Shown piece after piece: positions 1 through 64,000 of a stretch of DNA of 64,000 nt. The stretch is from Ancylobacter gelatini (GTDB lineage: Bacteria; Pseudomonadota; Alphaproteobacteria; Rhizobiales; Xanthobacteraceae). A program made the translations under genes and the position numbers. The stretch lies in assembly GCF_022601675.1 (NCBI RefSeq), contig NZ_JAKVIL010000011.1:62001-126000 (forward strand), in the 5' to 3' direction. A model generated the notes under the pieces. The model had not been told where the DNA came from. It ran no database searches and saw only the letters and a list, made by a program, of their open reading frames with translations. How positions within the stretch are numbered: position 1 is the first letter of the stretch; each line of letters starts with the position of its first letter.

Positions 1-50
1 CGGGGCACGAGCCCTGACAGGGTGCCAGAGCGTTCAACGTATTGAAACAT
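1..50 (-). CDS. possible 5' end of a gene running off the window
   Basis: On the minus strand an AAGGAGG motif stands just upstream of two consecutive ATG codons (53-51 and 50-48), and the frame stays open to the window edge, beginning MFQYVERSGTLSG. The second ATG has the better spacing, four bases. This is the right place and strand for the Do-type periplasmic protease gene that often follows hflK-hflC in Rhizobiales, but too little is visible to name it. Bases 51-338 before it hold no other convincing gene. Confidence 0.3.
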   Translation of the reverse strand, partial: MFQYVERSGTLSGLVP

Positions 51-301
51 CATGCCTCCTTCGCGTCGCCGCGTGCCTCTGGCAGGCCGGGGCCGGTGGA
101 TGCCCGAACCCTGCCGCACCGTTCATCGGCAAACGCTTAACCGGGACGCAAGGCGATGCAAGCCAAAACCACGCGAGCATCGCGGGCGCGCGCGGCGGAC
201 GATTGCAATGGCGATGGCACGGGCAATGACGTGGAGAGGGCGGGCGGCGGGCTCGCCGCCATCGCGCGGGCACGGGACGTGGCCCGGCCGGGCGTGAAGC
301 G

Positions 302-324
302 GCCGGGAGACGACGTCTCCCGGC
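302..324 (-). terminator. hairpin downstream of the hflK-hflC-DUF2065 operon
   Basis: A perfect inverted repeat with 10-bp arms (302-311 and 315-324) and a 3-base loop begins 15 bases after the stop codon of the DUF2065 gene. No U-rich tail follows on the minus strand, so it may stabilise the mRNA end or assist termination rather than act alone. Confidence 0.5.
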
Positions 325-338
325 ACGCGGAGCAATTT

Positions 339-524
339 TCAGCTGCGCATCAGCCAAACCAATACAAGGCCGAGAACTGCGCCGACCAGCCCCGCAATTC
401 GCAGGGGCTGGTCGGGCAGTTGGTCGATCGAGATCATGGCGCGGCGCACGGCACCCGGCACGGCGGCAAGGAGCAGACCCTCGATGACCAGCACGAGACC
501 GAGCGCGACGATGAGATCAGACAT
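339..524 (-). CDS. DUF2065 family small inner-membrane protein
   Basis: This 61-residue protein consists almost entirely of two hydrophobic segments, roughly residues 3-22 and 41-59, joined by a short charged linker. That is the pattern of the DUF2065 (YjeT-like) family. It lies 12 bases after the hflC stop codon on the same strand, so it is the third gene of the hflK-hflC operon. The family commonly sits at this position in proteobacteria, which suggests a link to the HflKC membrane complex. No biochemical function is established. Confidence 0.85.
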   Translation of the reverse strand: MSDLIVALGLVLVIEGLLLAAVPGAVRRAMISIDQLPDQPLRIAGLVGAVLGLVLVWLMRS

Positions 525-536
525 CGTCGCGCGGCG

Positions 537-1472
537 TCAGTTCGCGGGCTGGGCAGGTGCGGGAGCTGCCGCGCCCGGAGTTGCCGGCGGGGTCAGCGGT
601 GTGCCCGGCGCGCCCGGATCGTTGAAGAACCTGAAGAAGTTCGAATCCGGCGACAGCACCATGCGGGTGTCGGCGCCCTTCATCGAGGCTTCATAGGCCT
701 GCATCGAGCGGTAGAAGTCGAAGAAACCCTTATCCTGCCCGTAAGCCTGGGCGAAGATGTCGTTGCGTTCGGCTTCGCCCTGGCCGCGGAGCTGGTCGGC
801 GGTCGAGGTGGCCTCGGCGACGATGATGGTCGAGTCGCGGTCGGCGCGGGAGCGGATGGTCTGCGCCGCCTCGCCGCCCTGGGCGCGGATTTCCGACGCT
901 TCGCGCTGGCGCTCGGTCTGCATGCGCTGGAACACCGCCTGGCTGTTGGCCTCCGGCAGGTCGGCGCGGCGGATGCGCACGTCGAGCACGTTGATGCCGA
1001 ATCCAGCGGCCTCGCGGTTCACCTGGTCGCGGATGCGCGCCATCAGCACCTCGCGCTCGTCGCGCACCACCTGGATGAAGGTGGATTCGCCGAGCACCCG
1101 GCGCAGCGCCGAGTTGAGGATGGTGGCGAGCCGCGAATTGGCGCCCTCGATGGTGCCGACCGACTGGTAGAAGCGCAGCGGGTTGGTGATGGCGTAGCGC
1201 GCGAACGCGTCCACCACCAGGCGCTTCTGGTCGGAGGCGATGACTTCCTGCGAGGGGTTTTCGAGGTCGAGGATGCGCTTGTCGAGCAGGATCACGCTGT
1301 CGACCAGCGGGATCTTGGCGTTGAGGCCCGGCTGTTCGATCACGCGGATCGGTTCGCCGAAGCGCAGCACCAGCGCCTGCTGGGTCTGGTAGACGGTGAA
1401 CAGCGCCGAATACGCGACCACGAGCACGGCCGCGATCAGGATGGCAAGGATGAGACCAAGGCTGTTCTTCAT
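537..1472 (-). CDS. hflC: HflC, membrane protease modulator subunit
   Basis: At 311 residues this has the layout of HflC: a short cytoplasmic start, one membrane anchor (about residues 5-25), an SPFH/band-7 domain with the typical QQALVLRFG entry, then a long helical region. The C-terminus is proline- and alanine-rich. HflC pairs with HflK in a large periplasm-facing cage that surrounds FtsH and limits its proteolysis of membrane proteins. The ATG overlaps the hflK stop codon (ATGA), implying translational coupling. Length and gene order are normal for the family. Confidence 0.95.
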   Translation of the reverse strand: MKNSLGLILAILIAAVLVVAYSALFTVYQTQQALVLRFGEPIRVIEQPGLNAKIPLVDSVILLDKRILDLENPSQEVIASDQKRLVVDAFARYAITNPLRFYQSVGTIEGANSRLATILNSALRRVLGESTFIQVVRDEREVLMARIRDQVNREAAGFGINVLDVRIRRADLPEANSQAVFQRMQTERQREASEIRAQGGEAAQTIRSRADRDSTIIVAEATSTADQLRGQGEAERNDIFAQAYGQDKGFFDFYRSMQAYEASMKGADTRMVLSPDSNFFRFFNDPGAPGTPLTPPATPGAAAPAPAQPAN

Positions 1473-2623
1473 CGGGCGGCTCCCTGAGCGGCCGGAGTGG
1501 TCGATCGGGGTTCAAGCGCGCCAAGCGGCAGATAGGGCACGACGCCCGACTGGCCGCTGGCGGCAGGATCGATCACAACCTTGTCCATGCCGGCGAACAC
1601 GCGCTCCATGGTTTCGAGATAGAGCCGCTGGCGCGTCACGTCGGGGGCCTTCTGGTATTCGCCGAGCACGCTCAGGAAGCGGGCGGCCTGACCGCGCGCC
1701 TCGATGATCGCGCGTTCCTTGTAGCCTTCCGCGCCCTGGGTGATGCGGGCGGCCTCGCCGCGCGCCTCGGGGACGACGCGGTTGGCATAGGCCTGGGCCT
1801 CGTTCTGCAGGCGCTCGGCGTCGGCGCGTGCTGCCTGCACGTCGCGGAACGCGTCGATGACCTGCTGCGGCGGGTCGACCTTCTGGAGCTGGACCTGAGT
1901 GACGAGAATGCCGGACTGATAGCTGTCCAGCGTGCGCTGCATCAGCTCATGCACCGCGGTCTCGATGTTCTGGCGGGCCCCGGTGAGGATCGGCTGGATG
2001 TTGGTCCGCCCGATCACCTCGCGCATCGCGCTCTCGGCCACCGCCTTGATGGTGCCCTCGGGGTTCTGCACGTTGAACAGATAATTGGCGGCGCCGACAT
2101 CCTCGGTCGAGCCGGCGGCGGCGGGCTTCACCATCCAGAACACCGCGAATTCGACATCGACGATGTTCTCGTCGCCGGTGAGCATCTGGCTCTCCTCGGC
2201 GATGGTGCGGGCCGTCGCGCCGCGGCGCGGATCGTCGCTCGAGCGGGTGCCGATGTCGATGCGGTTGACGCGCGTGACCTGCGGGGTCAGCACGGTCTCG
2301 ATCGGGTAGGGGAGATGGTAGTTCAGGCCGGGATTCGAGGTGCCCACGAACTTGCCGAAGCGCAGCACCACGCCCTGCTCGTCGGGCTGGACCCGGTAGA
2401 AGCCGGACAGCAGCCACACCAACACGGCGACCGCCACGATGGCGATGATTCCCTTGGACGAACCGAAGCCGCCGGGCATCACGCCCCGAAGCTTGTCCTG
2501 TCCGCGCCGGATCAGATCCTCGAGATCGGGAGAATTAGGCCCTGGCGTTTGCGGGCCATTGCCCCAGGGACCGCGTGGACCGCCACCACCCCATGGTCCA
2601 CCGCTCTGGTTCTTCCACGACAT
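1469..2623 (-). CDS. hflK: HflK, membrane protease modulator subunit
   Basis: This 384-residue protein opens with a glycine-, proline- and tryptophan-rich cytoplasmic segment (about residues 1-35), typical of HflK. A transmembrane helix follows near residues 59-79, then an SPFH domain starting around RVQPDEQGVVLRFG and a long coiled region ending near residue 350. It forms the HflKC complex with the product of the next gene and controls access of FtsH to its substrates. A GGGAG ribosome-binding site precedes the ATG, and a good promoter lies about 120 bases upstream. Confidence 0.95.
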   Translation of the reverse strand: MSWKNQSGGPWGGGGPRGPWGNGPQTPGPNSPDLEDLIRRGQDKLRGVMPGGFGSSKGIIAIVAVAVLVWLLSGFYRVQPDEQGVVLRFGKFVGTSNPGLNYHLPYPIETVLTPQVTRVNRIDIGTRSSDDPRRGATARTIAEESQMLTGDENIVDVEFAVFWMVKPAAAGSTEDVGAANYLFNVQNPEGTIKAVAESAMREVIGRTNIQPILTGARQNIETAVHELMQRTLDSYQSGILVTQVQLQKVDPPQQVIDAFRDVQAARADAERLQNEAQAYANRVVPEARGEAARITQGAEGYKERAIIEARGQAARFLSVLGEYQKAPDVTRQRLYLETMERVFAGMDKVVIDPAASGQSGVVPYLPLGALEPRSTTPAAQGAAR

Positions 2624-2742
2624 TCCGCGGCTACTCCCATCTTGCGCGCCCGATACGCCCGGGCCCGCATGTGGCGCAGCCGTCAGACATGCTCGTGCTG
2701 AAAAGACCCGCGCCTTCCTGAAGCAAAAGACGCAGCGAGGCG

Positions 2743-2771
2743 GTTATAGGTGACGAAACACCACGTTACAA
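2743..2771 (-). promoter_or_regulatory. predicted sigma-70-type promoter of hflKC
   Basis: Read on the minus strand, TTGTAA (2771-2766) and TATAAC (2748-2743) are separated by exactly 17 bases. Transcription would start near 2736, giving a leader of about 110 bases for hflK. The site lies in the gap between the ribbon-helix-helix gene and hflK, so hflKC need not depend on transcription from upstream. Confidence 0.65.
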
Positions 2772-2809
2772 CGCGTCCTCGCGAGCGGTCATATGGGAAA
2801 GCCGTACTG

Positions 2810-3088
2810 TTACGCAACGGTAGATCTGGCCGCGATGCCGCGATCGTTATGTTCGCTGCCCTCGCGCGCCGTCGGCGGGTTCCGGTAGTGGGCGAGCACA
2901 TACAGGCGGATCGCCGACGACAGATTGCCCTGATTGCGGCCTGAATCGATCGACGCCACGATTTCCGACAGGGTGCTGCGCCGATTGGCGGCAATTTCCT
3001 TAAGGGCATCCCAGAACTGATCTTCCAGGCTGACGCTGGTCTTGTGCCCGGCAATCACAATCGACCGCTTAACCACAGGGCTCTTCAT
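2810..3088 (-). CDS. ribbon-helix-helix domain protein
   Basis: The 92-residue product carries a short beta strand (RSIVIAGHKTSVSLE) followed by two helices. This matches the RHH_4-type ribbon-helix-helix fold found in small alphaproteobacterial DNA-binding proteins. The C-terminal 25 residues look disordered. Its start codon overlaps the stop of the DUF4169 gene by four bases (ATGA), so the two are co-translated. The pairing of DUF4169 with an RHH protein suggests a small regulatory unit, possibly autoregulating. Its target sites are unknown. Confidence 0.8.
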   Translation of the reverse strand: MKSPVVKRSIVIAGHKTSVSLEDQFWDALKEIAANRRSTLSEIVASIDSGRNQGNLSSAIRLYVLAHYRNPPTAREGSEHNDRGIAARSTVA

Positions 3089-3273
3089 GTTTCATCCTCT
3101 CGTATCCGCAAATGACCATCCAGCGACGCCGCCCCCAAACGTTCCGCGGTCCGCTCCGCCTCGCGCTGGACCTTCGTCCGGCCGAATTCCAAACGCCGCG
3201 CCGCGGCAGTTTGTTCCGCTTGCTCCCGAGCAATTTTTTTCCGGTGACGCCGAAGATTGATGATGTCTGCCAT
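3085..3273 (-). CDS. DUF4169 family protein
   Basis: The 62-residue sequence begins MADIINLRRHRK and is highly charged and helical, with the FGRTKVQRE core seen in DUF4169 proteins. I chose the ATG at 3273 because a GGGAG motif lies eight bases upstream and because family members start at this MADIINLR. An ATG two codons earlier is too close to that motif. Function is unknown. It is translationally coupled to the downstream ribbon-helix-helix gene and shares its promoter region with the divergent fumC side. Confidence 0.8.
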   Translation of the reverse strand: MADIINLRRHRKKIAREQAEQTAAARRLEFGRTKVQREAERTAERLGAASLDGHLRIREDET

Positions 3274-3722
3274 AGGCATTCTCCCGTAGGCATCCTCTGC
3301 ACGGAGTACCGTTTCAGTCAACATATTGAACGCCCGACCTTCAATCAATTCTTTAAAATGCACATATCTTTCAGTAACTTAAAACAAAGTCACGGTGGGA
3401 AATATTCAAAGCGCGCGCCGCGCGTCTGGCGGAGGTGGGAAAATTCCGTAATGCAACCAAATTCTATCTAGTCCGCTCTTGGTCCGGGCCGGTGGAAATA
3501 TTTGGCGCGGGGCACGCGCCCTCGCGCATTACTGTTACCCAAATACCCTGTTGTCTTGGTGCGGATGGTATCGGCAGGAGGGGACCGGCGCGGGCCGCAC
3601 TGGCCCGAGGTCGCATTTGCCCGTCTCGCGGCTCATGCTAAACCGGCCCCGCGCTCACGGGAGGGAGCCTGTGCCGCGCTTGTGTCGCTTTCATGGACGC
3701 ATCCACCCGAAAGGCTTGCCGC
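3274..3722. other. 449-bp intergenic region between DUF4169 and fumC
   Basis: No gene is supported here. Short open frames of about 60-95 codons on the plus strand lack ribosome-binding sites and recognisable sequence. The part from about 3290 to 3480 is clearly more AT-rich than the surrounding chromosome and probably contains the divergent promoters for the DUF4169/RHH pair and for fumC. I could not identify a convincing -35/-10 pair. Confidence 0.5.
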
Positions 3723-5114
3723 ATGACCAAGACCCGCATCGAAACCGATACGTTTGGCCCCATTGAGGTGGAGAGCGACAAGTATTGGGGCGCGCAGGCG
3801 CAGCGCTCGCTCGGCAATTTCAAGATCGGCTGGGAAAAGCAGCCGCTGCCGATCGTCCGCGCGCTGGGCGTCATCAAGCGGGCCGCCGCCGAGACCAATC
3901 TCGCGCTGGGCCGGCTTGACCCGGCTCTGGCCAAGACGATCGTGAGCGCCGCGCAGGAAGTGATCGACGGCAAGCTGGACGCGCATTTCCCGCTCGCGGT
4001 CTGGCAGACCGGCTCCGGCACACAGTCCAACATGAACGCCAACGAGGTGATCTCCAACCGCGCGATCGAGATGCTTGGCGGTGAGATGGGCTCGAAGAAG
4101 CCGGTTCACCCTAACGATCATGTGAACATGAGCCAGTCGTCCAACGACACCTACCCGACCGCGATGCATATCGCGGCCGCCGAGGAAGTCGTTCACCGGC
4201 TGCTTCCCGCCCTGACCCGGCTGCGCGACGCGCTGGCGCAGAAGTCGAAGGCCTGGGAGCACATCATCAAGATCGGCCGCACCCACACCCAGGACGCGAC
4301 GCCTCTGACCCTTGGCCAGGAGTTCTCCGGCTACACCCAGCAGGTGAGCAACGGCATCACGCGTATTGAATTGACGCTGCCGGCACTGATGGAACTCGCG
4401 CAGGGCGGCACCGCGGTCGGCACTGGCCTCAATGCGCCGGTGGGGTTTGCCGAGCAGGTCGCGGCCCGGATCGCCGACATTACCGGCCTGCCCTTCACCT
4501 CGGCGCCCAACAAGTTCGAAGCGCTCGCCGCGCATGACGCCATGGTGTTCACCCACGGCGCCATCAACACGGTCGCCGCCTCGCTGTTCAAGATCGCAAA
4601 CGACATCCGCCTGCTCGGCTCGGGCCCGCGCTCGGGCCTTGGCGAACTGTCGTTGCCGGAGAATGAGCCGGGCTCCTCGATCATGCCGGGCAAGGTAAAC
4701 CCGACGCAGTGCGAGGCGCTCACCCAGGTCTGCGTGCAGATCTTCGGCAATAATGCCGCGCTGACCTTCGCCGGCAGCCAGGGCCATTTCGAGCTGAACG
4801 TCTACAACCCGGTCATGGCCTACAACTTCCTGCAGTCGGTGCGACTGATGGCCGACGCCGCGGACAGCTTCACAGAGCATTGCGTGGTCGGCATCGAGGC
4901 GCGCGAGGACAACATCAAGGCGGCGCTGGAGCGTTCGCTGATGCTGGTCACCGCGCTTGCCCCGAAGATCGGCTACGACAACGCCGCCAAGATCGCCAAG
5001 ACCGCGCACAAGAACGGCACCACGCTGCGCGAAGAGGCGGTCGGCGGCGGCTACGTTACCAATGAGGAATTCGACGCCGTTGTCCGCCCGGAAAACATGA
5101 TCTCGCCGGGCTGA
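3723..5114 (+). CDS. fumC: fumarate hydratase class II
   Basis: This is a 463-residue class II fumarase, which interconverts fumarate and malate in the TCA cycle without an iron-sulfur cluster. The aspartase/fumarase signature [11 protein letters not shown] is at about residues 317-327. The active-site segments SGTQSNMN and [14 protein letters not shown] are also present. I took the ATG at 3723, where family members begin ([16 protein letters not shown]), rather than the in-frame ATG ten codons earlier. It appears to be transcribed alone. Confidence 0.97.
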
Positions 5115-5226
5115 TTGCCGTTCATCTCATATTCATCTGGATGAATGCGTGTTTATTTAAGTAAAAATGCAGTAGTAATTAGACATTACCGAAGTTTCAT
5201 TTGAAGCTTCCGTTGTTTCACGTCAA

Positions 5227-5263
5227 CATCGGCCTCATCCTCGACATGGAGATGAGGCCGATG
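5227..5263 (+). promoter_or_regulatory. 13-bp perfect hairpin enclosing the start codon of the LTXXQ gene
   Basis: CATCGGCCTCATC (5227-5239) is followed after 11 bases by its exact reverse complement GATGAGGCCGATG (5251-5263). The last three bases are the likely ATG start codon of the downstream gene, and the loop holds most of the GGAG ribosome-binding motif (5248-5251). Folded in RNA, the element would block initiation. As DNA it could be an operator. The AT-rich segment at about 5140-5220 upstream is a likely promoter region. Confidence 0.6.
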
Positions 5264-5920
5264 AAACGCACTATCCTAGTCGCTACCGCCGCCGCCCTTC
5301 TGGCCAGCGCCACCTTCGGCGTTGCCGCTTCCGGTCCGCATATGTGGGGCCACCGCGCCGGCGACATGCCGCGTCCTTCCCCCGAGCAGATGGCCGAGAA
5401 CGCCGGTGCCTTCGCCGATGCGCGCATCGCCGCGCTAAAGGCCGGGCTGCGCCTCACCTCCGAGCAGGAGAAGCTGTGGCCGGCGCTGGAGACCGCGTTG
5501 CGCGCCTCGTCCGACCAGCGAATCGAAGCCCGCAAGGAATGGCGCGAGCAGCGCGCAGAACGGCGCGGCGCGAAGGGCGACGCCGCAAGTCGCGGTGAAC
5601 GTCCCGATGCCATCGAGGGGCTGAACGCCCGCGCCGACGCGATGATGGAGCGGGGCGATGCGCTGAAGAAGGTCGCCGAAGCCGCCAAGCCGCTTTATGC
5701 CAGCCTCGACGACGCGCAGAAATTCCGCTTCAACCGGCTGTTTGCCGAGGCGCGCGGCGAGCGCCGCATGGCCTCGTTCGATGGCGGTCGCCATGATCGC
5801 GGCCGTGGCTGGCAGCGGCCGGATGCGCATCACGGCCCGCGTCACGGCGTCGGCCCGGGTGGTTTCGACCGGGACAGCCATCGTGCGCCGCCCCCGCCGC
5901 CGGAAGCCGAGCGGCTTTGA
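5261..5920 (+). CDS. periplasmic LTXXQ-motif (Spy/CpxP-like) protein
   Basis: The 219-residue product starts with a signal peptide (MKRTILVATAAALLASATFGVAAS). A helical domain follows in which LTSEQEKLWPALE gives one LTxxQ motif, and a related segment lies near residue 150. The Spy/CpxP/LTXXQ family contains periplasmic chaperone-like or stress-sensing proteins. The last 60 residues are rich in His, Arg, Gly and Pro, which could bind metal. I preferred the ATG at 5261 because the signal peptide begins there. In-frame ATGs at 5246 and 5252 would add up to five residues. The start codon is inside a perfect hairpin. Confidence 0.8.
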   Translation: MKRTILVATAAALLASATFGVAASGPHMWGHRAGDMPRPSPEQMAENAGAFADARIAALKAGLRLTSEQEKLWPALETALRASSDQRIEARKEWREQRAERRGAKGDAASRGERPDAIEGLNARADAMMERGDALKKVAEAAKPLYASLDDAQKFRFNRLFAEARGERRMASFDGGRHDRGRGWQRPDAHHGPRHGVGPGGFDRDSHRAPPPPPEAERL

Positions 5921-5943
5921 GGCTCGACTGACGCGACATAGGC

Positions 5944-5981
5944 GACATCACCCCGGCCGGTCCGCCAGTCGGGGTGATGTC
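5944..5981. terminator. bidirectional terminator-like hairpin
   Basis: A perfect 12-bp stem (5944-5955 with 5970-5981) and 14-base loop lies between the convergent LTXXQ gene and the GNAT gene, 23 bases after one stop and 6 bases before the other. A CGTCTT tail follows on the plus strand. Its position between convergent genes supports a shared terminator. Confidence 0.7.
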
Positions 5982-5986
5982 CGTCT

Positions 5987-6466
5987 TCAGTCCGCCGCCA
6001 GCTTTTCGAGCGCGGCGCCGGTGACACGCTGCACCGTCCATTCGTCCATCGGCGCCGCGCCGATCGAACGGTAGAACCGGATCGCCGGTTCGTTCCAGTT
6101 CAGCACCCACCATTCGAAGCGGCCGAGCCCTTCGGTCACGCAGCGCTTCGCCAGGTGCTTCATCAGCGTGGTCGCGATGCCGTTGCCGCGAAAGGCCGGC
6201 CGGACATACAGGTCTTCGAGATAGAGCCCGTGCCGGCCGCGGAAGGTCGAGTAATTGTAGAACCACAGCGCGAAGCCCGCCGGCTCGCCGTTCCATTCCG
6301 CGATGTCGCAGAACGCCTTGGGATTGGCGCCGAACAGCGCGGCCTCGATATCCCCGATCCCGGCCTCCACCTCGTGCAGCAGCTTCTCGTAATCGGCGAG
6401 CTCGCGCACGAAGGACAGGATCAGGGCGGCGTCTTCCGGCCGGGCCGGGCGGATGGCGAGGGTCAT
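5987..6466 (-). CDS. GNAT family N-acetyltransferase, diamine/thialysine type
   Basis: This 159-residue enzyme has the acetyl-CoA binding signature RGNGIA at residues 93-98, preceded by LYLEDLYVRP. That combination resembles spermidine/spermine and thialysine N-acetyltransferases, so a small amine or amino-acid side chain is the likely acceptor. The LNWNEPAIRFYRSIGA segment is the usual C-terminal GNAT motif. Its ATG overlaps the thyA stop codon by one base (TGATG), making it the second gene of a thyA operon. The exact substrate cannot be read from sequence. Confidence 0.85.
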   Translation of the reverse strand: MTLAIRPARPEDAALILSFVRELADYEKLLHEVEAGIGDIEAALFGANPKAFCDIAEWNGEPAGFALWFYNYSTFRGRHGLYLEDLYVRPAFRGNGIATTLMKHLAKRCVTEGLGRFEWWVLNWNEPAIRFYRSIGAAPMDEWTVQRVTGAALEKLAAD

Positions 6467-7260
6467 CAGACCGCGACCGACGCCTTGATGGCGGGGTAGG
6501 GGTCGTATCCCTCGATCGCGATGTCCTCGAACCGGAAGGCGAACAGGTCGGTCACGTCCGGGTTGAGGCGCAGCGTGGGCAGTGTGCGGGGGCTACGCGA
6601 AAGCTGTTCATGCGCCTGTTCCAGATGGTTCAGGTACAGGTGCACGTCGCCGAAGGAATGCACGAAGTCGCCGGGCTTCAGCCCCGTCACCTGCGCCACC
6701 ATGTGGGTGAGCAGCGCATAGGAGGCGATGTTGAACGGCACACCGAGGAAGCTGTCGGCCGAGCGCTGGTAGAGCTGGCAGGACAGCCTGCCGTCGGCGA
6801 CATAAAACTGGAACAGGCAATGGCAGGGCGGCAGTGCCATCTTCGGCACGTCCGCCGGGTTCCAGGCCGAGACGATCAGCCGGCGCGAATCCGGGTTGCG
6901 GCGGATATCGGCGAGAAGCTGGACGATCTGGTCGATCACCCCACCCTTGCCGTCCGGCCAGGAGCGCCATTGGTGACCATAGACCGGGCCGAGATCGCCG
7001 CGCTCATCGGCCCACTCGTCCCAGATGCGAACGCCATTGGCCTTGAGATAGGCAATGTTGGTGTCGCCAGCGAGGAACCACAGCAATTCGTGGATGATCG
7101 ACTTCAGGTGCAGCTTCTTGGTGGTGACCAGCGGGAAGCCATCGGACAGGTCGAAGCGCATCTGGTGGCCGAACACGGAGAGCGTGCCGGTGCCGGTGCG
7201 GTCGTCCTTGCGCGTGCCCTCGCGCAGGGTGCGTTCCAGAAGCTCGTGATATTGCCGCAT
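6466..7260 (-). CDS. thyA: thymidylate synthase
   Basis: The 264-residue sequence has the length of the Escherichia coli enzyme. It carries the catalytic cysteine in [14 protein letters not shown] at residue 146, the RxxTGT segment near residue 21 and the dUMP-binding [10 protein letters not shown] region. It makes dTMP from dUMP using methylenetetrahydrofolate, which becomes dihydrofolate and is recycled by FolA, encoded 7 kb away. A TATATT element at 7295-7300 on the minus strand is a plausible -10 box. The gene is co-transcribed with the downstream acetyltransferase. Confidence 0.98.
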
Positions 7261-7302
7261 CGTTCCGTGCCGATTCGCTGTCCGCCAAGCTGCTCAATAT
7301 AG

Positions 7303-7334
7303 GCGTGGAGGCGAGTTTGCGCCCGCCTCCACGC
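7303..7334 (-). terminator. 11-bp hairpin between the exported small protein gene and thyA
   Basis: A perfect inverted repeat (7303-7313 with 7324-7334) with a 10-base loop lies downstream of the gene at 7376-7774 and just upstream of the probable thyA promoter. The minus-strand tail is CTATATT, which is also a -10-like sequence, so the hairpin may insulate thyA from upstream transcription. Confidence 0.45.
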
Positions 7335-7375
7335 GATCAGCCGTTATGCACCCTGTGGAGTGCTGTGGACAGGCG

Positions 7376-7774
7376 TCAGTCGCAGACCGTGCTGACGGTG
7401 ATCAGCCCGCTCCGGGTTTCGCGCTCCACCGTGCGGCAGTCCTCGTCGAAGCCACGGGAGACCTCATCCGGCGGCAGGGGCGCCAGATCGCGCGGACCGG
7501 CCTCCCGCACATAGACCTCATTGGCATAAGGCCCGCCGATGGGTTCGCGGACGATCACGCGCGCGGGGGCCTCGCGCACCACCATGGGCGCTTCGCGGAT
7601 GATGATCCGCTCCGGCGGCACGAAAACATGGCCGCGATCATCCATGCCCGGCGGCGGAAGCTGGACGTAGTAGCCCTCGACATAGCTCTGCTGGGCGACG
7701 CCGGGCGTGGCGGAGAGCGCGAGCGCGCCGAGAGCCGCGGCGGCGGCGCCAAAGGTCAGTCGAGCAAGTTTCAT
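7376..7774 (-). CDS. small exported protein of unknown function
   Basis: The 132-residue product has a clear signal peptide (MKLARLTFGAAAAALGALALSATPGVAQ). The short mature part contains a repeated REAP(M/A)xVxVRE pattern near the middle and two cysteines near the C-terminus (DEDCRTVERETRSGLITVSTVCD), which could form a disulfide. GAGGAG lies seven bases before the ATG, fixing the start. I do not recognise a named family. It is single, flanked by thyA downstream and a divergent small gene upstream. Confidence 0.7.
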   Translation of the reverse strand: MKLARLTFGAAAAALGALALSATPGVAQQSYVEGYYVQLPPPGMDDRGHVFVPPERIIIREAPMVVREAPARVIVREPIGGPYANEVYVREAGPRDLAPLPPDEVSRGFDEDCRTVERETRSGLITVSTVCD

Positions 7775-8015
7775 CGTTCTGCTCCTCGTCTGCTCCCCCA
7801 GCCCGGGAGGCAACGGTAGGCGTCACGTAACGTTCCCCGTTCCGCGATGGCGGCAATGGGGTCATTTCGTGGCGTCGCGCAGCCGGGCCGCGCACGGCAC
7901 GCGACGAATTGCCGATGATCGTGCGATGATCCGAGCGACGACGCGGGAACTCCCATGCGTGGGCGCACTTATCCTTGCGTCTAGATTTACCGTTTTGGCA
8001 GCAGGGAGAACGCCG

Positions 8016-8327
8016 ATGGACGCGACCGAGCGCATGAGCCGCGAGCTGGAACGGGCCCGAATCCATCTCAGCCGGCTTGAGAAGGATGCCACCCATCCGC
8101 TGGATTTCACCGTGCAGGAATCGCACACCGCCCCCTCGCTCATCCTGCGGGCGGGTCAGCATCTGCGCAGCGCGCATTCCGATGTCAGCCTCGATTACGA
8201 GTTGATGCGCCAGCTTCTGATCGAGGCCCTGCGCACCCGGATTGCCGAACTGGACGAAAAGCTGGTGGGCACCGCGCCGGCTCTTTCACTCGACGAACTG
8301 CAATATGGCGACCAGACCGAAGCCTGA
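8016..8327 (+). CDS. small cytoplasmic protein of unknown function
   Basis: The 103-residue product is acidic, soluble and largely helical, with no signal peptide or membrane segment. The ATG at 8016 has GGGAG seven bases upstream, and the gene ends just before a strong hairpin terminator, so it looks like a real single-gene unit. Repeated short helices (ERMSRELERARIHLSRLEKDA and YELMRQLLIEALRTRIAELDEK) suggest a coiled-coil or helical bundle. No family was recognised. Confidence 0.65.
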   Translation: MDATERMSRELERARIHLSRLEKDATHPLDFTVQESHTAPSLILRAGQHLRSAHSDVSLDYELMRQLLIEALRTRIAELDEKLVGTAPALSLDELQYGDQTEA

Positions 8328-8344
8328 TTGGCGTCATCTGACCC

Positions 8345-8383
8345 GGCAAACGGCGCGTCGCCCACAGGGCAGCGCCGTTTGCC
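8345..8383 (+). terminator. two-part hairpin terminator
   Basis: GGCAAACGGCG (8345-8355) pairs perfectly with 8373-8383, and an inner GCCC/GGGC stem extends the structure. It begins 17 bases after the preceding stop codon and is followed by TCTTCC. It separates the small gene from the tmRNA promoter. Confidence 0.65.
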
Positions 8384-8384
8384 T

Positions 8385-8414
8385 CTTCCAACCGGGCGCG
8401 GCTCTCCCTATATT
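8385..8414 (+). promoter_or_regulatory. candidate ssrA promoter
   Basis: CTTCCA (8385-8390) and TATATT (8409-8414) are separated by 18 bases. Transcription would start at about 8421, shortly before the predicted 5' end of the tmRNA acceptor piece. The -10 is good and the -35 is weak. Confidence 0.5.
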
Positions 8415-8435
8415 CATCGTTGCCGGCGCAAGTCG

Positions 8436-8740
8436 GCTATGGCGATAAACGGCTATCGGAATAAACCCTTCGGACCCGGGGGCAGTACCCGGCGCCTCCA
8501 CCCGAGCCCAGTTGAACAAGCTGGGCTCGGGCGGGGGCGAAACAGGATCGACGAGGGCGTAAAGGGTGGACTTTCGCTCGGCATGGTACCGCCGTCATCG
8601 GACCAAACATATAGTTGCCAACGACAACTATGCTCCGGTTGCTCAGGCCGCGTGAGCGGTTTGATCTCTGGGAAATAAGTCCTTGCGGGTAGCACTGTAA
8701 GGCGGGGTTCGGAGGCACCTGGCAACAGAAGCCTCCACTT
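8436..8740 (+). ncRNA. ssrA: tmRNA, circularly permuted two-piece form
   Basis: The gene has the alphaproteobacterial permuted order. The acceptor piece comes first: a T-arm CCGGG-GGCAGTA-CCCGG at 8476-8492 and 3' acceptor strand CGCCTCC at 8493-8499. An intervening hairpin follows (8501-8511 with 8521-8531) and would be removed. The coding piece then begins with 5' acceptor strand GGGGGCG (8533-8539), which pairs with CGCCTCC through one G-U pair, followed by the conserved GAAACAGGATCGACGAGGG. The tag frame at 8617-8655 encodes ANDNYAPVAQAA and a stop. A GGAGGC/GCCTCC hairpin at 8711-8736 ends the RNA. It rescues stalled ribosomes and tags products for ClpXP. Outer ends are approximate. Confidence 0.95.
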
Positions 8741-8757
8741 CCTCACCTCGACAGAAC

Positions 8758-10119
8758 TCAGCTTTCCAAACGTTCTTCCGCCGGCAGTCGGATGCAGGCG
8801 GTTGTGCCACGGGGCGCGCAGGCATTGAGGGCAAAATCGCCGCCATGCAGTGCGGCGACGCGGCGCACGATATCCAGCCCGATGCCCCGCCCTTCCGTCA
8901 CATAGGAGGGCGCGCCGCCCCTCGGCCGCGGGCCCATCGCGCTTTCGATGCCCCGTCCATCATCGCTGACCGCGATGTCCTGCCCGGAGGAGGCTACCAG
9001 GATCGCCACACCCACCCCGCTATGGCGCACAGCGTTTTCGACAAGGTTGCGGATCGCGTCCTTCAACAGACCGACATTGGCGAGCACGCGGGAATTGACC
9101 GACGGCTCGAAGGCGATTGTCGCGCCCTGCGCATAGACCCATGGCGCCAGGGAGCCCACCACGTCGCCGAGCAGATCATCCAGCCCGACGGCCTCGAAGG
9201 AGGCCCGGTCCGTCTCCTCCAGCCGCGCCAGCGTCACCAATTGCTGGAGCAGCCGCGTGAGGTCGTCGACCTCGGCCATGGCACGGCGCGCACGTATGTC
9301 GCCAATACCCTCCAACTCCAGCCGGATTACAGCCAGCGGAGTGCGGATCTCGTGGGCAATGGCCGAGGTGAACAGCTTCTGCGAGGCAACAAGCTCGCGG
9401 ATGCGGTCGAAGCTGCGGTTCACGGCGCCGGTGAACTGGGCAATCTCCCGCGGCATACCGGCGTCATCCAGCCGTGCATCGCTGCGCAGGGGGTCCAGCG
9501 TCTCGGCCGCGCGGGCCGCCTGCTCGACAGGTCGCAAAGCGGTGCGGATCGATAGCAGCGTGGCGCCAAGGACGAAGATCAGCGTCAGGCTCATCGGTAC
9601 CAGCATGTGCTCCAGCGCCTCGTCGGTCAGCACGCCCCAGACCGCGCTGCGCGGATCGCCGGTGATCGCGATCTCGATGAAGACCGGCCGCTCGCCGATC
9701 TGGACGGTACGCCCGCCGGCGATGGAAATCGGATAACCCACCGCGATCCGCCGCAGCCAGAACGAGGGCGGGTTCACGTCGAGCGGCAGGAAATGATCGG
9801 TGCAGGCCGCATCGCAATGCGAGAACAGCACCACGCCGCTGGCCGTGCGCACGCGGGCCACATAGCCGGAGCCGTGCACGTCGTAGCGGTCGGCGAGGCC
9901 GGACGGCAGCTCATAGCCGAGGCGACCATTGGTCTCCGACAGTCCGGCGGCCAGCGCCTGCGTCTCCTGTTCCAGCATCAGCCGGCCGAGATTGTCGGGG
10001 TCGCGTCCATATTGCCACAGCACGGTCGCCAGCTGCGCCAGCATGGCAAGGCTGGCGAACAGGACGATGCGGGCGCCAACGAGGCGACCAAGTGGACGTG
10101 ACCGGCGGGCGCCCGTCAT
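8758..10119 (-). CDS. sensor histidine kinase
   Basis: The 453-residue protein has two membrane segments (about residues 15-35 and 173-193) enclosing a periplasmic sensor domain of some 135 residues, then a HAMP linker. The phosphoacceptor H-box is SAIAHEIRTPL with the histidine at residue 256. The ATPase domain shows N-box NLVENAVRHS and G-boxes DDGRGI and GRGIGLDIV. It should phosphorylate the OmpR-type regulator encoded just upstream, whose stop codon it overlaps (ATGA). Two cysteines in the sensor domain (HCDAAC) could form a redox-sensitive pair, which is inference only. Confidence 0.93.
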   Translation of the reverse strand: MTGARRSRPLGRLVGARIVLFASLAMLAQLATVLWQYGRDPDNLGRLMLEQETQALAAGLSETNGRLGYELPSGLADRYDVHGSGYVARVRTASGVVLFSHCDAACTDHFLPLDVNPPSFWLRRIAVGYPISIAGGRTVQIGERPVFIEIAITGDPRSAVWGVLTDEALEHMLVPMSLTLIFVLGATLLSIRTALRPVEQAARAAETLDPLRSDARLDDAGMPREIAQFTGAVNRSFDRIRELVASQKLFTSAIAHEIRTPLAVIRLELEGIGDIRARRAMAEVDDLTRLLQQLVTLARLEETDRASFEAVGLDDLLGDVVGSLAPWVYAQGATIAFEPSVNSRVLANVGLLKDAIRNLVENAVRHSGVGVAILVASSGQDIAVSDDGRGIESAMGPRPRGGAPSYVTEGRGIGLDIVRRVAALHGGDFALNACAPRGTTACIRLPAEERLES

Positions 10120-10796
10120 GCCCCTGTCTCTCGTAGGAGATAGCCCACGCCGCGCACAGTCTCGATCGCGACCTGGGTCGGATGCGGCGCGAGCTTGCGG
10201 CGCAGGCGTGACAGCAGCACCTCGATCGCGTTCGCGCTGACTTCGGCGTCGTATTCCGACAGCTTTTCCTCAAGCCCGCGCTTGAAGGTGACGCGCCCGG
10301 CATTGCGCATCAGGATTTCGAGCGCCGCGCGCTCGCGCGGGGCCAGGCAGATGGTCTCGCCGCGGCAGCCGATCTCATGCGTTGCCGGATCGAAGCGCAG
10401 CGCGCCGGCCTCCAGCACCGGGTCGACCGCGAGCGGTGCGCGGCGCAGCAGCGCACGGATACGCGCCAGCAGCTCGCCATTGTTGAACGGCTTGGTGAGG
10501 TAGTCATCGGCTCCGGAATCCAGCCCGGTGATCCGCTCGTCGATGGTCGCGCGGGCTGTCAGCACCAGCACCGGCGTCGGGTCCCTGCGTCGCCTGAGCC
10601 GGCGAAGGAGATCGGTGCCGTCGCCGTCGGGCAGGCCGAGGTCGAGCAGCACCAGGTCGTAATGCAGGCTGGCGAGCGCCTCCTCGGCGTCGGTGAGCCG
10701 GCCGACGGCATCAAGGCGCCAGCCGGCACCCCGGACGGTTTCGCCCACCAGATCACGCAGGCGGGCGCTGTCCTCGACCAGAAGAAGCCTCATCAC
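10116..10796 (-). CDS. OmpR-family response regulator
   Basis: At 226 residues this has a receiver domain (about 1-118) with phosphorylation site Asp52 in LVLLDLGLPDGDG, acidic residues at the start of the domain, Thr80 and Lys102. A winged-helix DNA-binding domain follows at about 130-222, ending RGVGYLL. It is the partner of the histidine kinase that follows with a four-base overlap. Seven bases separate it from the cytochrome b561 gene upstream, so all four genes from 11666 down to 8758 form one operon, and the regulator probably responds to the same redox or envelope cue. Confidence 0.93.
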   Translation of the reverse strand: MMRLLLVEDSARLRDLVGETVRGAGWRLDAVGRLTDAEEALASLHYDLVLLDLGLPDGDGTDLLRRLRRRRDPTPVLVLTARATIDERITGLDSGADDYLTKPFNNGELLARIRALLRRAPLAVDPVLEAGALRFDPATHEIGCRGETICLAPRERAALEILMRNAGRVTFKRGLEEKLSEYDAEVSANAIEVLLSRLRRKLAPHPTQVAIETVRGVGYLLRETGA

Positions 10797-10803
10797 TGAT
10801 CTC

Positions 10804-11382
10804 TCACGGGCGCTTCCGCCCGGTGATCATCGACCAGACCAGGTTTTCGCGGTGACGCCAGCTTTCGAACAAGGCTGCCCCCACATGCAGAAAGGCGAGC
10901 GCCAGGATGCTGTTCGCGAGCGTGCCGTGCAGATCCTCGAGCCATTCCTCGCCCCAGAACGCGTCGAGCCCCATCATCCAGCCGGTGACGGACACGCCGC
11001 CCAGCAGCGCCATCAGCACGAGCATCATCACCGCGCCAGCGGGGTTGTGACCGAGCGTGCGCGGCTCTCGGCCCTTCAGCAGGGCCGAGAGGTAGGCCCC
11101 AAGCCGCCTCGGGCCTGGGACGAAATCGGCGAAGCGGGCATGGCGCGTGCCGATGAAGCCCCAGATGACGCGGATGACCAGTGCGGCGGCGACCGCATAG
11201 CCTGCGACCTCATGGGCGAGGCCGCCATCGTCGAGGACGAACAGGTTCAGCAGGCAGCCGGTAACCACGGTCCAGTGGAACAACCGCACCACGAGGTCCC
11301 AAACCCGTACGCTGAGGCCGGGGTTGTCGCCGCTGTCGGCCGGGGAAGCGATGCCCCCGCCCTTCATAGCATCGCCCGACAT
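10804..11382 (-). CDS. cytochrome b561 / b-type cytochrome membrane protein
   Basis: The 192-residue protein has four predicted membrane helices and conserved histidines expected for haem b ligation: His in VRLFHWTVVTG, His in GGLAHEVAGY, and His in EDLHGTLANSILALAFLHVG. This matches the prokaryotic cytochrome b561 (DUF4405/b561) group that moves electrons across or within the inner membrane. I chose the ATG at 11382 because it overlaps the PepSY gene stop by one base (TGATG). Its operon with a PepSY protein and a two-component system is a recurrent proteobacterial arrangement. Confidence 0.88.
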   Translation of the reverse strand: MSGDAMKGGGIASPADSGDNPGLSVRVWDLVVRLFHWTVVTGCLLNLFVLDDGGLAHEVAGYAVAAALVIRVIWGFIGTRHARFADFVPGPRRLGAYLSALLKGREPRTLGHNPAGAVMMLVLMALLGGVSVTGWMMGLDAFWGEEWLEDLHGTLANSILALAFLHVGAALFESWRHRENLVWSMITGRKRP

Positions 11383-11666
11383 CAGTCGATCTCGGACTTC
11401 ACGACGGCGCCGGTCACCGGGTTGAAGTAGACCTCGGCCTTCTTGTTGTCCTTGGTGTAGCCGTAGATCTCGTAGCAACTGCCGGAGACCTTGAAGGTCT
11501 TGATCTTCTGGTAGCCCATTTCAGCTACCTTGGCCTTCATGGCGTCTTCCGACATCCACTTGTCCTTGGCCTCGGTGGTGCAGGCCGGGGAGGCGGACGC
11601 GATGGTGGGAACGAGCGCCGGGACCAGGGCGGCGGCGGCGAGCAGCGGCGCGATAAGATAACGCAT
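11382..11666 (-). CDS. exported PepSY domain protein
   Basis: This 94-residue protein has a signal peptide (about residues 1-25) and a single PepSY-like domain. The segment MSEDAMKAKVAEMGYQKIKTFKV and the strand pair ending KAEVYFNPVTGAVVKSEID are typical. Two cysteines are present in the mature part (ACTTEAK and SGSCYEIYGY). PepSY proteins are periplasmic and often associated with redox membrane proteins or with inhibition of peptidases. Being first in the operon with cytochrome b561 and a two-component system, it may be the sensed or electron-handling partner. Confidence 0.88.
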   Translation of the reverse strand: MRYLIAPLLAAAALVPALVPTIASASPACTTEAKDKWMSEDAMKAKVAEMGYQKIKTFKVSGSCYEIYGYTKDNKKAEVYFNPVTGAVVKSEID

Positions 11667-12081
11667 GGGGTATTTCCTTCCGGTGGATCGACGGTGTCGC
11701 GATCGGAGCGACCCTAGGGCGCGTACCTGTCGGGAAGCTGACGGTCCCGGCGCATCACGCGCGCCGCGTGCGACCGCATTGCCGGTTGCCGCGCACTCGT
11801 GCTAACCACCGAAATCGATATCGCCGCGCCGCCGCGCCGACCAGGCATGAGTCTCGACCTCGATCGGGCCTGCGGTTTTGCTTCGGCAGACGGCGAAATC
11901 GTTTTACAGTGGGGCGTGTCGTTCGACGGATGTTCACATCCGTTCACGCCTCGGCTAACTAACGCATCACATTGGAGTGGCTTGTGAAACCTCGGTTTCC
12001 ATGCTTGCCTCCACTCACATTCCATCGGCCGCGCCGGTCGCAGGCTGGCGGTCACGGCCGGAATCGGGTTCAGTGACCAGC
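11667..12081. other. 415-bp divergent intergenic region, PepSY operon / sspB
   Basis: No gene is supported. Open frames in both directions here are low-complexity and lack ribosome-binding sites. The region must hold the promoters of the PepSY operon (leftward) and sspB (rightward). A 6-bp inverted repeat GAAACC-TC-GGTTTC at 11986-11999 and two GTTCAC direct repeats near 11932-11945 are the only structures I noticed. Confidence 0.45.
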
Positions 12082-12906
12082 ATGAGCGTCGACCTTATTC
12101 GCTACGATCTCCTTGTTCAGGACGCGCTGCGTGCCGTGGTGCGCCGCGTGCTGATCGATGTCGCGCGCGATGGGCTGCCCGGCGACCACCATCTCTACGT
12201 TTCCTTCGACACCTGCGCGCCCGGCGTCCGGCTGTCGCCGCGCCTCAAGGAAAAATACCCGGAAGAGATGACGATCGTGCTCCAGCACCAGTTCTGGGAC
12301 CTGATCGTCGCCGAGCAGTTCTTCGAGGTCGGGCTGTCGTTCAACGGCATTCCCGAGCGGCTTCACGTGCCGTTCGATGCGCTGAAGGGCTTCTTCGATC
12401 CGTCGGTGAAGTTCGGCTTGCAGTTCGAGCCGCCCCCGTCGTCCGAGGACGAGGAGGCCGCGCCCGCGCCGACCGGTCCGCGTGCGGTCGATGCCGAGCC
12501 CAGAGCGGTTCCCGCGCGGCCGACGTCCGTGCCCTCCACCAAGATGCCCTCCCGCGCGGCCGAGGCCGGCGACGCCGCCAGGCCCGCCCGCACCGAGGCC
12601 CCGGTATCGGAAAAGCCGACAGCCGCGAAGTCAGGGCCGAAGCCCGCGCCCGGCAAGCCTGTGGCGGCCGTCTCCGAGACGCCCGCCAGCAAGGCGGCGG
12701 CGAAGGAGGATGGCGACACGGCCAAGGATGTGGCGGTCAAGCACGGGACTCCCAAGGAAGGTGCCCCCAAGGATCCCGCACCCAAGGACCCCGCGCCCAA
12801 GCCCGACGCGCGGCGAAATGCGGCTGAGACGGAGGCGCCCGTCGATGATGAGGCGCCCAAGAGTGGTGCGCAGGTCGTCCGCCTCGACGCTTTCCGCAAG
12901 AAGTAG
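12082..12906 (+). CDS. sspB: SspB family ClpXP adaptor protein
   Basis: Residues 1-120 of this 274-residue protein form the SspB fold, with the conserved segments RYDLLVQDALRAVVRRVL, HHLYVSFDT and MTIVLQHQFWDL. A long Ala/Pro/Lys tail follows, ending in the conserved C-terminal motif AQVVRLDAFRKK that docks on ClpX in the family. SspB binds ssrA-tagged proteins and hands them to ClpXP. The tmRNA gene that produces those tags is 3.3 kb away. I chose the ATG at 12082 by family N-terminus; the upstream in-frame ATGs give unrelated sequence. The tail contains KD(P/A)-type near-repeats. Confidence 0.9.
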   Translation: MSVDLIRYDLLVQDALRAVVRRVLIDVARDGLPGDHHLYVSFDTCAPGVRLSPRLKEKYPEEMTIVLQHQFWDLIVAEQFFEVGLSFNGIPERLHVPFDALKGFFDPSVKFGLQFEPPPSSEDEEAAPAPTGPRAVDAEPRAVPARPTSVPSTKMPSRAAEAGDAARPARTEAPVSEKPTAAKSGPKPAPGKPVAAVSETPASKAAAKEDGDTAKDVAVKHGTPKEGAPKDPAPKDPAPKPDARRNAAETEAPVDDEAPKSGAQVVRLDAFRKK

Positions 12907-12909
12907 GCC

Positions 12910-14199
12910 GTGAGCGATTTCTTCGATGTCGTGGTGGTCGGGGCTGGTGCCGCCGGTCTCGCGGCCGGGGCGCGCCTCGCCAATGCCGGTGTGCGATCCT
13001 GCGTGATCGAGGCGGCGGAGCGCACCGGCGGGCGGGCCTATACCGACACCACCAGCTTCGGCATCGCCTGGGATCGTGGCTGCCATTGGCTGCATTCCGC
13101 GTCGGTCAATCCGCTGCGCGCGGCGGCGGACCGGCTGGGCATCAGCTACCTCGCGCGCGGCACCCGGCAGGCCCGGGCGACGCATCTGGGCACGCGCTGG
13201 GCCGAGCAGGCCGAGCGGGTCGCGATCTGGCGCGCCATCGACGGCGCGTTCGACGCGATCAAGCAGGCCGGCGACGAGGGCCGTGACATTGCCGCGAGCG
13301 AGGTGATGGACCTTGCCGGCCCGTGGGCGCGGCTCGCCCGGCACTGGGTGACGCTGATGTCGGCGGCCGAGGCGGAGCGCCTCTCCACACTGGATTTCGC
13401 CGCATACACGGATACCGGAGAGAACTATCCTGTTGCGCAGGGCTATGGCGCGCTGGTCGAGGCGGTGGCTGCCCATGCCGCCCCCCAGATGAGCGTCACC
13501 TTGAACTGCCCGGTGAGGACGCTGGACTGGTCGGGCGAGGGCGTCAGCCTGGAGACGCCGCGCGGAAATATCCGGGCGCGCTTCGCCATCGTCGCGGTGC
13601 CGACGGCGGTGATCGCGCGCGGCGGGCTCGGCTTCGCGCCGCTGCTGCCCGTTGAACTGGCGGAAGCCTTCGAGGCTCTGCCGCTCGGCGCGGCGGAGAA
13701 GGTCGCCATCCTGTTCGACCGTGACGTGTTCGGCACGGAAGAGACCACCTATTTCGACACGATCGACGTCGAAAACCCCGCGCGCACCCCGATCAACTTC
13801 ACGCTCAACCCGTTCGGCTCGACGATGGCGATCGGCCAGCTCGGCGGCGACAATGCCGCGCGGCTGGTGAAGGCCGGGCCGCAGGCGATGCAGGACTTCG
13901 CCCTTACCGCGCTCGCTGACGCCTATGGTGCCGACATTCGTGCGCGGGTGAAGGGCGTCGCGACCACCTCCTGGGTCGCGGACCCGCGGATCGGCGGCGC
14001 CTATAGCTGCGCGCTGCCCGGCAAGGCGCATCTGCGCGCCCGGCTGGTGGAGGCCAATACGCGCCCGCTGGGCGACCGGGTGTTCTTCGCCGGCGAGGCG
14101 GTGTCGACCCACGCCTATTCCACCGCCCATGGCGCGCATCTGTCCGGTCTTGCGGCGGCTGAGGCGGCGCTGGCGCGGCTCGCGGGGGGAGTGGCGTGA
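12910..14199 (+). CDS. flavin-containing amine oxidoreductase
   Basis: The 429-residue protein begins with an FAD-binding Rossmann motif VVVVGAGAAGLAAGARLA (about residues 7-24), followed by VIEAAERTGGRAYT. It ends with the FAD-contacting segment RVFFAGEAVSTHAYSTAHGAHLSG. This is the monoamine oxidase/polyamine oxidase architecture, so oxidation of an amine with FAD is likely. The substrate is unknown. Translation starts at a GTG three bases after the sspB stop, and the gene overlaps folA by four bases, making an sspB-oxidase-folA operon. Confidence 0.82.
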   Translation: MSDFFDVVVVGAGAAGLAAGARLANAGVRSCVIEAAERTGGRAYTDTTSFGIAWDRGCHWLHSASVNPLRAAADRLGISYLARGTRQARATHLGTRWAEQAERVAIWRAIDGAFDAIKQAGDEGRDIAASEVMDLAGPWARLARHWVTLMSAAEAERLSTLDFAAYTDTGENYPVAQGYGALVEAVAAHAAPQMSVTLNCPVRTLDWSGEGVSLETPRGNIRARFAIVAVPTAVIARGGLGFAPLLPVELAEAFEALPLGAAEKVAILFDRDVFGTEETTYFDTIDVENPARTPINFTLNPFGSTMAIGQLGGDNAARLVKAGPQAMQDFALTALADAYGADIRARVKGVATTSWVADPRIGGAYSCALPGKAHLRARLVEANTRPLGDRVFFAGEAVSTHAYSTAHGAHLSGLAAAEAALARLAGGVA

Positions 14200-14714
14200 C
14201 CGAGGCTCCCACCATCACGCTGGTCGCCGCGGTGGCGGAGAACGGCGTCATCGGCAGGGGCGACGCGCTGCCCTGGCACATTTCCGGCGATCTCAAGCGC
14301 TTCCGCGCCATCACCTGGGGCAAGCCGATCCTGATGGGCCGGCGTACCTTCGAATCGATCGGCCGGCCGCTACCGGGGCGCACCACCATTGTCATCACCC
14401 GCGACACCGCCTTCGCCCCGCCGGAAGGTGTGCTGGTCGCGCCCTCGCTGGAAGCGGCGCTGGAGCGCGCGGCCGAGGAGGCGGGGCGGCTGGGCGTCGA
14501 CGAGATGGCGGTGGTCGGCGGCGCGCAGATCTATGCGCAGGCGTTCCCGCGGGCATCGCGGCTACGGCTGACGCGGGTGCATGGCTCGCCGGCGGGCGAC
14601 GTGCTTTTCCCGGATTTCACGGCGGCGGACTGGCGCGAGGTCGGCCGGGAAGGGCCGATCCAGGGCGAGAAGGACGAGTTCGCCTTCAGCTTCATCGAAT
14701 ATGAGCGGGCCTAG
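14196..14714 (+). CDS. folA: dihydrofolate reductase
   Basis: This 172-residue protein has the DHFR signature VIGRGDALPWHISGDLKRF with the catalytic acid at Asp32. NADPH-binding strands follow (GKPILMGRRTFESIGRPLPGR, DEMAVVGGAQIYAQAF). It reduces dihydrofolate, the by-product of ThyA, to tetrahydrofolate. The GTG start overlaps the stop of the amine oxidase gene (GTGA), so the two are translationally coupled. Unlike in many bacteria, folA is not next to thyA, which is 7 kb away on the other strand. Confidence 0.95.
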   Translation: MTEAPTITLVAAVAENGVIGRGDALPWHISGDLKRFRAITWGKPILMGRRTFESIGRPLPGRTTIVITRDTAFAPPEGVLVAPSLEAALERAAEEAGRLGVDEMAVVGGAQIYAQAFPRASRLRLTRVHGSPAGDVLFPDFTAADWREVGREGPIQGEKDEFAFSFIEYERA

Positions 14715-14725
14715 ATGCGCGGGCC

Positions 14726-15415
14726 TCAGATCGGCCGGCCCTCGACCGTGATCGTGAGTTCTTCCTCGATATCCTTGGCCTGCCCGAAGCGGGGATAGAT
14801 GTCGAGCGCCCGGCGCGCCGCTTCCAGCGCGTGCTTGTCGTCGCCGACCTCCTTGGCGATGATCGCGATGCCGGACCAGGCGGCGTAATGCCGGGGTTCG
14901 CGGGTCACGACCTGCCGGAGGTCGTTCAGCGCGTCGGCATAATCCTGTTTCATGTAGAACACGGTGGCGCGGCGGTTCCAGGCATCGAGATGGTCCGGCT
15001 CGATCGCCAACACGCCGTCCAGAAGCTCGATGGCGAGGTCGAACGCCTTGGCCTGGGTCGCCATCGCGGCGCGGCTCATCAGGACGTCGGCCGTGTCGCT
15101 GCCCGACGGTGTGAGTGCGACGTCGATCCGGTCGGCGATCGATTTGGCCGAGGCATCGTCCGGCGCAACCTTCAGCGCGGCGAACAAGGCATCGAGCCGT
15201 TTGGATTGATCAGGATTGGCATCGGCGGAGGGCAGGCTCGGGCCGCCTCTCGCCGACTTGTCCGCGGCTCCCTTCTCCCCGAGGCCCTTTGCTCCGGCGT
15301 CCCTCTCGGAGCGGGCAGCAGGCGGCGAGCCCTGCCCGGGTGCTTGTTCCTGGGCATGGAGCGCGGCGCCGAGGGGCGCCAGTGTCAGGGCGAGGGCAAT
15401 AAAAAGGGCGCGCAT
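14726..15415 (-). CDS. exported tetratricopeptide-repeat protein
   Basis: The 229-residue protein has a signal peptide (MRALFIALALTLAPLGAALHAQ), a low-complexity linker of about 45 residues, and then three or more TPR units from about residue 110. One contains AFDLAIELLDGVLAIEPDHLDAWNRRATVFYMK in essence, and the next begins QDYADALNDLRQVVTREPRHYAAW. Such proteins scaffold envelope complexes; no specific partner is evident. It faces folA convergently with only 11 bases between the stops. Confidence 0.82.
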   Translation of the reverse strand: MRALFIALALTLAPLGAALHAQEQAPGQGSPPAARSERDAGAKGLGEKGAADKSARGGPSLPSADANPDQSKRLDALFAALKVAPDDASAKSIADRIDVALTPSGSDTADVLMSRAAMATQAKAFDLAIELLDGVLAIEPDHLDAWNRRATVFYMKQDYADALNDLRQVVTREPRHYAAWSGIAIIAKEVGDDKHALEAARRALDIYPRFGQAKDIEEELTITVEGRPI

Positions 15416-15504
15416 GGGCCCGATCTTAGGACCATGCGCGCCCTCGTCAATCTTGAGCGCCGCGTGCCTTGCGAAAACGTGAACGCGAGGCAGCGCCGGA
15501 AGGC

Positions 15505-15630
15505 TCAGCCCTGGCGGGCCTTGAAGCGCTTCTGGGTCTTGTTGATGATGTAGACGCGGCCCTTGCGGCGCACGAGACGGTTGTCACGGTGGCGGCCGAG
15601 CAGCGACTTCAGGGAATTGCGAATCTTCAT
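15505..15630 (-). CDS. rpmJ: 50S ribosomal protein L36
   Basis: This 41-residue basic protein ([14 protein letters not shown]...[11 protein letters not shown]) is the L36 form common in alphaproteobacteria. It lacks the zinc-binding cysteines of the classic form. GAAGG lies eight bases before the ATG. An open frame extends upstream, but the ribosomal protein itself clearly begins at 15630. It is transcribed separately from the ribosomal operons, as usual in this group. Confidence 0.95.
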
Positions 15631-15748
15631 GACACGTAACCTTCGGATCAGTAACGCCTGCGTATGAGACGGCGCCTCCATGGCCGCGCCCCGATCCGCC
15701 AGCTTCAATATTTCGAGGCCGGCTGATAGCGGAGAGGAGGGGCGCTTG

Positions 15749-16174
15749 TCAATCCGGGACAGGCTTGCCCGCGCCATCGTCGTGCGGTTTTCCGATCACG
15801 CCGAGATGGGTGAAGCCGAATCCGGCCCGGTACTTGAGTCCGTAGCCGAAGGTTCGGTCGATGCCGATATGGGCCAACCAGATCAACGCCAGCGCCACCG
15901 GCAGCGCGGAACCCAGCGCCAGCCCCAGGGCGCCGATCGCGGCGGGCGCCAGCGTGGTGTGCGCGGCATTGTAAAGCATCGCCCCCGGCGCCGGGCCGGC
16001 GAGATAGCCGAGCATGGAGAGATCGGGAGCCAGGATCAGCAGCGCGAACAGCCCCCAGCCTTCGCCGGTGGCGCGGTAGCCAAGAATCGCGGCGAGGGCG
16101 AGTGCCGCGCCCTCCAGCCGCAACAGCAGCCTGGGGGTTCCCCTGACCGCGCCGGGCGTTTCCGCCGCGCTCAT
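15749..16174 (-). CDS. DUF4260 family membrane protein
   Basis: The 141-residue protein has three or four hydrophobic segments and the conserved DUF4260 elements [19 protein letters not shown] and [24 protein letters not shown]. Function is unknown. Its start overlaps the rnhA stop by four bases, making it the last gene of ispH-thrB-rnhA-DUF4260. In related genomes a peroxiredoxin often follows rnhA; here the peroxiredoxin is elsewhere (23.3 kb). Confidence 0.85.
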
Positions 16175-16683
16175 TCCGGCGACTGTCCACGGCCCGGCTT
16201 GTAGGGCGCCATGCCCGCGCGGGCGAGCGCGTCGGCGCGTTCGTTCATCTCATCACCGGCATGGCCCTTGACCCAGTGCCACTGGATGTCATGGCGCTCG
16301 ATCGCCGCCTCCAGCCGTTCCCACAGGTCGACATTCTTCACCGGCTTCTTGTCGGCGGTGCGCCAGCCATTCCGCTTCCAGCCGGCGATCCACTTGGTGA
16401 TGCCGTTGCGCATGTACTCGCTGTCGGTGTGAAGATCGACCGTGCACGGGCGTTTAAGCGCCTCCAGCGCCGAGATCGCCGCCATCAGCTCCATGCGGTT
16501 GTTGGTGGTGGGCACCTCGCCGCCGCACAGCTCCTTCTCGATCGCGCCATGGCGCAGGATCGCGCCCCAGCCGCCGGGGCCGGGGTTGCCCGAGCAGGCG
16601 CCGTCGGTCCAGATCGCGACGCGGCTGGCGGCGGGTGTCTTCTCGTCGGCGAAGATGCGGGCGGTGCCGGGGGCGCTCTTCAT
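16171..16683 (-). CDS. rnhA: ribonuclease HI
   Basis: This 170-residue RNase H carries all four catalytic acids: Asp27 ([11 protein letters not shown]), Glu65 ([10 protein letters not shown]), Asp87 ([12 protein letters not shown]) and Asp151 (NERADALAR), as well as the HWVKGHAG loop. It degrades RNA in RNA-DNA hybrids. I chose the ATG at 16683, which overlaps the thrB stop (ATGA). About 20 residues precede the fold, slightly longer than the minimal enzyme. Confidence 0.96.
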
Positions 16684-17669
16684 GCCCGCGCCGCCGCGGC
16701 CGTCTCGACGATCCCGTAATCGCCCGCGCTGGCCACGGTGCGATGGAAGCGCAGCTTGCGCAGATATTCCACAGGGTCGTGCGGGCGCACCAGCGCGCCG
16801 GGGGGCACGTTCAGCCAGTCGACGAGGCGCGTGAGCAGGAAGCGCAGCGCGCTTCCCCGGCACAGAATCGGCAGGGCCGCGATCTCCGCAGCCCCGAGCG
16901 GCCGCGCGGCCTGGTAGCCGGCGAGCAGCGCCCGGCCCTTGGTCTGGTTGAACGCGCCATCAGGCTCGAAGCACCAGGCATTCAGGCAGATCGAGACGTC
17001 ATAGGCCAGCAGATCGTTGCAGGCGAAATAGAAGTCGATCAGGCCCGAGAGCCGGTCGTCGGTAAAGAACACATTGTCCGGGAACAGGTCGGCATGGATC
17101 ACGCCGGCCGGCAGGTCGCGCGGCCAGCAGGATTCCAGATAGTCCAGCTCCTGCCCGATCAACGCGCGCAGGCCCGGCGCCACCGTGTCGGCCCGCTCGC
17201 CGGCGGTCTCATACAGCGGACGCCAGCCGGCGACGGAAAGCGCGTTGGGCCGGTGGAAGGCGTGGAAGTCCGCGCCCGCCTTGTGCAAGGCGGCCAGCGC
17301 CCCGCCCAGCGCCGCGCAATGGGCGACGGAGGGCCGGCGCACCGAGGTGCCGACCAGGAAGGTCGCGATCGCGCAGGGACGGCCGGCGAGGGTGCCGAGC
17401 GCGTCGCCGGCGCGGTTCTTCACCGGCTGCGGGCAATCGATGCCGCGGGTGGCGAGGTGCTCCATCAGCCCGATGAAGAACGGCAGGTCCGCCGGATTCA
17501 CCCGCTTCTCATAGAGCGTCAGGATGAAGCTGCCGGCTTCGGTCTGGAGCAGGAAGTTCGAGTTCTCGACACCCTCGGCAATGCCCTTGAAGGCGCGCAG
17601 GCGGCCGATGTCATAGGTCGCGAGGAAGGCTTCGAGCTCTTCCGGTGATACGTCGGTGTAGACGGCCAT
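16680..17669 (-). CDS. thrB: homoserine kinase, aminoglycoside-phosphotransferase fold
   Basis: At 329 residues this is the homoserine kinase type used by alpha- and some other proteobacteria. It has the APH-fold catalytic motif [11 protein letters not shown] (His192-Asp194) and metal site LIDFYF (Asp212). It begins [16 protein letters not shown], as in family members. It phosphorylates homoserine in threonine synthesis. It follows ispH by 28 bases and overlaps rnhA by four, so it is central in the operon. Confidence 0.95.
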
Positions 17670-17697
17670 GGGGCGGGGATAACCTGGCGTGGAGAAT

Positions 17698-18693
17698 CTA
17701 TTCGGCGGCGGAATTGGCGCTGGTGTCGGCGATGTCGGGGCGCAGCTGGCGCGGCAGGGGGAAGAAAACGTCTTCCTGCACCGTGTGCACGGTTTCGACC
17801 TTCACGGCGTAGCGCTCGGCGAAGGCGTCGATGATCTCCTCCACCAGCACTTCCGGGGCCGAGGCGCCGGCGGTGACGGCCAGCGTCGAGATGGCGCCGA
17901 ACTTCTCCCAGTCGATCTCGCTGGCGCGTTGCAGCAGCACGGAGAGCCCGCAGCCCTGTCGCTCGGCGGCCTCGCGCAGGCGCTGGGAATTGGAGGAGTT
18001 CGGCGCGCCGACCACGATCATCGCATCGACCTCACCCGCCACCTTCTTCACCGCTTCCTGGCGATTGGTGGTGGCGTAGCAGATGTCCTCCTTGTGCGGG
18101 GACACCATGGCGGGGAACCGCTGCTGGAGGATGGCGACGATCTCCGCTGTGTCGTCGATGGAGAGCGTGGTCTGGGTGGTGTAGGCGAGGCTCGCGGGAT
18201 CGCGCGGTGTGAAGACGCGCGCCTGCTCAGCGGTCTCCACCAGCGCCACCGCGCCACTGGGAAGCTGACCCATGGTGCCGATGACTTCCGGGTGGCCGGC
18301 ATGGCCGATCAGCACCACCTCGCGCCCGCGCTTATTATGCAGCGTGGCCTCGCGATGGACCTTGGTAACAAGCGGGCAGGTGGCGTCGATGGCGAAGAAA
18401 TTCAGCGCGGCGGCCTCCGCGGGCACGGATTTCGGCACGCCATGGGCGGAGAAGATGACCGGCGCCGTGGTGGTGGCGGGAATCTCGCTCAGTTCCTCGA
18501 CGAAGATCGCGCCCTTCGCCTTCAGCCCCTCGACGACGTATTTGTTATGGACGATCTCGTGGCGGACATAGACCGGCGGGCCGTAGATTTCGAGCGCCCG
18601 CTCCACCGCGTCGATGGCGCGCACCACGCCGGCGCAGAAGCCGCGCGGGGCGCAGAGAAGAACGCGAAGGGGGGGCTTGGCGGCGGCGCTCAT
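17698..18693 (-). CDS. ispH: 4-hydroxy-3-methylbut-2-enyl diphosphate reductase
   Basis: The 331-residue protein has the three cluster-binding cysteines of IspH: Cys20 (APRGFCAGV), Cys106 (DATCPLV) and Cys205 ([10 protein letters not shown]). Conserved VRHEIVHN and SAHGVP segments are also present. It performs the last step of the MEP isoprenoid pathway, reducing HMBPP to IPP and DMAPP with a 4Fe-4S cluster. It is the first gene of a four-gene operon with thrB, rnhA and a DUF4260 gene. Confidence 0.97.
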
Positions 18694-18772
18694 CGCTTGA
18701 TCCGTGGGAAACCTGCTCCGTCATGGGAGCCGGGGACGGCGCTGTCAAGCGCGCCCCCGCGCCCGGCACGCC

Positions 18773-19435
18773 TCACGGCGCCTTGGCGAAAGCCCCGACC
18801 ACGGAGAGCTCCACCTCGTCGGAAACCAGCGGCACGGCGGCGCCGAGGCCGAAATCGCTGCGGTTCAGCCTGGCCGTGGCGATGAAGCCGATATTCTCCA
18901 CCTTGGAGCGCGGATTGATGCCGGCGCCGACGAATTCCGCGTCCAGCGTCACCGGCCGGGTGACGCCGTGCAGCGTCAATTCGCCCTCGATCGTGGCCGA
19001 GGTGCCATCGGTACTGATCTCGGTGGACTTAAAGGTCGCGGCGGGGAATTTGGCGGCGTCGAAGAATTCCGGCCCGGCGAGGTCCTCTCCGAACGATTTT
19101 GAGGTCACGGCGAGCCCGGACATCGGGATGGTGATCTCCAGCACGGCGTCCTCCGGCGCGTTGGGGTCGAGCTTGAGCGTGCCGCTCATGCCGCCGAACA
19201 TGCCGGAAAGCGGGCTGAAGCCCATATGGTCGAGGGACCAGATCACCTGGGTGTGGTTGGTGTCGACGGTATAAGTGCCGCCGGTGACGCGGGTGGGATC
19301 GGGCAGGCCGGGCGTGTCCGGCCTTACGGTCCCGTCCGTCGCGGGCACGTCCGTCGGGGCGGGCATGTCCTGCGCGCCGGCGAGGCTGCCGGAAGCAAGG
19401 AGAAGGGCGAGGGCAAGCGTGCGCAGCGTCATCAT
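18773..19435 (-). CDS. YceI family periplasmic lipid-binding protein
   Basis: The roughly 220-residue product has a signal peptide (MMTLRTLALALLLASGSLAGAQ) and a YceI-like beta-barrel domain from about residue 48: GTYTVDTNHTQVIWSLDHMGFSPLSG and ELTLHGVTRPVTLDAEF. Family members bind isoprenoid lipids in the periplasm. Start codons at 19435 and 19432 are equally possible, and a TTG lies two codons earlier. It is single, divergent from trcR, with ispH downstream. Confidence 0.88.
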   Translation of the reverse strand: MMTLRTLALALLLASGSLAGAQDMPAPTDVPATDGTVRPDTPGLPDPTRVTGGTYTVDTNHTQVIWSLDHMGFSPLSGMFGGMSGTLKLDPNAPEDAVLEITIPMSGLAVTSKSFGEDLAGPEFFDAAKFPAATFKSTEISTDGTSATIEGELTLHGVTRPVTLDAEFVGAGINPRSKVENIGFIATARLNRSDFGLGAAVPLVSDEVELSVVGAFAKAP

Positions 19436-19513
19436 CGTCAACCGTCCATGGCGGAACCCGGCGCGAACCTAACAGCCCTTGGCGCGCATCGGCAATCGCA
19501 GCCGTCTTTGGGT

Positions 19514-19542
19514 TTGCACGCGCGCCGGTGCCGCCCTATAAT
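19514..19542 (+). promoter_or_regulatory. sigma-70-type promoter of trcR
   Basis: TTGCAC (19514-19519) and a perfect TATAAT (19537-19542) are separated by 17 bases. Transcription would start near 19549, giving a leader of about 100 bases. A GCTCCG/CGGAGC hairpin in the leader may be structural. This is the cleanest promoter in the window. Confidence 0.8.
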
Positions 19543-19651
19543 AAAGCATCCCGGTCATCGCGAGACGGTCCGAGGCTCCGCCCCAGGGTGGTCGGAGCTT
19601 GAGAGCCCTTGCGTGGTCGAATGACATCGAAATGTGATGGAGACGCGTCCC

Positions 19652-20359
19652 ATGGTGAACGCACCCCTGATGCCGAAGGCCACCGCGGTGTGGCTGGTCG
19701 AGAACACTGCGCTCACCTTCGACCAGATCGCCGATTTCTGTAAGCTTCACGTGCTGGAAGTGAAGGGCATCGCCGATGGCGAGGTCGCGCAGGGGATCAA
19801 GGGTCTCGATCCTGTCACCACCGGCCAGCTCGCCCGCGAGGAAATCGAGCGCGCGGAGGCGAACCCCAATCATCGCCTGAAGCTGCTGGAATCCAAGGTT
19901 CGCCTGCCCGAGCCCAAGCGCCGCCGTGGCCCGCGCTACACCCCGGTGTCCAAGCGCCAGGACCGGCCGAACGCCATTCTCTGGCTGCTGCGCAACCATC
20001 CCGAGCTCAAGGACAGCCAGGTGATGCGTCTGGTGGGCACCACCAAGACCACCATCGATTCGATCAAGGAGCGCACCCACTGGAATGCGCAGAACCTGAC
20101 GCCGATGGACCCGGTGACGCTCGGCCTGTGCTCGCAGATCGACCTCGACATCGAGGTGCAGCGCTCCTCCAAGGACCGCCCGGCGGCGGTGGCGGGCGGC
20201 GATGGCGCAACCCTCCTGCCGGCAGACGTCACCACGGGTGGCGGCTACCAGGAGCCCTTCGTGCCGGAGCGCAAGCCGCGCGAGGAGCCGGTGGACCTCG
20301 AAACCGTGTTCGCCAAGCTCGGCGGCTCGCGCAAGACCCAGCACGACGACGACGAGTGA
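19652..20359 (+). CDS. trcR: cell-cycle transcriptional regulator TrcR (DUF1013)
   Basis: The 235-residue sequence matches the DUF1013 family throughout. Conserved parts are MPKATAVWLVENTALTFDQIADFC, LPEPKRRRGPRYTPVSKRQDRP and HPELKDSQVMRLVGTTKTTI. Family members in Caulobacter (TrcR) associate with RNA polymerase and chromosomal promoters. The N-terminal helix-turn-helix-like region and the basic central linker fit a nucleic-acid role. I used the ATG at 19652, with GGAG nine bases upstream. A strong promoter and a Rho-independent terminator bracket the gene, so it is monocistronic. Confidence 0.9.
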   Translation: MVNAPLMPKATAVWLVENTALTFDQIADFCKLHVLEVKGIADGEVAQGIKGLDPVTTGQLAREEIERAEANPNHRLKLLESKVRLPEPKRRRGPRYTPVSKRQDRPNAILWLLRNHPELKDSQVMRLVGTTKTTIDSIKERTHWNAQNLTPMDPVTLGLCSQIDLDIEVQRSSKDRPAAVAGGDGATLLPADVTTGGGYQEPFVPERKPREEPVDLETVFAKLGGSRKTQHDDDE

Positions 20360-20423
20360 CGCGCGCCGGGCAGTCCCTGTGCGGAGCGCCCGCGGCATCG
20401 CCGTGATCCGTCGATCTGAAACC

Positions 20424-20454
20424 AACAAGGCGCCCGCTCGGGCGCCTTGTTTTT
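20424..20454 (+). terminator. Rho-independent terminator of trcR
   Basis: A perfect 12-bp stem (20424-20435 with 20440-20451), GCTC loop and run of T follow the trcR stop by about 65 bases. Read in reverse, the A-rich left side also gives some U-tract, so it could serve the convergent prpE gene. Confidence 0.9.
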
Positions 20455-20473
20455 AACGGCCGTGCGGTGCGGC

Positions 20474-22405
20474 TCACGCGCGCTGCGGCTGCTTTACCAG
20501 TCCGCGATGCTGCAGCGCCGCCGCGATCTCGTCCAGCGAGGCGGGGTCGTCGATGGTGGCGGGCATGTTCCAGCTCTCGGCATCGGCGATCTTCTTCATC
20601 GTGCCCCGCAGGATCTTGCCGGAGCGGGTCTTCGGCAGCCGCGCCACGGTGATGGCGAGGCGGAACGCGGCAACGGGGCCGATCCGGTCGCGCACCAGTG
20701 CCACGATCTCTCGCTCGATCTCGTCGGGGGCGCGCTCCACGCCGGATTTCAGCACAACGAAGCCACAGGGCACCTCGCCCTTCAGCGCGTCATGCATGCC
20801 GATCACCGCGCATTCGGCGACGTCCGGGTGCGAGGCCAGCACCTCCTCCATGCCGCCGGTCGAGAGCCGGTGGCCGGCGACATTGATGATGTCGTCGGTG
20901 CGGCCCATGATGAACAGGTTGCCGTTCTCGTCCTGAAAGCCGGCATCGGCGGTCTTGTAGTAGCCGGGGAAGTCCATGAGATAGCTCTCGCGAAACCGCT
21001 CGTCCTGCTGCCACAGCGTGGGCAGGCAGCCGGGCGGCAGCGGCAGCTTGATGGCGATGGAGCCCATCTTGTTGGCCGGTAGCGTATGGCCGCCCTCGTC
21101 GAGGATCTGCACGTCATAGCCGGGCATCGGCACGCCGGTGGAGCCGACCTTGACCGGCAGGCGGCCGAGGCCCACCGGATTGCCGGCAATGGCCCAGCCG
21201 GTTTCGGTCTGCCACCAGTGATCGACCACCGGCACGCCGAGCTTCTGCTCCGCCCAGATCACCGTGTCCGGGTCGGCGCGTTCGCCGGCGAGGAACAGGG
21301 TGCGCAGCGAGGACAGGTCGTAATCGCCGATCAGCCGCCCGTCCGGGTCTTCCTTCTTGATGGCGCGCAGCGCGGTCGGAGCGGTGAACAGCGCCGAGAC
21401 CTTGTAGTCTTCGATCACCCGCCAGAACGCGCCGGCATCGGGCGTGCCCACCGGCTTGCCTTCATACAGCACGGTCGTGCAGCCGGTGAGCAGCGGGGCA
21501 TAGACGATGTAGGAGTGGCCCACCACCCAGCCGATGTCGGAAGCCGACCAGAACACCTCGCCCGGCGCGACGCCGTAAAGCCCGTCCATCGACCAGCGCA
21601 GCGACACGATATAGCCGCCGGTGTCGCGCACCACGCCCTTGGGCTTTCCGGTCGTGCCGGAGGTGTAGAGGATGTAGAGCGGCTCGGTGGCGCCCATCGC
21701 CGCGCAATCGGCGCCGCGGCCGGCGCTGGCGGCATGGCTGCGCGCCTGCGCCCAGTCATGGTCGCGCCCGGGCTTCAGGCTGGCGGCCAGCTCGGGCCGC
21801 TGGAACACCAGGCAAGCCTGCGGCTGGTGGCTGACCATGGTGAGCGCGAGATCGAGCAACGGCTTGTAGGCGACCACGCGCGAGGGCTCGATGCCGCAGG
21901 AGGCGGAGAGGATGACCTTGGGCTGGGCGTCCTCGATGCGGCTGGCGAGCTCGGCCGCTGCGAAGCCGCCGAACACCACCGAATGCACCGCCCCGATGCG
22001 CGCGCAGGCCAGCATGGCGAACAGCGCCTCGGGGATCATCGGCATGTAGATGACGACGCGGTCGCCCTTCTCCACGCCGAGATCGCGCAGCACCGCACCC
22101 AGCGTGCGCACTTCCGCCAGCAACTCGGAATAGGTGACGGTGCGCCTGGAGCCGGTGACCGGGCTGTCATAATAGATCGCCGGCTGGGCGCCGCGTCCGG
22201 CGTCGACATGGCGGTCGACCGCGTTATGGCAGGCATTGCACAACCCGCCCGTGAACCACCGTCCATAGGCGCCGTGATCGGGATCGAACACGCTGCGCGC
22301 CGGCGCGATCCAGTCGATGCCATGGGCCGCCTCGCGCCAGAACGCTTCGGGGTCCTGCATGGAGCGGGCATAGGTCTGTTGGTACCGACTGATATCGGTT
22401 GTCAT
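20474..22405 (-). CDS. prpE: propionyl-CoA synthetase (acyl-CoA synthetase, PrpE type)
   Basis: The 643-residue enzyme is an AMP-forming acyl-CoA synthetase. It has P-loop YTSGTTGKPKG at about residues 245-255, the motif WWQTETGW, and the C-terminal LPKTRSGKILRGTM with the acetylatable lysine. VVRDTGGYIVSLRWSMD and NAVDRHVDAGRG resemble PrpE more than acetyl-CoA synthetase, so propionate is the best guess and related short acids are possible. The ATG at 22405 has GGGAG eight bases upstream. No other propionate-pathway gene is adjacent. Confidence 0.88.
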   Translation of the reverse strand: MTTDISRYQQTYARSMQDPEAFWREAAHGIDWIAPARSVFDPDHGAYGRWFTGGLCNACHNAVDRHVDAGRGAQPAIYYDSPVTGSRRTVTYSELLAEVRTLGAVLRDLGVEKGDRVVIYMPMIPEALFAMLACARIGAVHSVVFGGFAAAELASRIEDAQPKVILSASCGIEPSRVVAYKPLLDLALTMVSHQPQACLVFQRPELAASLKPGRDHDWAQARSHAASAGRGADCAAMGATEPLYILYTSGTTGKPKGVVRDTGGYIVSLRWSMDGLYGVAPGEVFWSASDIGWVVGHSYIVYAPLLTGCTTVLYEGKPVGTPDAGAFWRVIEDYKVSALFTAPTALRAIKKEDPDGRLIGDYDLSSLRTLFLAGERADPDTVIWAEQKLGVPVVDHWWQTETGWAIAGNPVGLGRLPVKVGSTGVPMPGYDVQILDEGGHTLPANKMGSIAIKLPLPPGCLPTLWQQDERFRESYLMDFPGYYKTADAGFQDENGNLFIMGRTDDIINVAGHRLSTGGMEEVLASHPDVAECAVIGMHDALKGEVPCGFVVLKSGVERAPDEIEREIVALVRDRIGPVAAFRLAITVARLPKTRSGKILRGTMKKIADAESWNMPATIDDPASLDEIAAALQHRGLVKQPQRA

Positions 22406-22549
22406 GAGGCGTCTCCCAGCGTTCCGTTCTTTTTGCTTTGAACACAAGGATTGAAGCGGCGCCCCTGCTTTACAAGAGCGCTCAAATGCTTACGACCTTA
22501 GGTTTAGCCGGCCGTCCCCTTACGGCAGGCCAGGGCTGCAGAAGCAGAA

Positions 22550-22571
22550 CCGCCGGCGCAGCGGCCGGCGG
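22550..22571 (-). terminator. hairpin terminator-like site after the minus-strand DUF465 gene
   Basis: CCGCCGGC (22550-22557) pairs with 22564-22571 around a 6-base loop. On the minus strand it lies about 36 bases after the stop codon and is followed by TTCTGCTTCTG, a weak U-rich tail. Confidence 0.5.
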
Positions 22572-22606
22572 GAAGTGAATGCAAGGCATGGAGTGCCGCG
22601 ACAGCC

Positions 22607-22780
22607 TCAGTGCAGCGTGCCCTTGAGCCGGGTAATTTCATCCTTGAGATGCAGCTTGCGGCGTTTGAGGTCATTCACTCGCGCCTCGTCTGATGCGGGA
22701 CGCGCCGTTTCTTCTCGTAAGGCCTTTTCGAGCGCCTCGTGGCGTCGTTCCAGTTCCGCGACATGCGCCTGCATGGACAT
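22607..22780 (-). CDS. DUF465 (YdcH-like) small protein
   Basis: This short, charged, fully helical protein of 57-59 residues (core MQAHVAELERRHEALEKAL and VNDLKRRKLHLKDEITRLKG) has the antiparallel coiled-coil pattern of DUF465. Its start is MSMSM: the ATG at 22780 has AAGGAG at good spacing, while the one at 22786 is too close. It lies head-to-head with a second DUF465 gene about 200 bases away. No function is established. Confidence 0.82.
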   Translation of the reverse strand: MSMQAHVAELERRHEALEKALREETARPASDEARVNDLKRRKLHLKDEITRLKGTLH

Positions 22781-22994
22781 GGACATTTCTCCTTGTCTTC
22801 GGAAGCGAACGTCATGAGCGTGTCACAAGCCGGGACGGCTGTCGATCAAACGATGTACTGCGCTGCAGCAAAACGGCGCGGCCGGCGGGTCCTCGCGAGT
22901 TCGTGTTGCGGGCCGGGCAAAGGGCGGCAATACTCAGCGCCAAGCCCCGCGAGGGCGGGGGCGAGTCGGTTTGCAGGTCGGGCATTTGATAGAG

Positions 22995-23201
22995 ATGACG
23001 GCGGAAGAGGAACGCGAGTTGTCGGCTGTCCTCGAGCGTCTGCGGCAGGAGCATCGGGATCTGGACGTCGCCATCGCCGCGCTTCAGGCCATGCCGAGCT
23101 GCGACCAGCTCCAGCTGGCTCGCTTCAAGAAGCGCAAGCTGATGCTGAAGGACCGCATCGGCTTCGTCGAGGACCAGATTTTCCCGGATATCATCGCCTG
23201 A
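22995..23201 (+). CDS. DUF465 (YdcH-like) small protein
   Basis: The 68-residue product (MTAEEERELSAVLERLRQEHRDLDVAIAAL and FKKRKLMLKDRIGFVEDQIFPDIIA, both in part) has the DUF465 signature LKKRKLxLKDxI near its end. It is divergent from the other DUF465 gene, and the two proteins share the C-terminal helix pattern, so they may be paralogues that pair with each other. The upstream TTG in the same frame is less likely as a start. Function is unknown. Confidence 0.85.
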   Translation: MTAEEERELSAVLERLRQEHRDLDVAIAALQAMPSCDQLQLARFKKRKLMLKDRIGFVEDQIFPDIIA

Positions 23202-23248
23202 AACGCGGCGCTGTCGACGCGCGACGTGTGCGGGCGGAAGGCGCGAGC

Positions 23249-23271
23249 CCGGCCGGAACGCGTCCGGCCGG
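23249..23271. terminator. convergent hairpin between DUF465 and peroxiredoxin genes
   Basis: CCGGCCGGA (23249-23257) pairs perfectly with 23263-23271 across a 5-base loop. It lies between convergent stop codons at 23201 and 23289. It lacks a U-tract, so its role as a terminator is inferred from position. Confidence 0.45.
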
Positions 23272-23288
23272 AGAAGGCATGTGAGTGA

Positions 23289-23774
23289 TCAGAACTGCGT
23301 GAGCAGCACGTCGGCATTGGTGGCGTCGGCCTTGTGGGCCTTTTCCTCGACATTGAGGACCAGCACCTCACCGTCGTCGACCAGCATGGAGTAGCGCTTG
23401 GAGCGCAGGCCGAGGCCGGCCGCGGAGGCGTCGAACTCAAGGCCGAGCGCCTTGGCGAAATCGCCATTGCCGTCGGAAAGGAACACGATCTTGCCTCCGG
23501 CATTGGAGGCCTTCTCCCAGGCTTCCATCACGAAGGGGTCGTTGACCGCCGTCACGGCGATGGTCGACACGCCCTTGGCGAACAGCTCGTCCGCGCGGGC
23601 GATGAAGCTCGGCAGGTGGTTCTTGTGGCAGGTCGGGGTGAAGGCGCCGGGGACGGCGAACAGCACGACCTTCTTGTTCTTGAAGATTTCCTCAGTGGAC
23701 TTCGGCACCGGGCCGTCGGCCGTGGCCACGCGGAACGTGGCGCTCGGCAGGGTATCGCCGACCTTGATGGTCAT
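23289..23774 (-). CDS. peroxiredoxin, Prx5 type
   Basis: The 161-residue protein has the peroxidatic cysteine in VPGAFTPTCHKNHLP at residue 49 and the downstream GLRSKRYSMLVDDG segment with the conserved arginine, as in the glutathione/glutaredoxin-dependent Prx5 group. It reduces hydrogen peroxide and alkyl hydroperoxides. The ATG at 23774 has AAAGGA upstream. It is monocistronic here. Confidence 0.93.
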   Translation of the reverse strand: MTIKVGDTLPSATFRVATADGPVPKSTEEIFKNKKVVLFAVPGAFTPTCHKNHLPSFIARADELFAKGVSTIAVTAVNDPFVMEAWEKASNAGGKIVFLSDGNGDFAKALGLEFDASAAGLGLRSKRYSMLVDDGEVLVLNVEEKAHKADATNADVLLTQF

Positions 23775-23898
23775 GAGTGGTCCTTTCACGTGATTATTTT
23801 TGCGCGGGCGGAAGGCGACTGGTCAGCCGCAGCCGCGACGCCCCCCGGGTGCCCGGCCGACGGTAGCATAGACATTTCCCGTCCGACGGAAAGCCGTA

Positions 23899-24750
23899 TC
23901 AGTGCGCGGAAAGCCGGGTATTGACCTCGGCGGCGCGCGAGCCGTCCACCAGCGTGAATTTCAGCGCGGTGGCCGCGATATCGGCACCCGTGGGCACGCC
24001 GTCCACCGGCAGCAGGAACTGCGTGCGCCCGTCCGCGCCGGGCTCGCGACGGGGCAGCGGCAGCGCCCAGTCCTCGGTCGGCCCTTCCACGAACAGGTCG
24101 GCGCGCTCCGTCTCGTCGACACGCGCGACGACGCGGATCGTCGGCGTGCCGTCGATGGTCTCCAGCGTCGCGGTCTCGATCGCGGTCTCGCCCGCGGCGC
24201 CGAGTGCGGCGGGACGCGGCACGCGAGCCTGCGCCGCCAGCAGGGCCGGCGGGGTGGGCGCGGCCCCCTCAGCCGGCAGGTCCAATGTGACGACGGCATT
24301 GGCCGGCTGGCAGATTTTCTCGCACACCGCGAAATCCAGCGCGAGCCGGAGCGCGACCGGCTTGGTGGGGTCCTTCGGGGTCACGGCAAACGGGATCACA
24401 ACATCGTGCTTGTAGCCGATCGACAGGCTGCCGCCCTCGTCGAACCGCACCGGGGCCGGCCAGAAGATCTCCAGATTCCCGACATTCTGCGAGCCGGACC
24501 AGTCGAAGCGCGGCGGAATGCCGGCGTCACCCGGATAGCGCCAATACGTCTTCCAGCCGGGCATGAGGCGGATTTCGATGCCGCCGGGAAGCCGGCCATC
24601 CTCGCGCGCGCCGCCCAGGAGCCGCACCGCGGTGCCGGTCGGGGCCGACCAGGGCGATTCGACGCCCGCCCGCGCCGCGCCCGGGTCAAAACCGGCGAGC
24701 GCGCCGGCAACGGCGAGGAGGGTGAGGAGATGGCGGCACAGTCGAAGCAT
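23899..24750 (-). CDS. periplasmic DsbD alpha-domain-like protein
   Basis: The 283-residue product has a signal peptide ([21 protein letters not shown]...ARAG) and a beta-rich domain matching the N-terminal domain of DsbD-type reductases: [40 protein letters not shown]. The CEKIC pair is the likely reactive dithiol. It lacks the membrane and thioredoxin domains of full-length DsbD, so electrons must come from another membrane carrier such as CcdA, which is not in this window. The start was set at the signal peptide. Divergent from yqgE. Confidence 0.8.
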
Positions 24751-24885
24751 GAGTTGGCGATACCCTGTCGCGATGCGCCGGGAAAGCCGTCGCGGCCGCA
24801 CTTTCATGTGAGGCGGACCGCGATGGGCGCCGTTGCGGCGCCGCGCGCACTTGAAAATGCGCCGATGGGGGTTACGCTTTCCTCT

Positions 24886-25512
24886 ATGAGGATCGGAAAC
24901 CAGGACAGTCGCGATCTGGAGGACGGATCCGGCGGGACATTTCTCGACGGACAGCTGCTGGTCGCGATGCCGGGCATGCGTGACGAACGTTTCGCGCGCG
25001 CGGTGATCTATCTGTGCGCCCACTCGTCGGAGGGCGCGATGGGCATCATCGTCAACCAGCCCGCCAGCAACGTCACCTTCCCGGACCTTCTGGTGCAGCT
25101 CGACGTGGTGCCGCAGGAACAGCGCATCCACCTGCCCTCCAGCGCCGGCGGGGTCCGGGTGCTCAAGGGCGGGCCGGTGGAGACCGGGCGCGGCTTCGTG
25201 CTGCACAGCGCCGATTTCTTCATCCAGGATTCGACACTGCCGATCGATGACGGCATCTGCCTCACCGCCACGCTCGACATTCTGCGGGCTATCGCGGCTG
25301 GCGATGGGCCATCCAGCGCGGTGCTGGCGCTGGGTTATGCCGGCTGGGCGCCGGGACAGCTCGAGAACGAGATCCAGCAAAATGGCTGGCTGCATTGCCC
25401 GGCCGACCGCTCGCTGGTGTTCGGCGCCGATACGGCGGCCAAATATGACCGCGCGCTGCGAAAGATCGGCATCGATCCCGGCATGCTGTCCTCGGACGCC
25501 GGCCACGCCTGA
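24886..25512 (+). CDS. YqgE/AlgH family protein
   Basis: At 208 residues this carries the YqgE hallmarks: [57 protein letters not shown] and GWLHCPAD. The family is widespread and structurally known, but its molecular function is unclear. The ATG at 24886 matches the usual N-terminus, and an in-frame ATG seven codons earlier is possible. The divergent partner is the DsbD-alpha-like gene. Confidence 0.92.
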
Positions 25513-25575
25513 GACGCCGGCTTCCGTCATTCACGTCACGATCGTTAAGGCGGCAACGGCCGCGCGTGCGCCTCG

Positions 25576-28500
25576 CTAGGAGGCGGCTTTGGGCTCCACC
25601 ATGGCGGTACCCGGGGCGCCTTCCTTCGGCCCGTTCTCCCGGGCGGGGGGCAGGCCGGCGGCCGGCGGCGGCGCCGGGCGGGCCGGACGCGGCGCCGCGG
25701 GTGCGGCAGGGCGTGGCGGGGCGGGCTGAGCGGCGGCGGGCAGCGGCGCCGGCGGTCTGGCTGCCACATCGGCCGGCGGCTCGGCGCCAGGATCGCGCGG
25801 GGTCGTGCGCGAGCCGGGACGCGCCAGCATGCGGCCGCGCTCCAGCAGCGAGGCCGGCTGGGTCTCCGGCTGCAGCAGCTTGCGCGCGTCTTCCGCCGAC
25901 ATCGGCTCGCCGAACAGATAGCCCTGCCCGAAGCGGCAGCCGATCTTGCCGAGCGCCACGGCGGCGGGCTCGGCCTCGATGCCCTCCGCCACGATGTCCA
26001 TGCCCAGATCATGCGCCATGTTGACGATGGTGCGCAGGATCACCGGGCGCTGCGCCTTGTTGCCGTTGCGACCCAGCGCCTTCACGAAGGTGCGGTCGAT
26101 CTTGATCGTGTCGAACGGGAAACGCTGCAGATAGGCCATGGAGGAATAGCCGGTGCCGAAATCGTCCAGCGCGAGGCCGGCGCCGAGCTCGCGCATGCGC
26201 ATCAGGATCTGCGCGGCATATTCTGGATTCTCCATGGCGAGCGATTCGGTCAGCTCCAGCTTGAGCGTGCCGGGAGCCACCACATTGCGCGCCAGCACCG
26301 CCTTGATGTCCTGCAGCAGATCGTGCCGCAGCATCTGGCGGGAGGAGACGTTCACGCACATGAACACCGGCTCGCCGCGCATGCCGCGCTGCCAGATGCC
26401 GAGTTGGCGCGCCGCCGTGTCGAGCATGAACAGGCCGAGATCGACGATGAGGCCGGTATCCTCGGCGATGCCGATGAAATCGTCCGGGCCGAGCGTGCCG
26501 AGATTGGGGTGCTGCCAGCGCGCGAGCGCCTCGAAGCCGGCGATCGCGCGGGTCTGGAGATCGACGATCGGCTGGTAGACGACGTTGATCTCGTTGCGCT
26601 CCAGCGCCTGGCGCAGGTCGCTTTCCAGCGTCAGGCGATCCAGCTTGTGGGTGCGCATGGAGGGGCGGAACACCTCGATGCGATCGCCACCGACGCGCTT
26701 GGCGAAATACATGGCCAGCTCCGCGTCCTTGAGCATTTCTGTCGGGGCGCGGGTCTGGCCGTCGGCGAGCAGCAGGCCGATCGAGGCGGTGATGAAGATT
26801 TCGCGGTCGCCGAAGGTGATGGGCGCGCGCAGCGTGCGGCGCAGCGTATCGGCGAAGGCGGTGATGCGCTCGGGGTCCTTCTCCGAGAGCAGGATCAGCG
26901 CGAAATGGTCGCCGCCGAGCCGCGCCAGCGTGTCCTGCTGCTTGGTCAGCCGCATCAGGCGGCGGGCGACGGTGAGCAGGATGGAATCGCCGGCCGGCAT
27001 GCCGAGGCTGGCATTGACCTGCTTGAAGCGGTCGAGGTCGACCATCATGATGGTCGGCTTCAGCGTGTCGTCCGAGCGCGCCATGCCGATGGCGGAGGTG
27101 AGCCGGTCGATGAACAGCTCGCGGTTTGGCAGGCCGGTCAGGTTGTCGTGCACCGCGTCGTGGAGCATGCGCTCCTCGGCCGTGCGGCTCTCGGTGACGT
27201 CGGAGAGCGTGCCGATGCAGCGCACCACCTCGCCATCGGTGCCGACCACCGGCCGGGCGCGCAGGTTGAACCACAGATAATGGCCGTCATGGGCGCGCAG
27301 GCGGAAATCCTGGTCGATGCGCCCGCGCCGCTGGTCCAGCAGCCCGTCCAGCGTGGCGCGGAAGCGGTCGCGGTCGCCGGGGTGGATGATGTCGAGCCAG
27401 CCGGCGGCCTCGGTCTCCAGCGCGCCCTGCTTGAGCCCGAGCAGCAGCTCGGCCTCGGGGCTGACATGGATGCGGTCGGTGTCGACGTCCCAGTCCCACA
27501 CGATGTCGCCCGAGCCGGCGACGGCGAGCGCGCGGCGCTCCAGCTCCTGCGCGCTGCCGGCCACGGCGCCGATGCCGGCGAAGGCGTGCTGCATCACGGT
27601 GAAGCCGATCAGCATCACGATCAGCACCAGGCCGCCGAGCAGGGCGGGGGCCACCAGGTCGTTGCCGATGGCGCCCGAGACCGCCATGCCGGCGGTGATG
27701 ACCCAGACCACCAGCAGGAACAGGGTGGGGATGATCAGCACCGCGCGGTCGTAGCGGTGGAAGGCGAGCCACAGCACCACGCCGAAGCCCATGAACGACA
27801 CGATCATGAGCGAGGGCCGCGCGATGCCCGCCGCCGCCGAAGGGTCGAGCAGCGCGAGGCCGACCAGCGCGGCGAGGAAAACCAGCCAGCCGGCGGTGAT
27901 GTGGGCGTAGCGCACATGCCAGCGGTTGAGATTGAGATAGGCGAACAGGAACACGACCAGCGTGGCGGCAAGGATCGCCTCGCCCGCGGCGCGCCAGAAT
28001 TGCTGCGCCAGCGGCGAGATGCCGAACACTTTCGACCAGAAGCCGAAATCGAGGCCGATATAGCCGAGCACCGCCCACGCCAGCGCCGCGGCGGCCGGGA
28101 ACATGATCGAGCCCTTCACCACGAACAGAATGGTGAGGAACAGCGCCAGCAGGCCGGCAATGCCGATGACGATGCCGTTGTAGAGGGTGAAGGAGTTCAC
28201 CTTGTCCTTGAACGCCTCCGGCTCCCACAGATAGAGCTGCGGCAGGTGGGCGTCAGTCAGCTCGGCCACCAGTGTCACCGTGGTGCCGGGGTCGAGCGTG
28301 ATCATGTAGACGTCGGCATCCGCCGCGTTCTGTTTTTCCGGGCGGAAACCCTGGCTCGCGGTGATGTTGAGAATGCGCCGGTTGCCGAGGTCGGGCAGGA
28401 ACACGCCCGAGCCGACCATGCGGTAATGCGGCGCGACGATCAGCCGGTCGACCTGTTCGTCGGTATTGTTGGTGAGGGCGAACACCGCCCATTTGCTGCC

Positions 28501-28830
28501 GTTCGGCCCGGGCACCGCCGCGCGCACCTCGATGCGGCGCACGATGCCGTCGGCGCCGGGCACGGTGGAAATCTGCAGCCGGTCGGTTTCGCTGGTGTGG
28601 ATCTCGATCGCAGGGGCGAGATCGACCACCGGCGTATCCAGCCGGATCGCCACCGATTCCAGAGCCATGGCGGCGGGCGCGGACAGCAGCGTGGCGAGCA
28701 GCAGCGCGGCCAGGAGCAGGACGTGGCAGGCGACGGCGCGCGGGCGGGCGGCATGGGCGCGCCATCCAGGCAATGACGTGGCGCGCAGGTCCTGCGGGAA
28801 TGAGGGCAGGTATCGACGGAAGACGGTCAA
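25576..28830 (-). CDS. 7TM-PAS-GGDEF-EAL protein, probable c-di-GMP phosphodiesterase
   Basis: The order is signal peptide (about residues 32-56), an extracytoplasmic beta domain (60-195), seven membrane helices (210-420), PAS (430-550), GGDEF-like (560-720), EAL (735-985) and a Pro/Ala-rich tail of about 100 residues. The diguanylate cyclase motif reads GGDHF (639-643) in place of GG(D/E)EF. The EAL half keeps E767-A-L, ELTES, DDFGTGYSS and IKIDRTF, so hydrolysis of c-di-GMP is the likely activity. The start is uncertain: a TTG at 28830 has GAGG eight bases upstream and places the signal peptide well, whereas the farthest ATG (29025) adds 65 low-complexity residues. Confidence 0.85.
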   Translation of the reverse strand: MTVFRRYLPSFPQDLRATSLPGWRAHAARPRAVACHVLLLAALLLATLLSAPAAMALESVAIRLDTPVVDLAPAIEIHTSETDRLQISTVPGADGIVRRIEVRAAVPGPNGSKWAVFALTNNTDEQVDRLIVAPHYRMVGSGVFLPDLGNRRILNITASQGFRPEKQNAADADVYMITLDPGTTVTLVAELTDAHLPQLYLWEPEAFKDKVNSFTLYNGIVIGIAGLLALFLTILFVVKGSIMFPAAAALAWAVLGYIGLDFGFWSKVFGISPLAQQFWRAAGEAILAATLVVFLFAYLNLNRWHVRYAHITAGWLVFLAALVGLALLDPSAAAGIARPSLMIVSFMGFGVVLWLAFHRYDRAVLIIPTLFLLVVWVITAGMAVSGAIGNDLVAPALLGGLVLIVMLIGFTVMQHAFAGIGAVAGSAQELERRALAVAGSGDIVWDWDVDTDRIHVSPEAELLLGLKQGALETEAAGWLDIIHPGDRDRFRATLDGLLDQRRGRIDQDFRLRAHDGHYLWFNLRARPVVGTDGEVVRCIGTLSDVTESRTAEERMLHDAVHDNLTGLPNRELFIDRLTSAIGMARSDDTLKPTIMMVDLDRFKQVNASLGMPAGDSILLTVARRLMRLTKQQDTLARLGGDHFALILLSEKDPERITAFADTLRRTLRAPITFGDREIFITASIGLLLADGQTRAPTEMLKDAELAMYFAKRVGGDRIEVFRPSMRTHKLDRLTLESDLRQALERNEINVVYQPIVDLQTRAIAGFEALARWQHPNLGTLGPDDFIGIAEDTGLIVDLGLFMLDTAARQLGIWQRGMRGEPVFMCVNVSSRQMLRHDLLQDIKAVLARNVVAPGTLKLELTESLAMENPEYAAQILMRMRELGAGLALDDFGTGYSSMAYLQRFPFDTIKIDRTFVKALGRNGNKAQRPVILRTIVNMAHDLGMDIVAEGIEAEPAAVALGKIGCRFGQGYLFGEPMSAEDARKLLQPETQPASLLERGRMLARPGSRTTPRDPGAEPPADVAARPPAPLPAAAQPAPPRPAAPAAPRPARPAPPPAAGLPPARENGPKEGAPGTAMVEPKAAS

Positions 28831-29046
28831 AAACGTACCTCTGATAGTGCCGCGAAAGCCGCTCCCGCAGCCGCTTCCGAAACCAGTCCCCTGCCGGGCC
28901 GCGCGGGCGCGTTCGCCCTTCTCCGCCCCGCGCCACGATGAGTAGCGGCGCAAAGCGGCTGGGGCAAGGCATGGCCGCAACTCAGGCACGCCAAAGCGTG
29001 CCGCGGGGCGGGTATGCGACGGCATAGGGGCGGTGGCAAGGCACGC

Positions 29047-30090
29047 TCACGGCGTGGCCTCGCCGCTCCACACCTCCAGCCGGTGCTCGGCCTCTGTGCG
29101 CTGCTGGGGGGTGAGCTGGGCGACCATCTTGTCGAGCGCCGGGTCGTCCAGCTTCTGCGACTTGGCGGCAAGGTGCCAGGCGGCGGCGGCCACCATGTCC
29201 TGCGGGGCGCCCCGCCCGGCGGAGAGAATGCGCGCATAGCGGTTCTGCGCGATGGCATTGCCGGCCAGCGCCGCCTTGTGGAAGAGCGCGGCGGCACGTT
29301 CCTCGTCCTTCGGCACGCCGAAGCCGTTGAACACGGCGATGGCATATTCCGTCGTCGCCACGCGGTTGCCGACCATATCGGCGCGCTGCAGCAGGCGGGC
29401 CATTTCCACCGGGTCCTTCGGCACGCCATTGCCGTCGCGGTACAGCGTGGCGAGGGCGTAGAGCGCGTCGGGCTGGTCGAGATCGGCCGCGCGCTGGAAC
29501 CAGCCCGCCGCGACCGCGGGCTCCTTGGGAGCCACCTGCCCCTCAAGATAGATCAGGCCCAGATTATAGGCGGCGGCGGCATTGCCCTTCTCGGCGGCCT
29601 GCCGGAGCCAGTCGACGGCATTGTCCTTGTTGAGCGCGCCACGCCCGATATCGAGGGCGGCGAGGGTGAACAGCGCATCGGCATTGCCCTTGGCGGCGGC
29701 AGCCTCGAACCATTTGCGCGCGGCGGCATCATCCTGGCGCACGCCGTAGCCCTGCGAGAGCACCTCGCCCGCCAGCACCATCGACACCGGATCGCCGTCG
29801 CGCCGGGCGCGCTGCACGGCGAGGTCGAGCGCGGTCTTGAACTGGCCGCGCTGGAAGGCGGCGAAGGCCGGGTCAGGCTTGGCCGCGCTCTTTCGCACCG
29901 CGCCCGCGGTCGCCGCCGGCTTGGCAGCGGGCTTTGCGGCCGGCTTGGCGGTCGGCTTGGCCGCAGGTGCCGGCCTTGCGGGCTGGGCGGCCGGCGGGGC
30001 GCCCACCTGCGCCCCCGCGGGCCCGGCCAGCATCACCAGCGCGAAGCCGGCGGCGAGCCGCGCGAGAATCGGCCGGCGTGGCATGCTCAT
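29047..30090 (-). CDS. exported Sel1-repeat protein
   Basis: The 347-residue product has a signal peptide (to about residue 27, AGPAGAQ) and a low-complexity Ala/Pro/Lys stretch with repeated AKPAAKPAA. Five or more Sel1-like TPR units follow, for example AARKWFEAAAAKGNADALFTLA and AVAAGWFQRAADLDQPDALYALA in part. Such repeats mediate protein contacts in the envelope. Its ATG overlaps the ThiE-like stop by four bases, so the two are co-translated. It may share a transcript with the 7TM-EAL gene downstream across 216 bases. Confidence 0.85.
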   Translation of the reverse strand: MSMPRRPILARLAAGFALVMLAGPAGAQVGAPPAAQPARPAPAAKPTAKPAAKPAAKPAATAGAVRKSAAKPDPAFAAFQRGQFKTALDLAVQRARRDGDPVSMVLAGEVLSQGYGVRQDDAAARKWFEAAAAKGNADALFTLAALDIGRGALNKDNAVDWLRQAAEKGNAAAAYNLGLIYLEGQVAPKEPAVAAGWFQRAADLDQPDALYALATLYRDGNGVPKDPVEMARLLQRADMVGNRVATTEYAIAVFNGFGVPKDEERAAALFHKAALAGNAIAQNRYARILSAGRGAPQDMVAAAAWHLAAKSQKLDDPALDKMVAQLTPQQRTEAEHRLEVWSGEATP

Positions 30091-30731
30091 GCGTCGCCCC
30101 CGCCGCCGGCGAGATGCCGGGCCAGCGCTTCGAGGAGGTCCGGCGCCGCGCCGACGGCCAGATCGTCGACCGCGATGAAATCGGCGCCGACACCAACCAG
30201 CGTCTCGACCTCTTCCAGCGTGCGGGCATAGGCGACACAGGGCGGCTCGAAGAGCTGCGCCCACCAGTCGGTGCGCTCCAGCGTGATCTCGAAGGGCGGG
30301 CGACGGCCGGCAAGGTCCGGCTCGCCGAACATCACATAGTCCGCTCCCAGCTCGCCCGCGGTCATGGCGTCGTGCTTGCTGCGCAGTCCGCCGACCCCGG
30401 CAATGCCGTGCGGGCGCAGGGCCGGCAGCGCGTCCTTGAGCGCGTCGGTGTCGTCGAGATGCGCGCCGTCGGCCTCGATCGCCTCGGCGAGCGCGACATT
30501 GCCCTCGATCAGCAGCGCGGCGCCGGCCTCCCGGCAGGCCGACACCACCGGGCGCAGCGCGGCTGCGGGCGGAGGATCCCCCACCGGGCGCAGCAGCACC
30601 GCCGCCACGTCGAGCGCGGTCATCGCCGTGGTCAGAGCTTGCGTGAGCGCGGGGATCGTGGCCGCGTCGATCCGGGCCAGCAGGTAGAGACGCGGCGCCG
30701 GACGGGGAGGGGGAGACTGGTTTCGTGCCAT
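30087..30731 (-). CDS. thiamine-phosphate-synthase-like (ThiE/TenI fold) protein
   Basis: The 214-residue sequence has the TIM-barrel outline of ThiE/TenI (RLYLLARID at the first strand, DGAHLDDTDAL, GIAGVGGLRSKHDAM, GADYVMFGEPD). The phosphate and pyrophosphate motifs of true ThiE, normally GPxFPTxTK after the ADYV strand, are not recognisable. It may have a different substrate. Family members sit next to class I aldolase and transketolase genes in Rhizobiales, as here. The start is ATG 30731 (or 30734), with a weak ribosome-binding site. Confidence 0.7.
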   Translation of the reverse strand: MARNQSPPPRPAPRLYLLARIDAATIPALTQALTTAMTALDVAAVLLRPVGDPPPAAALRPVVSACREAGAALLIEGNVALAEAIEADGAHLDDTDALKDALPALRPHGIAGVGGLRSKHDAMTAGELGADYVMFGEPDLAGRRPPFEITLERTDWWAQLFEPPCVAYARTLEEVETLVGVGADFIAVDDLAVGAAPDLLEALARHLAGGGGDA

Positions 30732-31065
30732 CATCGAGCCATGTCGCAGGATGGCGGCGAAAGCACGACGAAACTGGCGCCGGTCGCGGCGGCATGAAGG
30801 CCGATCGCGACAGGTGTCAGCCGCGCCGCGCTCCTGCGCGCCGTTATAAGGCGGCCGGCTTGGGAAGGCGGTCCGCCGGGCCGGGTTCGTCCCTGTCCTA
30901 GAGCATGTCACCGCGTTGTTGAAGAGGGGCGGGGGCCCCGCCGCCCTGGGTGTGTTCATGAAGATGTCACGGCGCGCAGGCGGGGAGCCGCTTCACCGTG
31001 ACAGAGGCAAATGATAGGTACGTAGGTGTTAAAATGCGCCGGCTGCCTGCCGGCAGGGGGAAATC
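30732..31065. promoter_or_regulatory. 334-bp divergent region with three TGTCAC boxes
   Basis: Between the ThiE-like gene and the exported repeat protein are TGTCACCG (30906-30913), TGTCACGG (30965-30972) and the inverted copy CCGTGACA (30996-31003). The last two form a perfect 8-bp inverted repeat 23 bases apart. A CCTGCCGGCAGG palindrome (31046-31057) precedes the GGGGG ribosome-binding site. TAAAAT at 31030-31035 could be a -10 element, but no matching -35 was found. A GGCGGGG-G-CCCCGCC palindrome lies near 30929. Confidence 0.4.
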
Positions 31066-33558
31066 ATGCCCGCTCGTGTCCTGCGTAACGCCGTTTCATT
31101 TGCCTGCGCCGTCACCTTGGGAGCGCCCCTGCTGCTCGCCGCCGTTCCGGCGCTGGCGCAGCAGCCCGCCGCCCCGAGCCCGACCGCCGGAAGCGGCACC
31201 GCGCCCTATCAAGGTCTGTCCGCCGGCGCGCTGGCCTGGCCGCGCAGCTTCGATGTCGGCGACCAGATGCTTCAGGTCTACCAGCCGCTGATCGAGACCT
31301 GGAACGGTGACCAGCTTTCCGGCCGCGCCGCCATCGCCATTGGCCCGGCCAAGGGATCGCCGACCTACGGCATCGCCCATTTCACCGCGCGCGTGGCCAT
31401 CGACAAGCCGGCGCGCCTCGCCCAGCTCTCAACGATCGAGATCACCAAGGTCGACGTGCCGACTGATCCCTCTCAGGACACCGCGCTGATGAGCGCGCTG
31501 CAGTCGCGCATTCCGCCCGAAGGCATGAGCGTGGCGCTCGATCACCTCACAACCTCCTACGCGGCCGCCAAGGAAATCACCAAGGAGATGACGCAGCCGG
31601 TGGACAACACCCCGCCGCGCATCGTGTTCGCGAGCACGCCGACCCTGCTGGTGCAGGTGGCCGGCACGCCGGTTCTGCGCCCCGTGCAGGGCGCGCAGGG
31701 CTACCAGCGCGTGATCAATACCGGCCCGCTGATCCTGGTCGATGGCGCCGGGCTCTATCACCTTCAGGCCGCCGGCACCTGGTATCAGGCGCCCGCGATC
31801 GAAGGGCCGTGGACGGTGACGGTGGCGCCCACGCCGGACCTCCAGGCCGCCGGCGGCACCGCCAATTATGATGAGCCGGCGCAGTCCATGCTGCCGGCCA
31901 ATGGACAGAAGCCGGCCCAGCCCGCCGCCGCGATGGTCGTCACCGCCCCGACCGAGCTGGTGCTGACCAATGGCGCCGCGCAGATGGCGCCGGTCACCGG
32001 CACCTCGCTGCTGCGCATGAGCAACGCCAATCATGCGGTGTTCATGGACCCGTCCAACAATGCCTATTACGTGCTGGTGTCGGGCCGCTGGTTCCGCTCC
32101 ACCGGGCTGAACGGGCCGTGGAGCTTCGTGCCGGGCGCCCAGCTTCCGGCCGCGTTCGCGAAGATCGCACCGACCGATCCGGCCGCCAACGCGCTGGTCG
32201 CGGTGCCGGGCACGCCGCAGGCCAAGGAGGCGGCGATTGCCGCGACCGTACCGCAGACCGCGACCATCGCCCGCAACACCCAGCTCACCATCCAGTATGA
32301 CGGCGGCACGCCGAAATTCGTGCCGATCAAGGGCACGACGCTGCTCTATGCCGAGAACACCCGCACGCCGGTGATCCAGCTCGATACCGGGCGTTATTAT
32401 GCGCTGTTCCACGCCGCGTGGTTCGTTTCCACCACGCCGACCGGCCCGTGGAATGTCGCCGACGTGGTGCCGGCGGCGATCTACACCATCCCGGTTTCCT
32501 CGCCGCTGCATTATGTGACCTATGTGCGGGTTTATGCCTCGACGCCTCAGGCGGTGACGGTGGGCTACACGCCCGGCTATCTCGGCGTGGTGCTGGAGCC
32601 CGGCGGCACGGTGGTCTACGGCACCGGCTATAATTGCGTGGGCTATGTCGGCGCCACCTACTGGTATGGCTGCCCGCCGACCTATGGCTACAACGCCGCC
32701 TTCGGCTGGACCACCGGCTTCGCCTTCGGGTTCGTCGACGGCTATGACTGGGGCGTCGCCGATCCGTGGTGGGGGCCGTATTGGGGCCATGGCCCGTGGG
32801 GCGGCCCGTGGACCAACGTCAACATCAACCAGACCAACATCTATGGCGCCTGGGGCGGCGCGGCCGTGGTCAACCATGCCTATGGCTACAACCCGTGGAC
32901 CGGCAATGAATGGGCCGGGCGCAACGTCGCCGGCGTGACCGGCAACGGCACCGCCTTCGCCGGGCGCGGCGGGGCGGCCTTCAACCCGTGGAGCGGGAAC
33001 TACGCGGCCGGCCGCGAGGGCGCCTATGACAATCCCTATTCCGGGGCGCATGGCGAGGCGCGCGCCGGCATCGAGGGCAATGCCTATAACGGCAATTTCG
33101 CCGCCGGGCGGCAGTCCGCGGGCTACAACCCGACCACCGGCATCGGCCATGCCTCGGAGACCGGCGTGACCGACGTCGACGGCCATGTGAGTGCCGACAG
33201 CCGCGGCGTCGCCGGCAATGCGCGCACCGGCAATGCGGTGGCCTGGAACAACGGCAACATCTACACCGACCATGACGGCTCGATCCATCAATATGGCGAT
33301 GACGGCGCCTGGCAGCATCAGGCGGCCAATGGCGGCTGGCAGCGCGACACGGATCAGGGCCAGATCGATCGGCTGGACAGCCAGCGCAGCTTCCAGTCGA
33401 TGGGCGACCAGCGTTTCAATGACTTCGCCCATGCTGGCGGCTATGGCGATTTCGGTGGCGGGGGCTACCGGGGCGGCTTTGGCGATGGCGGCTTCCGCGG
33501 CGGCGACTTCGGCGGCGGCGGGTTCCATGGCTTTGGCGGGGGCGGCTTCCGCCGCTGA
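31066..33558 (+). CDS. large exported Gly/Tyr/Trp-rich repeat protein
   Basis: The 830-residue protein has a signal peptide (to about residue 32). Residues 226-250, 333-353 and 441-463 are three copies of a Y-Y/H-x-L...W-F/Y...GPW unit within a repeated beta domain. Residues 500-620 are dense in Tyr, Trp and Gly. Residues 608-725 contain at least five N-(P/A)-x-x-G-N/x repeats, and the last 40 residues are Gly/Phe/Arg-rich. GGGGGA precedes the ATG. This resembles a family of envelope-exposed proteobacterial proteins without a defined role; surface or matrix binding is a guess. It is monocistronic, with its own terminator. Confidence 0.82.
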   Translation: MPARVLRNAVSFACAVTLGAPLLLAAVPALAQQPAAPSPTAGSGTAPYQGLSAGALAWPRSFDVGDQMLQVYQPLIETWNGDQLSGRAAIAIGPAKGSPTYGIAHFTARVAIDKPARLAQLSTIEITKVDVPTDPSQDTALMSALQSRIPPEGMSVALDHLTTSYAAAKEITKEMTQPVDNTPPRIVFASTPTLLVQVAGTPVLRPVQGAQGYQRVINTGPLILVDGAGLYHLQAAGTWYQAPAIEGPWTVTVAPTPDLQAAGGTANYDEPAQSMLPANGQKPAQPAAAMVVTAPTELVLTNGAAQMAPVTGTSLLRMSNANHAVFMDPSNNAYYVLVSGRWFRSTGLNGPWSFVPGAQLPAAFAKIAPTDPAANALVAVPGTPQAKEAAIAATVPQTATIARNTQLTIQYDGGTPKFVPIKGTTLLYAENTRTPVIQLDTGRYYALFHAAWFVSTTPTGPWNVADVVPAAIYTIPVSSPLHYVTYVRVYASTPQAVTVGYTPGYLGVVLEPGGTVVYGTGYNCVGYVGATYWYGCPPTYGYNAAFGWTTGFAFGFVDGYDWGVADPWWGPYWGHGPWGGPWTNVNINQTNIYGAWGGAAVVNHAYGYNPWTGNEWAGRNVAGVTGNGTAFAGRGGAAFNPWSGNYAAGREGAYDNPYSGAHGEARAGIEGNAYNGNFAAGRQSAGYNPTTGIGHASETGVTDVDGHVSADSRGVAGNARTGNAVAWNNGNIYTDHDGSIHQYGDDGAWQHQAANGGWQRDTDQGQIDRLDSQRSFQSMGDQRFNDFAHAGGYGDFGGGGYRGGFGDGGFRGGDFGGGGFHGFGGGGFRR

Positions 33559-33593
33559 AGGCAAGGCGTTCCCAGCGCTCTGAGACACGATGG

Positions 33594-33619
33594 ATGCCCG
33601 GCCGCGCGCCGGGCATTTT
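33594..33619 (+). terminator. Rho-independent terminator of the exported repeat protein gene
   Basis: ATGCCCGGC (33594-33602) pairs perfectly with GCCGGGCAT (33608-33616) around CGCGC, followed by TTT. It starts 36 bases after the stop codon. Confidence 0.85.
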
Positions 33620-33644
33620 CGTTGGTGCCCAGCGAAGGCGGGAA

Positions 33645-33674
33645 ACGAAAAACGCCGCCCGGAAGGGGCGGCGT
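33645..33674 (-). terminator. Rho-independent terminator of the fba operon
   Basis: On the minus strand a perfect 9-bp stem (33652-33660 with 33666-33674) and 5-base loop is followed by TTTTTCGTTT. It lies 33 bases after the fba stop codon and faces the convergent terminator of the exported protein gene. Confidence 0.85.
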
Positions 33675-33706
33675 CTGACGGCATCAGTCGTTGACAGGAG
33701 CCGGCC

Positions 33707-34732
33707 TCAGGCCGCCTTCTTGCTTTCGACCTCGGCGCTCCACTGGCCCAGCGCGGCGAGGTAGTTCATCTTCGCGCGGTGGGTGAAGGCGGCCTGGCCG
33801 GCGGCCCAGTTCTCATCCTTGCCCGACCAGGCCTTCTGCGGCGCGGCCTGAAGCGCGCGGCCATAGGAGAAGGTCAGGTTCCACGGCAGCCCGCCGATCT
33901 TGATCATGGCATCGAGATGGGCGGTGGCGTCCTCGTCCGACTGGCCGCCGGACAGGAAGGCGATGCCGGGGACGGCGGAGGGCACGCAGTTCTTGAGCAG
34001 GCGCACCGTCTTCTCGGCGACTTCCTCGACCGAGGCCTGCGTCGGGCACTTCTTGCCGGACACCACCATGTTCGGCTTCAGCACCATGCCTTCGAGGCGG
34101 ATGCGGGCATAATAGAGCTGCTGGAAGGTTTCCTTCAGCACCCATTCGGTGACGTGGTAGCAGCGGTCGATGTCGTGGTCGCCGTCCATCAGCACTTCCG
34201 GCTCGACGATCGGCACGATGTTGGCTTCCTGGCACAGCGCCGCATAGCGGGCCAGCGCCTGGGCGTTGGCGATCAGCGAGGTGTAGCTCGGAATGCCGTT
34301 GCCGATGTCGATCACCGCCCGCCACTTCGAGAAGCGCGCGCCGAGATCGTAATATTCCTTGAGGCGGCCGCCGAGGCCGTCGAGGCCCTCGGTGATGGTC
34401 TCCCCGGGCGCACCCGGCTGCGGCTTGGCGCCGGCATCGACCTTGATGCCCGGGAGCGAGCCGGCCTTCTGGATCAGCTCCACCAGCGGCGTGCCGTCCT
34501 TGGCCTTCTGGCGGATGGTCTCGTCGAAGAGGATGACGCCCGAGATGTACTTGGTCATCGCCTCGTCGGAGCGAAACAGCATCTCGCGGTAATCGCGGCG
34601 ATTATCGAAGGTGGATTCGACACCGATATCGTCGAAACGCTTCTTGATCGTGCTTGAGCTTTCATCGGCGGCGAGGATGCCCTTGCCGCCGGCACACATT
34701 TTATACGCAACTTCGTCAAGACTGGCCGACAT
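33707..34732 (-). CDS. fructose-bisphosphate aldolase class I
   Basis: The 341-residue enzyme has the class I (Schiff-base) sequence: KGILAADESSSTIKKRF near the N-terminus, the EPEVLMDGDH strand, and the lysine region RLEGMVLKPNMVVSG. SGGQSDEDATAHL follows. It cleaves fructose-1,6-bisphosphate, or condenses trioses in gluconeogenesis and the Calvin cycle. The ATG at 34732 has GGGAG seven bases upstream. It is last in tkt-gap-pgk-fba, 268 bases after pgk, and a strong terminator follows. Confidence 0.95.
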   Translation of the reverse strand: MSASLDEVAYKMCAGGKGILAADESSSTIKKRFDDIGVESTFDNRRDYREMLFRSDEAMTKYISGVILFDETIRQKAKDGTPLVELIQKAGSLPGIKVDAGAKPQPGAPGETITEGLDGLGGRLKEYYDLGARFSKWRAVIDIGNGIPSYTSLIANAQALARYAALCQEANIVPIVEPEVLMDGDHDIDRCYHVTEWVLKETFQQLYYARIRLEGMVLKPNMVVSGKKCPTQASVEEVAEKTVRLLKNCVPSAVPGIAFLSGGQSDEDATAHLDAMIKIGGLPWNLTFSYGRALQAAPQKAWSGKDENWAAGQAAFTHRAKMNYLAALGQWSAEVESKKAA

Positions 34733-35000
34733 CGTTTTCTCCCGCACGAGAAGGACGAACCCCCTCCCGCATCCTGATGGCCCGGCGGGAGGAGACCTGA
34801 TGGATTTATAGCATCGGCGCCGTGGATTTCTCGACATTGATGCGTCGGTAAACCTCAGGCACCTCATTTTCCCAACCTCGCGCAAAAGGCGAGGCCGGAC
34901 CTTGCGTCAACTCAACGCGTCGCGTCTTGAGGCGCGATCGCGCTGCCTTCCCGGAGCATTTCCCTGTCGAACAGACGCGTTTGCCTGATCGGAAAACACT

Positions 35001-36200
35001 CTAGCGGCGCAGTGCCTCCACCCCCGGCAGCGGCTTGCCTTCCAGCCATTCCAGGAAGGCGCCGCCGGCGGTCGAGACATAGGTGAATGCGTCGGCGACG
35101 CCGGCATGGTTCAGCGCCGCCACCGTGTCGCCGCCCCCGGCGACCGAGAGCAGCTTGCCGGTGGCCGTCAGCTCCGCCGCCGCCTTGGCGACCGCGACGG
35201 TCGCGGTGTCGAAGGGCGGCAGTTCGAACGCGCCGAACGGGCCGTTCCAGACCACGGTCTTCGCGGTGTTCAGCTTGGCGATGACGTTGTCGACCGAGGC
35301 CGGGCCGGCATCGAGCATCATCTCGTCGGCCTTGATGTCGTCCACCGACGCGACGCGATGCGCGGCATGGGCCTTGAACTCGGTGGCGGCCAGCGCGTCG
35401 ACCGGCAGCACCACCTCGCAGCCGGCGGCCTTCGCCTTGTCCAGAATCTCGAGCGCGGTGCCGGCGAGGTCGTGCTCGCACAGCGACTTGCCAACGCTCT
35501 TGCCCTGCGCGGCCAGGAAGGTGTTGGCCATGCCGCCGCCGATCACCAGCAGGTCGACCTTGGCGACCAGATTGCCGAGCAGATCAAGCTTGGAGGAGAC
35601 CTTGGCGCCACCGACCACAGCCATGACCGGGCGCTCCGGCTTCTCCAGCGCTTTGGCCAGCGCCTCGATCTCGACCTGCATGCAGCGCCCGGCATAGGCG
35701 GGCAGGTGATGGGCGAGGCCTTCGGTCGAGGCATGGGCGCGGTGGGCCGTGGCGAAGGCGTCGTTCACATAGAGGTCGCCGAGCTTCGCGAGCGCCTCGA
35801 CGAAGGCGGGGTCGTTCTTCTCCTCGCGCGGGTCGAAGCGGGTGTTCTCCAGCAGCAGGACCTCGCCGTCCTTGAGCCCGGCCACGGCGGCCTCGGCGGT
35901 CTCGCCGATGGTGGCGGGCGCGAAGGCGACGGGCTTGCCGAGGCGGGAGGCCACCTCACCGGCGATCGGCGCCAGCGAGAGCTTGGGGTCGGCGCCCTTG
36001 GGGCGGCCGAAATGGGCGAGCAGGATGACCTTGCCGCCCTTGTCGGAAATCTCGCGGATGGTCGGCAGCACGGCCTGGATGCGGGTGTCGTCGGTCACGC
36101 GGCCGGCATCGACCGGCACGTTCAGGTCGACACGCACCAGCACGCGCTTGGCCGAGACATCGGCATCATCGAGGGTGCGGAAAGCGGACGTCTGGCTCAT
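35001..36200 (-). CDS. pgk: phosphoglycerate kinase
   Basis: This 399-residue PGK has the substrate-binding RVDLNVP at about residue 22, HFGRPKG, ENTRF, the conserved [12 protein letters not shown] and the nucleotide-binding [11 protein letters not shown]. It transfers phosphate between 1,3-bisphosphoglycerate and ADP. It follows gap by 87 bases, with a stable hairpin in the gap that may set relative expression, and precedes fba. Confidence 0.97.
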
Positions 36201-36250
36201 TCTGGCGTCTCCCCAGGGCTTTTCGGGTTCTTGGCTGGTGCAAACGAAAC

Positions 36251-36278
36251 GGCCGGGCGTCTTATCGACGGCCCGGCC
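36251..36278 (-). terminator. hairpin between gap and pgk
   Basis: GGCCGGGC (36251-36258) pairs with GCCCGGCC (36271-36278) around a 12-base loop. On the minus strand it is followed by GTTTCGTTTG. It could be a weak or partial terminator, or a processing/stability element inside the operon. Confidence 0.45.
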
Positions 36279-36287
36279 GGAACTCGT

Positions 36288-37295
<1,008 letters not shown>

Positions 37296-37489
37296 GCGTC
37301 TATCCCCGAGATGAAAAGTGGGTTCCTGGCCGCCGGACCTTGTACGTGCCGTTCCTTTTAGTGTCCGGGCGCCTCCCAGCGCATTGGCCTCATAGCGCGG
37401 GGCGGGCGCCTATGCCAGCGTCCTTCCCCTTCGATAGGACCAATGCGCGGAGCTGTCGCACGATCCATGCGCAATGCGCATGGCTGTCA

Positions 37490-39487
37490 TTACTTCGCGC
37501 TCTTCAGCCGGCTCTTCGCGGTGGTGACGACCGCCTCGACGGTGATTCCGAAATGCGCGAACACCTGCGGGGCGGGGCCGGAGGCGCCGAAGCCGGTCAT
37601 GCCGACGAAGGCGGCGTCCGAGCCGACCACGGCGTCCCAGCCCTGACGGATCGCGGCTTCGATCGCGACCTTGACCGGGGCCTTGCCGACCACCTGCCGG
37701 CGGGTCTCCTCAGGCTGGTTCAGGAACAGCTCGAAGCTCGGCACCGACACCACGCGGGTGGGAATGCCCTCGGCTTCCAGCACCTCGCGCGCGCTCGCCG
37801 CCAGCGAGACTTCCGAGCCCGACGCGAACAGCGAGACCTGCGCCTCGTCCGAGGCCGGGATCAGCTCATAGGCGCCGCGCGCGGTGAGGCAGCGCTCCGT
37901 GGTTTCCGTGCGCAGCAGCGGCAGGTTCTGGCGGGTCAGCGCCAGCACGCTCGGGCCGCTCTTGTGCTCGAGGGCGAGCTTCCAGGCTTCCGCCGTCTCC
38001 ACCGTGTCACAGGGGCGGAACACCAGCAGGTTGGGGATGGCGCGCAGCGCGGCGATCTGCTCCACCGGCTGATGGGTCGGGCCATCCTCGCCGACGCCGA
38101 TCGAATCGTGGGTGAAGACATACACCACGCGGATGCCCATGAGCGCCGCGAGCCGGATCGAGGGCCGGCAATAGTCGGAGAACACCAGGAAGGTGCCGCC
38201 ATAGGGCGCGAAGCCGCCATGCAGGGCAAGGCCGTTCATCGCCGCCGCCATGCCGTGTTCGCGAATGCCCCAGTTCACATAGCGCCCGTCATAGGCCGGG
38301 GGCATCACGTCCTTGGCGGTGGCCTTGGTCTTGGTGTTGTTGGAATGGGTGAGGTCGGCCGAGCCGCCCACCATTTCCGGCAGCGCGGCGGTGAGCGCCT
38401 CCAGCACGATCTCCGAGGATTTGCGGGTGGCGACCGCGCCGCCATCCGCGCGGGCCTTGGCGATCACGCCGGCTACCACGTCGGAGAACTTGGAGGGCAG
38501 GTCGCCGCGCTGGCGGCGATCGAACTCGCAGCGCCGGTCCATGTCGGCTTCCTTGAAGCGCTGCAGCCAGTTCTTGTGGGCCTGGCGCGAGCGCAGGCCG
38601 GCGAGGCGCCAGGCGTCCAGCACGTCGGTCGGCACCGTGAAAGGCTCCGCCTCCCAGCCGAGCGCGGCGCGGGTGGCGGCGATTTCGGCGGCGCCGAGCG
38701 GCGCGCCGTGCACGCCGTTGGTGCCGCCCTTGGTCGGGGCGCCGAAGCCGATCGTGGTGCGGCAGGCGATCAGCGAGGGCCTGTCGGTGGTCTTGGCGCG
38801 CTCCAGCGCGGCGAGGATGGCGTCGGGATCGTGACCATCGATCCGCGTGGCCTCCCAGCCCGAGGCCTCGAAGCGGGCGAGCTGGTCGGTGGAGACCGAG
38901 AGCGAGGTCGCCCCGTCAATGGTGATGTGGTTGTCGTCCCACAGCACGATCAGCTTGCCGAGCTTCTGGTGGCCGGCGATCTCGATCGCCTCCTCCGAAA
39001 GTCCTTCCATCAGGCAGCCATCGCCCGCGATCACATAGGTGTGGTGGTCCACGAGGTCGGGGCCGAACTGCGCGGCCGCCATGCGCTCGGCAAGCGCGAA
39101 GCCGACCGCGGTGGCGATGCCCTGGCCCAGCGGGCCGGTCGTGGTCTCGACGCCGACGGTGTGGCCGAATTCCGGGTGGCCGGGGGTCTTCGAGCCGAGC
39201 TGGCGGAAATGGCGGATGTCGTCCATCGACACGCCTTCATAGCCGACCAGATGCAGCACCGAATACAGCAGCATCGAGCCGTGGCCGGCCGACAGGATGA
39301 AGCGGTCGCGATCGGGCCAGTGCGGGTCGGTGGGGTCGAACTTCAGCACCTTGCCGAACAGGACGGTGGCGACATCGGCCATGCCCATGGGCATGCCGGG
39401 ATGGCCGGACTTGGCGGCCTCGACGGCATCCATGGACAGCGCCCGGATGGCGTTGGCCATGCGATCGTGCTTTTCGCGGTTCGACAT
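37490..39487 (-). CDS. tkt: transketolase
   Basis: The 665-residue protein has the N-terminal [23 protein letters not shown], the thiamine-diphosphate motif [13 protein letters not shown]...[10 protein letters not shown] in part, and the pyrimidine-domain segment [11 protein letters not shown]. It exchanges two-carbon units in the pentose phosphate and Calvin pathways. The start at 39487 has GGGAGAC nine bases upstream and fits the family; the frame extends further upstream without relevant sequence. It is first in tkt-gap-pgk-fba. Confidence 0.97.
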
Positions 39488-39773
39488 GAGGGCGACGTCT
39501 CCCGATGGGGGTTGTCTCGCCGTGCAGCGGGGATGGGGATGAGCTGATCCGCTTCGCTGCGCGGTCCTTGGCCACGGTGTTGCCGCATTGCAGCAGCGCG
39601 GGAGTGATAGCACCACGCCGCGTGGTGTCAAACCGCGCGAAGCCGGGAGCAGACCCGCGCGGCCCGCGTCCCTGCGCCGGCGGTTGACGCTGCGGGCCCG
39701 CGCAGGCTCAATGTCGCCGGAATCGCGCGATATCGCGAATCTCCCTGCACCTTGCGACGGAACCCGCGCGTTC

Positions 39774-40070
39774 ATGAATCATCCGGCATCCGGCGAGACC
39801 AATCCGCTCGAAGCCGCGCTCCGGCGCTTCAATGCCGCCGTCGAGGCGCTGGAAGCCGCCGTGGAGCGCCGGCTGGAGGTCGAGCGGCAGGAGGCGGCAC
39901 TTGCCGCCCAGCTCCATGTGCTCGGCGCCGACCGGGCGCGCCTTGCCGATGCGCTGGACGGCGCGCAGGCCAAGGCCGAGCGGCTCGAAGGCGCCAATGA
40001 CGAGGTGGCGCGCCGGCTCGGCAGCGCCATGGAAACCATCCGCGCGGTGCTTGCCGCGCATGAGCGCTGA
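39774..40070 (+). CDS. DUF4164 family coiled-coil protein
   Basis: This 98-residue, almost entirely helical protein ([26 protein letters not shown] in part, and [27 protein letters not shown] in part) matches DUF4164. The heptad pattern suggests a coiled coil. It is immediately upstream of zapA, 10 bases apart, and this pairing is conserved in Rhizobiales. That suggests a role in Z-ring organisation, though none is proven. Confidence 0.85.
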
Positions 40071-40080
40071 GGCGTCGCCC

Positions 40081-40464
40081 ATGGCCCATGTCTCCGTCAC
40101 CATTGCCGGACGCGCCTACCGCATGGCCTGCGACGACGGCCAGGAAGACCACCTGACCCGGCTCGGCCAGGAGGTCGATGCCAAGATCGACCAGCTCCGC
40201 GCCGCCTTTGGCGAGATTGGCGACCAGCGCCTCAGTGTGATGGCGGCGATCACCATCGCCGACGAACTCAGCGAGACGCGCCGGCATTTGCGGGCGCTGG
40301 AGCAGGAGCTGACCGCCGAACGCGCCGCCCGCGCCGGCGCGCAGCAGCGGCTCGGCGACGGCCAGAAGGTGCTGGCCGGCACGGTGCTGGACGCCGCCGA
40401 GCGGCTGGAGCGGCTCGCCCGCGAACTCGGTCCCAGCCCCTCCGGCGGCGTCGGCATGGGCTGA
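40081..40464 (+). CDS. zapA: cell division protein ZapA
   Basis: The 127-residue protein begins MAHVSVTIAGRAYRMACDDGQEDHL and continues with RLGQEVDAKIDQLR, the N-terminal globular domain of ZapA. A helix of about 45 residues follows. ZapA bundles FtsZ filaments and stabilises the Z-ring. GAGG lies nine bases before the ATG at 40081. The 168 bases after it contain no 6S RNA, which in this genome is at 49.8 kb. Confidence 0.92.
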   Translation: MAHVSVTIAGRAYRMACDDGQEDHLTRLGQEVDAKIDQLRAAFGEIGDQRLSVMAAITIADELSETRRHLRALEQELTAERAARAGAQQRLGDGQKVLAGTVLDAAERLERLARELGPSPSGGVGMG

Positions 40465-40632
40465 GCGGAGCCCGTCGCCACGGCGTGCGACCTGCGCCCG
40501 CTCGACGCGCCGGGCAGGGTTGCCTTGACGAAGTGCCCCGCGCCGGGCACACGAATTCACTGAATCTGGTGTTTGATGTCCCTAACGTGGCCCGCGCATG
40601 CGCTGGGCCCGTCGTCCCTTCGGAAAGTTCCC

Positions 40633-41421
40633 ATGATCCGCTCCCCACTCATGACCGTGATGGTCCAGGCCGTCCGCAAGGCCGGCCGCTCCCTCGTCCG
40701 CGATTTCGGCGAGGTCGAGAACCTTCAGGTCTCGCTCAAGGGCCCGGCGGATTTCGTCTCCAATGCCGACCGCAAGGCCGAGCGCATCCTTCAGGAGGAG
40801 CTTTCCCGGGCGCGGCCGAATTTCGGCTTCATCATGGAGGAGAGCGGCGAGGTCGACGGCGCGGACGAAAGCCATCGCTGGATCATCGACCCGCTCGACG
40901 GCACCACCAATTTCCTGCACGGCATTCCGCTGTTCTGCATCTCGGTCGGGCTGCTGCGCGATGGTGTGCCGGTGGCGGGCGTGATCTTCAATCCGGTGAT
41001 GGATGAGCTCTACATCGCCGAGAAGGGCGCGGGCGCCTTCCTCAACGACCGCCGCATCCGCGTCGCCGCGCGCCGCGCGCTGTCCGAGAGCGTGATCACC
41101 TGCGGTGTGCCGCATATGGGCCGTGGCGACCTCGCCGGCTTCGTCCGCGAATATACGGCGCTCGCTCCGAAGGTCTCGGGCCTGCGCCGTTCCGGCGCGG
41201 CCGCGCTCGATCTCGCCTGGGTGGCGGCCGGCCGGTTCGACGGCTTCTGGGAGCGCAATCTCAAGGCCTGGGACATGGCGGCCGGCATCGTGCTGGTGCG
41301 CGAGGCGGGCGGCTATGTCAGCGATCTCGACGACAGCGACAAGATGCTCGCCAAGGGGGATATCGTTGCCGGCAACGAGCATATCCGCCGCGACCTGCTG
41401 GCCATCATCCGCAAGGCCTGA
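40633..41421 (+). CDS. inositol monophosphatase family protein
   Basis: The 262-residue enzyme has the metal-binding motifs of the inositol monophosphatase/SuhB family: MEESGEVDG, IDPLDGTTNFLHGIPLFCIS and LKAWDMAAGIVLVREAGG. It hydrolyses a phosphate monoester such as inositol-1-phosphate; the physiological substrate is uncertain, and SuhB relatives also act with the transcription machinery. The ATG at 40633 follows GGAAAG. It is monocistronic or read with the downstream motor-like genes 147 bases away. Confidence 0.93.
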   Translation: MIRSPLMTVMVQAVRKAGRSLVRDFGEVENLQVSLKGPADFVSNADRKAERILQEELSRARPNFGFIMEESGEVDGADESHRWIIDPLDGTTNFLHGIPLFCISVGLLRDGVPVAGVIFNPVMDELYIAEKGAGAFLNDRRIRVAARRALSESVITCGVPHMGRGDLAGFVREYTALAPKVSGLRRSGAAALDLAWVAAGRFDGFWERNLKAWDMAAGIVLVREAGGYVSDLDDSDKMLAKGDIVAGNEHIRRDLLAIIRKA

Positions 41422-41568
41422 AGCGGCGGGTTGCGCACGCGATTTTCGCGCGCCGAAACGGCGCGAAGAAAGCAATACCGCCGTGTTTCATTTCGCGCGC
41501 TCTGTGGCATAGTCCCCTCGTCGACGAGGGCGCTGGCGGGCGCCCCGCGCGAGGAGGCTGCCAGCGGC

Positions 41569-42627
41569 ATGAGCGACCACGATCCTTTCCTGAAAATTTC
41601 CTCGCCCAGAATCTTTCTGGTGCGCATGTTCGTGTTCCTGCTGCTCTGCGTGTCGCTCGCCGCGGTGCTGCATCGACAGATCTGGGCCGCCTTCCTCAAC
41701 AATCCCGGCCTCAACGGCGTGATCTTCGGCGTGCTGTTCATCGGCGTCGTGTTCGCCTTCCGGCAGGTGGTGCGCCTGCTGCCCGAGGTCGACTGGGTGA
41801 ACGGCTTCCGCATCGTGGAGCCGGGCATCGAGGTGCGGCGCGCGCCCAAGCTGCTGGCACCGATGGCCGCGCTGCTCGGCGACCGGGTCGGGCGCATGTC
41901 GATCTCGCAGACCACGATGCGCAACATCCTGGAATCGATCGGCACCCGGCTCGACGAGGCGCGCGACCTGCTGCGCTATCTCACCGGCCTGCTGGTGTTT
42001 CTCGGCCTGCTCGGCACCTTCTGGGGACTTCTGGAGACCATCGGCTCGATCAGCCGCGTCATCGGCTCGCTGGAGGTCGGCCCGGACGGTGCCTCGGCGC
42101 TGGAGACCATGAAGACCGGCCTCGCCGCTCCGCTCGGCGGCATGGGCATTGCGTTCTCGTCCTCGCTGTTCGGCCTCGCCGGCTCGCTGCTGCTCGGGTT
42201 CCTCGACCTGCAGGCCGGGCAGGCGCAGAACCGCTTCTACACCGATCTGGAGGACTGGCTGTCCACCACGGTGGAGGACCTCGGCATGGAGGAGCGCAAG
42301 CCGGTCCCGGCGCCCAAGCCCGTGCCCGCCGCTCCCGCCCCCGTGGGCAGCCTGCCTCCGCCCTCCGCTTTCCTGCCGCCCGCCGACCTCACCCAGCTCA
42401 CCGAGGCGGTGGCAAAGCTCGACCGCACCATGACGGAGGCCGGCTCGCAGCGCGTGACCACCGCCATGGCGCATCTGGCCGAGAGCCTGCAAGGCCTGGT
42501 GCAGCACATGCGCGGCGAACAGCAGATGGTGCGCGACTGGGTGGAGGCGCAGGCCGAGCAGCAGAAGGACATCAAGAAGCTGCTGGAGCGGATCGCGCGC
42601 AACGACACTGATCGCGAGCGGGCCTGA
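41569..42627 (+). CDS. MotA/TolQ/ExbB-like proton channel protein
   Basis: The 352-residue protein has four membrane segments (about residues 14-34, 49-66, 138-157 and 192-213). The last two carry the MotA/TolQ signature LLGTFWGLLETIGS and LGGMGIAFSSSLFGLAGSLLLGFLDLQ. A proline-rich linker (245-272) and a C-terminal coiled coil (275-345) follow in the cytoplasm. It pairs with the OmpA-type gene three bases downstream, so the two probably form an ion-driven motor anchored to peptidoglycan. It is distinct from the tolQ in this window. GAGGAGG lies 11 bases before the ATG. Confidence 0.85.
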   Translation: MSDHDPFLKISSPRIFLVRMFVFLLLCVSLAAVLHRQIWAAFLNNPGLNGVIFGVLFIGVVFAFRQVVRLLPEVDWVNGFRIVEPGIEVRRAPKLLAPMAALLGDRVGRMSISQTTMRNILESIGTRLDEARDLLRYLTGLLVFLGLLGTFWGLLETIGSISRVIGSLEVGPDGASALETMKTGLAAPLGGMGIAFSSSLFGLAGSLLLGFLDLQAGQAQNRFYTDLEDWLSTTVEDLGMEERKPVPAPKPVPAAPAPVGSLPPPSAFLPPADLTQLTEAVAKLDRTMTEAGSQRVTTAMAHLAESLQGLVQHMRGEQQMVRDWVEAQAEQQKDIKKLLERIARNDTDRERA

Positions 42628-42630
42628 CCC

Positions 42631-43665
42631 ATGGCATTGGGACGCTCCCGAGGCCGCGAACGCGGCATCGACTACTGGCCCGGCTTCGTCGACGCCCTGT
42701 CGACGCTGCTGCTGGTCTTCGTGTTCCTGCTCTCGGTCTTCGTCATCGCCCAGTTCTTCCTCTCGCAGGAGATCACCGGCAAGGACAACGCCATGGCGCG
42801 GCTCCAGGCGCAGATCCGCGAACTGACCGAGCTTTTGGCGCTGGAGCGCGCCAATGACGCGGATTCCGAAAGCCAGATCGGCGCGCTGCGCGCGAGCCTG
42901 CTGCGGCTCGAACAGGAGCGCGACGCCGCGATCGGCGAGGCCGCCGCCGCCTCCGCTCCCGAGGACCTCGCCGCCGCACAGAATCGCAGTGCCGAACTCG
43001 GCCGCCAGCTTTCGCAGGAGCAGGACGCCGCCGCTCAGGCGGCCTCGCAGATCGCCATCCTCAACCAGCAGATCGCCGCGCTGCGCCGGCAGATCGCGGC
43101 GCTGGAAGAGGCGCTGAACATCGCCGAGACCAAGGACAAGGAGAGCCAGTCGCGGCTCTCGGAGCTCGGCCGCCGGCTCAACGTGGCGCTGGCGCAGCGC
43201 GTGCAGGAGCTGACGCGCTACCGTTCGGAATTCTTCGGCCGGCTGCGCGCCATTCTCGGCGACCGCCCCGGCGTGCGCATCGTCGGCGACCGCTTCGTGT
43301 TCCAGTCGGAAATCCTGTTCGATCTGGGCGCGGCACAGGTGCGGCCTGAGGCGTTGAGCGCGCTCGACCAGATGGCAACCGCGCTCAAGGAGCTGGAGCA
43401 GCAGATTCCGCCGGACATCGCCTGGGTGCTGCGCGTCGACGGGCACACCGACAACCGGCCGATCCAGACCCCGCAATTTCCCTCCAACTGGGAATTGTCG
43501 GCGGCGCGCTCGATCGCCGTGGTGCAGTATCTGGCGTCCAGGGGCGTCTCCCCGACCCATCTGGTGGCGGCCGGCTTCGGCGAGTACCAGCCGCTCGACA
43601 CCGCGGACACCGACGAAGCCCGCGCCCGCAACCGCCGCATCGAGCTCAAGCTCACCGAAAGATAG
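42631..43665 (+). CDS. MotB-like peptidoglycan-binding (OmpA domain) motor protein
   Basis: The 344-residue protein has one membrane helix (residues 15-45) containing Asp21 (WPGFVDALSTLLLVFVFLL), the position of the proton-carrying aspartate in MotB and TolR. A periplasmic coiled coil (50-200) follows, then an OmpA-type domain (about 220-340: LFDLGAAQVRPEAL, VDGHTDNRPI, NWELSAARS, RNRRIELKL). It is the stator partner of the preceding MotA-like protein. No flagellar genes are nearby. Confidence 0.88.
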   Translation: MALGRSRGRERGIDYWPGFVDALSTLLLVFVFLLSVFVIAQFFLSQEITGKDNAMARLQAQIRELTELLALERANDADSESQIGALRASLLRLEQERDAAIGEAAAASAPEDLAAAQNRSAELGRQLSQEQDAAAQAASQIAILNQQIAALRRQIAALEEALNIAETKDKESQSRLSELGRRLNVALAQRVQELTRYRSEFFGRLRAILGDRPGVRIVGDRFVFQSEILFDLGAAQVRPEALSALDQMATALKELEQQIPPDIAWVLRVDGHTDNRPIQTPQFPSNWELSAARSIAVVQYLASRGVSPTHLVAAGFGEYQPLDTADTDEARARNRRIELKLTER

Positions 43666-43675
43666 CCGGGTCGAA

Positions 43676-44167
43676 ATGACCGAACCCCGCCACGTCGCCT
43701 TGCAGGGATTCTCCTGGGACCACATGCCGGTGCTGTCGGCGCTGTGGGTGGAAAGCTGGCAGGAGGCGATGCCGGAGATCGACTTCGAGGCGCGGCGCGG
43801 CTGGATCTGCCATCGCATCGGCGCGCTGATGGACGCGGGCGCCATCATCGAGATCGCGACCGCGCTGCCCGACGGCGGCACGGCGGGGGTGGGCGGGCAG
43901 ATGCTCGGCTTCGTCACCATTCATCCCCGGACCGGCTACATCGACCAGCTCGTGGTGCATCCGGACCATTGGGGCGAGGGCATCGCGCTGGCGCTGGTCG
44001 CCGCCGCGCGCCGGCATTCCCCGCGCCGACTTTCGCTCGACGTGAACGAGGAAAACACCCGCGCCGTGCGCTTCTACCAGAAGTCCGGCTTCACCGTGGC
44101 CAGCCACGGCGCCAATCCGCTTTCCGGCCGCCCGACGCTGCGCATGGAGTGGCAGGCGCCGGCGTGA
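43676..44167 (+). CDS. GNAT family N-acetyltransferase
   Basis: This 163-residue enzyme has the GNAT acetyl-CoA site VHPDHWGEGIALALVAAARR and the C-terminal NEENTRAVRFYQKSGF motif. The acceptor is unknown; the tryptophan-rich N-terminus (LWVESWQEAMPEIDFEARR) is typical of a broad group of uncharacterised GNATs. It begins 10 bases after the OmpA-type gene and may be co-transcribed with the motor pair. It converges with the CDF transporter gene. Confidence 0.85.
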   Translation: MTEPRHVALQGFSWDHMPVLSALWVESWQEAMPEIDFEARRGWICHRIGALMDAGAIIEIATALPDGGTAGVGGQMLGFVTIHPRTGYIDQLVVHPDHWGEGIALALVAAARRHSPRRLSLDVNEENTRAVRFYQKSGFTVASHGANPLSGRPTLRMEWQAPA

Positions 44168-44173
44168 GCCCGC

Positions 44174-45130
44174 TCAGTCCGCCCATTCCAGATCGCCGGT
44201 GAAGGTGATGGTCAGCCAACGGTCCGGGCTGTCCGGGCCGATCGCCGCGCCGATGGCATCGCGGATGGCGTCCCACTCGCCGATGCGCCGCGCCGGGGTG
44301 TCCGGCGGCACGATGAAATACAGCTCGATCTGCTGCGCCCGCCCCACTTTCGCGACATAGGCGCGGAAGGTGCGGAAGCCGTGCTCGGCCACCGCCGCGT
44401 GCGCGACGGCATCGACATGTGCCTTCAGGTCCGGCGGCGTGACGAGCAGAATATCGGAGAGCGCCTGCCGCACCGTTCCGACCGGGATCGGGATGATGAC
44501 AAGGCAGACCAGCGCCAGCACCGCCGGATCGATATAGGGCGCGATCCATTCATGAGCGGTGCCCTCCACGGCGTAGCCGAGGCTGAAGGCGATCAGCAGC
44601 GCGGTGGTGATGCTGCCCGACATCACCCAGGCCCGCGCATCGAGCGCGATGAAGTCCGAGCGGATCCGGCGATTGGCGCGCATTTCGAGAACCGCCGCGA
44701 CCGCACAGGCGGCGACCGTGATCACCGCATAGACGATGGCGAAGCCGAATTCGAGATCGCGCCCGCCGGCGATGAGCAGCGTGATCGCGTTGAAGAACGC
44801 ATAGGCGGACACGCCGATCAGCAGCACGCCGTTCAGGCCCAGAACCATGGGCTCCAGATGCCAGAAACCCATGGTGAAGCGCTCGCGAAGCCGGCGTCCT
44901 TCCGCTGAGGCGCCGTGGGTGTAGGTGCGGATCAGCTTCACCACCACGAGCGCCAGCAGGCTCATGCTGGCGTCGACCAGCGAATACACGCCGTCGAACA
45001 GGATCGAGAACGAGCCGGAGAGCAGGCCGAAGCCGATGCCGAAGGCGGCGATGAAGACGGTGATCGCCACCGAGATGCGCAGCACGCCGGCCTCGTCGCG
45101 CAGATCGAAGACCGTCTTCAATGACCGCAT
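44174..45130 (-). CDS. cation diffusion facilitator family transporter
   Basis: The 318-residue protein has five or six membrane helices and the CDF pattern in helix 2 (LFDGVYSLVDASMSLLALVVVKLI, in part). A second acidic site follows (FIALDARAWVMSGSITTALLIAF), then a C-terminal cytoplasmic domain of about 90 residues. CDF proteins export divalent metals such as Zn, Fe, Co or Mn in exchange for protons. The usual His/Asp site is replaced by FDGVYS...D, so metal choice is unclear. It ends 6 bases from the convergent GNAT stop and may share a transcript with the ABC exporter upstream. Confidence 0.83.
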   Translation of the reverse strand: MRSLKTVFDLRDEAGVLRISVAITVFIAAFGIGFGLLSGSFSILFDGVYSLVDASMSLLALVVVKLIRTYTHGASAEGRRLRERFTMGFWHLEPMVLGLNGVLLIGVSAYAFFNAITLLIAGGRDLEFGFAIVYAVITVAACAVAAVLEMRANRRIRSDFIALDARAWVMSGSITTALLIAFSLGYAVEGTAHEWIAPYIDPAVLALVCLVIIPIPVGTVRQALSDILLVTPPDLKAHVDAVAHAAVAEHGFRTFRAYVAKVGRAQQIELYFIVPPDTPARRIGEWDAIRDAIGAAIGPDSPDRWLTITFTGDLEWAD

Positions 45131-45164
45131 GCCGCCCCCACCGCTCGCGCGTCTCCCCGCCCTG

Positions 45165-46943
45165 TCAGCTTACCTCGCCGAATTGCAGCGCGGCGAGACG
45201 GGCATAGAGGCCACCCTGCGCGGTGAGGCTGGCATGGGTGCCGTCCTCGACGATGCGGCCGTGCTCGATGACCAGAATGCGGTCGGCAGACAGCACGGTC
45301 GAGAGGCGATGGGCGATGACCAGCGTGGTGCGCCCCTCCATGGAGCGGTCGAGCGCCTTCTGCACCAGCGTCTCGCTTTCCGCGTCGAGTGCCGAGGTGG
45401 CTTCGTCCAGCAGCAGGATCGGGGCGCGGCGCAGGATGGCGCGGGCAATCGCGATGCGCTGGCGCTGGCCGCCGGAAAGCGTGACGCCGCGCTCCCCGAC
45501 CGGCGTCTCCCAGCCTTCGGGCAGGCGGGCGACGAATTCGTCGGCGCTGGCGAGGCGTCCGGCCTCCTCGACCTCCGCGTCGCTGGCCTCGGGACGGCCG
45601 AGCCGGATGTTCTCGCGGATGGTGGCGGCGAAGATCGCCACGTCCTGCGGCACCAGCGCGATGCGGGCGCGCATCGCCTGTGGATCGGCCCGCGCGATGT
45701 CGACGCCGTCGATCGCGATGGTGCCCGAGGCGGGGTCGTAGAAGCGCAACAGGAGCTGGAACAGGGTGGACTTGCCGCCGCCCGACGGGCCGACAATGGC
45801 GACCCGCTCGCCGGGCGAAACCGCGAAACTCACCCCGTTCAGCGCCACCACATCGGGGCGGGTGGGATAGGCGAAGCGCACATCCGTGAAGGCAATGGCG
45901 CCGCGCGCCGGCTCGGGCAGGGCCAGCGGGTTTGCCGGGGGGCGCACATGGGGTTGTTCGTCCAGCAGTTCCGCAATGCGCTCCGTGGCGCCGGCCGCCT
46001 GCGAGATTTCGCCCCAGACCTCGCCGAGCTGGCCGAGACCACTCGCCGCCAGCACGGCGTAGAGCACGAACTGGCCGAGCGTGCCCGCGCTCATCGTGCC
46101 CGCCAGCACCGCATTGGCGCCGGCCCAGAGGATGCCGACCACGCTGGCGAACACCAGGAAAATGCCGACGCCGGTGAGCAGCGCCCGCGCCCGCACCGCC
46201 TGCCGGGCGGCCTCGAAGGAGTGCTCCACATCGTCATGGAAGCGCGCATCCGCCGCGCGCTCGGCGGTGTTGGCCTGAAGGCTGCGCACCGAGCCGATGG
46301 CTTCCGCCGCATAGGCGGAGGCGTTGGCGAGCGTGTCCTGCGCCCCGCGCGAACGCCGGCGCACCCCGCGCCCGGAGCCGATGAGGGCGGCGACGATGAC
46401 CGGAATCGCGATCAGCAGGATCGCCGACAGCCACGGGCTGGTCACCACCATCATGATGGCCGCGCCGAAGAACAGCACGATGTTGCGCAGCGCGATCGAG
46501 GCCGAGGCGCCCACCGCCGACTTGATCTGGGTGGTGTCGGCCGTGAGCCGCGAGATCAGCTCGCCGGACTTGGCCTGATCGTAGAACGCGCCGTCGAGCG
46601 TCAGCAGATGGGCGAACACGCCCGCGCGCAGGTCGGCCACGATGCGCTCGCCCAGCGTCATGACGAGGTAGTAGCGCATGGCCGATGCGATGGACAGCAC
46701 CGCCACCACACCGATCATCACCGCGAAATAACGGTCGATGAAGCCGGCATGGCCGACATCGAAGCCGAAGTCGATCATGCGGCGCACCGCGATCGGTACC
46801 ACCAGCGTCGCCAGCGCCGCGGCCAGCAGCGCGGCCAGTGCCGCCAGCGCGCGGCCCTTGTAGCGCCGGATATACGGCCAGAGCGCGAGCAGGGGAGAGA
46901 GCCGCGGCCGGCGGCCGGACTTTTCCGGGGCGGAGTTTTCCAT
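45165..46943 (-). CDS. ABC transporter, fused permease and ATPase (MsbA-like exporter)
   Basis: The 592-residue half-transporter has six membrane helices (residues 30-310) and an ATPase domain with Walker A GPSGGGKST (385-393), signature LSGGQRQR near 492, Walker B LLLDEATSALD near 517 and the H-loop in IAHRLST. It should work as a homodimer exporting lipid, peptide or drug. The substrate is unknown. The ATG at 46943 was chosen over in-frame upstream starts that give unrelated sequence. It is divergent from rpmE. Confidence 0.9.
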   Translation of the reverse strand: MENSAPEKSGRRPRLSPLLALWPYIRRYKGRALAALAALLAAALATLVVPIAVRRMIDFGFDVGHAGFIDRYFAVMIGVVAVLSIASAMRYYLVMTLGERIVADLRAGVFAHLLTLDGAFYDQAKSGELISRLTADTTQIKSAVGASASIALRNIVLFFGAAIMMVVTSPWLSAILLIAIPVIVAALIGSGRGVRRRSRGAQDTLANASAYAAEAIGSVRSLQANTAERAADARFHDDVEHSFEAARQAVRARALLTGVGIFLVFASVVGILWAGANAVLAGTMSAGTLGQFVLYAVLAASGLGQLGEVWGEISQAAGATERIAELLDEQPHVRPPANPLALPEPARGAIAFTDVRFAYPTRPDVVALNGVSFAVSPGERVAIVGPSGGGKSTLFQLLLRFYDPASGTIAIDGVDIARADPQAMRARIALVPQDVAIFAATIRENIRLGRPEASDAEVEEAGRLASADEFVARLPEGWETPVGERGVTLSGGQRQRIAIARAILRRAPILLLDEATSALDAESETLVQKALDRSMEGRTTLVIAHRLSTVLSADRILVIEHGRIVEDGTHASLTAQGGLYARLAALQFGEVS

Positions 46944-47088
46944 GGCGGTGTTGTCAGTTCGTTGGGCGACTTGTGTCACGCTCAGGTCTCGGTTATAGAG
47001 CCGCTCGGATTTCCGGCAGGATCGATTTTGAAGATCGCCGCGCGGTTCCCGTAAGGGTTCCGGCCCAGCGGCGGCGAGGATGCAACCC

Positions 47089-47313
47089 ATGAAGAGCGAC
47101 ATCCATCCCGACTACCACTTCGTCAAGGTGGTGATGACGGACGGCACCGAGTACACGACGCGGACGACCTGGGGCAAGGAGGGCGACACCCTTCAGCTCG
47201 ATATCGACGCGACCTCCCACCCGGCCTGGACCGGCGGTTCGCAGCAGCTGCTCGACCGCGCCGGCCGCGTGTCGAAGTTCCAGAAGAAGTTCGCGGGCTT
47301 CCTCAAGGCCTGA
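47089..47313 (+). CDS. rpmE: 50S ribosomal protein L31
   Basis: The 74-residue protein ([19 protein letters not shown]..., [25 protein letters not shown] in part) is the zinc-independent L31 type, without the four cysteines. GCGAGGA lies nine bases before the ATG. An ATG three codons earlier is too close to that site. A strong terminator follows. Confidence 0.96.
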
Positions 47314-47363
47314 TCGGCCCTGCGGACAGGACGGCCGCTCGCGGCCGTCGCGTGACGCTTTGC

Positions 47364-47400
47364 AAACCCCGCCGAGGCCGCTGGCCCCCGGCGGGGTTTT
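47364..47400 (+). terminator. Rho-independent terminator of rpmE
   Basis: AAACCCCGCCG (47364-47374) pairs with CGGCGGGGTTT (47389-47399), with an inner GGCC/GGCC stem in the loop and a short T tail, 50 bases after the stop codon. Confidence 0.85.
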
Positions 47401-47442
47401 GCGTGTTGCCGCCGGGCATCCCGGCGCGCCATCCCTTTGCGC

Positions 47443-47967
47443 TCAGCGTTCAAAGGCGGTGCGCAGGCGACCGATCTGGCTCGCCACGGCATTGCCGGCT
47501 CGCTCGGGCGCCGCGTGCGGGGCGGCGCCGCGCGCCAGCCCCTCGTCGATGCGCTGGATCTGGCGTTGCAGGTCATAGCCGCGGCGCACCAGTTCGCGCA
47601 GGGTGGTGGGCAGCAGCTCTTCCTGCTCCTCGTCGCGGGGAGGGCCTTCTATGTCGATCTTCGCGCTCTCGCGCCGCGCGTCCTGCGGGCGCATGTCGCC
47701 CTCGTTGACCGCGCGCTGCAGCAGCAGCCAGGCGGCGAGCTGCATCAGCCGCGTGGACAGCCGCATGCTCTGCTGGGCATAGGCGGTGAGGGCGGGGCGC
47801 GACAGGTCTCGGCTTTCCACCCGCCCCGTGCCGTCGAGATAGGCGGCGGCTTCCTCGACCAGCGCCATACCTTCCGCGAACAGGTCGGCGAAAGCGCGCG
47901 AGGCCAGCCGGCGCTCGGCGATGTTCACCGTCGCGCCGGTCACGTCTGTGGTCCGGTCTGCTGCCAT
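47443..47967 (-). CDS. rcdA: DUF1465 protein, RcdA-like regulator of CtrA degradation
   Basis: The 174-residue, all-helical protein matches DUF1465, the family of Caulobacter RcdA: SRAFADLFAEGMALVEEAAAYLDG, LTAYAQQSMRLSTRLMQLAAWLLLQRAV and LPTTLRELVRRGYDLQRQIQRID, all in part. RcdA is a ClpXP adaptor that helps deliver the cell-cycle regulator CtrA and other substrates. Length agrees with the family. I chose the ATG at 47967. A perfect CtrA-type site lies 225 bases upstream, but a terminator hairpin stands between. The symbol is by homology only. Confidence 0.78.
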   Translation of the reverse strand: MAADRTTDVTGATVNIAERRLASRAFADLFAEGMALVEEAAAYLDGTGRVESRDLSRPALTAYAQQSMRLSTRLMQLAAWLLLQRAVNEGDMRPQDARRESAKIDIEGPPRDEEQEELLPTTLRELVRRGYDLQRQIQRIDEGLARGAAPHAAPERAGNAVASQIGRLRTAFER

Positions 47968-48076
47968 TGTCGTCACCGTCCGCGCGATTCGCGCCTGCGC
48001 TCCCCAGCACACCTAGCCTGTCGCGCAGTCGGCCCCGGCTGTCCAGCCCGCCGCGTCGCCGATGTGCGGCGGCGCG

Positions 48077-48168
48077 AAAAAGAAAGCCGCCCCCGAGGGC
48101 GGCCGGAAGTGAAGACAGGGCGGCGTCAAACAAAGTGGACAGGAGCCACTCGCGTCCAATATCGGACG
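48077..48168 (-). ncRNA. candidate small RNA between DUF1192 and the RcdA-like gene
   Basis: Minus-strand transcription from about 48168 would give a 90-base RNA with three stems: CGTCC/GGACG (48153-48168, loop of 6), AGTGG/CCACT (48134-48150) with loop CTCCTGT, and a 7-bp GC stem (48086-48103) followed by TTTCTTTTT, a standard Rho-independent terminator. The second loop contains CTCCT, complementary to a ribosome-binding site. A perfect CtrA-type box lies 23 bases upstream. This is a prediction; the terminator could simply end the DUF1192 transcript. Confidence 0.4.
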
Positions 48169-48190
48169 GACACAAGTAAAGGTCGGAAGC

Positions 48191-48207
48191 CTTAACCATG
48201 GGTTAAG
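48191..48207 (-). promoter_or_regulatory. perfect CtrA-type binding site
   Basis: CTTAACCATGGGTTAAG is a palindrome and an exact TTAA-N7-TTAA match (48192-48206), including the TTAACCAT form. It lies after the DUF1192 stop codon and upstream of the candidate small RNA and the RcdA-like gene, both on the minus strand. A TTTACTTG segment at 48173-48180 could be the -10 region. Confidence 0.6.
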
Positions 48208-48228
48208 CGATCCGCCTTTGGCCTGCTT

Positions 48229-48432
48229 TCAGCGCTTGAAGAAATTGTCCGCCGCCGCGCGCGAGGCCCGCTTGGAGATGAGCGCGAGCCGCAGCCGCTC
48301 CATTTCAGAGGCCAGCAGAGTCATGCGCTCCTCAAGCTCGATCTCCGACAGGGTGGAAAGATCGGCCCCGATCTCATGGGTGGCCGGCGCCCTTGCCGGC
48401 CGTACCGAAAACACGTCGTCGTCGATCGCCAT
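48229..48432 (-). CDS. DUF1192 family small protein
   Basis: The 67-residue product (MAIDDDVFSVRP..., LSTLSEIELEERMTLLASEMERLRL in part, ending ADNFFKR) matches DUF1192, a family of small helical alphaproteobacterial proteins of unknown function. In related genomes it sits beside the DUF1465 gene and the quinone oxidoreductase gene, as here. A terminator hairpin lies about 125 bases downstream. Confidence 0.87.
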   Translation of the reverse strand: MAIDDDVFSVRPARAPATHEIGADLSTLSEIELEERMTLLASEMERLRLALISKRASRAAADNFFKR

Positions 48433-48620
48433 GTGATGCCCCTCTCACATATTCACTCGATAAAGTCCGGCGGCACGGGAAGTTCCGCAGGTTTCCGCGC
48501 CCTGCGACACCCGGCCGGCTTCCACAAGGTAAACCCGGCCCGGCATGGTTGCCAGCCCGCGGCGCTTGACTTAACCAACACGGTAAAGCTGCCCGCGAAA
48601 ACTCTGACGAGGAACCGCCC

Positions 48621-49664
48621 GTGACCGGAACGCCCACCAGCCTGCCTCCCACCAGCCTGCCCGCCACCAACCTTCCCGCCACCATGACCGCGATCGGCCT
48701 GCCGACGCCCGGCGGACCGGAAGCGCTGGTTCCCGAGCAGCGGCCGGTGCCGGTGCCGGGCAAGGGCGAAATCCTGGTCAAGGTCGCGGCGGCCGGTGTG
48801 AACCGGCCCGACGTCATGCAGCGCAAGGGCTATTATCCCCCCCCGCCCGGCGCCTCCGACATTCCCGGCCTTGAAATCGCCGGCGAGGTGGTCGCGCTCG
48901 GCGAAGGCGTCACCCGCTGGACGCTCGGCGACAAGGTGTGCGCGCTGGTCTCCGGCGGCGGCTATGCGCAATATTGCCTGGCGGACGAAGCCTCCGCGCT
49001 GCCGGTGCCCGCCGGCCTGTCCATGGTCGAGGCGGCGGCGCTGCCCGAGACCTTCTTCACGGTGTGGACCAATGTGTTCGACCTCGCCGGGCTGAAGGCC
49101 GGCGAGAATTTCCTGGTGCATGGCGGCACGTCGGGCATCGGCACCACGGCGATCCAACTCGCCAAGGCCTTCGGCGCCACCGTGTTCACCACGGCCGGCA
49201 GCGCCGAGAAGTGCGCCGTGTGCCGCGAATTGGGCGCCGATGTCGCCATCGACTACAAGACCGAGGACTTCGTGGCGGTGGTCAAGGAAAAGACCGGCGG
49301 CAAGGGCGTCAACGTCATCCTCGACATGGTGGGCGGCTCCTACATCGCCCGCAATTACGAGGCCGCCTCCCCGCAGGGCCGCATCGTGCAGATCGCCTTC
49401 ATGGAAGGCTCCAAGGTGCAGATCGACTATATGCGCCTGATGCTCAAGCGCCTGTCGCATATGGGCTCGACCCTGCGCTCGCGCCCCAAGGCCGAGAAGG
49501 CCGCCATTGCCGCATCCATCGTCGCAAAGGTGTGGCCGCTGGTCGAGGCCGGCACCGTCAAGCCGGTGATGGATCAGGTGTTCCCGCTGGAAAAGGCCAG
49601 CGAGGCCCATGCCCGCATGGAGACCAGCGCCCATATTGGCAAGATCATGCTGAAGGTCGACTGA
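48621..49664 (+). CDS. NAD(P)H-quinone oxidoreductase (zinc-independent MDR family)
   Basis: The protein of up to 347 residues is a quinone reductase of the zeta-crystallin/PIG3 group. It has AAGVNRPDVMQRKGYYPPPPG, GLEIAGEVV and the nucleotide-binding VHGGTSGIGTTAIQLAKAFGA; it has no zinc ligands. It reduces quinones with NADPH. The GTG at 48621 has GAGGA seven bases upstream and adds a 21-residue leader made of a 5-residue repeat. The ATG at 48684 would give the usual N-terminus (MTAIGLPTPGGPEAL) but has no ribosome-binding site. I kept the GTG. Confidence 0.88.
   Translation: MTGTPTSLPPTSLPATNLPATMTAIGLPTPGGPEALVPEQRPVPVPGKGEILVKVAAAGVNRPDVMQRKGYYPPPPGASDIPGLEIAGEVVALGEGVTRWTLGDKVCALVSGGGYAQYCLADEASALPVPAGLSMVEAAALPETFFTVWTNVFDLAGLKAGENFLVHGGTSGIGTTAIQLAKAFGATVFTTAGSAEKCAVCRELGADVAIDYKTEDFVAVVKEKTGGKGVNVILDMVGGSYIARNYEAASPQGRIVQIAFMEGSKVQIDYMRLMLKRLSHMGSTLRSRPKAEKAAIAASIVAKVWPLVEAGTVKPVMDQVFPLEKASEAHARMETSAHIGKIMLKVD
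48636..48680 (+). repeat. three 15-bp tandem repeats at the start of the quinone oxidoreductase gene
   Basis: ACCAGCCTGCCTCCC, ACCAGCCTGCCCGCC and ACCAACCTTCCCGCC follow each other without gaps. In frame they encode TSLPP, TSLPA and TNLPA between the GTG and the first internal ATG. The number of copies may vary between strains. Confidence 0.75.
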
Positions 49665-49770
49665 GGGCGGTTCCCACGGGGGGAGGACGCGGGCGTCATC
49701 GCGCCGTCATCGGCGCACAGGATATCCGCGTCCCCCCTCTGGTTTTCCGCGCGGGACCATCCTAAATTAG

Positions 49771-49933
49771 GCAGGCGGGGCTGCGGGGTTCGTCAGGAGA
49801 ACATATTCCCCGGGGCCTTATCGATCTCAAAGGGAGCTGTCCCTGACCGGACCCGTGGGTCCGGACACACGGCGCCCACCTACGCTGTAGGTTCCCGGGA
49901 TCGATCACCAACGGCCATCGCGGCTCCGCACTT
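49771..49933 (+). ncRNA. ssrS: 6S RNA
   Basis: A region of about 160 bases directly upstream of fau has the alphaproteobacterial 6S pattern. The closing stem is GCGGGGCTG (49775-49783) with CGGCTCCGC (49921-49929), two G-U pairs. The conserved CCTTATCGATCTCAAAGGGA and GCTGTCCCTG segments follow, and the terminal hairpin CCGGACCC/GGGTCCGG is at 49847-49864. TAAATT at 49763-49768 is a likely -10 box. 6S RNA binds the housekeeping RNA polymerase holoenzyme as a promoter mimic, and linkage to fau is widely conserved. Ends are approximate. Confidence 0.82.
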
Positions 49934-49948
49934 ACGTCCAAGGCATCC

Positions 49949-50560
49949 ATGCCCGTTACGACCTCGGTCTCCCTCGACAAGGCTCCCCTCCGCGCGGTGG
50001 CGCTCGCCCGTCGCGCCGAGCTTGATCCCGACGCGCGCGACGCCGCGGCCGCGCGTGCCGCCGCACATGCGCTGTCCTGGCTCGGCGATGTGTCGGGGGA
50101 AATGGTCGCGCTGTTCTCGCCCATCGGCACCGAAATCGCGACCGCGCCGCTCGCCGCCTTGCTGCGCGACGCCGGCGCGCGACTGGCGCTGCCGGTCGTG
50201 GTGGCCGCGAGCACGCCACTGCTGTTCCGCGAATGGCGCGAGGAGGTGGCGTTGGTGTCGAGCCTCGGGCCCGGCCGGCTGACCATTCCCGCCCCGCCCG
50301 AGAGCGAGAAGCTGGTGGAGCCCGACGTCATCGTGGTGCCGCTCGCTGCCTTCGATGCGCGCGGCAACCGCATCGGCTATGGCGCCGGCTATTATGACCG
50401 TACGCTGGCGCAGATCCGCGCTGCCCGGCGCATCGAGGCGCTGGGCTACGCCTTCGCGGTGCAGGAACTGCCCACCCTACCGGCGGAAGTGCATGACGAG
50501 CGCCTCGACGCCATCGCCACCGATGCCGGCATCATCTGCCCGGCCGTGGTTGAGGAGTAG
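49949..50560 (+). CDS. fau: 5-formyltetrahydrofolate cyclo-ligase
   Basis: The 203-residue enzyme ends in the conserved VPLAAFDARGNRIGYGAGYYDRTLA region and LDAIATDAGII, the signature of 5-FTHF cyclo-ligases. ATP-dependent conversion of 5-formyl- to 5,10-methenyl-THF feeds the folate pool also used by ThyA and FolA. It starts at ATG 49949, immediately after the 6S RNA, and the two may share a transcript. The metallophosphoesterase gene follows after 2 bases. Confidence 0.93.
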   Translation: MPVTTSVSLDKAPLRAVALARRAELDPDARDAAAARAAAHALSWLGDVSGEMVALFSPIGTEIATAPLAALLRDAGARLALPVVVAASTPLLFREWREEVALVSSLGPGRLTIPAPPESEKLVEPDVIVVPLAAFDARGNRIGYGAGYYDRTLAQIRAARRIEALGYAFAVQELPTLPAEVHDERLDAIATDAGIICPAVVEE

Positions 50561-50562
50561 CG

Positions 50563-51378
50563 ATGCGCCTGCTTTTTCTCGGCGATGTGGTCGGGCGCCC
50601 CGGCCGTCAGGTGGTGGCCGACCATCTGCCCCGGCTGCGTGCCGACTGGGCGCTGGACTGCGTGATCGTCAATGGCGAGAACGCCGCGGGCGGCTTCGGC
50701 ATCACCGAGGCGATCTACGAGGAATTTCTGGAGGCCGGCGCCGACGCGGTGACGCTCGGCAACCATTCCTTCGACCAGCGTGAGGCGCTGGTGTTCATCG
50801 AGCGCGCCCCGCGTCTCGTCCGCCCCGCCAATTATCCGCCCGGCACGCCGGGGCGGGGCGCGGCGCTGGTGGAGACCCGTACCGGCGCGCAGGTGCTGGT
50901 CGTCAACATGATGGGCCGCACCTTCATGGACCCGATGGACGACCCGTTCGCGGCCATCGACCGCGAACTCGATGCCGGCCCGCTCGGTCTCGTATCCGAT
51001 GCGGTGGTGGTGGATTTCCACGCCGAAACCACCAGCGAGAAGCAGGCCTTCGGCCATTGGTGCGACGGGCGCGCCAGCCTCGTGATCGGAACGCACACCC
51101 ATGTGCCGACCGCCGACCATCGCATCCTGTCCGGCGGCACCGCCTACATGACCGATGTCGGCATGTGCGGCTGCTATGACGGGGTGATCGGCATGGACAA
51201 GGAAGAGCCGCTCCGCCGCTTCACTCGCAAGATCGGCTCCTCGCGCTTCGAGCCGGCCGCCGGGCCGGGCACGCTGTCGGGCCTTGCGGTGGAGACGGAT
51301 GGGCGCGGCCTTGCGGTGCGCCTCGCCCCGGTGCGCATCGGCGGCGCCCTTGAGCCGGTGGTCCCGTCCTTCTGGTGA
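50563..51378 (+). CDS. YmdB-like metallophosphoesterase (TIGR00282)
   Basis: The 271-residue protein begins MRLLFLGDVVGRPGRQVV and shows the metal-binding motifs VNGENAAGGFGI, TLGNHSFDQ, DFHAETTSEK and GTHTHVPTAD of the TIGR00282 group, which includes Bacillus YmdB. Family members have phosphodiesterase activity, reported on cyclic nucleotides or RNA-related substrates. It follows fau by two bases, so folate salvage and this enzyme are in one operon. Confidence 0.92.
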   Translation: MRLLFLGDVVGRPGRQVVADHLPRLRADWALDCVIVNGENAAGGFGITEAIYEEFLEAGADAVTLGNHSFDQREALVFIERAPRLVRPANYPPGTPGRGAALVETRTGAQVLVVNMMGRTFMDPMDDPFAAIDRELDAGPLGLVSDAVVVDFHAETTSEKQAFGHWCDGRASLVIGTHTHVPTADHRILSGGTAYMTDVGMCGCYDGVIGMDKEEPLRRFTRKIGSSRFEPAAGPGTLSGLAVETDGRGLAVRLAPVRIGGALEPVVPSFW

Positions 51379-51451
51379 GCCACACCGGCGCACCATATTG
51401 TGCAGTGCAGCAACAAATGGCCGGCCTACGCGTTGACGCGAACGGAGCCGC

Positions 51452-52720
51452 ATGGTGCGGCCCGCCGCGAAAAGGGCACCGGACGTGAAGCAGTTCTCCG
51501 AGATGATCAACCGGCTGCGCGCGCTGCATCGTGCCGGCCGCTTCCAGTCCGCCGCCCCCGGCGCCGCACCGGCCCCGGAGCCGGCGGAAGATCGGCTGGT
51601 CGATCTTGAGGCATTCGGTTCCAACCCCGGGGCGCTGCGGGCCCGCTTCTACGTGCCCGAGCATTTGCCGCCGCGCGCGCCGCTGGTCGTGGTGCTGCAC
51701 GGCTGCACCCAGACGGCGGCCGGATATGATCTCGGCGCCGGCTGGTCGCGGCTGGCGGACCGCGAGGGCTTCGTCGTGCTCTGCCCCGAGCAGCAACGCG
51801 CCAATAATCCCAATCTGTGCTTCAACTGGTTCGTGCCGGGCGACATTCGGCGCGGCGAGGGCGAGGCGCTGTCGATCCGGCAGATGATCGAGGCGCTGGT
51901 CACGCGCTTCGCGCTGGATCGCGGGCGCATCTTCGTCACCGGCCTTTCCGCCGGCGGGGCGATGGCCGGCGTGATGCTGGCGACCTACCCGGACGTGTTC
52001 GCGGGCGGGGCCATCATTGCCGGCCTGCCCTATGACTGCGCGCACAGCGTGCCGCAGGCGCTGCGGCAGATGAAGGGGCAGGGGACGCTTGGTGAGCACG
52101 AGCTGCAGGCACGGCTGCGCGCCGCCTCGACCCGTGATGGCAGGCCCTATGCCGGCCCGTGGCCGCGGCTGTCGGTCTGGCAGGGCACGGCCGACACTGT
52201 CGTGGCTCCCGCCAATGCCACCGAGATCATCGCGCAATGGCGCGGCGTCCATGGCGTCGACATGCTGCCGACGCGGCTGGAGCAGGTGGCGGGCTTTCCT
52301 CACCGGGTCTGGTGCGATGCCACCGGGCGCGAGGTCATGGAGGAGTTCAGCGTCATCGGGATGGGCCATGGCACGCCGCTCGCGACCCGCGGAGCAAATG
52401 GGCTGGGGCAGGCCGGCCCGTTCCTTCTGGACGTAGGTATCTCCTCGACCCGGCATATCGCCCACTTCTGGGGAATCGTCCCGGCGCCCCGGACGGACGC
52501 CACTGCCGGGGCGCAGCCCTCCGCACCGTCGCCTTCGCCGAACGAGCCCCGCGCTCCCGCTCTCGCCGGCCCGGAGCCCGAGCGCGGCGAGGAGGCGCGC
52601 ACGCAGGGCGCTGGCGCTTACGGGTCCGGTGCGCGCGGCACCACGGGCGGGGATTCGAGACCGCGCGGCGTGCGCGAGGTGATCGAGGACGCGCTGCGGG
52701 CGGCGGGACTGATGAAGTGA
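51452..52720 (+). CDS. PHB-depolymerase-family esterase
   Basis: The 422-residue protein has the oxyanion-hole motif LHGCTQTAAGYD (83-94), the nucleophile Ser167 in GLSAGGAM, an Asp in GTADTVV near 247 and a His in GMGHGTPL near 309. This is the esterase PHB depolymerase layout. It has no signal peptide, so intracellular polyhydroxybutyrate or another ester is the likely substrate. A disordered Pro/Ala/Gly tail (about 345-405) ends in a short helix. It starts at ATG 51452, 73 bases after the phosphoesterase gene. Confidence 0.87.
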   Translation: MVRPAAKRAPDVKQFSEMINRLRALHRAGRFQSAAPGAAPAPEPAEDRLVDLEAFGSNPGALRARFYVPEHLPPRAPLVVVLHGCTQTAAGYDLGAGWSRLADREGFVVLCPEQQRANNPNLCFNWFVPGDIRRGEGEALSIRQMIEALVTRFALDRGRIFVTGLSAGGAMAGVMLATYPDVFAGGAIIAGLPYDCAHSVPQALRQMKGQGTLGEHELQARLRAASTRDGRPYAGPWPRLSVWQGTADTVVAPANATEIIAQWRGVHGVDMLPTRLEQVAGFPHRVWCDATGREVMEEFSVIGMGHGTPLATRGANGLGQAGPFLLDVGISSTRHIAHFWGIVPAPRTDATAGAQPSAPSPSPNEPRAPALAGPEPERGEEARTQGAGAYGSGARGTTGGDSRPRGVREVIEDALRAAGLMK

Positions 52721-52840
52721 CGCGGCGCGAAACCTCATCCGGCGGGAAAGCGCGGCCGTGCCACCCGGCTTTGCGTGGTGCGGGGCTGGTCCTCTATCAT
52801 CACGCCGCCGGATATTGGTGACCGGAGGGGAACGAAGGAC

Positions 52841-53866
52841 ATGAACGCCGTCTGGGGTCTGGCCGTGGCGCTGGGGCTGTGGTTCTGGGGTGCCGTGCCG
52901 GCATTTTCCGCGGACGGTGTCGGCTTTCGCAGCCTGACGGTACCCGCTCCCGCGCGGGGTATGCCGATCGCGGTCGACCTCTGGTACCCGGCGGGGCCGG
53001 GCGGCACGCCCGAACGCCACGGCGCCTCTCCGTTGTTCGAGGGCGTTTCCGTGCGGCGCGACGCGGCGGTGGCGGACGGTGCTTTTCCGCTCGTGCTGCT
53101 GGCCCATGGCGGGCTGCGTTCCAATCCGCTTCTGGCCGGATGGATCGCCGCGCATCTGGCCGCTCGCGGCGCCCTCGTCGTCCTGCCGCACGCGCCCATG
53201 CCCCGTGCGTCGTCGCCGGAGACGGCGCGCGCGGCGCCCGGCGAGGTAAGCCTGCGGCCGGAGGATCTGCGGGCGGCGCTGGATGCGGTGCAGGGCGATC
53301 CCGCTCTTGCCGCGCATCTGGCCGCCGGCGAGGTGAGCGCGGTCGGCTTCTTCCTGGGCGGAACCTCGGTGCTGGCGCTGGCCGGCGCGCGGCTGGACCC
53401 GGCCGCCTACCGCGCGTCCTGCGACCCGCCGGTGCGGGGTCCCGATTGCCGCTGGTTCGCCGCGAACGGCGTGGACCTGCACACCAGCATCCCCGATGCG
53501 GTGGGCGCCTCGCACCGGGATCCGCGCGTGAGGGCGGTCGTCGCCATCAACCCCGAGCTTGTCGGCAGCTTCACGCCGGATAGCCTCGGCGGGATCGACA
53601 TCCCGGTCACCGTGATCCGGCTCGGTGCGGGCGAGGACGCTGCAACGCAGCGCCGCCTGCCGGCCGCGCGGTATCTCGACATCGCGGGCGCGAACAGCTT
53701 CGACGCGTTCAGCCGGTGCACGCCCCGCGCGCTGGCACTGCTGGCGGAGGAGGGCGAGAACGACGCGATCTGCCGCGAGGACGGGCCGCGCTCGCGCGCC
53801 GATTTCCAGGCGGAGATGGCGCGGATGATCGACGATGCCCTCGCCGGACGCGACGCCGCGCCCTGA
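52841..53866 (+). CDS. exported alpha/beta-hydrolase-fold protein, probable pseudoenzyme
   Basis: The 341-residue product has a signal peptide (to about residue 24) and the fold of the dienelactone-hydrolase-like group: VDLWYPAG, FPLVLLAHGGLRSNP, then a nucleophile elbow reading VGFFLGGTSVLALAG. Phe171 stands where GxSxGG needs Ser. The position where relatives carry the catalytic His (AxHFxF) reads GANSFDAF, with Asn285. Both changes together suggest loss of hydrolase activity while the fold is kept. Six cysteines in the mature part may form disulfides. GAAGGAC precedes the ATG. Confidence 0.8.
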   Translation: MNAVWGLAVALGLWFWGAVPAFSADGVGFRSLTVPAPARGMPIAVDLWYPAGPGGTPERHGASPLFEGVSVRRDAAVADGAFPLVLLAHGGLRSNPLLAGWIAAHLAARGALVVLPHAPMPRASSPETARAAPGEVSLRPEDLRAALDAVQGDPALAAHLAAGEVSAVGFFLGGTSVLALAGARLDPAAYRASCDPPVRGPDCRWFAANGVDLHTSIPDAVGASHRDPRVRAVVAINPELVGSFTPDSLGGIDIPVTVIRLGAGEDAATQRRLPAARYLDIAGANSFDAFSRCTPRALALLAEEGENDAICREDGPRSRADFQAEMARMIDDALAGRDAAP

Positions 53867-53951
53867 CGTCCGGCTTCAGGCGATGCGGCCCGGCTTTACG
53901 CGACGCGGCCCGGCTTTACGTGACGCAGCCCGGCTTTACGTGACGCAGCCC
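53864..53951 (+). repeat. 20-bp tandem repeat between the hydrolase gene and yebC
   Basis: Three full units (53881-53900, 53901-53920, 53921-53940; consensus TGACGCGGCCCGGCTTTACG) are flanked by a degenerate unit that includes the hydrolase stop codon (53864-53880) and a partial unit (53941-53951). Copies differ at one to four positions. There are no spacers between units. Confidence 0.85.
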
Positions 53952-54034
53952 TTGCGCCTATAAGCCTCCACCATTCGAGACATGACGCGGAGAAGGGGCC
54001 GAAACGAGCCCGCCCGCATGACGTGGAGGCGGCC

Positions 54035-54781
54035 ATGGCCGGGCATTCGCAGTTCAAGAACATCATGCACCGCAAGGGCAAGCAGGACGCGGTGCGCTCC
54101 AAGCTGTTCTCCAAGCTGGCGCGCGAAATCACCGTGGCCGCCAAGCTCGGCCTGCCCGACCCCAACATGAACCCGCGCCTGCGCGCCGCGATCCTCGCCG
54201 CCCGCGCCGAGAACATGCCCAAGGACAATATCGACCGCGCCATCAAGAAGGCTGCCGGCGGCGACGCGGAGAATTATGACGAGATCCGCTATGAGGGCTA
54301 TGGCCCCGGCGGCGTCGCCGTCATCGTCGAGGCGCTGACCGACAACCGCAACCGCACCGCCTCGGAAGTGCGCTCCTACTTCACCAAGTCCGGCGGCTCG
54401 CTGGCGGAAACCGGTGCGGTGTCGTTCATGTTCGACCGCATCGGTCAGGTCGAATTCGACGCGGCCAAGGCCAGCGCCGACGACATGCTGGAAGCCGCCA
54501 TCGAGGCCGGCGCCGAGGACGTGGTTTCCGACGAGAGCGGCCATGTCGTGATGTGCTCGATCGAGAGCCTGCACGAGGTTGCCCGCGCGCTGGAGGCGAG
54601 GTTCGGCGAGCCGCGCAAGTCCGGCCTGGTGTGGAAGCCGCAGAACACCATCGCGGTCGACGACGAGATGGCCGAGAAGCTGGTGCGTCTGGTCGACACG
54701 CTGGAAGACAATGACGACGTGCAGAACGTCTATGCCAATTTCGAGCTCTCCGACGCCTTCATCGCCAAGATGAGCGAGTGA
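54035..54781 (+). CDS. YebC/PmpR family DNA-binding regulatory protein
   Basis: The 248-residue protein begins [32 protein letters not shown], the invariant YebC N-terminus. It contains the conserved [18 protein letters not shown] and [19 protein letters not shown]. YebC proteins act in translation or transcription control and often lie beside ruvC; here ruvC is 3 kb away. GTGGAGG lies six bases before the ATG at 54035. The tandem repeat is in its leader. Confidence 0.95.
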
Positions 54782-54803
54782 TCGGCTGAGCCCCCGATCG
54801 GCC

Positions 54804-54847
54804 CTCCCGGTCCGTCGCGACGCGCCTCCCGCGAGGCGGCCCGGGAG
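54804..54847. terminator. nested hairpin between convergent yebC and TauE genes
   Basis: CTCCCGG (54804-54810) pairs with CCGGGAG (54841-54847), enclosing a 6-bp CGCCTC/GAGGCG stem (54823-54838). It lies between convergent stop codons but has no U-tract. Confidence 0.4.
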
Positions 54848-54849
54848 CC

Positions 54850-55596
54850 TTACCGCCCGAACAGCGGATCGAACAGCGGCAGGCTGACCACGATCGCCAC
54901 CGCGATGACCCCATAGGCCGCCAGCCGGAAATGGCGGTCCGAGGCGCCGCGGAACAGCCGCCCGCCCGCCAGCAGCCCGGCGGCGTAGAACGGGCCGAGG
55001 ATCAGCGACAGCCGGGCGACCTCGCCGGTGATCATGCCGCCCAGGGCATAGGAAGCCCCGCTCGCCAGCGTCGTCAGCGCGAAGAAGCCGAACAGATTGG
55101 CCCGCACCAGCGCGGCGTTCTGGCCGCTGCCCAGCCAGTACGCGACCACGGGCGGGCCCGACATCTGCGCCGCACCGCCGAGCACGCCGGCGACCAGGCC
55201 GAGGCCGATCTTGGTCGGCAGGTTTTGCCGTCCGCTATGGCGCCAGCCCGAGATCAGCAGCACCAGCAGCGCCGCCACCAGAACGGCCAGCGCCCAGCGC
55301 AGCACCAGCGGGTTGGCATTGTCGAGCACCACGACCCCGAGCGGGACGGTAAGCGTCGCGCCAATGGCAAGCGGCGCCACCTGCCGCCAGATGCAGGCCC
55401 GCAGAGCCGGCAGCACATAGGGCAGGGTCAGCACGCCGTCGACGATCAGAAGCGTCGGCGCGCTCACGCGCGGGCCGAACACCGCGCTGACCAGCGGCAC
55501 GAAGATCAGCGCTCCGCCAAAGCCGGAAAATCCGCGCGTGAAGCCGGCGACCAGTGCGGTGGCGATCGCCCAGGCGAGGGCGAAGTCGAGGGACAT
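54850..55596 (-). CDS. TauE/SafE family sulfite exporter-like membrane protein
   Basis: The 248-residue protein has seven or eight membrane helices and the TauE/SafE pattern: AGFTRGFSGFGGALIFVPLVSAVFGPR in the first half, and LGLVAGVLGGAAQMSGPPVVAYWL starting the second. The family exports sulfite, sulfoacetate or other organic anions; the substrate is not readable here. I chose ATG 55596, where the first helix begins. The divergent neighbour is a DMT transporter. Confidence 0.87.
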   Translation of the reverse strand: MSLDFALAWAIATALVAGFTRGFSGFGGALIFVPLVSAVFGPRVSAPTLLIVDGVLTLPYVLPALRACIWRQVAPLAIGATLTVPLGVVVLDNANPLVLRWALAVLVAALLVLLISGWRHSGRQNLPTKIGLGLVAGVLGGAAQMSGPPVVAYWLGSGQNAALVRANLFGFFALTTLASGASYALGGMITGEVARLSLILGPFYAAGLLAGGRLFRGASDRHFRLAAYGVIAVAIVVSLPLFDPLFGR

Positions 55597-55979
55597 GACG
55601 GAAAACCACAGGGCGGGCGAACTGCGCCGCGCGGCCGGCTTATCCCTCGCGCCGCCGCCGGTCAATCGAGCCGGCGCGGTGGATCGCGCCGGCAGGCAGC
55701 CATCGGTGCATCCGATCCATTCCAGACTTCCATCAGCAAACACGAACGTTCGGATTTGCAAAACTCATTTGCAGGCGAGCGAAGCCCGCCCACATAGTGG
55801 GTCAACGACGCCGCCTGCGCGGCACTCCTCCAGACCCCGCCTGTCGCGGCCCCGATCAGATTCCGACGTTTCGCGTCTTCCGCGTGCGCCGATGCGCTTT
55901 TCCGTCCGTCAGGGCGGCTTCGACATTCGCCGCGCGCGCGGCGCCCCTCTTTCGCCGCCACGGCGGCCGGAAAACGACG
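55597..55979. other. 383-bp divergent intergenic region, TauE / EamA transporters
   Basis: No gene is supported. A 10-bp palindrome CGAACGTTCG (55743-55752) is followed by two ATTTGCA copies (55754-55760 and 55768-55774). They lie in a local AT-rich patch that probably carries the leftward promoter and a regulator site. The right half is GC-rich and shows nothing distinct. Confidence 0.4.
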
Positions 55980-56909
55980 ATGACCACCTCCTCATCCCCT
56001 GCCGCGACCGATGTCGCGGCGCAGCCGTCCATGGCGGACCGCCTGACCGGCTATGCCTGCGCCTTGCTCGCCATTGCCATCTGGGGCGGCTGGATCGTCT
56101 CCACTCGCCATGCCGTCCATGGCCACCTTCCGCCGGCCACCGTCGGCTGGCTCCGCTTCGTGGTGCCCGCCGTCGTGCTGGCCCCCGCCTGGCTGAAGGT
56201 CGGCCTGTGGCCGCGCCGGGAATCCTTCATCCCGTTCGTGCTGTGCTTCGTCGGGGCGGGCGGATTGTTCTTCCTCACCGTTGCCACCGCCATGCGCTTC
56301 GTGCCGGCGGCCGATGTCGGGCCGCTGCTGCCGGGGACCATGCCGCTGATCGTGGCGGTGGTCTCGGTGCTGGTGTTTCATGAGCGGCTCGGCAGCCTGC
56401 GTCTTTTCGGCTTTATCTTCATCGCGCTCGGCGTGCTGACGCTGGGCGGGCGCGGGCTGCTCTACCCGGAAGACGGCGCCTGGCGCGGCCACCTGCTGCT
56501 GCTGACCGGCGCCGCCATGTGGGCCTGCTACACGCTGGCCTTCCGCCGCACCGGCATGAAGGCGACCGCGATCGTCGGTATGGTCGGCCTCTGGTCGACG
56601 ATCATCCTGACGCCGGTCGGCCTGCCGGGCGTGGTCGCGGCGGTGCAGGACGGCTATGGCCGGGAAGTTCTGATCCAACTCCTGGTGCAGGGGCTGCTCT
56701 CCGGCGTGGTGGCGCTGGTGGCCTTCGGCATCGCCATCGAGCGGCTCGGCTCCTCGCGCGCGGCCGCGTTCACCGGGCTGGTGCCGGCCTTAGCGGCGGG
56801 GATCGCGGTGCCTGTGCTGGGCGAGCACCCGGACATGGCGGCGGTGATCGGCGTCATCGGCACCGGCATCGGCGTGATGCTGGCCAGCGGGGCGTTCCGG
56901 CGGGGCTGA
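55980..56909 (+). CDS. DMT superfamily transporter (EamA domains)
   Basis: The 309-residue protein has about ten membrane helices in two EamA repeats. The first is about residues 25-155 (AIAIWGGWIVSTRHAV...MRFVPAADVGPLLPGTMPLIVAVVSVLVFHERL, in part) and the second about 170-305 (FGIAIERLGSSRAAAFTGLVPALAAGIAVPVLGE, in part). Members export amino acids, metabolites or drugs. The short N-terminal cytoplasmic segment is Ser/Thr/Ala-rich. The start was set at ATG 55980 just before the first helix. Confidence 0.88.
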   Translation: MTTSSSPAATDVAAQPSMADRLTGYACALLAIAIWGGWIVSTRHAVHGHLPPATVGWLRFVVPAVVLAPAWLKVGLWPRRESFIPFVLCFVGAGGLFFLTVATAMRFVPAADVGPLLPGTMPLIVAVVSVLVFHERLGSLRLFGFIFIALGVLTLGGRGLLYPEDGAWRGHLLLLTGAAMWACYTLAFRRTGMKATAIVGMVGLWSTIILTPVGLPGVVAAVQDGYGREVLIQLLVQGLLSGVVALVAFGIAIERLGSSRAAAFTGLVPALAAGIAVPVLGEHPDMAAVIGVIGTGIGVMLASGAFRRG

Positions 56910-57050
56910 GCCCGCCGGCTACGGCGATCGGTCGGCGCGGGCGTGCCACGGGCCGCTCCCGCCGTCGGCGGCGGTGAACAGGAAATGCGTTCCCGACGCG
57001 GGAATGGTCGCTCATGCCTCGCCGGAATGGCCGGCGTGCGCGCCGCGTCG

Positions 57051-57068
57051 CTAACCCCGCATTAACCA
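57051..57068 (+). promoter_or_regulatory. CtrA-like site upstream of ruvC
   Basis: CTAA-CCCCGCA-TTAACCAT matches TTAA-N7-TTAA with one mismatch in the first half and keeps the full TTAACCAT half. It lies about 90 bases upstream of the ruvC start. An almost identical sequence occurs upstream of tolQ. Confidence 0.45.
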
Positions 57069-57151
57069 TCCGCCCGCTCCATGGCGACGCCGCGGGGCAA
57101 ACTTCGCCGTCCGCTCTAGGCGTTCGCTCTTTGTTCGGCTAACCCGGAGGC

Positions 57152-57676
57152 ATGGCACCGCGCGCGATTCGCATTCTCGGCCTCGATCCGGGCCTCCGCC
57201 GCACCGGCTGGGGGGTGATCGAGGCATTGGGCACGCGGCTCAGCTTCATTGCGTGCGGCACCGTGCTGCCGCCCGAGGACGGCTCGCTGGCCGAGCGGCT
57301 GGCCCAGCTCCACCGCGAACTCTCCGCCGTCATCGCCGCGTTCACGCCCGACGAGGCCGCAGTGGAGGAGACCTTCGTCAATGTGAACCCGGCCTCGACG
57401 CTCAAGCTCGGCCAGGCGCGCGGCGTGGTTCTGCTCACCCCGGCGCTGGCTGGCGTGCCGGTGGCCGAATATGCCGCGCTGCTGGTCAAGAAGACCGTGG
57501 TCGGCGCCGGGCGTGCGGAAAAGGGGCAGATCCGCATGATGATGAAGGTGCTGCTGCCGCAGGCGGATTTTACCACCGACGACGCGGCCGACGCCCTTGC
57601 GGTCGCAGTCACCCACGCGCAGCATCGCGGCATGGCCGCGCTGAAGGCGGCGACACTCAGGGCCGCGGCGTCATGA
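57152..57676 (+). CDS. ruvC: crossover junction endodeoxyribonuclease RuvC
   Basis: The 174-residue nuclease has the four catalytic acids in place: Asp12 ([14 protein letters not shown]), Glu72 (AAVEETFVN), and Asp144 and Asp147 ([16 protein letters not shown]). It resolves Holliday junctions together with RuvAB. GGAGG precedes the ATG by three bases. ruvA follows after 13 bases, then a membrane protein gene and ruvB, forming one operon. Confidence 0.96.
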
Positions 57677-57689
57677 CCGGTGCATATCG

Positions 57690-58307
57690 ATGATCGGAAA
57701 GCTCAAGGGCACGGTGGATTCCTATGGCGAGGACCATGTGATCCTCGACGTGCACGGCGTCGGCTATCTGGTGCACTGCTCGGGCCGCACCTTGCAGGCT
57801 CTGGCACCGGTGGGCGAGGCGGGTACGCTGTTCATCGAGACCTTCGTGCGCGAGGACATGATCCGGCTCTACGGCTTCGCCTCGCAGGCCGAGAAGGCGT
57901 GGTTCGGCCTGCTTCAGAACGTGCAGGGCGTCGGCGCCAAGGTGGCGCTCAACGTGCTCTCCGTGCTCTCCCCGACCGAACTCGCCAATGCGGTGGCGCT
58001 GGGCGACAAGGCGATGGTGGCGCGGGCAAATGGCGTCGGGCCGAAGGTGGCCGCGCGCATCGTCGCGGAACTCAAGGACAAGGCGCCGGGCTTTTCCGAT
58101 GTCGACCCGGCGGTCGCGGGTCTTGCCGGCCAGATCGAGGAGCGCCGCGCCCCGGGGCCGGTGGCGGATGCGGTCTCGGCGCTGGTCAATCTCGGCTATG
58201 CGCAGGTGCAGGCCAGCGCGGCGGTGGCGGCGGCGTTCCGCGAGGCGGGGGAGGGGGCGGATACGGCGAAGCTGATCCGGCTCGGACTGAAGGAACTGGC
58301 GTCATGA
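57690..58307 (+). CDS. ruvA: Holliday junction branch migration protein RuvA
   Basis: The 205-residue protein starts [30 protein letters not shown] and has the helix-hairpin-helix segments [17 protein letters not shown] and [21 protein letters not shown]-terminal UBA-like domain ([19 protein letters not shown]) contacts RuvB. It recognises the four-way junction. Its stop overlaps the next gene by four bases. Confidence 0.97.
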
Positions 58308-58747
58308 TGCTGCGCTTCCTTGCCCCCCGCGCCGGCGCGCGTTCCGCCGGACCGGACTGGACGTGGCAGGCGCGCATTCCCGCGCTGATCCTCACCTATG
58401 GTGTGGTGATTTTCGCCGTGCTGATCGCCGAGCGCATGATCCACAGCCCGCTCTCGGCCAGCTACGCGGCGGCGGCGGTGGTACCGGGCGGGATTGCCGC
58501 CGGTATCTGTGCCTTCGCCCTGTCGTTTTCGCCGCGCCCGCGGCTGATTGTGCTGACGGCGGTGGTCATCGTGGCGCTGGCGCCGCTCGGCTTTCTGGTC
58601 TTCTCCATCGATTTCGGTGAGTTCACGCCGATCGTGATGGCGCGCGCGCCGCTCGTCGCCGCCATGTTGGCGGGCGGCAGCGTGCTCGCGACCGGCCTGC
58701 TGATCGCCGGCGGGGTGTTCCCGGCCCCCGGGGAGATACGCGCGTGA
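58304..58747 (+). CDS. small membrane protein between ruvA and ruvB
   Basis: The 147-residue product has four hydrophobic segments (about residues 26-46, 54-77, 80-103 and 112-138) and no recognised family. Its ATG overlaps the ruvA stop (ATGA) and its stop overlaps the ruvB GTG start (GTGA), so it is translationally coupled on both sides. That is strong evidence that it is a real gene. Why a membrane protein would be locked between the two branch-migration subunits is unclear. Confidence 0.75.
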
Positions 58748-59781
58748 GCACCAAGCGCCTCGTTGCCCCGGACAAGCGCGAGGAAGACCTCGCGGAAGCG
58801 ACGCTGCGCCCGCAGAACCTCGTCGAATTCGTCGGGCAGGAGCAGGCGCGCGCTAATCTCGACGTGTTCATCCGCGCCGCCAAGGCGCGGGGCGAGGCGC
58901 TGGACCATGTGCTGTTCGTCGGCCCGCCGGGGCTCGGCAAGACCACGCTGGCGCAGATCGTGGCGCGCGAATTGGGTGTCGGTTTCCGCTCCACCTCCGG
59001 CCCGGTGATCGCCAAGGCCGGCGATCTCGCCGCGCTGCTGACCAATCTCGAAGAACGCGACGTGCTGTTCATCGACGAGATTCACCGGCTCAACCCGGCG
59101 GTGGAGGAAATCCTCTATCCCGCCATGGAGGATTACGAGCTGGACCTGATCATCGGCGAGGGGCCGGCGGCGCGCTCGGTGAAGATCCAGCTCTCGAAAT
59201 TCACTCTGGTCGGCGCCACCACGCGCTCCGGGCTGCTGACCACGCCGCTGCGCGACCGCTTCGGCATCCCGATCCGGCTCAACTTCTACACGGTGCCGGA
59301 GCTGGAGCTGGTGGTGACGCGCGGGGCGCGCGTGCTCGGCATCCCGATCCAGCCGGACGGTGCCCGCGAGATCGCCCGCCGCGCGCGCGGAACGCCGCGT
59401 ATCGCCGGCCGGCTGCTGCGCCGGGTGCGCGACTTCACGCTGGTGGCGGGGCGCGAGACCATCGACCGCGCGGCGGCCGATCATGCGCTCAAGGCGCTGG
59501 ATGTCGACGGGCTCGGCCTCGACCAGATGGATCGGCGCTACCTCAGCGTGATCGCGCTGAACTATGGCGGCGGGCCGGTGGGCGTCGAGACCATCGCCGC
59601 CGCGCTCTCCGAGCCGCGCGACGCCATCGAGGAAATCATCGAGCCCTATCTGGTGCAGCAGGGATTTCTCCAGCGCACGCCGCGCGGCCGGGTGCTGACC
59701 GCCCACGCCTACCGCCATCTCGGCCTCGCCGTGCCCACCAGCAGCAATCAGATCCCCCTGTTCGACGAGGGACAGGACTGA
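58744..59781 (+). CDS. ruvB: Holliday junction branch migration helicase RuvB
   Basis: The 345-residue AAA+ ATPase has Walker [10 protein letters not shown] (60-68), Walker [10 protein letters not shown] (Asp111-Glu112), the arginine-finger region [16 protein letters not shown], and a winged-helix end [16 protein letters not shown]. It drives branch migration with RuvA. Translation starts at a GTG overlapping the preceding gene. The last residues are acidic, as usual. Confidence 0.97.
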
Positions 59782-59922
59782 GCGACGCCGCCGGGACGGG
59801 GAGGCCGGGCGAACAGGCCCGATCGGGCGGGCCTGCCGGCCGCTGAGCCGGCGGCCTCTGCCCGGGCGGCTCGGCGATCTTCACCACTCCTCGCCGGAAC
59901 CGTCGACGCCGGGGCCGTACTG

Positions 59923-59941
59923 ATGTAAGGCCTCCTAACAT
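59923..59941 (+). promoter_or_regulatory. putative operator over the TetR gene start
   Basis: ATGTAAGG-CCT-CCTAACAT is an imperfect inverted repeat (7 of 8 positions match) that overlaps the ATG of the TetR gene. The same frame ATGTAA-N7-TAACAT occurs at 60619-60637 in front of the DUF2852 gene, which suggests the regulator binds both. Confidence 0.55.
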
Positions 59942-60572
59942 GAGCTGGTCCCGGAACGGAGAATCGCGCGGCTATCATCATGGCAACCTGCGGGAAGCCC
60001 TGATGCAGGCAGCGCTCGACCTGATCGCGGAGAAGGGCATGGCCGGCGCCACCTTCGCCGAGGCGGCCCGCCGGGCCGGGGTGAGCCCCGCCGCGCCCTA
60101 CCGCCATTTCCGCGACCGCGACGAACTGATCGCGGCGGTGGCCGCCGCAAGCTTCGACCGTTTTGCCCGCGCGCTCCAGGAGGGCTGGGCCGACGGCAAG
60201 CCGAACGTCGCGGAAGCCTTCGAGCGCATGGGCCGGGCCTATCTCGACTTCGCCCGCACCCACCCCGCCGATTACATCGCCATGTTCGAATCCGGCATCG
60301 CTACGGAGACCCATGGCGAGTTGCAGCTCGCTGGCCAGCGCGCCTTCGCCGTGCTGCGCGACGCCGCAGAGGCACTGGTGGCGGCGATGCCCGCGAGCAG
60401 CCGCCCGCCGGCACTGATGGTGGCGCTGCACATCTGGTCGCTGTCCCACGGCGTCGCCTCGCTGTTCGGCCGGGCGGACGGGGCGCGGCGCAAGCTGCCG
60501 ATGACGCCCGAGGAACTGCTGGAAGCCGGCTTCCTGGTCTATCTGCGCGGCCTCAACGCTCCCGCCGCGTAA
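59940..60572 (+). CDS. TetR/AcrR family transcriptional regulator
   Basis: The 210-residue protein has a TetR N-terminal helix-turn-helix (residues 12-58: YHHGNLREALMQAALDLIAEKG, then FAEAARRAGVSPAAPYRHFRDRDEL, in part). A ligand-binding domain of the WHG-containing type follows (HIWSLSHGVASLF near residue 165). It probably represses itself and the adjacent DUF2852 gene through the two matching inverted repeats. TAAGG lies nine bases before the ATG. The inducer is unknown. Confidence 0.9.
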   Translation: MSWSRNGESRGYHHGNLREALMQAALDLIAEKGMAGATFAEAARRAGVSPAAPYRHFRDRDELIAAVAAASFDRFARALQEGWADGKPNVAEAFERMGRAYLDFARTHPADYIAMFESGIATETHGELQLAGQRAFAVLRDAAEALVAAMPASSRPPALMVALHIWSLSHGVASLFGRADGARRKLPMTPEELLEAGFLVYLRGLNAPAA

Positions 60573-60590
60573 AATTCCCCGCGGATCCTC

Positions 60591-60637
60591 TTGACGGAAT
60601 CCGACGCGGCTCCTACCTATGTAAATGTGATTAACAT
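60591..60637 (+). promoter_or_regulatory. promoter and overlapping putative TetR operator for the DUF2852 gene
   Basis: TTGACG (60591-60596) and ACCTAT (60615-60620) are separated by 18 bases. The inverted repeat ATGTAAAT-GTG-ATTAACAT (60619-60637) begins inside the -10 element, an ideal position for repression, and matches the site over the TetR start in sequence frame and spacing. Confidence 0.6.
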
Positions 60638-60655
60638 TAACCAGGAACGGGTGCC

Positions 60656-61075
60656 ATGGAGCTCGCATACAAGCTCGACAGTTACGGCAAACCGGCTTGG
60701 ATCGCGCTGACGGTCCTGGGCTTCATGGCTTGGTGGCCGCTGGGTCTGGCGATCCTGGCCTTTACAATAGGGAGTGGACGCATGGGTTGCGGTTCGAAGC
60801 GCGGTTTCGCGCGCTGGCGTGAAGAGGGTGAAGACGCGATGCGCGGCATGTTCGGTTCCCGCTTCGGCCGGGGTTCCCAGTCGAGCGGCAACCGCGCCTT
60901 CGACGAATATCGCGAGGACACGCTGCGCCGTCTCGAGGAGGAGCAGAAGGATTTCCGCGGCTTCCTCGACCGGCTGCGCCAGGCCAAGGACAAGGCGGAG
61001 TTCGACCAGTTCATGGCCGACCGCCGCAGTCGCCCGGCTTCCGCGCCTGAACAGGGCAACGAGCAGCAGGGCTGA
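60656..61075 (+). CDS. DUF2852 family membrane-associated protein
   Basis: The 139-residue protein has a hydrophobic N-terminal third (KPAWIALTVLGFMAWWPLGLAILAF in part) with the tryptophan-rich motif of DUF2852. A Gly/Arg/Ser-rich stretch and a charged helix follow (YREDTLRRLEEEQKDFRGFLDRLRQAKDK in part). Function is unknown. Members often sit beside a TetR regulator in Rhizobiales, as here. AGGAACGG precedes the ATG, and a strong terminator closes the gene. Confidence 0.87.
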   Translation: MELAYKLDSYGKPAWIALTVLGFMAWWPLGLAILAFTIGSGRMGCGSKRGFARWREEGEDAMRGMFGSRFGRGSQSSGNRAFDEYREDTLRRLEEEQKDFRGFLDRLRQAKDKAEFDQFMADRRSRPASAPEQGNEQQG

Positions 61076-61099
61076 ACGCCTCGCATGAACTGAATGAGG

Positions 61100-61137
61100 A
61101 CCGCGCTCCCGCGCAATCGGGGGCGCGGTTCTTTTTT
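61100..61137 (+). terminator. Rho-independent terminator of the DUF2852 gene
   Basis: A 12-bp stem (61100-61111 with 61118-61129, one G-U pair) and 6-base loop is followed by TCTTTTTT. It starts 24 bases after the stop codon and insulates the ybgC-tol genes. Confidence 0.92.
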
Positions 61138-61198
61138 GGCGCCCCGCTTTTCGCCAACCGTGCTTTTCGCCAACGCCACTTTTCGCTATGAGGGCGCC

Positions 61199-61708
61199 AT
61201 GAACGAGCGCCCCGAGCCCTTTACCCCCGAAGCCTTCAAGTCCGATCCCTATCTGCACCTTGCCGGCCGGCTGGTGCCGGGCGGGCATGTGCTGCCGGTG
61301 CGGGTCTATTACGAGGACACGGATTTCTCCGGCATCGTCTACCACGCCAACTACCTGAAGTTCATGGAGCGCGCGCGCTCCGACCATCTCAGGCTGATCG
61401 GCGTGGTGCAGGGCGATCTGTTCGGCGAGGCGCTGGCCGAAGCTCCCGGTTTTGCCTTCGTGGTGCGCTCCATGGAGCTGCAATTCGTCCGGCCCGCCCG
61501 CATCGACGACGTGCTGGAAATCCACACCTCGCCGGTCGAGGTGGCGGGGGCCTCGATCACGCTTCAGCAGAAAGTGATGCGCGGGGGCGATCTGCTGGTC
61601 GAGGGCAAGGTCAAGGTCGCCTTCGTCGCGCAGGGCCGTGCCCGGCGCATCCCCGATTCCCTGCGCGCGGCGATGAAGGCGACCCTTGACGAGGGCGGCA
61701 GCGCCTGA
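61199..61708 (+). CDS. ybgC: YbgC family acyl-CoA thioesterase (Tol-Pal associated)
   Basis: The 169-residue protein has a hotdog fold with the 4-hydroxybenzoyl-CoA thioesterase signature VYYEDTDFSGIVYHANYLKFMERARSDHL (in part), including the catalytic Asp and His. It hydrolyses acyl-CoA or acyl-ACP thioesters and is conserved at the head of tol-pal clusters. About 35 residues precede the usual start, so an internal start is possible, but the ATG at 61199 is the best candidate. tolQ follows after 228 bases. Confidence 0.93.
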   Translation: MNERPEPFTPEAFKSDPYLHLAGRLVPGGHVLPVRVYYEDTDFSGIVYHANYLKFMERARSDHLRLIGVVQGDLFGEALAEAPGFAFVVRSMELQFVRPARIDDVLEIHTSPVEVAGASITLQQKVMRGGDLLVEGKVKVAFVAQGRARRIPDSLRAAMKATLDEGGSA

Positions 61709-61741
61709 GGATCGCAGATTTCGTGTTGCGTCGCGGCAACG

Positions 61742-61758
61742 CTAACCCGCCATTAACC
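61742..61758 (+). promoter_or_regulatory. CtrA-like site upstream of tolQ
   Basis: CTAA-CCCGCCA-TTAACC fits TTAA-N7-TTAA with one mismatch. It lies about 195 bases upstream of the tolQ start, in the gap after ybgC. It differs from the ruvC-upstream site at only two positions over 18 bases. Confidence 0.45.
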
Positions 61759-61936
61759 CTAATAAGCTCTTGTATCGGGTAGCTGCGGGAGCGCGCCGAC
61801 GTCGATCGCCCAAGTTTGGACAGACTCAATCGCTTGATGGCGGATGTATTCCCTTGAGCCGCGTCAGTGTCATCAGCCTTTGGGCGGCTGATGCATCATG
61901 GCGCCGCAACCCTTTGAGACTGGCAGGATTGGCGTG

Positions 61937-62782
61937 ATGACGCTCAGGAAGCTTCTTTTTGCGATGGTGCTGTTTCTCGCGGCATCGGCGTCCTTCGCTC
62001 ATGCCCAGAGCGCGACGACACCCGTGACCGGCGCGCCCACCGCGCAGGTGCAGGGCCAGGCGGTCGCGGCCCCGCCCGGCGCGGCCGTCGCCCCCGAGGG
62101 CGCGGGCATGGGCCCGGACATGTCGCTGATCGGGCTGTTCCTGCAGGCCCATCTGGTCGTCAAGCTCGTGATGGCCGGCCTGATCATCGCCTCAATCTGG
62201 GTCTGGGCGATCATCATCGACAAGACCATCCTGTTCACGCGCACCAAACGCATGATGGACCGCTTCGAGCAGACCTTCTGGTCGGGCCAGAGCCTGGAGG
62301 AACTGTACCGCTCGCTGTCCTCGCGCCCCAATCACGCCATGGCGGCGATCTTCGTCGCCGCGATGCGCGAGTGGAAGCGCTCCTATGAGGGCGGGGCGCG
62401 GTCCTTCGCCGGGCTCACCCAGCGGCTGGACAAGGTGATGGACGTCACCATCGCCCGCGAGGTGGAGCGTCTGGAAAGCCGGCTCCTGGTGCTGGCGACG
62501 GTCGGCTCGGCCGGCCCGTTCATCGGCCTGTTCGGCACGGTGTGGGGCATCATGACCTCGTTCCAGTCGATCGCCGCCTCGAAGAACACCAGCCTCGCAG
62601 TTGTGGCGCCGGGCATCGCCGAAGCCCTTTTCGCAACGGCAATTGGCCTTATCGCCGCCATCCCGGCGACGATTTTCTACAATAGGTTCGTGTCGCAAGT
62701 GAACAAGCAGGCGCTCAGGCTCGAAGGCTTTGCCGACGAGTTCTCGGCGATCCTGTCGCGTCAGATCGACGAACGGGGCTGA
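61937..62782 (+). CDS. tolQ: TolQ, Tol-Pal proton channel subunit
   Basis: The 281-residue protein has a signal-peptide-like N-terminus (MTLRKLLFAMVLFLAASASFAHAQ) and an Ala/Pro linker to about residue 60. Three TolQ helices follow (about 73-95, 190-212 and 225-250) with the signature SAGPFIGLFGTVWGIMTSFQ. It energises TolA with TolR for outer-membrane constriction at division. The N-terminal extension is typical of some alphaproteobacteria. The start at 61937 was preferred to the ATG 13 codons earlier. Confidence 0.94.
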   Translation: MTLRKLLFAMVLFLAASASFAHAQSATTPVTGAPTAQVQGQAVAAPPGAAVAPEGAGMGPDMSLIGLFLQAHLVVKLVMAGLIIASIWVWAIIIDKTILFTRTKRMMDRFEQTFWSGQSLEELYRSLSSRPNHAMAAIFVAAMREWKRSYEGGARSFAGLTQRLDKVMDVTIAREVERLESRLLVLATVGSAGPFIGLFGTVWGIMTSFQSIAASKNTSLAVVAPGIAEALFATAIGLIAAIPATIFYNRFVSQVNKQALRLEGFADEFSAILSRQIDERG

Positions 62783-62784
62783 CA

Positions 62785-63237
62785 ATGGGGATGGCAGGAG
62801 GCAGCGGCGGCGGCTGGACCTCGCGGCGTTCGCGCCGGCGGGGCGGCGGGGCCGTCATGTCCGAAATCAACGTCACCCCCATGGTCGACGTGATGCTGGT
62901 GCTGCTCATCATCTTCATGGTGGCCGCGCCCATGCTCACTGTCGGCGTGCCGCTCGACCTGCCGCAGACGCAGGCGCAGGCGGTATCTCAGGACCATGAG
63001 CCGCTGGTGATCTCGATCAACACCCAGGGGCAGGTCTTCCTGCAGGACACCGAGATCGACGTGAACGAGCTGGTGCCCAAGCTGCAGGCCATCGCCAAGG
63101 CCGGCTATGACGAGCGCATCTTCGTGCGCGGCGACAAGTCCGTGGACTATGGCGCGGTGATGAAGGTCATGGGCCGGCTCTCCGGCGCGGGCTTCAAGCG
63201 CGTCGCCCTCGTCTCCGAAGTCGAGCAGGGGAGCTGA
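62785..63237 (+). CDS. tolR: TolR, Tol-Pal motor subunit
   Basis: The 150-residue protein has the ExbD/TolR helix with proton-carrying Asp35 (INVTPMVDVMLVLLIIFMVAAP) and a periplasmic domain of about 90 residues (VPLDLPQTQAQAV, VFLQDTEIDVNELV). Its N-terminus is Gly/Arg-rich and cytoplasmic. It lies two bases after tolQ and seven before tolA. Confidence 0.95.
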   Translation: MGMAGGSGGGWTSRRSRRRGGGAVMSEINVTPMVDVMLVLLIIFMVAAPMLTVGVPLDLPQTQAQAVSQDHEPLVISINTQGQVFLQDTEIDVNELVPKLQAIAKAGYDERIFVRGDKSVDYGAVMKVMGRLSGAGFKRVALVSEVEQGS

Positions 63238-63244
63238 GCGGAGC

Positions 63245-64000
63245 ATGCGCGCGGGCCTCATCTCATCGGCGGCATTGCATGTCGGCATTATCGGATTCAT
63301 GGCCATCTCGTTCGCGGCGCCGAGCCCGTTCGAGAACATGCAGGCTGAATCGATGCCGATCGATATCATCTCCGATGCCGAGATGAGCCAGATGATGGCC
63401 GGCAAGAAGGATGCCCCGAAGGCCCAGGCGCCCAAGCCCGTGGTCGAGAAGGTCGACACCCCGAAGCCGCCGGAAAACCTTGACGCCAAGGTCACGGACA
63501 AGCCCGAGATCAAGGCCGCCAACGAGCCGACGCCGCCTCCGCCCCCGCCGCCGGATGTGAAGCCGCCGGAGCCGACGCCCAAGCCTCCGGCCGCGCAGGC
63601 CGCGCCGAAGCCCCCGGCGCCCGCGCCGGATGCTGAATCGCTCACGGCCAAGCCGCCGGAGCCGAAGAAGGACGAGCCGAAGCCCGAGCAGACGGCGCAG
63701 GCCGCCCCGCCCATGCCGACGCCGCCCAAGAAGCCGAAGGACATTCCCCCCAAGGTGGTGCAGGCACCGCCGAAGGACCAGAAGGACTTCAACCCGAACG
63801 ACATCGCGGCGCTGCTCGACAAGCGCACGCCGCAGCGTCAGGCCGCGCTGGGCGATACCATCAACAACACCGCCTCGCTCGGCGCGCGCGTCGGCACCGC
63901 GGCCTCGCTGTCGCAGACCGAGATCGACGCGCTTCGCGCGCGGCTGATGTCGCTGTGGAATCCGCCGGCCGGTGCCGCCAATCCTGAAGAGCTGATCGTG
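63245..64000 (+). CDS. tolA: TolA, Tol-Pal linker protein (cut by window end)
   Basis: The 252 residues visible begin with an inner-membrane helix containing the SHLS-like motif region (LISSAALHVGIIGFMAISFAAP). A Lys/Pro/Ala-rich domain of about 140 residues follows (repeated KPPEP, PKPPA), then the start of the C-terminal domain (FNPNDIAALLDKRTPQ, LSQTEIDALRARLMSLWNPP). TolA spans the periplasm to contact Pal and the outer membrane. The 3' end lies outside the window; tolB and pal would be expected next. Confidence 0.92.
   Translation, partial: MRAGLISSAALHVGIIGFMAISFAAPSPFENMQAESMPIDIISDAEMSQMMAGKKDAPKAQAPKPVVEKVDTPKPPENLDAKVTDKPEIKAANEPTPPPPPPPDVKPPEPTPKPPAAQAAPKPPAPAPDAESLTAKPPEPKKDEPKPEQTAQAAPPMPTPPKKPKDIPPKVVQAPPKDQKDFNPNDIAALLDKRTPQRQAALGDTINNTASLGARVGTAASLSQTEIDALRARLMSLWNPPAGAANPEELIV

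Follow-up and report, generated by a model that had tools for sequence, protein, structure and literature searches.

Does the gap between the DUF1192 gene and the RcdA-like gene of Ancylobacter gelatini hold a small RNA gene of its own, controlled by CtrA, or the leader of the gene behind it? The unit lies on the minus strand of a 64 kb window (the whole stretch of DNA that was analysed), with the DUF1192 gene (48229-48432, minus strand; Pfam PF06698, E 4.5e-17) next upstream and the DUF1465/RcdA-like gene (47443-47967, minus strand; Pfam PF07323, E 2.1e-45; ATG assumed at 47967) next downstream. The gene rcdA encodes an adaptor for the degradation of CtrA. Judged from the sequence comparisons described below, the unit is probably a gene for a trans-acting small RNA of the BjrC1505 family whose promoter is controlled by CtrA.

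Family, parts and fold of the predicted RNA

The stretch 48214-48077 matches the Rfam family BjrC1505 (RF02356) with 80.6 bits at a gathering score of 50 (E 1.4e-13 for the window); the alignment spans model positions 1-140 and is the single match in the genome. Since the score lies above the cut-off, the small RNA belongs to an already described family, and the match, together with the RNA's own terminator, bears out the earlier note, which had read a small RNA gene from the letters alone. The predicted transcript is about 92 nt long (48168-48077, minus strand) and agrees with the unit of about 90 bases that had been placed between the two genes. It begins with hairpin SL1 (48153-48168), followed by hairpin SL2 (48133-48151), both supported by fold and covariation. 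The fold of the transcript reproduces the two stem-loops that had been described, the second with CUCCU (48145-48141) in its loop, and leaves UCCU unpaired in SL2. A weak linker hairpin was predicted between SL2 and the terminator, and the linker motif (48116-48124) reads GCCGCCCUG in place of the family's GCCUCCCUG, as found by motif counts at 140 loci. The Rho-independent terminator (48077-48104; fold and covariation) consists of an 8-bp stem at 48104-48085 followed by TTTCTTTTT; such a hairpin had been claimed and is present and conserved.

The 5' part of the RNA according to Rfam (48169-48214, minus strand) is here taken as promoter. It holds the CtrA-type box TTAACCCATGGTTAA (48192-48206, minus strand), which is an exact match to TTAA-N7-TTAA, as had been stated, and the sole exact match in the 64 kb window (48206-48192). 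The box ends 11 bases before a -10-like element, TTTACT (48175-48180, minus strand), whose function is presumed from the sequence, and 23 bases before the predicted start, so that it would lie at about -38 to -24. CtrA is encoded in the same genome, where one protein scored 418 bits on the model RespRegCtrARhodob (cut-off 350). With up to one mismatch, TTAA-N7-TTAA occurs at three sites in the window against 0.52 expected, and 1 of 100 shuffles reaches three. The two additional sites, at 57051-57065 and 61742-61756, both read CTAACCC...ATTAA. The window also contains a 6S RNA near the small RNA (RF00013, 92.1 bits; 49775-49930, plus strand), upstream of a 5-formyltetrahydrofolate cyclo-ligase gene, and an alphaproteobacterial tmRNA (RF01849, 304.2 bits; 8382-8739, plus strand).

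The predicted 92-nt transcript of this copy folds moderately better than shuffled sequences (z -1.89; 9 of 200 shuffles as good), and those of four relatives fold clearly better than shuffles (z -3.58 to -6.34). When the whole 138-nt Rfam stretch was folded (z -2.85), the box formed a hairpin and a longer SL1 displaced SL2. Covariation was measured in alignment A1, which holds 73 divergent loci of 145 from the order; L068 and L085 were left out, the remainder was thinned to 76 at 82% similarity, and L058, L082 and L144 were then removed. RNAalifold predicted SL1, SL2 and the terminator on A1 and placed no pair upstream of SL1 in these 73 loci. For SL1, SL2, the linker hairpin and the terminator together, 95.2% of the alignment cells are paired (91.1% in shuffles) and 14 pairs have changed on both sides, compared with 4.6 in shuffles, none of which reached 14 in 500 trials; sliding the partner positions lowered the pairing to 37-54%. 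The stems that had been proposed thus do carry compensatory changes among the 73 sequences: four of the five pairs of SL1 (96.1% of cells paired) and four of the six of SL2 (94.5%), as do six of the eight of the terminator helix (96.1%). The linker hairpin has no pair with changes on both sides in the same loci.

For the helices drawn by Rfam within model positions 1-43, 48.2% of the cells are paired versus 44.9% in shuffles (1 of 500 shuffles reaches this value), a comparison somewhat unfavourable to them because A1 was not fitted to the Rfam 5' helices. A block around TATTACT is moderately conserved in A1. The 5' end is placed at about 48168 on account of the -10-like element and of the point at which the covarying structure begins. 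The simplest reading is that the 5' third of the Rfam model would be the promoter and that the RNA would start just before SL1, here at about 48168; on this reading the Rfam model would best be trimmed to the transcript.

Relatives, the CtrA-type box and rcdA

RF02356 was matched in 130 of 149 genomes of the window's family (129 over the cut-off) and in 331 of 397 genomes of the order (288 of them above it), with two or three matches apiece in a few genomes. A 29-base core pattern was found in at least 119 stretches of named genomes, including Bradyrhizobium, Roseibium, Stappia, Bosea, Chelatococcus and Alsobacter. Homologues precede rcdA in Sinorhizobium meliloti Ak57 (in a record labelled plasmid), a Shinella and Methylobacterium bullatum, with 27.2 and 31.7 bits on RF02356 for the first two (both below the cut-off) and 50.5 bits for the third. 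On the transcript-only model R1, the E-values of the three are 2.2e-9, 2.4e-9 and 2e-10, respectively. The Methylobacterium bullatum copy (L267 2165-2268) has a shortened linker (GAUGCCUCUGUCGAC, no CUCCC) and a one-mismatch box upstream. Identity of the RNA with Smr45C/alphar45 of S. meliloti was considered and rejected, as no alphar45 match with E ≤ 0.5 was obtained at three loci, one of them from S. meliloti. In genus g41 a diverged RNA lies at the same place in four genomes that lack an Rfam match; CUCCCUG and a terminator are present in all four, and in the stretch examined the box is exact in two (L346, L348).

R1 was built from 62 of the 76 thinned loci. In 385 genomes of the class it matched in 102, five of them from the window's own order, and the weaker of these class matches may be other CCUCCC small RNAs. 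The model draws chiefly on sequence and contains no more than 8 base pairs. Outside the order, 66 rows were examined among the matches listed, mainly the best-scoring ones; 65 are distinct (L286 and L336 are the same copy), and several come from one genus. The SorX, SorY and suhB/mmgR models stayed below their cut-offs on some weak class matches. Seven copies (L311, L312, L313, L316, L318, L323 and L328) carry CGTCTCCCAGACGT or similar, followed by AAGCCTCCCTG, and six of the seven have no box at one mismatch; one of them, L313, scored 37.1 bits on SorX (cut-off 46.6). They are probably another CCUCCC small-RNA family caught by the loose model. Elsewhere in the class, G908 (L336, G908:C6) and G742 (L335/L287), two genomes from another family, have three R1 matches each, two of those in G908 in tandem at 200 bases apart, and an exact box precedes each of the three copies examined.

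The box is conserved in relatives. Within the order, 138 of 145 loci have it with at most one mismatch, compared with 43 of 5155 equal-sized background windows taken elsewhere in the same loci; the 145 loci are not independent, many being from one family, and the figure of 138 is partly favoured by the way the loci were found, as RF02356 contains the box positions. When the best box close to each Rfam match is taken, 55 loci have no mismatch, 83 have one, 2 have two, 4 have three and 1 has four. Its end stands at a narrow distance from CUCCCUG (median 71 bases, quartiles 70-72, range 57-91, n=130), and the half-site bases are conserved to 85-99% in A1. Because RF02356 includes the box positions, the box test was repeated with the transcript-only R1. 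Outside the order, among the matches listed, a box with at most one mismatch lies in the 60 bases upstream in 43 of the 66 rows, that is in 42 of the 65 distinct matches, compared with 21 of 2483 background windows (0.85%); its distance is more variable there than within the order. Among these 65, 23 boxed copies have no rcdA in the fetched stretch, which in two of them (L287, L292) ends less than 200 bases downstream. At L274, L285, L296 and L310 the upstream quinone oxidoreductase gene is kept and another gene replaces rcdA, as seen by eye from the translations.

The box is kept in the order, in R1 matches without rcdA nearby and in two of the four diverged g41 copies, and on these grounds it goes with the RNA. 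Since relatives have kept box, stems and linker alike, the element as a whole also stands well above chance. It might still be that RNA and box are real and that the main regulator is another factor, with CtrA binding weak or lineage-restricted. A match to TTAA-N7-TTAA is no proof of binding, and many relatives (e.g. L002) have TTTA as one half-site. Such an arrangement is nevertheless given little probability here in view of the conservation of the half-site bases in A1, the recurrence of the box in distant matches and the presence of CtrA in this genome.

The neighbourhood of rcdA bears on two further explanations. rcdA follows downstream on the same strand at 138 of the 145 loci of the order, and DUF1192 precedes on the same strand at 111; among the seven loci without downstream rcdA, the stretch of L075 ends 524 bases downstream and rcdA of L094 is about 8 kb off. 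The same-strand order at the 138 loci suits a leader of rcdA, in which a transcript started by CtrA would mostly be terminated at the hairpin and regulated read-through would set the level of RcdA by attenuation. In some clades the RNA motif could pair in cis with the ribosome-binding site of rcdA, and CtrA motifs or sites have been reported upstream of rcdA in S. meliloti and Caulobacter (PMC3616915, PMC4287350). Against the leader stand the strong conservation of the terminator, the occurrence of RNA and box without rcdA in the 23 matches, and a conserved block that the gap before rcdA has for itself (CTGGAC or CTAGAC, visible by eye in 18 of the 22 loci aligned from the family). The earlier note had left a leader or attenuator of the RcdA-like gene as its second option; on the evidence of the terminator and the 23 matches it is unlikely, though some read-through may occur. 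A GACAGGC-type motif was found in only 6 of the 138 gaps before rcdA.

The second explanation assigns the box to rcdA, or regards it as a leftover of the rcdA promoter, with a constitutive small RNA. PMC4287350 puts rcdA of Caulobacter under CtrA control, PMC4433202 has CtrA binding the region in S. meliloti, and a second box with at most one mismatch lies nearer to rcdA, between terminator and rcdA, at 23 of the 138 loci (5 exact). This second box is rarer than the box of the RNA and commoner than background (about 1% per 50 start positions), so that in some lineages rcdA may be served by a CtrA site of its own. The spacing of the first box to the RNA is narrow within the order, whereas the start of rcdA lies roughly 106 to 462 bases past the end of the RNA; with boxes also found in the 23 matches without rcdA, a box belonging to rcdA is highly improbable as an account of the one at 48192-48206.

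The preferred reading, a CtrA-controlled promoter for the small RNA itself, can be set beside published data. In S. meliloti, according to PMC4433202, ChIP-Seq found the rcdA promoter region bound by CtrA and rcdA expression unaltered on CtrA depletion, while RcdA is essential and lowers CtrA. Binding without an effect on rcdA would fit the promoter of another transcript. The S. meliloti RNA locus has an exact box with the RNA, and in both S. meliloti and the Shinella another exact box precedes rcdA, which makes the ChIP peak in S. meliloti ambiguous; the second S. meliloti box (L265 2342-2356, exact TTAA-N7-TTAA) is downstream of the small-RNA terminator. In three agrobacteria several start sites precede rcdA, with a possible CtrA site there (PMC10469942). 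Caulobacter has several cell-cycle promoters for rcdA, and six non-coding RNAs among the start sites with CtrA motifs (PMC4287350). The results of these three papers would fit a separate small-RNA promoter, and none of them names BjrC1505 in the text available.

Loss of the RNA together with loss of rcdA was also considered. RcdA was matched in every one of the 129 genomes of the window's family whose RNA score exceeds the cut-off. An RNA match is lacking in 19 genomes, some of them incomplete (66-84% complete); among these 19, RcdA gave no match in 14 and a weak one in 5. Genomes of the family that lack an Rfam match belong mostly to genera g2, g7, g41, g14 and g19. In some genomes of families f18, f45 and f50 the RNA is present and RcdA was undetected (partly with the first 8 candidates per genome scored), and some genomes of the order have RcdA and no RF02356 match. 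The notion that RNA loss tracks rcdA loss was rejected on the diverged g41 copies, the incomplete genomes and the RNA-only and RcdA-only genomes; at most, RNA and RcdA diverged jointly in one family.

Pairing motifs and candidate targets

Motifs were counted at 140 of the 145 loci. CUCCU occurs in the SL2 region at 106 of the 140 and the linker GCCUCCCUG at 131. The anti-Shine-Dalgarno loop with CUCCU that had been pointed out is present, yet it is one of two CUCC motifs, and the linker is the more conserved of them. The window copy has kept CUCCU; GCCGCCCUG was seen in no other copy among the 140. Six genus mates were sampled, and five of them carry GCAUCCCUG together with altered loops.

In the proposed mechanism, CtrA would bind the box over the -35 region and activate transcription of the RNA, probably at a late stage of the cell cycle. 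The RNA would then pair through its CUCC motifs, in the SL2 loop and the linker, with ribosome-binding sites and lower the translation of several mRNAs, repression being suggested by the likeness in design to the alphaR8 RNAs. As pairing with rcdA is not visible in the window's own genome and the linker motif has changed there, this copy would pair by its SL2 loop.

The neighbouring rcdA was examined as a target by seeking an exact complementary run of at least 7 bases between the RNA and a 36-nt start region; start codons were picked with some weight on a good Shine-Dalgarno sequence, alike for all four genes, and the rcdA start could be placed at 132 of the 140 loci. The rcdA start region is complementary to the RNA at 66 of the 132 loci compared with 9.3% of shuffles. 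The control genes are overall near or below shuffles, with 11 of 107 for DUF1192, 3 of 107 for rpmE and 8 of 99 for the quinone oxidoreductase. The complementarity is found at 50 of 77 loci in the window's family, mostly through one shared GAGGCGU motif, and at 5 of 12 in family f41. In the remaining families it is found at 11 of 43, against a share of 10.0% for shuffles and 17.8% for mismatched RNA-gene pairs; rcdA did no better there than the quinone oxidoreductase control (7 of 30); outside the order, rcdA gave 3 of 28 versus 10.6% of shuffles. The window's own RNA-rcdA pair has only 4 complementary bases. The part of the RNA that pairs varies by clade: many relatives of the window's family use ACGCCUC, and L045-L048 use CUCCUGUCCA, a run of 10 bases. 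By duplex energy of the RNA with the four neighbouring start regions, rcdA was inseparable from shuffled sequence (median -30.3 vs -29.1).

From these counts it is plausible that rcdA is a target in two families. As the only target it is improbable, since the RNA also occurs at loci where no rcdA was found. For parts of the Hyphomicrobiales the data hint that the neighbouring rcdA mRNA might be one target, through which CtrA would protect itself from degradation. The full circuit, with CtrA switching the RNA on, the RNA blocking rcdA translation, less CtrA being delivered to ClpXP and CtrA so stabilising itself, is given a low probability, partly on account of the quinone oxidoreductase control.

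Comparison with known small RNAs

BjrC1505 was reportedly first described by Madhugiri et al. in 2012 in Bradyrhizobium japonicum and verified by gel blot. The RNA family itself is thus already known; what is new is a CtrA-type box tied, by sequence comparison, to BjrC1505 across the Hyphomicrobiales and other orders, with tight linkage to rcdA. CtrA is absent from the one-line Rfam description of BjrC1505. A link between the two was not found in the literature searched, mostly made up of papers open without subscription, where BjrC1505 is named only in a list and RF02356 was not found; the papers on DUF1465/DUF1192 are by their titles unrelated to small RNAs. With such a link, the orphan BjrC1505 would rank among the CtrA-linked small RNAs of widest conservation, and the regulon to which division, motility and symbiosis are subject would gain a post-transcriptional arm. 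The S. meliloti puzzle, in which CtrA is bound at the promoter of rcdA and leaves its expression unchanged, could be read in the same light.

The window element matches BjrC1505 (RF02356) in sequence, structure and full model length, with a score above the curated cut-off. It differs in that the Rfam model counts the box-bearing promoter as RNA and in that the linker of this copy is changed to GCCGCCCUG. In design it resembles the alphaR8 group (suhB/MmgR/SisA-D, RF00519), which likewise combines a hairpin, a single-stranded CCUCCC anti-Shine-Dalgarno stretch and then a terminator. SisA of Caulobacter, an anti-Shine-Dalgarno RNA, is described in PMC12559287 as repressing mRNAs via UUUCCUCCCU by pairing upstream of the start codon. 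The window RNA scored 16.3 bits on RF00519 (E 0.91), below the cut-off of 41. According to the same paper, most alphaR8 genes are neighbours of an N-formylglutamate amidohydrolase gene, and no promoter motif is common to the four alphaR8 copies of Caulobacter, whereas BjrC1505 lies by rcdA and has the conserved box. EcpR1 of S. meliloti (SmelC291) is also a conserved rhizobial small RNA with an effect on the cell cycle; it differs by a sigma70 promoter that is active in stationary phase, pairing through a UCCGCCGCAUCU loop, and another locus, by pleD/divK (PMC4414408). CcnA of Caulobacter is, like the RNA proposed here, a non-coding RNA that is putatively activated by CtrA, and it acts on ctrA and gcrA; it is 182 nt long and lies at the replication origin, a position other than that of BjrC1505.
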